21,409 bases of DNA from a virus: IMG/VR virus record IMGVR_UViG_3300045825_000612, positions 1 to 21,409 of that record. The stretch is one strand, 5' to 3'. Below, one piece after another: positions 1 to 21,409 of the stretch (positions are counted from its first letter, which is position 1; every line of letters starts with the position of its first letter). The translations under genes were made by a program, and so were the position numbers. Below the pieces are notes generated by a model. That model worked only from the letters and a program-made list of their open reading frames with translations. It made no database searches and was not told the origin of the DNA.

Positions 1-1513
1 GCTGAGAACCATACCACTGGTCATAGGCAGAGATTCCGGGCCGAGTCTCAATCGTCACGTGCGGTGTGCCCTTGGAGTCACGCAGACTGAAAATGCGAGA
101 CTTGCCAGATGCTACGTCATCAGTGTAACCACCGACGCAGTGGCCCATGGTGTCTCCTTCGTACTTGAGAGCGTCTTCAAGAGACGTTCCACGTTTTGCA
201 GCGTTGCGCAATGCACCATCTTGGGTAACACCACCATCAAGGTATTCTTGATACCATCCACGTTGCTCAGGTGTCAAGTCATCAAAAGTCTTTGCTTCAG
301 GTTGCTTCAACTCCACCCACTTCAGTCCATGCTCTGGGTAGTCTTTGTGAAGAACTGTGGCAGCGTTGTTGGCTTTTGCAGCATTGGCCTCGGCTATTTG
401 GGCTTCGCGCCATGCGTTGATCTTAGCTACCCGTTCCACAGCCTGAGGTACACTGACCTGTGGCAAGGAGCTGTACTTCAACAAGAGCTCGGGAGGCAGG
501 CCAGACTCAGGGTTAGTCGCGTTGCGTAGTTCATCGATGAGGTGGTTGAAGCCTAGATCTCGGGGCAGTGAACGTGGTTCTGCCACGTCATGGACGGCAG
601 TGTCTGGTGGCACCTTAGTTAACCATGGGTTGTTCTGTACACTGTGGCTTCCCGCAGCGTCTGACACCCATTGGTCAGAACTTGGCAGGAAGTCTCCTGC
701 CTTGTTGTTAAACACCTTGAGGTCACTGGCGCCTTCCCAGCTCTTAGCTGCTGGAGACTGAGCCACAGCAGTTTGACCTGGCTCGAGATACTTTCCATGG
801 GTACTGATGTTGAAGTTCAACTGGTCTGGGTTGACGTGCAGTGGACTGTAGTCCTTGATGCCTTGCATCTCGCTTCGCACTGCTGCAAGATCTCTGTCAA
901 TCATCGGATGTGCTCGCGGATCTGCTGCTCCACGCTTGGCCATTAGCTTATCAACTTGGCCTTGCTTCAAAGCAAGTTGAGCATCACGCTGGGCTGGCCA
1001 TGCGTCAGCCAACAGCCGGATTGGATCACCTGGTGTTGCCATGTCGTTCTTGACGTAGCGAGTGAGCTGCTTTTCGACCCAGGAGTTGAGCGCGTCGGCG
1101 CGGTCTGCCTCAGGGATGGGGGCAATGCGTTGACCGTGGACCGCCTCCATTTGTCTGGCCAGATTGCCCTCTGGTCTCTTCAACCCCCTCAGTGAATTCT
1201 CCACGGATCCACTCAGCCAGTTACCGCCAGGTGCTTTGATGACACCACTCTGAAGTGCACGGCCAGAGACCTTGGGCGCCGCAGCAATTCCCCCACCGAA
1301 GGGGAGCATCTGGGCCAGTGTTCCCAGTGGGAATCCCCATTCGGCACCACTTCTCCGCTGTGCCGTCTCAGGGTCTAGCACTGAGCCACCCAATTGGTCA
1401 GGAGCCGTGCCCATTAGACCCTGCAGTGCACCAGACAAGAAAGGCGACCGCTCACCTCTCTGCCCAGCGTAGGGGTCATGGTACTGCTTGATGACATTGT
1501 TCTTAGGCGGCAT
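1..1513 (-). CDS. Large PcfJ-like domain protein, 3' end outside the window
   Basis: The minus frame is open from ATG at 1513 to the window edge (504 codons, no stop), so this is the N-terminal part of a larger protein. A purine-rich ribosome site (GGAAAGGAAAG) precedes the ATG. Residues 20-90 are rich in Gly, Ala and Pro. At about 452-490 the sequence MGHCVGGYTDDV, then SRIFSLRDSKGTPHVTIE, matches the His-Cys signature of PcfJ-like domains found in large polyvalent proteins of phages and conjugative elements. The domain's biochemical function is not established. It lies downstream of the terminase in the same direction, where structural or ejected virion proteins are common, so a virion or co-injected protein is an inference. 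The start overlaps the end of the upstream endonuclease gene by 11 nt. Confidence 0.8.
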   Translation of the reverse strand, partial: MPPKNNVIKQYHDPYAGQRGERSPFLSGALQGLMGTAPDQLGGSVLDPETAQRRSGAEWGFPLGTLAQMLPFGGGIAAAPKVSGRALQSGVIKAPGGNWLSGSVENSLRGLKRPEGNLARQMEAVHGQRIAPIPEADRADALNSWVEKQLTRYVKNDMATPGDPIRLLADAWPAQRDAQLALKQGQVDKLMAKRGAADPRAHPMIDRDLAAVRSEMQGIKDYSPLHVNPDQLNFNISTHGKYLEPGQTAVAQSPAAKSWEGASDLKVFNNKAGDFLPSSDQWVSDAAGSHSVQNNPWLTKVPPDTAVHDVAEPRSLPRDLGFNHLIDELRNATNPESGLPPELLLKYSSLPQVSVPQAVERVAKINAWREAQIAEANAAKANNAATVLHKDYPEHGLKWVELKQPEAKTFDDLTPEQRGWYQEYLDGGVTQDGALRNAAKRGTSLEDALKYEGDTMGHCVGGYTDDVASGKSRIFSLRDSKGTPHVTIETRPGISAYDQWYGSQ

Positions 1514-2183
1514 ACAATCTTTCCTTTCCAGTATGGCCAGCGGCCTTCTGATGCATCCCCAATGGGCCGGGAGAACTAATTTCTCCACAAGCAAGGCATT
1601 TGTACCTCAAAGCGCCTGTAACAACCCCGCCTACTTTGCCAGCATTACTGCGAGAGGCAAAGGTGTGAATTCCTACCCCAGCAAGAGCTTGTGCAGTTCC
1701 TGAAATCTTGCCCCCAATCTTGCCCCCTTTACCTGCAGCCAGTCTACCTGCTTTTGCTGCCATTCCAGGTGCAAAAATACCAACCTGACGTTCTCTAGAA
1801 ATACGAGCGCCTTTCCTCCCATGCTCTACTTTTTCTTGCATTGACCGCCCGCATACCCCAATCTTCAAAGCAGCTATACGAGCGCCAACTTTATGCGAGG
1901 CGTAATTCTGATTCCCATTAGTCTTGTTGTACGACAAAGCGTCGTTCATCGCATCGTAAAAATGAAGAAAAGAAACTTCAGTTCTAGCTATGTAATCTGC
2001 ATCACCAACAACAAGAATTTTCTTTTCAAAACGAAGCGGGTCTGCTTTGAAAAGAGCAGAGACTTCAGAACTACTGGTAAAGTACTTGTTGCCAAGTTCT
2101 TCGGGGTTACAACTCTTTGAAGTGCGCGAACCTATGTACCACTTATCGGTGATAGTGTCAACGAGTTTGTAGACGTAGGGCAT
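1503..2183 (-). CDS. GIY-YIG homing endonuclease (first of three)
   Basis: A 226-aa protein with an N-terminal GIY-YIG nuclease domain: VYKLVD at 4-9, WYIGSRT at 15-21 (Tyr16, Gly18, Arg20) and a likely metal-binding Glu69. The middle (about 98-190) is Gly/Lys/Ala-rich with repeated GGKIGG-like segments, probably a DNA-binding linker of the NUMOD type. The C-terminus has Cys196-x2-Cys199 and His211-x5-His217, a possible zinc finger. GIY-YIG homing enzymes cut a cognate allele lacking the gene and spread by repair. It is free-standing: it fills the gap between the terminase large subunit (20 nt upstream) and the PcfJ-like gene, whose ATG lies inside its 3' end. Its own ribosome site is weak. 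The sequence is visibly more AT-rich than the terminase gene. Confidence 0.87.
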   Translation of the reverse strand: MPYVYKLVDTITDKWYIGSRTSKSCNPEELGNKYFTSSSEVSALFKADPLRFEKKILVVGDADYIARTEVSFLHFYDAMNDALSYNKTNGNQNYASHKVGARIAALKIGVCGRSMQEKVEHGRKGARISRERQVGIFAPGMAAKAGRLAAGKGGKIGGKISGTAQALAGVGIHTFASRSNAGKVGGVVTGALRYKCLACGEISSPGPLGMHQKAAGHTGKERLYAA

Positions 2184-2203
2184 ATCTTGAAATTATAAAG
2201 GTC

Positions 2204-3769
2204 TTACGCAGCGTAAGGGTTACTTCTTTTTTCTCTGATTCTATGCTCGTTGTCAGGGTCTTTTGCATGGGGAAGTTCAAACCAGCGATCATTTTTCAAA
2301 TAGATGATCGCTTGCGTTGCGCAATCCACATATTCGTCGTGTTCTGCAACCGGAAACTTTGCAAGTTGCTTCATGAAAGGAGCCGCCCAAGAAGCTGGAA
2401 AACCTGGATTGACGCCAGATTCAGGCACCCAAAGTAATCCAAGCTCTAAGGTGGGTGCCATTTGATGAGCTCTACTAACTTTATCGGCGTTGCCCGGGTT
2501 GTACCCCACCGCAGGAACTTTCGCCAAGCGAAGATCTTGGAGTAGACTCTGCCCACTTGCCTTGGCCTCTACTAAGATGCGGTCTGGCCGACGTCCTTTA
2601 GTTGTCATCCCAGCGCCCTTCTTATCGTCCGACCCATAGACGGTACTCCAATCATCCACCACGCGCTTGCGTAGATCGGGGTAGGACAGGTATTCGTCCC
2701 ATGCGTCCAAAAGCATTGCATTGCGCTCCCCTTTGTAGGTGAACACACCCCATACCTCGCACCCTGTTGGGTCACCTGTCGTCTTTTCTGTGAAAGCGGT
2801 GTCGTAGGACTGTAGTACATACTCGAACTGCGGCAATCGTTCCTCTTTTGGCCAGAGTTTGAAGAAGCTGGTCTTAAGGATACCTCCAGTAGCTGGTGCT
2901 GGGTCTTGCTGGAGCTGGCCTGCAGTACCATAAGCCCCGAGTGACTCCTTCAATTCTTTGAGTACTGCTGGGGTAAAGCGATCGGGCCAGAGTAACTCAT
3001 CCTGCTTCGTCCGAGGGTCGTAGGGGCCGAGGCTGGTTTTGCGCTTAACCCCATCCCACTCAGCCGGTAGACAAAGGTGCTCCCAGCCGGACAGGTCACC
3101 CAAGATGTGTCCACTGATGTCGCGCTCATGCAAGCGCTGCATGATGGTCACCATCGCATCGTCAGATGGGTTGTTGAGTCGGGTTGCCCAGACCGTATCA
3201 AACCACTCCAGTGCCGTCTCTCGCATGGCGTCAGACTGGGCGTCCTGCGCACCGTGTGGGTCGTCCAGGATTAGTCTACTGCCGCCTTCACCAGTTGCTG
3301 TACCGCCGACAGAGGATGCTATTCGGTACCCAGTTGCGGTGTTTTCGTACCGCTGCTTGGCATTTTGGTCCCCAGTAAGCTGGAAGCGGTCACCCCAGTT
3401 CGCCTGGAACCAAGGGCTTTGGATGAGGCGCCGAGCCTTCAGTGCGTCTCTAGTGGATAGAGTACCGCTGTAGGATGCGCAAAGGAACTTGCTGTTGGGG
3501 ATGTGGAGCCATTCCCACACCGGCCACATGACAGATACGATGGTGGACTTGGCATGCCGGGGCGGGATGTTGATGAGTAGACGACGAAGGCTACCCCAAG
3601 TAACCGCCTCTAAGTGCTCGCAAATAACATCTAAGTGCCATCCGGGTATGAAAGGCACTCCGGGTTCAACCACAGGCCATGCCTGCTGGACAAAATCGTA
3701 GAGGGAGGCTTGTGCATCCCGCCTATTCTCCTCAAGCTCTATCGCTTTGAGCAGGTTGAATGGGTTCAT
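2204..3769 (-). CDS. terL: Terminase large subunit (packaging ATPase and nuclease)
   Basis: 521 aa, the usual full length for the DNA-packaging motor. The N-terminal ATPase has an atypical Walker A, PPRHAKST at 69-76, and a Walker B, LILDDP at 166-171. The C-terminal RNase H-like nuclease shows acidic residues at Asp323 (SYDTAF), Glu401 (ILVEAKASG) and Asp482 (HDEYVDCATQ), so both activities look intact. This matches the Terminase_6-type families. It would bind the portal, cut concatemers and pump DNA into the prohead. The start ATG overlaps the small-subunit stop (ATGA), indicating translational coupling, and a promoter upstream of the small subunit probably serves both. Confidence 0.95.
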   Translation of the reverse strand: MNPFNLLKAIELEENRRDAQASLYDFVQQAWPVVEPGVPFIPGWHLDVICEHLEAVTWGSLRRLLINIPPRHAKSTIVSVMWPVWEWLHIPNSKFLCASYSGTLSTRDALKARRLIQSPWFQANWGDRFQLTGDQNAKQRYENTATGYRIASSVGGTATGEGGSRLILDDPHGAQDAQSDAMRETALEWFDTVWATRLNNPSDDAMVTIMQRLHERDISGHILGDLSGWEHLCLPAEWDGVKRKTSLGPYDPRTKQDELLWPDRFTPAVLKELKESLGAYGTAGQLQQDPAPATGGILKTSFFKLWPKEERLPQFEYVLQSYDTAFTEKTTGDPTGCEVWGVFTYKGERNAMLLDAWDEYLSYPDLRKRVVDDWSTVYGSDDKKGAGMTTKGRRPDRILVEAKASGQSLLQDLRLAKVPAVGYNPGNADKVSRAHQMAPTLELGLLWVPESGVNPGFPASWAAPFMKQLAKFPVAEHDEYVDCATQAIIYLKNDRWFELPHAKDPDNEHRIREKRSNPYAA

Positions 3770-4284
3770 TCTGGCTCTGGTGTTTCCACTGCCTTGCTTG
3801 CCTTCATAGCCAGTGCCTTCATGGTTGACAGTTCGTCATCTGTCAACCCCTTCATGTTGACGCTTTCAAACTTGATGGCACCGCCGTCTTTTCCCGTTAC
3901 CACCTGCTCCACCGGGCTATCCAGCCCGAGCAGCTTGCTTTTGCGCTCAGAGGTCTTGAGCAGCCGGTCGTACCAATCCACTGAACCGCTGGTGTCAAAG
4001 GCTTGGTAGGCTTTGCGGTAGAGGTGCTCCAACTTCTGGGCCTCAATTACCCGCTGGAACTTCTTCTTGTCTGCGAACTGCTCCATGCTGGCTAGACGCA
4101 GAACCTCTGCTACCACATGCGGGTAGGGCAGTCCCAAATGCTCAGAAATGTCCCAGTTGTCGTAGCCCTGTCGGTTAAGTGCAAGAACCTGCTGTCGGGT
4201 TTCTTGACGAACAGCCAAGGCAACTACCTTGGCCTCTGATTTCTTCATAAAGGCTCCTTCCAGCCTTGAGTAGGTCCCGTCCAT
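3766..4284 (-). CDS. terS: Terminase small subunit
   Basis: 172 aa, assigned mainly from position: it directly precedes the large subunit with an ATGA overlap. Residues about 32-65 read as a helix-turn-helix (the stretch with NWDISEHLGLP), as expected for the pac/cos-recognising subunit. The middle (about 70-120) is charged and helical and would form the oligomer. The ATG at 4284 has AGGAG six bases upstream, and a promoter start point about 17 nt before it, so it is preferred. An internal ATG at 4248 also has a good site (GGAAGGAG), so a shorter product is possible. Small subunits diverge fast, so the family is not certain. Confidence 0.82.
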   Translation of the reverse strand: MDGTYSRLEGAFMKKSEAKVVALAVRQETRQQVLALNRQGYDNWDISEHLGLPYPHVVAEVLRLASMEQFADKKKFQRVIEAQKLEHLYRKAYQAFDTSGSVDWYDRLLKTSERKSKLLGLDSPVEQVVTGKDGGAIKFESVNMKGLTDDELSTMKALAMKASKAVETPEPE

Positions 4285-4307
4285 TGCGTGCTCCTAAAAG
4301 TGCCCAA

Positions 4308-4336
4308 AGTATAGGTTACCGTAGTGTGACTGTCAA
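4308..4336 (-). promoter_or_regulatory. Sigma70-type promoter for the terminase genes
   Basis: On the minus strand TTGACA (4336-4331) and TATACT (4313-4308) are separated by exactly 17 bases. The expected start point is near 4301, just ahead of the AGGAG of the small terminase subunit. It gives the packaging and structural genes a promoter of their own, separate from the replication genes further upstream. Confidence 0.8.
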
Positions 4337-4358
4337 TGCGCCCAAGCTAGACCCCTTC

Positions 4359-4745
4359 TCACCCCGTTCTCGACCGGTTGTTGACCTCCTCCATCAACCA
4401 GAGCTTGAACGTCAGCATGTTGACGGTCACACGACATCTCATCTGCCCAATCTGTCCCCACATAACCACATACCATTGTTTCCTATTCTGCCGATATAGC
4501 AAAACAGGGATCCGAGTATCTCCTGCTTGGCGCAGAGTCTGCTTCCACCAATTCTCTATATCCAGAGTTTCCTGGCGCTTAACTTCCAATGCCAGCCAAT
4601 CTAAACCCACAATATCATAGCCACCCTCCATCGACTGCATCAGATTGCGCTTCAGAGTAATATCCTCCCCACAGCATTCTGATAGTAACTTAATTACCTC
4701 CCGTTCACCTTCCTGGCCCTTCTGGCGAGCACCACCTGGTTTCAT
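4359..4745 (-). CDS. PD-(D/E)XK nuclease, Holliday-junction resolvase-like
   Basis: A 128-aa protein with a compact PD-(D/E)XK core: Glu14 in EGEREV, Asp44 in GGYDIVG, then LALEVKR with Glu54 and Lys56. This arrangement resembles archaeal Hjc and phage-encoded resolvase-like nucleases, which cut branched DNA before packaging. The ATG at 4745 has AGGAG eight bases upstream; a TTG two codons earlier is too close to the ribosome site. It sits between the candidate origin and the terminase genes. The exact substrate (four-way junction or other branched DNA) cannot be read from the sequence. Confidence 0.75.
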   Translation of the reverse strand: MKPGGARQKGQEGEREVIKLLSECCGEDITLKRNLMQSMEGGYDIVGLDWLALEVKRQETLDIENWWKQTLRQAGDTRIPVLLYRQNRKQWYVVMWGQIGQMRCRVTVNMLTFKLWLMEEVNNRSRTG

Positions 4746-4789
4746 TGTCAAATCTCCTATGATCAGTGTGTAAAAACCGTTATAGTTTC

Positions 4790-4850
4790 TTTATAGTCTT
4801 CTTTATAGTCGTGTTTACATTGTGTTTATAGTCTTTATATATTTATAGTC
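4790..4850. repeat. Four direct TTTATAGTC repeats (iteron-like)
   Basis: Exact copies of TTTATAGTC lie at 4790-4798, 4802-4810, 4825-4833 and 4842-4850 (GACTATAAA on the minus strand). Start-to-start distances are 12, 23 and 17 bp. A partial copy, TATAGTTT, lies at 4781-4788. Related copies occur beyond the hairpin: TTATAGTC at 4939-4946, CTATAAA at 4947-4953 and 5017-5023, and GACTATAAT at 5026-5034. Confidence 0.85.
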
Positions 4851-4876
4851 TAAGGAAATAAAAAATCCTCCCCGTA

Positions 4877-4925
4877 ACGCGTGCGCGCACGTACGCGAGG
4901 ACCGCGTACGAGAGTTGTTTTTTTT
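4877..4925. repeat. GC-rich palindrome cluster with hairpin and T-tract
   Basis: Three nested palindromic units lie side by side in an AT-rich surround: ACGCGT (4877-4882), GTGCGCGCAC (4881-4890) and a hairpin with CGTACGCG arms (4890-4897 and 4903-4910) around a 5-nt loop. Eight T residues follow at 4918-4925 after a 7-nt gap. Read on the plus strand it resembles an imperfect intrinsic terminator. Both flanking genes read the other way, so a structural role in replication is at least as likely. Confidence 0.7.
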
Positions 4926-5055
4926 GTATTTTTATTGATTATAGTCCTATAAACTATAAAACTGCGCAAACCAACGTCTAGCTTGGATAGCATACTATTA
5001 CTTTCTAAGTAACCCCCTATAAACAGACTATAATGAATATAAACAACCTCCTCAA

Positions 5056-7323
5056 TCACCCCTTTTTCCCCATCAGATCCAAAACGCCGTACGCTTTCGC
5101 AGCTCGTCCAAATTTCGTCAAACAGACATGAGCTGGTATAATTTGCAATTCCCCCATGTCTTCTAAGGTCATTAAAGCATCCTTCAACGCACGGGTCGCG
5201 CCCAGCGGTGCACCCGCAAAAGTCGGCGATTGCAGCAACTTTTGTGCCAGGAGCGAATATGGAATAACCCCCTGTGCGAGCATACCCAAGTAAATAGGAT
5301 CCTTGATACTAACCTGGACTGAAAGTAACTGTTTGATTTTATCCCGAAGCATAGCAAGAGCCTTGTGGTCACCTGTGCCAACATGCCCGGTATCAAACTT
5401 AACCCTCATATAAGCAGCGTCCGCCTCTACAAACTTAATAGCCCACTCAGCATGTTCTTCTGTTACCTCTGGATCTTTGGGGTTATCAAATACTGCAGCC
5501 AGAGCGGCCAGGCGCAGCACCTTGAGGTGAGAGCGGTTCAAGATGTCCCGGGCGGGATCCTCCGGGTTCAAAGAGTTCATCCTGTCCACAATGATGCCTT
5601 CCATGTGGCGGAGCATCCTTGTCGGCCCCTCTCCAACCTTGACATGGCAGAAGGAGTTGTTACGGGCCATGTAGAGGCTGTGCTGGACGACGTCTGCCAG
5701 CTTTGCAACCAAGGGGAGGTCAACCTCCATCTTCCTGTCTAAATTGGACAGCTGCGACTCAGCATTGGAGTTGATGGTCAAGAACCGGGGGATAAGGCCG
5801 TCACCTGCTGCCCCTTGGGAGAGGGCGTCAAAGAAAGTGACAGGGGTTGAGACACCCAAGATGCTGAGGGACGGGGCATACATGAGGTTGGTGTTTTTGG
5901 CGCTGTCTGAATACACGGTTGGGGACAGGGTGTGGTTCTCCCCGGACTTGGAGAACAGGTCAAGTAAGACTTGCTTCAGGGCAAGCTCTGCGCTATTGGC
6001 CCGCGGGTGTACCATCTGGCTCAGGCGTATGCCGAACTCCCCCATGATGGACAGGCAGCATGGTAAGGTGCGTTCCCCTAAGTTGCGCACCAGTGCCTGC
6101 CCGGATGCAAAGTTGGCAGGTCCCCGGAACTGCTCCACCTCCGGAACGGTTGTTCGGATGGCAGAGTACAATTTGTCAATGCCGTCAGACGCACCCTCCT
6201 TGCCTGCCCCTGTCGGGGCTAGGAGCATCACATACAAGTTTAAGCCTGTGCCTGAGATGTTGTAGTGGCGCCCGGCGATGCCTGCGCAGAACGCGATTGC
6301 ACCTGCGTACGCCACTTCGTTGACTGGGCGGATAGCTGCCCCGAATATGTACTTGGCAATCTGGCCCATGGTGCCCGGGGGCGGGGGGTAGTGGGCAGCA
6401 GGGCTGGGTAGAGGTTGGAGGTGTGGCTGAGGGGCGGGTTGGGGTTTGAACTTACTGAAGTCTACGGGGGTGGGGGCAAGTGCCCTGATTTTGGCAATGG
6501 ACTGTTCCACATATGGGTCACGCGGGTTATTGGCTTTCTTTCGCTGTCCCAGGGCGCTTTGACGGAAGAGCCTGGCAACCTGTTCGTCATCCTGGGAGTA
6601 GAAGCAGAGGTGGGACAGGAGTGCCATGTCAGCCTCTGACTGACTGGGGTGGGTGTGGGTCCAGTTACCTTCCCAGAGTAGTTGGATGCTAGCAGCGTTG
6701 GAGGCACGGGTGAGACTGCTTAATATAGGGGCGTCTTGGTTGGGTTGGGCTTGGGTGACTTTGTAAGAGGCTTGGGGGGCTCGGGGGCCGGAGGACTTGA
6801 GCCCGACAATGAGTTGGTCGATTTCTGTCTGCCTGTCCGCTATCGGCACATTGAGGATGGCGTCTCCCGTCACAATCGCATAGCGCTGGGTGAAGTAGAG
6901 CTCTGTGCCGGGCATCTTGAGCGCGTTCTTTAACTTCGCCCTTACATATATGTGGACCCCGTGGCCGCTGGCTGAGATCTCCGCATAGCTCCCCATCGCC
7001 TTGATCCAGCTTGCACCTGATGCCTGCATCCTGATGTAGTCGGGGTGGGTTGGGGGCAAGATGTGTTTGTGTTCGTCCTTGGGCGCGTCCAGGTCAATGA
7101 ACAGGTAAGGGTCGTTGTCGGTGAAGACGAAGCCGATGTGAGGGTATCGCCCACCTGCCATTCCTTTAAGCGCCTCCTCAAAGCTGCCCCAGGTTGAGGG
7201 GTCGGTAACAGATGCCACCAGGCCGCCTGGACTGAGGGGTACTTTATCCTGCGCAGCTCCTACCCATTGAGGGAGGGCGCGGAGCTCTTGGGGGATGGCG
7301 TCAATCTGGGACTGATTAAGCAT
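5056..7323 (-). CDS. Primase-polymerase / DUF3987 helicase fusion protein
   Basis: 755 aa with two recognisable halves. The N-terminus resembles archaeo-eukaryotic primase-polymerase domains: FIDLDAP at 75-81 (Asp77 and Asp79, likely metal ligands), SASGHGVHIYV at 117-127 (His121) and a following QRYAIVTGD. A small helical segment (about 230-282) and a Pro-rich linker (about 286-318) follow. The C-terminal half has Walker A APTGAGKE at 369-376 and the SIMGEFG and ILGVSTP motifs of DUF3987 helicase-like proteins. It would prime and unwind at the phage origin, and the candidate origin lies directly downstream. The ATG at 7323 is preferred over an upstream TTG because it follows TAGGTG and sits 7 nt after the preceding gene. 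Confidence 0.85.
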   Translation of the reverse strand: MLNQSQIDAIPQELRALPQWVGAAQDKVPLSPGGLVASVTDPSTWGSFEEALKGMAGGRYPHIGFVFTDNDPYLFIDLDAPKDEHKHILPPTHPDYIRMQASGASWIKAMGSYAEISASGHGVHIYVRAKLKNALKMPGTELYFTQRYAIVTGDAILNVPIADRQTEIDQLIVGLKSSGPRAPQASYKVTQAQPNQDAPILSSLTRASNAASIQLLWEGNWTHTHPSQSEADMALLSHLCFYSQDDEQVARLFRQSALGQRKKANNPRDPYVEQSIAKIRALAPTPVDFSKFKPQPAPQPHLQPLPSPAAHYPPPPGTMGQIAKYIFGAAIRPVNEVAYAGAIAFCAGIAGRHYNISGTGLNLYVMLLAPTGAGKEGASDGIDKLYSAIRTTVPEVEQFRGPANFASGQALVRNLGERTLPCCLSIMGEFGIRLSQMVHPRANSAELALKQVLLDLFSKSGENHTLSPTVYSDSAKNTNLMYAPSLSILGVSTPVTFFDALSQGAAGDGLIPRFLTINSNAESQLSNLDRKMEVDLPLVAKLADVVQHSLYMARNNSFCHVKVGEGPTRMLRHMEGIIVDRMNSLNPEDPARDILNRSHLKVLRLAALAAVFDNPKDPEVTEEHAEWAIKFVEADAAYMRVKFDTGHVGTGDHKALAMLRDKIKQLLSVQVSIKDPIYLGMLAQGVIPYSLLAQKLLQSPTFAGAPLGATRALKDALMTLEDMGELQIIPAHVCLTKFGRAAKAYGVLDLMGKKG

Positions 7324-7330
7324 TGGGCAC

Positions 7331-7744
7331 CTACTGTAGTAAAGTTGGGAAAGGGGTAACAAGGGGGGTTAGTATTTCCACCTCCGCCAGGTAGCGGGAG
7401 GTTGGGGGCAAGCCGAAAGTGGTGCGCCTCTGGTTGATCTTATCCACCACATCCTGCGTTGTCATGAAGCAGACGTCAAGGGGCAGGGCATCGTCTAGGA
7501 AGACAAAGCGCATGGCCCCCAACTCCATCACCCGCGTAATGACCAACGGTTCTACCGCTATCACCATGATGTCGGAGTAGAAATAGGTACATTGGGGCAT
7601 GTCTATGCCCAGGAGCGGGGTAGGGTTGTCCAGGCAGACCATCTTATTTTTATTGGGGGTGGGCTGGCAATTATGGGTGTTTACACCTGCTGAGACAAGT
7701 CCTCTGGTATAAAGATGGCACTTTGTCTGTCCGTCACCGCCCAT
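7331..7744 (-). CDS. Hypothetical protein, first gene of the leftward operon
   Basis: 137 aa with no family recognised. It has four cysteines in its first 52 residues (9, 26, 37, 52) and a hydrophobic stretch around 58-83, but no signal peptide or clear membrane helix. It ends 7 nt before the primase-helicase start, so the two are probably one operon. No ribosome site precedes the ATG at 7744. Later in-frame ATGs near 7642 and 7600 also lack good sites, so the true start is unsure. A palindrome and a leftward TATAAT lie just upstream, suggesting it is the first gene of the operon. Confidence 0.6.
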   Translation of the reverse strand: MGGDGQTKCHLYTRGLVSAGVNTHNCQPTPNKNKMVCLDNPTPLLGIDMPQCTYFYSDIMVIAVEPLVITRVMELGAMRFVFLDDALPLDVCFMTTQDVVDKINQRRTTFGLPPTSRYLAEVEILTPLVTPFPTLLQ

Positions 7745-7750
7745 AACCCA

Positions 7751-7774
7751 AAATTAGGGAGCTCTCCCTAATTT
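7751..7774. promoter_or_regulatory. 11-bp-arm palindrome, candidate operator
   Basis: AAATTAGGGAG and its perfect inverse CTCCCTAATTT are separated by two bases (CT). It lies between the leftward -10 box and the first leftward gene, so a dimeric repressor bound here would block leftward transcription. In the leftward mRNA it would also fold into a hairpin directly before the first ATG. No repressor gene is visible in the window. Confidence 0.7.
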
Positions 7775-7784
7775 CTTATGCCAA

Positions 7785-7818
7785 ATTATACCAGACTGGT
7801 GGAATCATACGGTATAAT
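7785..7818. promoter_or_regulatory. Divergent promoters between the two operons
   Basis: A leftward extended -10 box, TGGTATAAT on the minus strand (TATAAT at 7790-7785), and a rightward GGTATAAT (TATAAT at 7813-7818) stand back to back about 22 bp apart. Neither has a good -35 box: the leftward one may rely on its TG extension, and the rightward one may need an activator. The two would compete for polymerase and could act as a switch between leftward replication genes and rightward genes. Confidence 0.6.
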
Positions 7819-7846
7819 AAAGGCTCAACAACAAAGGAGTTCTATC

Positions 7847-8245
7847 ATGGCTACAGTTTACGCACAACGCTCTTCCGCCGTCCGGGCTGCCAAAAAGGCC
7901 TGCGGTCCAGAGCAGGAATGGACCATCCTGCAGGCGGGGGAAGGCTTCACCTTCGTGCTTGTTGAGGTGGATGAGGAGCTGCCTGCCCCTGTCACAATCG
8001 CTCAGAAGACCCAGGTGCTGAAAGAAACCGGCGCAACTGAACAGGAGCACGCTGCCCATCGGGCCGAGGTTGTCCGGGACATGACCAAGCCTTGGCAACG
8101 GGCCAAGTGCATTATCAGTGACTGCATTGAAGGTGGCATCACAACCCGCAAGGAGCTGATTGCCCACTGTGTTGCCCAAGGCATCAAGTACAACACCGCT
8201 GACGGCGCTCATTTCGAAATGTGCGTCAAGGGTAAAGCAAAATGA
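7847..8245 (+). CDS. Hypothetical phage protein, first gene of the rightward operon
   Basis: 132 aa, no function recognised. The N-terminus (TVYAQRSSAVRAAKKACG) resembles small phage proteins of unknown role. The C-terminal third (CIISDCIEGGITTRKELIAH onward) could form a winged-helix-like fold, but this is a weak guess. The ATG at 7847 is chosen because AAAGGAG lies 8 nt upstream and a TATAAT box about 30 bp upstream; an in-frame ATG at 7778 falls before the promoter. The stop overlaps the next ATG (ATGA), so the short membrane-protein ORF after it is probably translated with it. Confidence 0.8.
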   Translation: MATVYAQRSSAVRAAKKACGPEQEWTILQAGEGFTFVLVEVDEELPAPVTIAQKTQVLKETGATEQEHAAHRAEVVRDMTKPWQRAKCIISDCIEGGITTRKELIAHCVAQGIKYNTADGAHFEMCVKGKAK

Positions 8246-8328
8246 AACAAGATCCCAAAGACTACTACTTGGCGATTGTTATCGGGGTGGCTTTGGCCAT
8301 CCTGCTGGTGGTCCAGCTCTCAAAGTAA
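8242..8328 (+). CDS. 28-aa predicted single-span membrane peptide
   Basis: A very short ORF that starts at an ATGA overlap with the preceding gene. The first eight residues are polar and charged, and residues 9-25 (LAIVIGVALAILLVVQL) form one hydrophobic helix followed by Ser-Lys. This looks like a coupled membrane peptide. Phages use such peptides for lysis, superinfection exclusion or host modulation, but nothing here decides between them. Confidence 0.6.
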   Translation: MKQDPKDYYLAIVIGVALAILLVVQLSK

Positions 8329-8341
8329 CAGGAGAATGAAA

Positions 8342-8635
8342 ATGGAATCCCTTCTCGGCTTTTTGCCCCTTTTGATCTTGGCACTGATTGTGGTCATAGT
8401 CACAGGCAACCTAACCAACATGGCAAGGGCGACGGGCAGGGGTGCCAAGCACCTCGCTCACTTTGCCACCCACCCGGCGGAGGTGGGGGATGTGATAGGT
8501 GCTTTTGTAGCCCAACTCATCTACATCGCACTCGGGCTGGCAGCACTTGCTGTTGTCATCTACGGGGCCGTTGCAGCCGGCCCGGTTGTTGTGCTCCTTT
8601 TCATCATCGTCTTGCTTTTACTCCCACGGAACTAA
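8342..8635 (+). CDS. Predicted membrane protein with about three helices
   Basis: 97 aa with hydrophobic segments at about 5-22, 54-75 and 78-95 joined by a basic, His-containing loop (about 26-48), ending in PRN. No family is recognised. The ATG at 8342 is preferred over 8336 because AGGAG at 8330-8334 lies seven bases before it. A holin-like role is possible from topology alone, but no endolysin is nearby, so it is not claimed. It directly follows the 28-aa membrane peptide. Confidence 0.7.
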   Translation: MESLLGFLPLLILALIVVIVTGNLTNMARATGRGAKHLAHFATHPAEVGDVIGAFVAQLIYIALGLAALAVVIYGAVAAGPVVVLLFIIVLLLLPRN

Positions 8636-8639
8636 CATC

Positions 8640-9032
8640 ATGCAAACCTCCCTACTCCAAGAATGGAATGAAACCCTCGGTCAACTCTCCACTCTCAAGG
8701 CCAAGGAAATGAGCCTGCGCAAGCAGCTTGTGGCCACCGTCTTCCCTGAGGTTGTTGAAGGCACTCAGACGCTCCAGCTTAATAATGGCTGGAAGCTGGT
8801 CATGACCCAGCCCTTTACCCGGAGCTTGGATCAGGCCAAGGTGCCCGCCCTGCTCAAAGAGCTCAAGAAGCTCCAAGCAGCCCCAACTCTGATCAAAATC
8901 AAGTACGAACTTTCCATCGGGGAGTTCCGCAAACTTGAGGGCGAGGGGCTCCTGCTTGTTCAGGACATTTTGACCACCAAACCCGGCGCCCCGAGTCTTG
9001 AATTAGTCGCCCCGAAGGGCGAAACAGTATAG
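8640..9032 (+). CDS. Hypothetical protein, 130 aa
   Basis: A Leu/Lys/Glu-rich protein. Residues 1-30 look like a coiled helix (LQEWNETLGQLSTLKAKEMS), followed by a beta-rich middle and a second helical stretch (about 75-90, LLKELKKL). Its length and layout resemble phage proteins of unknown function found among early genes. A hairpin (6-bp arms TCGCCC/GGGCGA around CGAA, 9007-9022) lies in its last codons, without a T-tract. The next promoter follows at once, so this gene probably ends the first rightward unit. Confidence 0.72.
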   Translation: MQTSLLQEWNETLGQLSTLKAKEMSLRKQLVATVFPEVVEGTQTLQLNNGWKLVMTQPFTRSLDQAKVPALLKELKKLQAAPTLIKIKYELSIGEFRKLEGEGLLLVQDILTTKPGAPSLELVAPKGETV

Positions 9033-9039
9033 TCTTAAC

Positions 9040-9067
9040 TTGACGCCCGGCCCCGTCCGGGTATAAT
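9040..9067 (+). promoter_or_regulatory. Strong sigma70-type promoter upstream of the DUF932 gene
   Basis: TTGACG (9040-9045) and TATAAT (9062-9067) with 16-bp spacing. The spacer is almost pure G+C and contains a small inverted repeat, CCCGG and CCGGG (9046-9050 and 9057-9061), which might be an operator. The expected start point near 9074 leaves a short leader with AAAGGA before the ATG at 9097. Confidence 0.8.
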
Positions 9068-9096
9068 TTGAATCTTCACAAACAAAGGAATTTATC

Positions 9097-10056
9097 ATGG
9101 CACATGAACTTTCGATCCGCGAGGACGGCACCGCCGAAATGGCCTATGTGGGCGACGAGCCTTGGCATGGCCTCGGTCAAAAACTGAACCCGGGCGCCAC
9201 TATCGAAGAATGGACAGAGGCTGCTGGCCTCAACTGGCACGTCGAACGCGCCCAAGTCGAGTTTGCAACCTCCAAGGGCATTCTGAACATGCCCAGCCGC
9301 AACGTTCTTTACCGGCAAGACACCTTCAAGCCCCTGAGTGTGGTGTCCGATGGTTACAAGGTTGTGCAACCTGCGCAAATCATGGACTTTTTCAAGAAGC
9401 TGACGGCCAAGACCAATTCTCAGATGGAGACGGCAGGTAGCTTGTTTGAGGGCCGAGTGATTTGGGCACTGGCCCGTCTGGGCGACGACGTCTCCATCAT
9501 GGACGACAAAGTGGCACCTTACTTGATGCTGTCCACATCCTACGACATGAGTACTCCAACCGTTGGCAAGTTGGTTGCAACCCGAGTAGTTTGCAACAAC
9601 ACCCTTCAGCTTGCCATGGGTGAAAAGGGTCAACGTCAAATTCGCATCCCACATTCCACTGAATTCAAGTCTGAAGATGTGCGCGCAGGGCTGGAGTTCA
9701 GTCTGGATGCTTTTGAGGCTTTCAAGCAACAAGCAACCAAGCTCGCCATCCAAGCCTTTGAGCAGTCAGACATGGACAAGTTCTTGCTCAAGCTCCTCCA
9801 ACCCAGCAAGGGTGAAATTGACGGGGACGTGATTCGCAAGTCCAAAGGCTACACCGCCATCATGGGTCTGTTCCAAGGCGGTCAGCTGGGCTCCGGGCAA
9901 GACGCCATCAACAAGACTGCTTGGGGCGCCCTCAACGCCGTCACCCAATTCATTGACCACGTCAAAGGCAAGAACCAATCGTCCCGCTTGATGGACGCCT
10001 GGTTTGCTGAAGGCGGCAAGCTCAAAGAAAAAGCACTGGGCATTCTGTCCGCTTAA
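9097..10056 (+). CDS. DUF932 family protein (phage/plasmid-like TIGR03299)
   Basis: 319 aa, full length for the family. The N-terminus (GDEPWHGLGQKL at about 23-34) and the middle TRVVCNNTL are the family's recognisable motifs. DUF932 proteins are common in phages and plasmids, often near recombination and replication genes, but their activity is not established. It has its own strong promoter and a good ribosome site (AAAGGA). The downstream neighbours are a recombination set, so a role in phage DNA metabolism is the best contextual guess. Confidence 0.88.
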   Translation: MAHELSIREDGTAEMAYVGDEPWHGLGQKLNPGATIEEWTEAAGLNWHVERAQVEFATSKGILNMPSRNVLYRQDTFKPLSVVSDGYKVVQPAQIMDFFKKLTAKTNSQMETAGSLFEGRVIWALARLGDDVSIMDDKVAPYLMLSTSYDMSTPTVGKLVATRVVCNNTLQLAMGEKGQRQIRIPHSTEFKSEDVRAGLEFSLDAFEAFKQQATKLAIQAFEQSDMDKFLLKLLQPSKGEIDGDVIRKSKGYTAIMGLFQGGQLGSGQDAINKTAWGALNAVTQFIDHVKGKNQSSRLMDAWFAEGGKLKEKALGILSA

Positions 10057-10148
10057 CCCGATTCGGGGAGTGTGTCACCCTTAACCTGAGTTGACGACTC
10101 AGGCTCCCCAACTATTTTCACAACCACAGAGAAAGAGAGCGTCAGCCA
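10057..10148 (+). other. Structured leader between the DUF932 and Sak4-like genes
   Basis: A 92-nt gap with self-complementary parts: a small CCCG-ATT-CGGG hairpin (10057-10067), a 7-bp hairpin with arms CCTGAGT and ACTCAGG (10085-10091 and 10097-10103), and an alternative outer pairing of GGGGAG (10065-10070) with CTCCCC (10104-10109). There is no T-tract, so it is not a plain intrinsic terminator. An RNA processing or stability element is more likely. Confidence 0.5.
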
Positions 10149-10835
10149 ATGGCTATCCAAATCATCAGTTCCAGGCAAGCGTCCGCCTTGCATGGCATCA
10201 AATGTCTCGTCTACGGCAAAGCAGGCATGGGCAAGACCTACCTGGCACGAACGGCGCCCAAGCCGATTGTGCTGTCAGCGGAGTCGGGCATGCTGTCCCT
10301 GCGCGACGTTGACATTCCTGTCATCACCATCCGGACAGTAGACGACCTGACCGAAGCCTACAACTGGGCATCAACCTCCCCCGAGGCTGCGCAGTTTGAG
10401 ACCATCTATATCGACAGCATCAGTGAGATAGGTGAGGTGGTTTTGACCAACGCCAAGCTCCAGGTGAAAGACCCGCGCCAAGCCTACGGTGAACTCATTG
10501 AAAAGATGATGGTCACACTGAAAGCCTTCCGGGACTTACCCGGCAAGCATGTGGTCATGTCAGCCAAGCAAAATGTTGTAACAGACAGTGTGACGTCGGC
10601 CATCACCTACGGCCCGTCCATGCCTGGCGCCCGCCTTGCTATGGAGCTCCCGTACCTGTTCGACGAGGTCTTTCAAATCTCAGTGGGCAAGACGCCTGAA
10701 GGGGTTGTCTATCGCTACCTTCGCACCCAGCCTGATATGCAGAACGAGGCCAAGGATCGCTCAGGCGCTTTGGACGCTATTGAGCCTCCAGACCTCACCC
10801 ACATTTTCAACAAAATCATTCAACCACAGGAGTAA
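10149..10835 (+). CDS. Sak4-like RecA-fold ATPase (single-strand annealing recombinase)
   Basis: 228 aa. Walker A GKAGMGKT at 23-30 and Walker B TIYIDS at about 85-90 (Asp89) mark a P-loop RecA/AAA fold. The length and motif spacing match phage ATPases annotated as Sak4 or AAA_24, minimal recombinases that anneal single strands together with a cognate single-strand-binding protein. The next gene encodes a DUF669 protein, the usual partner in such loci, and an exonuclease and helicase follow. The ATG at 10149 has only a weak, distant purine-rich site (GAAAGAGAG). Confidence 0.82.
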   Translation: MAIQIISSRQASALHGIKCLVYGKAGMGKTYLARTAPKPIVLSAESGMLSLRDVDIPVITIRTVDDLTEAYNWASTSPEAAQFETIYIDSISEIGEVVLTNAKLQVKDPRQAYGELIEKMMVTLKAFRDLPGKHVVMSAKQNVVTDSVTSAITYGPSMPGARLAMELPYLFDEVFQISVGKTPEGVVYRYLRTQPDMQNEAKDRSGALDAIEPPDLTHIFNKIIQPQE

Positions 10836-10842
10836 TCGTACC

Positions 10843-11376
10843 ATGGCCCTTTTGAACTTTAATGCAGCAACCGTCGCCCCATCAACCGGGTTTGACGTGC
10901 TGCCAGCAGGCACCTACAACATTCGCATGACGGCATCAGAAATGAAGCCCACCAAAGACGGCAGTGGCAGCTATCTATCCATCACCTGGACCGTAGCAGA
11001 TGGCCCCTATGCCAATCGCAAAGTCTTTGACCGCCTGAACCTGAACAACAAGAGCAAGGTGGCGGTTGACATCGCCTATCAAACCCTGTCCGCTATTTGT
11101 CATGCAACGGGGGTGATCCAGCTCCAGGACAGCAGCCAGCTTCATGGAATTTTGCTATCATGTAAGGTGAAGGTGCGGCCAGCTGAAGGCAAGTACGACG
11201 AGAGCAATGAAATCTCCAGCTACCTAGCGGTTGCAGGCGGCGCTCCAGGCCAACCCCCAGCACCGGCTTGGATTGCCCCTGCAGCCCCTGTGCAGCCCCC
11301 TGCACAGCAGGCTGCCCCAGCTTGGGCGCCGCCTGCTCAGGCTGCTGCCCCTGCAGCGCCTCCATGGGCTAAGTAA
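10843..11376 (+). CDS. DUF669 single-stranded DNA-binding-like protein
   Basis: 177 aa. The motifs LNFNAATVAP, VLPAGTYNI, KPTKDGSGSYLSI and FDRLNLNNKSKVA are diagnostic of DUF669, an OB-fold-like family next to phage recombinases. From about residue 130 the chain is a Pro/Ala/Gln-rich flexible tail ending in PPWAK, as in SSB proteins whose tails recruit partners; this tip lacks acidic residues. It starts 7 nt after the Sak4-like gene with AGGAG upstream. It probably coats single strands for the recombinase. Confidence 0.83.
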   Translation: MALLNFNAATVAPSTGFDVLPAGTYNIRMTASEMKPTKDGSGSYLSITWTVADGPYANRKVFDRLNLNNKSKVAVDIAYQTLSAICHATGVIQLQDSSQLHGILLSCKVKVRPAEGKYDESNEISSYLAVAGGAPGQPPAPAWIAPAAPVQPPAQQAAPAWAPPAQAAAPAAPPWAK

Positions 11377-11378
11377 GG

Positions 11379-11416
11379 CTCGTCCTCATCCCCCATTCGG
11401 GGGATGTTAAGGCGAG
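11379..11416 (+). other. Long hairpin after the DUF669 gene
   Basis: An 8-bp perfect stem, CATCCCCC (11387-11394) and GGGGGATG (11399-11406), closes an ATTC loop. It is extended by CCT/AGG and CTCG/CGAG pairs with a small bulge and an internal loop. No T-run follows, so it is more likely a stability or processing structure than a terminator. About 90 nt of further unassigned sequence follow before the exonuclease ATG. Confidence 0.65.
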
Positions 11417-11508
11417 GCGGTTGGGGACTGTCACATGGTGTGCGTGCTTCTTGCAGTTGCCTGCTCACCTTCCCCAGCCGTCTCCCCTTAACACACACAG
11501 AGGGTGAT

Positions 11509-12330
11509 ATGACAAAAGTACTGGAAGCTATTGATAGAGCTATATTTGAAGGTCAAGACCTGTCTCACCGACATCACCTAGGGGCGTCGTCTATCGGCGA
11601 AAAGTGTGCCCGCAAACTCTGGTACGATTTCAGGTGGTGTACAACCACTGCTCACCCGCCACAGCTCCTGCGTCTGTTTGAGCGGGGTAAGCTGGAAGAA
11701 ACTCGCTTTGTTACCTGGCTAACAAATGCCGGGGTAACGGTTTGGCAAGACGATCCTGCCACAGGCAAGCAGTTCCGCTTTACAGACTATAAGGGGCACT
11801 TTTGCGGTGAGATGGACGGCGTTGGTCAATTTGACGGTGACACCTTCCTCTTGGAGTTCAAAACCTCTAATGACGCCAGCTTCAAATCACTTGCGGCCAA
11901 TGGCGTCAAAGAGGGCAAGTTCACCCACTATGTGCAGATGCAGATCTACATGGGGATGTTTGGGTTGCCCAAAGCACTCTACATGGCCGTCAACAAAAAC
12001 AACGATGCCATCTACGACGAAATTGTAGAGTTTGACAAAGAGTGTTTTGATAAGCATGTGGCCAAGGCAATCTACATTATTGACGCCCCCGAGCCGCCTG
12101 CTCGCCTTAGCCGTGACCCCTCTTGGTTCGATTGCAAATGGTGTGACCATCATGCACTCTGCCACAAGGACAAAGTGCCCAACGTTAACTGCAGAACTTG
12201 CGCCCATTCAACACCTGTCGAGAATGGGCAATGGGTGTGCGAGAATGTCAATGCCTTGGACACCGCTGTTATCCCAGCAGCAACCCTTCTCACCGGCTGC
12301 ACAGCCTATTATCGTCACCCAATGGAGTAG
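11509..12330 (+). CDS. Cas4/RecB-like PD-(D/E)XK exonuclease with Fe-S and zinc cysteines
   Basis: 273 aa. The nuclease core shows Asp103 (GEMDGVG), Glu116-x-Lys118 (LLEFKTS) and Tyr141/Gln143 (HYVQMQIYM), the RecB/Cas4 pattern. Cys33 together with Cys209, Cys212 and Cys218 has the split arrangement that binds a 4Fe-4S cluster in Cas4 and AddB. A second cysteine set follows at 228, 231, 244 and 264, apparently a small appended zinc module. It would resect DNA ends to make the single strands used by the Sak4-like and DUF669 proteins. The ATG at 11509 follows AGGGTGAT. The helicase starts right after its stop. Confidence 0.85.
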   Translation: MTKVLEAIDRAIFEGQDLSHRHHLGASSIGEKCARKLWYDFRWCTTTAHPPQLLRLFERGKLEETRFVTWLTNAGVTVWQDDPATGKQFRFTDYKGHFCGEMDGVGQFDGDTFLLEFKTSNDASFKSLAANGVKEGKFTHYVQMQIYMGMFGLPKALYMAVNKNNDAIYDEIVEFDKECFDKHVAKAIYIIDAPEPPARLSRDPSWFDCKWCDHHALCHKDKVPNVNCRTCAHSTPVENGQWVCENVNALDTAVIPAATLLTGCTAYYRHPME

Positions 12331-12332
12331 CC

Positions 12333-13913
12333 ATGATACTCCGCCCCTACCAGCTTGCAGCCATTGATGCTGTTTACAACTATTTTGCAACCCATGCGGG
12401 CAACCCCATCATTGCGCTTCCCACAGGCACAGGCAAATCTGTTGTAATTGCCGAGTTCTGCAGAAAGGTGCTCATAACCTTTCCCGGCCAGAAGATCATC
12501 ATTGCAACACATTCGAAGGAGCTGATCGAGCAAAACCATGCCAAGATAGTTGAGCATTGGCCAGTAGCACCTGCCGGGATCTTTTCTGCGAGTGTGGGCA
12601 GGCGGGACATTGCCCCCATCACCTTCGTCGGCATCCAGACGGTTGCTAAGAACCCGGGGCAGTTCGGGCACGTTGATCTGCTCATGATTGACGAATGCCA
12701 TCTGGTTGGCCAGAGTGCCAATGCACAGTACTTAAAGTTCATTGCAGGGCTCAAGCAGGTTAACCCCAACCTCAAGACCATCGGTCTTACCGCTACCCCG
12801 TTTCGCCTAGGCATGGGCATGCTGACTGAGGGCGGGGTCTTTACCGACATCTGTTACGATCTAACGGAGCGAACTGCTTTCAATCGACTGATTGCAGAAG
12901 GGTACATTGCCCCTCTAACCACACGCAAAACGGAGACTGAGCTGGACGTAAGCGGGGTGGGCAAGTCTGGCGGGGAGTTTATTTCTACTGAGCTCCAAGA
13001 TGCTGTTGACAAATCGCCCATTACCAGTGCTGCTTTGACAGAGGCGTGTAAGTACGGAGTCGATAGAAAGAGCTGGCTGATATTTGCAGCAGGGTTGGAG
13101 CATGCCGATCACATCTGTGAGATGCTGGTCTTGATGGGCGTTCCTACAGCAGTTGTGTCTGGGGATTTGCTCAAACCTGAGCGGGAAAGAATCCTGCGGG
13201 ATTTCAAAGCAGGCATCTACCGGGCTGTGGTCAATATGAATGTCCTGACCACCGGGTTTGACTTTCCAGGCATCGACCTCATTGTCATGCTCCGCCCAAC
13301 CTCCAGCCCGGGGCTTTGGGTACAGATGCTGGGCAGAGGGACTCGCCCGGCTGAAGGCAAGAAAGACTGCTTGGTACTAGACTTTGCAGGCAACACCAAG
13401 CGTCTCGGTCCCATCAATGACCCCATCATTCCAAGGAAGAAAGGGGCAAGCGGGGGAGGTGGGCAAGCCCCTGTCCGCCTTTGCCCAGTTTGTAACTGCT
13501 ACAGCCACGCAAGTGCCCGGGAGTGTGAAGCATGTGGAGAAATCTTTCCAACCTCAATCAAGATCCAAGCTGCAAGCAGCCAGGCGCAGGTCATAGCAGA
13601 CGATCTGCCTCAAATTGTTGAGTTCAAAGTAACCGGTGTCAGCTTCCACAGGCATGATAAGCCCGGACGCCCCCCGAGCTTGCGTGTATCCTACGTTTGC
13701 GGGTTGCGCAGGTTTGATCAATGGGTATGCCTGGAGCATACAGGCTACGCCCAGTACAAGGCGGCACAGTGGTGGAATGAGCATGGCTCAACCCCTGTCC
13801 CCACAACCGTCGACGAGGCGCTTGTTAGAGCGCCTGCAGAGCTGGCCCAACCGAAAGCGATCTATGTCTGGACAAACTGCAAGCACCCTGAAATTATGCG
13901 CTATGAGTTCTGA
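12333..13913 (+). CDS. DEAD/DEAH-box superfamily 2 helicase with zinc ribbon
   Basis: 526 aa. Motif I is LPTGTGKS (29-36), motif II DECH (120-123), motif III GLTATP (151-156), and motif VI QMLGRGTRP (331-339). This is the SF2 set of phage and bacterial UvsW/RecG-like or Type III restriction-like helicases. A CxxC...CxxC zinc ribbon (Cys384, 387, 398, 401) follows the helicase core, and the last 120 residues are unassigned. It follows the exonuclease by two bases and probably remodels branched or stalled DNA in phage recombination. Its exact polarity and substrate cannot be told. Confidence 0.88.
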   Translation: MILRPYQLAAIDAVYNYFATHAGNPIIALPTGTGKSVVIAEFCRKVLITFPGQKIIIATHSKELIEQNHAKIVEHWPVAPAGIFSASVGRRDIAPITFVGIQTVAKNPGQFGHVDLLMIDECHLVGQSANAQYLKFIAGLKQVNPNLKTIGLTATPFRLGMGMLTEGGVFTDICYDLTERTAFNRLIAEGYIAPLTTRKTETELDVSGVGKSGGEFISTELQDAVDKSPITSAALTEACKYGVDRKSWLIFAAGLEHADHICEMLVLMGVPTAVVSGDLLKPERERILRDFKAGIYRAVVNMNVLTTGFDFPGIDLIVMLRPTSSPGLWVQMLGRGTRPAEGKKDCLVLDFAGNTKRLGPINDPIIPRKKGASGGGGQAPVRLCPVCNCYSHASARECEACGEIFPTSIKIQAASSQAQVIADDLPQIVEFKVTGVSFHRHDKPGRPPSLRVSYVCGLRRFDQWVCLEHTGYAQYKAAQWWNEHGSTPVPTTVDEALVRAPAELAQPKAIYVWTNCKHPEIMRYEF

Positions 13914-14088
13914 TACCGAACAGCTCCTGCACGAGGAGCTTATTAAGAACTACGTGATCAGAAGCTGCATCAACTGCAGCAACTTCATCAAACTTACAGA
14001 GCGCTGTACACTCGCCCCGACTTATGGCCTCCCAGCTAAAGTGGTGGTCTTTGGGTGCCCAAAGTGGGATATGGACCTCCCTTTCTAA
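13903..14088 (+). CDS. Small zinc-binding protein, 61 aa
   Basis: A short protein overlapping the helicase 3' end by 11 nt. Four cysteines in the pattern C-x2-C-x9-C-x16-C (CINCSNF..., ...FGCPKWD) suggest one zinc-binding module. The same order and similar spacing (C-x2-C-x12-C-x19-C) form the tail of the exonuclease two genes upstream, so the two may be the same fold, once fused and once free. Function is unknown. A DNA- or partner-binding adaptor for the recombination proteins is a guess. Confidence 0.65.
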   Translation: MSSDTEQLLHEELIKNYVIRSCINCSNFIKLTERCTLAPTYGLPAKVVVFGCPKWDMDLPF

Positions 14089-14100
14089 TTATATACCAGG

Positions 14101-14106
14101 TATAAT
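14101..14106 (+). promoter_or_regulatory. -10 box immediately before the 80-aa gene and queC
   Basis: TATAAT within GGTATAAT, the same core as at the other phage promoters here. No clear -35 box is seen 16-18 bases upstream. The expected start point falls on or next to the ATG at 14113, so the transcript may have no leader. It is well placed to drive the modification cassette. Confidence 0.5.
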
Positions 14107-14112
14107 GCAGTC

Positions 14113-14355
14113 ATGAGAAAAGACATCAGAAACAGAACAGTTCGTCCTGGGCTGGGGAGCATAAATCGCAGGGTGTGGGACATCAGCGATTTGTATTACC
14201 TGCTGGGCGAAAAGAAATTGAGAAAAGCGGTGCTTGCACATTGCCGAGAAGAGGGTATTAGTGTTCGCACCGCCTCAACAGAGCACTGCATGTGGCGTCG
14301 CTACATGGGGTTGGTTGTTCGTAACTTAAAGAAAGGAGCCCTAAGTGGCATCTAA
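14113..14355 (+). CDS. Small basic hypothetical protein
   Basis: 80 aa with many Arg and Lys residues (for example RKDIRNRTVR and LRKAVLAHCREE), no recognised family, and a possible nucleic-acid-binding role from charge alone. No ribosome site precedes the ATG; TATAAT ends six bases before it, so leaderless translation is possible. Its 3' end overlaps the queC start by 11 nt and carries queC's AAAGGAG, which couples the two and places it as the first gene of the 7-deazaguanine cassette. Confidence 0.6.
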   Translation: MRKDIRNRTVRPGLGSINRRVWDISDLYYLLGEKKLRKAVLAHCREEGISVRTASTEHCMWRRYMGLVVRNLKKGALSGI

Positions 14356-15127
14356 AGCATTGGTGATTTTTAGTGGTGGGCAAGACAGCACAACCTGTCT
14401 GGCATGGGCAAAGAAGAAGTTTGACGAGGTGACAGCTATCACCTTTGATTACGGCCAGCGGCACATCATTGAGATTGAGGCGGCACGGACAATTTGCAAA
14501 ATGCTTGAGGTTGAGCAAGAGGTTGTTCACGTCCCCAATATCCTGATCAGCTCAAGCCCTCTGACATCTGAAAATGAGCTTGAAGAGTACACCAGTTTCA
14601 AAGAGATGGAGGAGGTGATTGGTGACCGTCGTGAGTTAACATTTGTGCCTATGCGCAATGCCCTCTTTTTGACTATTGCAGCGAACCGGGCAGAGGCGTT
14701 GGGCATTAAGAATTTGGTCACAGGAGTTTGCCAAGAAGACAACGCTAACTATTCGGATTGCCGGGCTGTTTTCATTGATGCAACTGCCAACTACATCAAC
14801 ACCGCTCTTGGCTACGACACATCAGGAGAAGTTGGCATTGCTATTCACACTCCTCTTATGCACTTAACCAAAGCAAAGACAGTAGAGTTGGCATTTCAGT
14901 TACCAGGCTGCTGGGCAGCGTTGGCCTTCTCCCATACCAGCTACGACGGTAAGTACCCACCCATCGGCATGAATCACTCTAATGTGCTGCGAGCCCAGGG
15001 ATTCTTAGAGGCGGGCTTGCCTGACCCTCTCGTCTTGCGCGCCCACCAGGAGGGGTTGATGGCCCTCCCCGAAGCTGCTAATTACGGGGTTGAAGCACTC
15101 AACCGGGCGAGCACTTATGTTCGGTAA
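14345..15127 (+). CDS. queC: QueC, 7-cyano-7-deazaguanine synthase, zinc cysteines missing
   Basis: 260 aa. QueC uses ATP and ammonia to turn 7-carboxy-7-deazaguanine into preQ0 through an amide intermediate. The PP-loop SGGQDST (10-16), FDYGQRH (34-40), the VPMRNALF stretch and TGVCQED (126-132) are intact. The C-terminal zinc site, normally four cysteines spaced x7, x2, x2 before LRA, is replaced by Ser199, Ile207, Asn210 and Asn213 at exactly that spacing. Either zinc is dispensable here or the activity is altered, for example stopping at the amide. The start is GTG with AAAGGAG six bases upstream. Its end overlaps queE by 11 nt. Confidence 0.9.
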   Translation: MASKALVIFSGGQDSTTCLAWAKKKFDEVTAITFDYGQRHIIEIEAARTICKMLEVEQEVVHVPNILISSSPLTSENELEEYTSFKEMEEVIGDRRELTFVPMRNALFLTIAANRAEALGIKNLVTGVCQEDNANYSDCRAVFIDATANYINTALGYDTSGEVGIAIHTPLMHLTKAKTVELAFQLPGCWAALAFSHTSYDGKYPPIGMNHSNVLRAQGFLEAGLPDPLVLRAHQEGLMALPEAANYGVEALNRASTYVR

Positions 15128-15809
15128 AAACCCAGTTGTGTCTCAGCATATCAACGACGACGGGTCGCTGAAGATTGTTGACCTCTTCTACACCATCCAA
15201 GGCGAAGGCCCGTACAGCGGCATGCCAGCTGTATTCCTGCGCCTGGCAGATTGCAACCTTCGATGTGTCATGTGCGACACCGACTTTACAAGCAATGCGC
15301 GAGTACTGTCGAGTGCTGGTATTGTCAATGAGATTTTAGAAGCTGCGGGCAAGAAAACCAGGCTGGTTGTGGTCACAGGCGGCGAGCCGATGCTGCAGAA
15401 TCTAGTGCCTGTTTGTAACGACCTACGTAGGCGCAACTTTCGGGTTCAAATTGAGACAGCTGGTACTATTTGGGTGCCCGGGCTAGAGGGATGCGGAGTG
15501 GCGCTTGTATGCTCTCCTAAGACTGCCAAAGTCCACCGGGAAATTGCCCATCGCTGCATCCATTACAAATACGTCGTTGGAGCGGGTGACGAGGTAGAAG
15601 ATGGCAAAATTGTGGCCAGCTTCCAGCTTGGAACCAGGCCCAAAATTCTTGCCCAGCCTGAGCGTGAAGATGCCACTATTTGGATCCAACCTCGGGATGA
15701 TCAAGACGACAGAAAAAATGCCACCAACCTGGCATTTGCAAGAGACCTGTGCCTGGAATATGGCTACAGATTGTGTGTTCAACTTCATAAGATTGCGGGA
15801 ATTCCATGA
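15117..15809 (+). CDS. queE: QueE, 7-carboxy-7-deazaguanine synthase
   Basis: 230 aa radical-SAM enzyme that contracts the ring of 6-carboxytetrahydropterin to 7-carboxy-7-deazaguanine. The Cys46-x3-Cys50-x2-Cys53 triad (CNLRCVMC) binds the 4Fe-4S cluster, with TIQGEGPYSGMP before it and TGGEP after (about 87-91), all standard for QueE. The ATG at 15117 lies inside the queC end with a poor ribosome site, so translation probably depends on coupling. It ends in an ATGA overlap with a 49-aa ORF that separates it from queD. Confidence 0.93.
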   Translation: MFGKNPVVSQHINDDGSLKIVDLFYTIQGEGPYSGMPAVFLRLADCNLRCVMCDTDFTSNARVLSSAGIVNEILEAAGKKTRLVVVTGGEPMLQNLVPVCNDLRRRNFRVQIETAGTIWVPGLEGCGVALVCSPKTAKVHREIAHRCIHYKYVVGAGDEVEDGKIVASFQLGTRPKILAQPEREDATIWIQPRDDQDDRKNATNLAFARDLCLEYGYRLCVQLHKIAGIP

Positions 15810-15955
15810 AACCATATCCCAAGAAACGAGTACTTTGTCTGGACGGGCCATTTAAGGGACGAAACCTTTGGTTGGCGACCGACCGTCGGACCCTCACCTT
15901 CCGCATCAAGGGCCAGGTGGGATTCTACTCTAACGGCAGGTGGACAGCGCTATGA
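15806..15955 (+). CDS. 49-aa ORF coupled between queE and queD
   Basis: The ORF starts in an ATGA overlap with queE and ends in another ATGA overlap with queD, so it fills the gap exactly. The product is basic and aromatic (MKPYPKKRVLCLDGPFKG, then LWLATDRRTLTFRIKG, ending FYSNGRWTAL) and looks like a small beta-rich fold. No family is recognised. Its placement argues it is translated and perhaps functionally tied to the cassette. It may be a small accessory protein or a by-product of operon compaction. Confidence 0.6.
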   Translation: MKPYPKKRVLCLDGPFKGRNLWLATDRRTLTFRIKGQVGFYSNGRWTAL

Positions 15956-16386
15956 GAATCACAGCCGACAGATATCATGATATCAGCTGTGGGCATCGCG
16001 TCTATCAGCATGAGTCAAAATGCGCGCACGCGCACGGGCACAATTATCGAGTACACTTTGTAATTAGCTCCCCCGGACTGGATAGTGTGGGGCGGGTGCT
16101 CGACTTCTCCGTTATCAAAAGCCACCTCTGCATGTGGCTGGAAGATAATTGGGATCATCATTTCCTTCTTTGGAAAAACGACCCGTGGTGTCGGCCCATG
16201 CTCGCGCTTGACCCGACTGTTGTGATTGTGCCTTTCAACCCAACGGCTGAAAATATGGCGGCGTACCTGCTCAATGTCATCGGCCCCGGGCAGCTTGAAG
16301 GCACAGGAGCTCGTTTGATCAGTGTTCGAATTGAAGAGACGAGAAAGTGTTCTGCAAGCGCAGAGTTGGAGGCAGACGATGAGTGA
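15952..16386 (+). CDS. queD: QueD, 6-carboxytetrahydropterin synthase
   Basis: 144 aa of the 6-pyruvoyl-tetrahydropterin synthase fold. It converts dihydroneopterin triphosphate to 6-carboxytetrahydropterin. Zinc ligands His15, His28 and His30 (CGHRV, AHAHGHNY), the catalytic Cys24, NWDHHFL and the late IEET motif are all present. The ATG at 15952 is taken because it forms an ATGA overlap with the preceding ORF. The 3' end overlaps folE by 8 nt. Confidence 0.93.
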   Translation: MRITADRYHDISCGHRVYQHESKCAHAHGHNYRVHFVISSPGLDSVGRVLDFSVIKSHLCMWLEDNWDHHFLLWKNDPWCRPMLALDPTVVIVPFNPTAENMAAYLLNVIGPGQLEGTGARLISVRIEETRKCSASAELEADDE

Positions 16387-16924
16387 GAAAATTATCCGTG
16401 ATCTGCTCCTCCACATTGGTGAAAACCCGGACCGGGAGGGGCTCCTTGAAACCCCGCGTCGGGTGCTTAAGGCATGGGAGTTCTGGACACAGGGCTACAG
16501 CATGAATGCAGCCTCTATTCTCAAAGTCTTTGAGGACGGCGCTGAGGGGTGTGATCAGATGGTGGTTCGCAAGAACATTCCGTTGTACTCCAAGTGTGAG
16601 CACCATTTGGCGGACATTATTGGTACAGCCACTATCGCCTACATCCCCCGCGGGAAGATTGTGGGGTTGTCCAAGCTGGACCGTCTGGTAATTATGTACT
16701 CCCGTCGCCTCCAGGTGCAGGAGCGGCTTTGCAATCAGATCGCCGACGCCCTCGACCAACACCTTAGCCCAATCGGGGTAGGTGTTTGGATAAGCGCCCG
16801 GCACATGTGCGTTGAATCTCGCGGGGTTCAACACTCCGATAGCACCACCATTACAACAGCCCTGCGCGGAGCCATGCTCCATGAGCATGATGCCCGGGCT
16901 GAGTTTTTATCAATCTGCAGGTAA
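16379..16924 (+). CDS. folE: FolE, GTP cyclohydrolase I
   Basis: 181 aa. It opens GTP to dihydroneopterin triphosphate, the first step of both folate and 7-deazaguanine synthesis. The zinc and catalytic residues are in place: Cys73, His75 and His76 (KCEHHLAD) and Cys144 (HMCVESRGV). GLSKLDR at 96-102 is typical of the family. It overlaps queD by 8 nt and queF starts 2 nt after it. In this cassette it feeds GTP into preQ0 synthesis rather than folate. Confidence 0.93.
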   Translation: MSEKIIRDLLLHIGENPDREGLLETPRRVLKAWEFWTQGYSMNAASILKVFEDGAEGCDQMVVRKNIPLYSKCEHHLADIIGTATIAYIPRGKIVGLSKLDRLVIMYSRRLQVQERLCNQIADALDQHLSPIGVGVWISARHMCVESRGVQHSDSTTITTALRGAMLHEHDARAEFLSICR

Positions 16925-16926
16925 TT

Positions 16927-17364
16927 ATGACACAACTTCACAAAGATCTCAAAGCCCTTGGTAACTCCGCTGTCAACAAGCCCCTCTATGAGAAGGAGGG
17001 TGTTGACAAGACAGTGCTAGAGCGATTTCCTAACCCGTTCAAGGTTAGCAATCCTTCAGGGTGCAGCGGAACAGTTACCATCACGGCGCCCGAAGGGACG
17101 TCAAGGTGCCCCATGACGGGGCAGCCTGATTTCTTCACCCTAGTGATTAAGTACCAACCTGATGAGTTTTGTGTGGAGAGCAAGGCGCTAAAATTGTACA
17201 TAGCCTCTTTCCGCGACCAGCCTGAGTTCCATGAGGCTTGTGTTAATAGGATTTGCAACGATCTCGTTGAACTGCTAAACCCAGTCTGGATCAAGGTAAC
17301 TGGGCAATTCACCCCACGCGGGGGCATTGCCTTCTGGCCAACAGCGGAGTGGGGGCAGAAGTGA
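16927..17364 (+). CDS. queF: QueF, preQ0 reductase (type I)
   Basis: 145 aa, the short one-domain form. It reduces the nitrile of preQ0 to the aminomethyl group of preQ1 with NADPH. The catalytic Cys61 (RCPMTGQPDF), Asp68, the QueF signature VESKALKLY (83-91, Glu84) and FHE (His102-Glu103) are intact, so it should be active. QueF is not required for preQ0-type DNA marks, so its presence points to preQ1 as the base incorporated. It ends in a GTGA junction with the endonuclease gene that separates it from dpdA. Confidence 0.93.
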   Translation: MTQLHKDLKALGNSAVNKPLYEKEGVDKTVLERFPNPFKVSNPSGCSGTVTITAPEGTSRCPMTGQPDFFTLVIKYQPDEFCVESKALKLYIASFRDQPEFHEACVNRICNDLVELLNPVWIKVTGQFTPRGGIAFWPTAEWGQK

Positions 17365-18137
17365 TTCTACCCGTTGCATCAATGTGCGTCTATCAGATCA
17401 CCTGCTTGGTGACTGGTAAGCATTATGTTGGGCAAACCCGTAGAGATTTGAAAGAGCGCTGGGCGGGCCATCTTACTGATGCTCGGCATCATAGGGGATG
17501 TAAGGTCTTTTCAAACGCTTTGAAAAAGTATGGGCCTGACGCTTTTTCTATTGCAGTTCTTGAAGTTTGCAGTACAAGAGAAGAGCTTAATTTGCGTGAA
17601 CAACATTGGATTGAAAAAGTAGGCTGTTTATTTCCAAATGGCTACAACTTGAAAACAGGAGGGGATGTTCCCGTAGCAACTGAGTATCTTAAAGCGGCTA
17701 TCTCAGCGTCGCGTCAACGGCCTGAAACTAAAGCCAAGGCATCAGCATCGGGCAAAGCAATGTGGCAAGACCCGCTCTATGTTGCTCGGCAAAAAGAGGC
17801 ACTTACCCTTGCAATGGCTAAACCTGAATATTCTGAAAAGATATCCCAAGCAAGTAAGGCTGCATGGAATGATATTACAAAAAGAGAGGTTCAATCCCAG
17901 AAGCATAAAGAACTCTGGAAAGACCCTGCTTTCAAAGGTAAGAGAATGTCTGACATGCAGCTAACAGATGTGAGCAGACTAAAGCAAAGGCGGGCTATGC
18001 AAACAATGTGGGCTGACCCCGTGTTTGCAGAGCAAAAACAGAAGGCGCTAGCAGCGGCTGCTGCGACGCCTGAAGCAAAAGCAAAACGAAAGGCAACCTG
18101 GGCAAAAAAGAAAGAACAAAATGCAACTAGTACCTGA
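17361..18137 (+). CDS. GIY-YIG homing endonuclease (second of three)
   Basis: 258 aa from the GTG at 17361, which overlaps the queF stop (GTGA). An ATG at 17382 is the alternative start. Numbered from that ATG, VYQI (3-6), HYVGQTR (14-20), W27/H30, Glu73 (NLREQHWIEK) and Asn89 (GYNLKTGG) are the GIY-YIG catalytic set. The rest is a tandem array of about 30-residue units around AMWQDP, AAWND, LWKDP and MWADP, the NUMOD-like DNA-binding repeats of homing enzymes. It fills the queF-dpdA junction, and its last 17 nt contain the dpdA start. It is AT-richer than its neighbours, a sign of later arrival. Confidence 0.88.
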   Translation: MILPVASMCVYQITCLVTGKHYVGQTRRDLKERWAGHLTDARHHRGCKVFSNALKKYGPDAFSIAVLEVCSTREELNLREQHWIEKVGCLFPNGYNLKTGGDVPVATEYLKAAISASRQRPETKAKASASGKAMWQDPLYVARQKEALTLAMAKPEYSEKISQASKAAWNDITKREVQSQKHKELWKDPAFKGKRMSDMQLTDVSRLKQRRAMQTMWADPVFAEQKQKALAAAAATPEAKAKRKATWAKKKEQNATST

Positions 18138-19080
18138 TTTTAATCTTAACTTCTTCTTGTCAGGGGGCATGGGGCGAGTTGACTGGCATGAAGAGCGCTT
18201 AGTTAAAGAGCTGCAATGCAGACTTCACTCCTGTCACGGCAACTACCTTAAAGATGCAAAGCGATGGGCGCAAATAGCCTCTCGCAAGGACAATCAAATT
18301 CGATATTTCATGGCAGACTCTGGCGCGTTCACTTCTTGGAAAAGCGGGCACACTGTTAATATCAACGATTTGCTCAAAATCTACGGTGATGTTCTAGCGC
18401 TAATTGACCGCAGTAAAGTTACCCCATTTCTTATCAACTTAGACGTCATTCCAGGTTCGCCCGGCAAGACTGCTGAGAAAGACGAAGTGGAAGCTGCAAT
18501 CAAGCAGTCCGACATCAACTTCAACATCCTGGTAAAAGAGTTTGGCGATATTGTGATCCCGGTCTATCACCAGAATGAGTCTGAAGCCCGCCTCTTTGAA
18601 GTCTGTGACATGGCCAAGTACATTTGTGCCAGTCCCCGAAACGACTTGCCGGAATGGACGCGGGTCAAGTGGTCGGAGGAGGTTCATATGAAGCTGCCTC
18701 AGGGCATCACAACCCATGGCCTTGCAACCACGGGCAGTCAGATGACGTCCCGGGTGCCGTGGTGGTCAGTTGATAGTGCTGCTTGGCTTTTTTCTGGCGC
18801 CATGGGTAAGGTTGATGTGTGGGACGAAAGTAAATGGGTTTCCATTAACATATCCAAGGAGAGCCCGGACCGATTCAACCAAGGCAATCATTACTGGAAC
18901 TGTAGCAAGTTGATTAGGGACGTTGTTGACCGAGAAGCTGCTTTTTTTGAAATACCTGTTCAGAGTTTAATTGATGATCACATGGCTCGAAAACTTCTCA
19001 ACGGACTGTCGATAATTAAGTGGCTCAAGCAATTCAAATTTGAACAGAAAAGTTATCAACCCACTCTCTTTGCTCTCTAG
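18121..19080 (+). CDS. dpdA: DpdA, DNA 7-deazaguanine transglycosylase
   Basis: 319 aa, of the tRNA-guanine transglycosylase fold family. It would swap guanine in phage DNA for the preQ0- or preQ1-type base made by the genes upstream. MADSGAFTSW at about 64-73 contains the Asp66-Ser67 pair equivalent to the substrate aspartate of TGT enzymes. Other recognisable stretches are INLDVIPG (Asp109), HGLATTGSQ (199-207) and SVDSAAW (Asp218). DpdA proteins lack the tRNA-binding parts of TGT. The ATG lies within the upstream endonuclease gene with a weak site (AAGAAAGAAC). Confidence 0.88.
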   Translation: MQLVPDFNLNFFLSGGMGRVDWHEERLVKELQCRLHSCHGNYLKDAKRWAQIASRKDNQIRYFMADSGAFTSWKSGHTVNINDLLKIYGDVLALIDRSKVTPFLINLDVIPGSPGKTAEKDEVEAAIKQSDINFNILVKEFGDIVIPVYHQNESEARLFEVCDMAKYICASPRNDLPEWTRVKWSEEVHMKLPQGITTHGLATTGSQMTSRVPWWSVDSAAWLFSGAMGKVDVWDESKWVSINISKESPDRFNQGNHYWNCSKLIRDVVDREAAFFEIPVQSLIDDHMARKLLNGLSIIKWLKQFKFEQKSYQPTLFAL

Positions 19081-19088
19081 GACGTCAC

Positions 19089-20054
19089 ATGCTTAACGCG
19101 CTCAAGTTTGTCAATAGGGCAGTTGCTGAGAAGGATATTATTAGATGTCTAACTCACATTTGTGTCCACGATGGGATGCTCCAAGGCTCAGACGCCAAGA
19201 TGTCAATTGCAGCAGATTGCCCGCTGCTTGCCGGGCACTCCTTTACTGTCCCGGCAGAGAAATTCATCAAAGCCATCATCGGATGCAAAGGTGATCCTGC
19301 CATTACTCACAATGCTGACGGTACTGTCAAAATCAGTCATAAACGCTTTCGCGTCACCCTTCCAACATTGAATGCAGCTGATTACCCGAGTACTGAGTTT
19401 GCCCCAAAAGACGCTGTTCAAATCAAATCCCCAGCAGGGTTTTTAGACGCCTTGCAAAAGCTCCAGCCCTTTGTTAGCAAGGATGCATCTCGCCCGTGGT
19501 CGATGGGCGTCTCACTCACCCCCACTCACTTCTACGCAACCAACAATGTCACCCTTGCCCGGGTGCCGATGGAGTGGAATGGACCTGTCATCAACATGCC
19601 CAACTACGTGGTAGATGAACTGCTAGACATCAACCAACCGATTCAGGAAATTTGGGTGAGCACATCATCCATCTCATTCGTGTTTCAAGGCGCTTGGATG
19701 CGAACGCAGCTCTTCACCGACGCATGGCCTACAAGCATCCCCGCTATGTTCAACGCCCAACGTGAGTTTGAGCCTGTCCCTGGCGGGCTATTGGAGGCGG
19801 TTGAACAGCTCATTCCCTTCTGTCCTGACGTTAAATTCCCGAGCATTCACTTTGCCGAAGGATGCATCACCACCGCGAACGGGTTGCAATCGGCTGAGAT
19901 CGGGTTTGATTGGGAAGGGCTAGGAGTTTATAGGGCAGAGGTCATTGTTCTTATTCTCAAGATTGCAACACATTGGAATATTTCGGGATATCCAGGAGCG
20001 TGCTATTTCAAAGGGCTTGGAATTGATGGGCTTTTTATGGGAGTTAAAACATGA
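19089..20054 (+). CDS. DNA polymerase sliding clamp, beta-clamp (DnaN)-like
   Basis: 321 aa, a little shorter than bacterial DnaN (about 366). Family features are weak but consistent: an AKMSIAADCPL segment, a central RFRVTLPTLNAADYPSTEF stretch like the LP...DFP motif of beta clamps, and a duplicated domain pattern. It would form the ring that tethers the phage polymerase, whose gene follows after a third endonuclease gene. The ATG at 19089 has AGGA eight bases upstream. The end overlaps the endonuclease start (ATGA). Confidence 0.75.
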   Translation: MLNALKFVNRAVAEKDIIRCLTHICVHDGMLQGSDAKMSIAADCPLLAGHSFTVPAEKFIKAIIGCKGDPAITHNADGTVKISHKRFRVTLPTLNAADYPSTEFAPKDAVQIKSPAGFLDALQKLQPFVSKDASRPWSMGVSLTPTHFYATNNVTLARVPMEWNGPVINMPNYVVDELLDINQPIQEIWVSTSSISFVFQGAWMRTQLFTDAWPTSIPAMFNAQREFEPVPGGLLEAVEQLIPFCPDVKFPSIHFAEGCITTANGLQSAEIGFDWEGLGVYRAEVIVLILKIATHWNISGYPGACYFKGLGIDGLFMGVKT

Positions 20055-20803
20055 TGGGCGAACTTTATCGATTAGATTTCTCAAACGGGAAATCTTACAT
20101 AGGTGTCTCTAAACGCGGGGCGAAAGTTAGATTCAAAGAGCATAAACGAGATGCGACAGTCAGATTGATTAACTACCCTGTTTACAACGCTTGGAGAAAG
20201 TACGGAGAACCTTCTTTGCAGGTCATTGCGACTTTGGATGTTGATCTGCTTAACTCTGCTGAAATAGAAGCCATAGCGCGTGAAAAAACACTGAGCCCTC
20301 ATGGCTACAACACGAGTCCCGGCGGACTTCTCGGAGCAATGAGCAACCCTGAATGTTCTAAGAAGTTGATAGGGAGGTATAAAGGGCGAGTTTATAAAGA
20401 AGAATGGAGGCAAAAAATAATCGCCTCAGTTAGAGCGTTTCATGCCTCGCCCGCAAGTGAACAGTATCGAAAAAATATGTCAAAGCTAATGAAAGGTAGA
20501 AAGCTGCCCCCGCTCTCTGCTTCTACTAAACAGCTGATATCAGAATCAAAAAAGAACCTTTCACTTGAAACTATAAAAAGAATGTCTGATGCTGCAAAGG
20601 CAAGAAGCCCAGAAGCTGCTCGCAACATGGTTTCAACGAGGCTAAAAAGGGGAAGCTACATACACTCTGATTCAACTAAGTTAAAAATTAGTGAAGCTCT
20701 TTTGAAAAATTCAATTAAAAATAGAGTGGCTTATGCCACAGGCTGGGCTAGAAAGCAAAATCGGCCATTTTCAGAATTGAAGGAGAATAAAAATCCGATT
20801 TGA
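20051..20803 (+). CDS. GIY-YIG homing endonuclease (third of three)
   Basis: 250 aa. ELYRLDF (4-10), KSYIGVS (14-20), Lys/Arg at 21-27, Glu71/Glu73 (SAEIEAIARE) and HGYNTSPGG (84-92) are the GIY-YIG catalytic set. The C-terminal 150 residues contain NUMOD3-like DNA-binding segments (GRYKGRVYKEEWRQK, STKQLISESKK). The gene is conspicuously AT-rich, unlike the clamp gene before it. It begins in an ATGA overlap with the clamp and its final 11 nt overlap the presumed start of the DNA polymerase gene. Confidence 0.88.
   Translation: MMGELYRLDFSNGKSYIGVSKRGAKVRFKEHKRDATVRLINYPVYNAWRKYGEPSLQVIATLDVDLLNSAEIEAIAREKTLSPHGYNTSPGGLLGAMSNPECSKKLIGRYKGRVYKEEWRQKIIASVRAFHASPASEQYRKNMSKLMKGRKLPPLSASTKQLISESKKNLSLETIKRMSDAAKARSPEAARNMVSTRLKRGSYIHSDSTKLKISEALLKNSIKNRVAYATGWARKQNRPFSELKENKNPI
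20780..20785 (+). promoter_or_regulatory. Ribosome binding site of the DNA polymerase gene
   Basis: AAGGAG inside the last codons of the third endonuclease. Seven bases further on comes ATC (20793), in the polymerase frame. No ATG, GTG or TTG lies at a usable distance in that frame, so this site points to a non-standard start. Confidence 0.55.
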
Positions 20804-21409
20804 CGCACAAGGCCTGTTCTGGACAGACCTGCCTCCGGAGCCTGTAGTCAGGAAAACCAAGGAGCGGGAAAAGGCAACTCCGCCTGAACGCACTTGGGAG
20901 TCACCTGACTACCTTCCACAGCTGGAGGAAGCCCGCCGGTTTGACGTGCCCCTCATGTCAGATAATGAGCTTGTGGACGAGGCTATTTACCGCTCCCAGA
21001 TGGTGTTTGATACGGAGTGCTATGTCAACTACTTCCTGGCATGTTTCCGGTCTATGACCTGCAAGAAAGTGGTCTACTTTGAAATGTATGACGGCGGGCA
21101 CTTTGAGCTCCCAAAGTTACGCTGGCTCATGCGCAACTACTGCTTAATCGGATTCAACAGTAGAAACTACGACATGCCTCTTTTGCAGCTTGCGATTGCA
21201 GGGGCCACCTGCGCCCAGCTAAAAGAGGCAAGCGACAAAATCATTTTGCAGGATGTGCCACACTGGGAGATTTTGAAGGGATGGGACGTAGAGGAGTTTG
21301 ACTATAACCACATTGACCTGATAGAGGTTCTTCCCGGTCAAGTCTCCTTGAAGCTGTATGGCGGGCGACTCCATACCAAGACCATGTGGGATCTACCTTT
21401 CCGCCCTGA
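20793..21409 (+). CDS. DNA polymerase, N-terminal exonuclease part, 3' end outside the window
   Basis: 205 codons, open to the window edge. Numbering from ATC at 20793, residues 1-50 hold a Pro- and Arg/Lys-rich N-terminus typical of phage family A polymerases. FDTE at 72-75 (Asp73, Glu75) is Exo I of the DnaQ-type 3'-5' proofreading nuclease, and GFNSRNYD at 120-127 (Asn122, Asp127) is Exo II. The polymerase domain would lie beyond the window. The reading frame opens at a TGA ending at 20780, with no ATG, GTG or TTG before codon 52 (GTG), so the start is unresolved: ATC at 20793 or ATA at 20787 are the candidates. Confidence 0.82.
   Translation, partial: MRFDAQGLFWTDLPPEPVVRKTKEREKATPPERTWESPDYLPQLEEARRFDVPLMSDNELVDEAIYRSQMVFDTECYVNYFLACFRSMTCKKVVYFEMYDGGHFELPKLRWLMRNYCLIGFNSRNYDMPLLQLAIAGATCAQLKEASDKIILQDVPHWEILKGWDVEEFDYNHIDLIEVLPGQVSLKLYGGRLHTKTMWDLPFRP

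Follow-up and report, generated by a model that had tools for sequence, protein, structure and literature searches.

A possible weak AUC start for a replicative DNA polymerase gene behind a homing endonuclease gene in a phage contig with Queuovirinae gene order

Introduction

Where does translation of a DNA polymerase gene begin when its frame is conserved from the first residues and offers no standard start codon there? This question is raised by a 21,409-base IMG/VR virus contig from a metagenome-type assembly (the whole stretch analysed, called the window below), in which the frame of a B-family DNA polymerase follows, with a short overlap, the frame of an endonuclease. Here we compared this junction with those of related phages and weighed the possible origins of the missing start codon.

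Results

Gene order at the clamp–polymerase junction

The window carries 7-deazaguanine DNA modification genes (QueC, QueE, QueD and two GTP-cyclohydrolase-family genes) together with a queuine tRNA-ribosyltransferase/DpdA-like gene, genes for a sliding clamp and an endonuclease, and the first part of a B-family DNA polymerase gene. This gene order is shared with the Queuovirinae, for example Seurat, JG054 and JenP1. The DnaN-like clamp, a DNA polymerase processivity factor (19089–20054, + strand), matched phrog_947 (E 4e-47), and 10 clamp genes from relatives showed 24–32% identity to it. Its 3′-end (20038–20054, +) contains GGGAG and an ATG that overlaps the clamp TGA as ATGA; such an overlap with the clamp stop (ATGA or 1-nt) is where the polymerase starts in several relatives, and in the window it is where the endonuclease starts. 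That the gene upstream of the polymerase encodes an endonuclease had been proposed in a preliminary description of the sequence, and this was supported: the translated gene (20051–20803, +) lies between clamp and polymerase and matched a phage homing endonuclease family (phrog_314, E 1.5e-23). Further matches were to phrog_7168 (E 2.6e-13) and the GIY-YIG family phrog_5123 (E 3e-5), and a NUMOD3 motif was reported above cut-off (23.4 bits), whereas the Pfam GIY-YIG model gave no report on this gene. We regard it as a free-standing GIY-YIG-type homing endonuclease outside any intron or intein, as the flanking clamp and polymerase are distinct genes, each of them complete at the junction, and a search for intron or regulatory RNA found no Rfam match in the window. 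The endonuclease stop overlaps the polymerase gene by 11 nt in another frame. The polymerase gene itself (20793–21407, +) is an N-terminal part cut by the contig end, with a match to phrog_1252 (E 4e-45) and 52% identity to Seurat/CAjan-type polymerases.

Further homing endonuclease genes were seen elsewhere in the window. A second GIY-YIG gene (17349–18137, +; Pfam GIY-YIG, E 1.5e-12) has its last 17 nt within the DpdA-like gene (18121), an overlap pattern with the downstream gene like that at the polymerase, and the SD of the DpdA-like gene at this overlap is weak. A third, GIY-YIG-like gene (1503–2183, −; phrog_314, E 1.9e-7) adjoins the terminase large subunit gene.

The start of the polymerase frame

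The polymerase frame opens after a TGA at 20778–20780 and continues as AGG AGA ATA AAA ATC CGA TTT GAC (RRIKIRFDAQGLFW). Its first standard start codon is GTG at 20946 (codon 52, counting ATC as 1), which sits 153 nt downstream of the ATC at 20793–20795, and the next is ATG at 20955 (codon 55). A Shine–Dalgarno (SD) sequence AAGGAG (20780–20785, +) lies inside the endonuclease 3′-end, with a spacer of 7 nt to ATC 20793 and only 1 nt to ATA 20787. Its duplex with the anti-SD (−8.8 kcal/mol) was the strongest among the window genes scored; moreover, among the 19 AAGGAG sites on both strands of the window it is the only one with an ATH codon 5–9 nt downstream. A strong, well-spaced SD without a standard start nearby, as in natural ATH-start genes, is thus found here. 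Re-reading of the sequence agreed with all coordinates in the preliminary description, including the absence of ATG, GTG or TTG before codon 52 and the seven bases between AAGGAG and ATC; its claim that homology runs from the very start of the frame also held, as the tblastn match begins at the ATC codon (residue 1).

A 7-bp inverted repeat, AAATCGG/CCGATTT (20758–20801; an AAAUCGG/CCGAUUU stem in RNA), encloses the SD, with the C of ATC as the first base of its 3′ arm. No weight is given to this stem, because folding of the RNA around the start is not better than that of shuffled sequences (z −0.37).

Start codons in related polymerases

A tblastn search from 20793 matched 327 phage records, the best with 52% identity over all 205 residues. 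Junctions gathered from phages, viral contigs and bacterial genome contigs were dereplicated to 82 distinct Queuovirinae-like relatives, whose polymerases begin with MRxDxxGxFW or a variant of it. The methionine stands directly before R in 54 of them, and the forms MAR and MSK occur in 16 and 5. All 82 have a standard start (ATG in 76, GTG in 5, TTG in 1), none has ATH, and these codons align with the ATC at 20793–20795; in annotated relatives the aligned position is the annotated start codon or, for MxR-type polymerases, one codon after it. In one relative (L042 2495), a TTG is the only nearby polymerase start, and it has a 14-nt overlap with the clamp stop. A second, pattern-based IMG/VR census of distinct MR-form polymerases, which overlaps the first set, gave 40 ATG and 3 GTG; its sole ATH match (ATT, in L123) has an ATG two codons earlier. 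No other ATH-start polymerase was therefore found in this census or among the 82 relatives. The window polymerase has the N-terminal homology and the RxDxxGxFWxD motif of the Queuovirinae type and departs, by its ATC, from the standard start codon that is usual but not strictly defining for that type. Judged by these alignments, the polymerase start is best placed at ATC 20793, and an ATC at this position is unique to this contig among the polymerases surveyed. Conservation of the codon in relatives, a supportive and not strictly defining feature of natural ATH-start genes, is absent, with no relative carrying ATH.

The junction as a landing site

Endonuclease genes (GIY-YIG, HNH or endonuclease VII-like) were found between clamp and polymerase at six other distinct loci, all of which have the polymerase ATG inside the overlap. 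The insert is a GIY-YIG gene in L035, an HNH gene (phrog_99) in L049, L090 and L106 (the L107 junction is the same as that of L106) and an endonuclease VII-like gene in L037 and L065 (the L038 junction is the same as that of L037). The 11-nt overlap of the window recurs in L035, L065, L090 and L106, because the conserved RxD codons provide a TGA in the endonuclease frame. An SD is recognisable at the endonuclease 3′-end in L035, L037 and L090 and is weak in L065, so a displaced polymerase would obtain a ribosome-binding site there. These loci show that members of several endonuclease families have repeatedly landed at the clamp–polymerase junction of Queuovirinae-like phages. In other relatives a small SLOG/DUF2493-like gene lies between clamp and polymerase (annotated in L021 and L025, seen by eye in L075 and L099), and the junction thus accepts several kinds of insert.

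Insertion of the endonuclease had been suggested as the event that removed the original polymerase start. Because comparable endonuclease insertions keep ATG, as at the six loci above, insertion alone does not remove the start. The junction of L106 reads ATGCGATTTGA and that of the window ATCCGATTTGA; one base differs, giving ATG and ATC respectively, and CGATTTGA follows in both. A single G-to-C change at 20795, or a sequence error there, is a simpler and better account of the junction than loss of the start through the insertion. The same junction in relatives without the endonuclease, which had been proposed as a check, has a standard ATG in the Queuovirinae compared (Seurat, JG054 and JenP1). 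Set against those of relatives, the C-terminus of the window endonuclease is too divergent to show if its final residues are native. No close relatives of the clamp, the endonuclease or the junction were found in IMG/VR, whose collections may omit records very near the window; hence there is no empty-site twin for comparison.

Discussion

On balance we favour, with modest confidence, a polymerase that starts at the ancestral site at 20793, where ATG became ATC by one base, and that is still translated weakly from AUC. So weak an initiation codon is unexpected in a gene for a replicative polymerase. Against an AUC start stands that no near relative with the same base was found and no family member has ATH. 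The preliminary description had named ATC or ATA as the initiation codon; ATC is upheld by its alignment with the relatives' start and its 7-nt distance from the SD, and ATA, only 1 nt from the SD, is less likely. Its expectation of low expression is supported as what would be expected from an ATC start.

The most serious alternative, which we hold to be less likely but to have a substantial probability, is that the phage really has ATG CGA TTT GAC and that the deposited base 20795 is wrong or atypical, either because the consensus is in error or because it represents a minority or a defective variant. ATC is one base from ATG, every relative has a standard start and a phage must make its polymerase; moreover, the assembly is of metagenome type and the junction lies ∼600 nt from the contig end. 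However, random consensus errors are rare, and because the main contig genes are intact, with no frame damage seen in them across 21 kb, poor assembly is disfavoured.

Translation could instead begin at GTG 20946 or at ATG 20955 or 21000 and give a polymerase without its N-terminal 51–69 residues. Shorter N-termini do occur in more distant relatives: the initiation codon of Septimatrevirus and Titanvirus polymerases lies ∼29 codons upstream of residue 52, and that of the L005–L012 polymerases lies at the exonuclease motif. We scored conservation with the window excluded from the alignment, taking agreement of 8 of 11 as a conserved column. Over residues 2–51 the window matches all 11 invariant columns and 22 of 25 conserved columns, compared with 26 of 27 and 48 of 60 over residues 52–205. 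Conservation does not drop over the first 51 codons, and a true start far downstream is therefore unlikely. Residues 2–51 show no decay and so are translated now or were until recently, which argues against a downstream start of long standing. Furthermore, by SD scoring the GTG and ATG at 20946–20957 (+) have no well-placed SD; a GGAGGA ends 16 nt upstream of GTG 20946. We consider a downstream start improbable.

Initiation at ATA 20787 rests on reading ATA AAA ATC as a former ATG AAA ATC, as had been proposed. ATG to ATA is a common transition, and the MSKR-type relatives (∼5 of 82) have M at the same place. This origin is nevertheless less likely than proposed, as M stands directly before R in most relatives (54 of 82), including the RFD-type L090 and L106, and as the SD is only 1 nt away; we give an ATA start a slightly smaller chance than a downstream one.

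An endonuclease–polymerase fusion by +1 frameshifting is very improbable. The frames overlap at 20781–20803 and the overlap ends in UGA C. As foreseen in the preliminary description, the shift would have to be unusual: the frames differ by +1 (or −2), and no such fusion was seen in any relative examined. Re-pairing of the P-site codon AUU with UUU would be poor, and the SD sits at a distance of 12 nt, whereas in prfB it is close. Least credible of all is that the insert is a self-splicing intron whose removal restores a start. The place of the endonuclease gene between clamp and polymerase frame could speak for it, but no Rfam family matches in the window, the endonuclease ORF fills the whole interval, so that an intron core could not be accommodated beside it, and the junctions match those of free-standing insertions.

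If the AUC start is real, the junction may be read as follows. A free-standing GIY-YIG gene lies between clamp and polymerase, and comparison with the other loci shows that its 3′-end, as in related insertions, carries the polymerase ribosome-binding site and overlaps the first polymerase codons by 11 nt. A one-base change would later have turned the ATG start into ATC, and fMet-tRNA may initiate weakly at AUC with the strong SD at good spacing. Coupling of the two genes is plausible because the endonuclease stop falls 8–10 nt after the polymerase start codon, and ribosomes finishing the endonuclease there would probably help initiation. A further-reaching possibility, which we put forward tentatively, is that the polymerase is made only from AUC, with its ribosome-binding site supplied by the homing endonuclease gene and its initiation dependent on translation of the endonuclease; a selfish element would then control the polymerase dose.

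Published measurements bear on such a start. In S. aureus, the yield from natural AUU and AUA starts, which have extended SDs, is ∼10% of that from AUG and reaches 30% in one case (PMC13009471); an ATG to ATA mutation of E. coli rpoS lowers RpoS at most 5-fold (PMC12864459), and AUC is listed among the rare but known bacterial start codons (PMC6397469). Counting against AUC, IF3 disfavours weak third-base pairs in vitro, for example AUC with non-matching anticodons (PMC10158994). Re-initiation near stop codons has been proposed for T4 endonuclease genes (PMC2988022). In the open-access literature, coverage of which was incomplete, we found no direct precedent for AUC, AUU or AUA starts in phage genes or for endonucleases at clamp–polymerase junctions.

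If real, AUC would here serve naturally as the start of a phage replication gene, and the window would be a case for learning how far a strong SD and coupling offset a bad start codon and for how endonuclease insertions reshape expression of adjoining genes. In these deazaguanine phages, moreover, several endonuclease families have invaded the clamp–polymerase junction. If the base is a consensus error, the locus is a warning for gene calling, since automatic callers restricted to ATG, GTG and TTG would begin the polymerase 51 codons too late.

Among known systems, infC (AUU/AUA) and S. aureus ccpN and cvfC1 likewise have an ATH start behind a strong SD, with low yield expected; in those genes, however, the codon is conserved and regulatory, whereas in the window the ATC is unique in its family and belongs to a phage polymerase. 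The seg genes of T4, free-standing GIY-YIG genes, also lie between phage genes with overlapping frames. T4 segF overlaps its upstream ORF by 11 bp, whereas the overlap of note in the window involves the downstream polymerase, whose SD sits in the endonuclease 3′-end. Seurat, JG054 and JenP1 share the order DpdA, clamp, polymerase and the same MRxDxxGxFW start; unlike the window, they lack an endonuclease gene between clamp and polymerase and start the polymerase with a standard ATG. Closest in arrangement are the IMG/VR contigs L035 and L106/L107, which have an endonuclease gene in the same place, the same 11-nt overlap and an SD near the endonuclease 3′-end, and in which the polymerase starts with ATG where the window has ATC.
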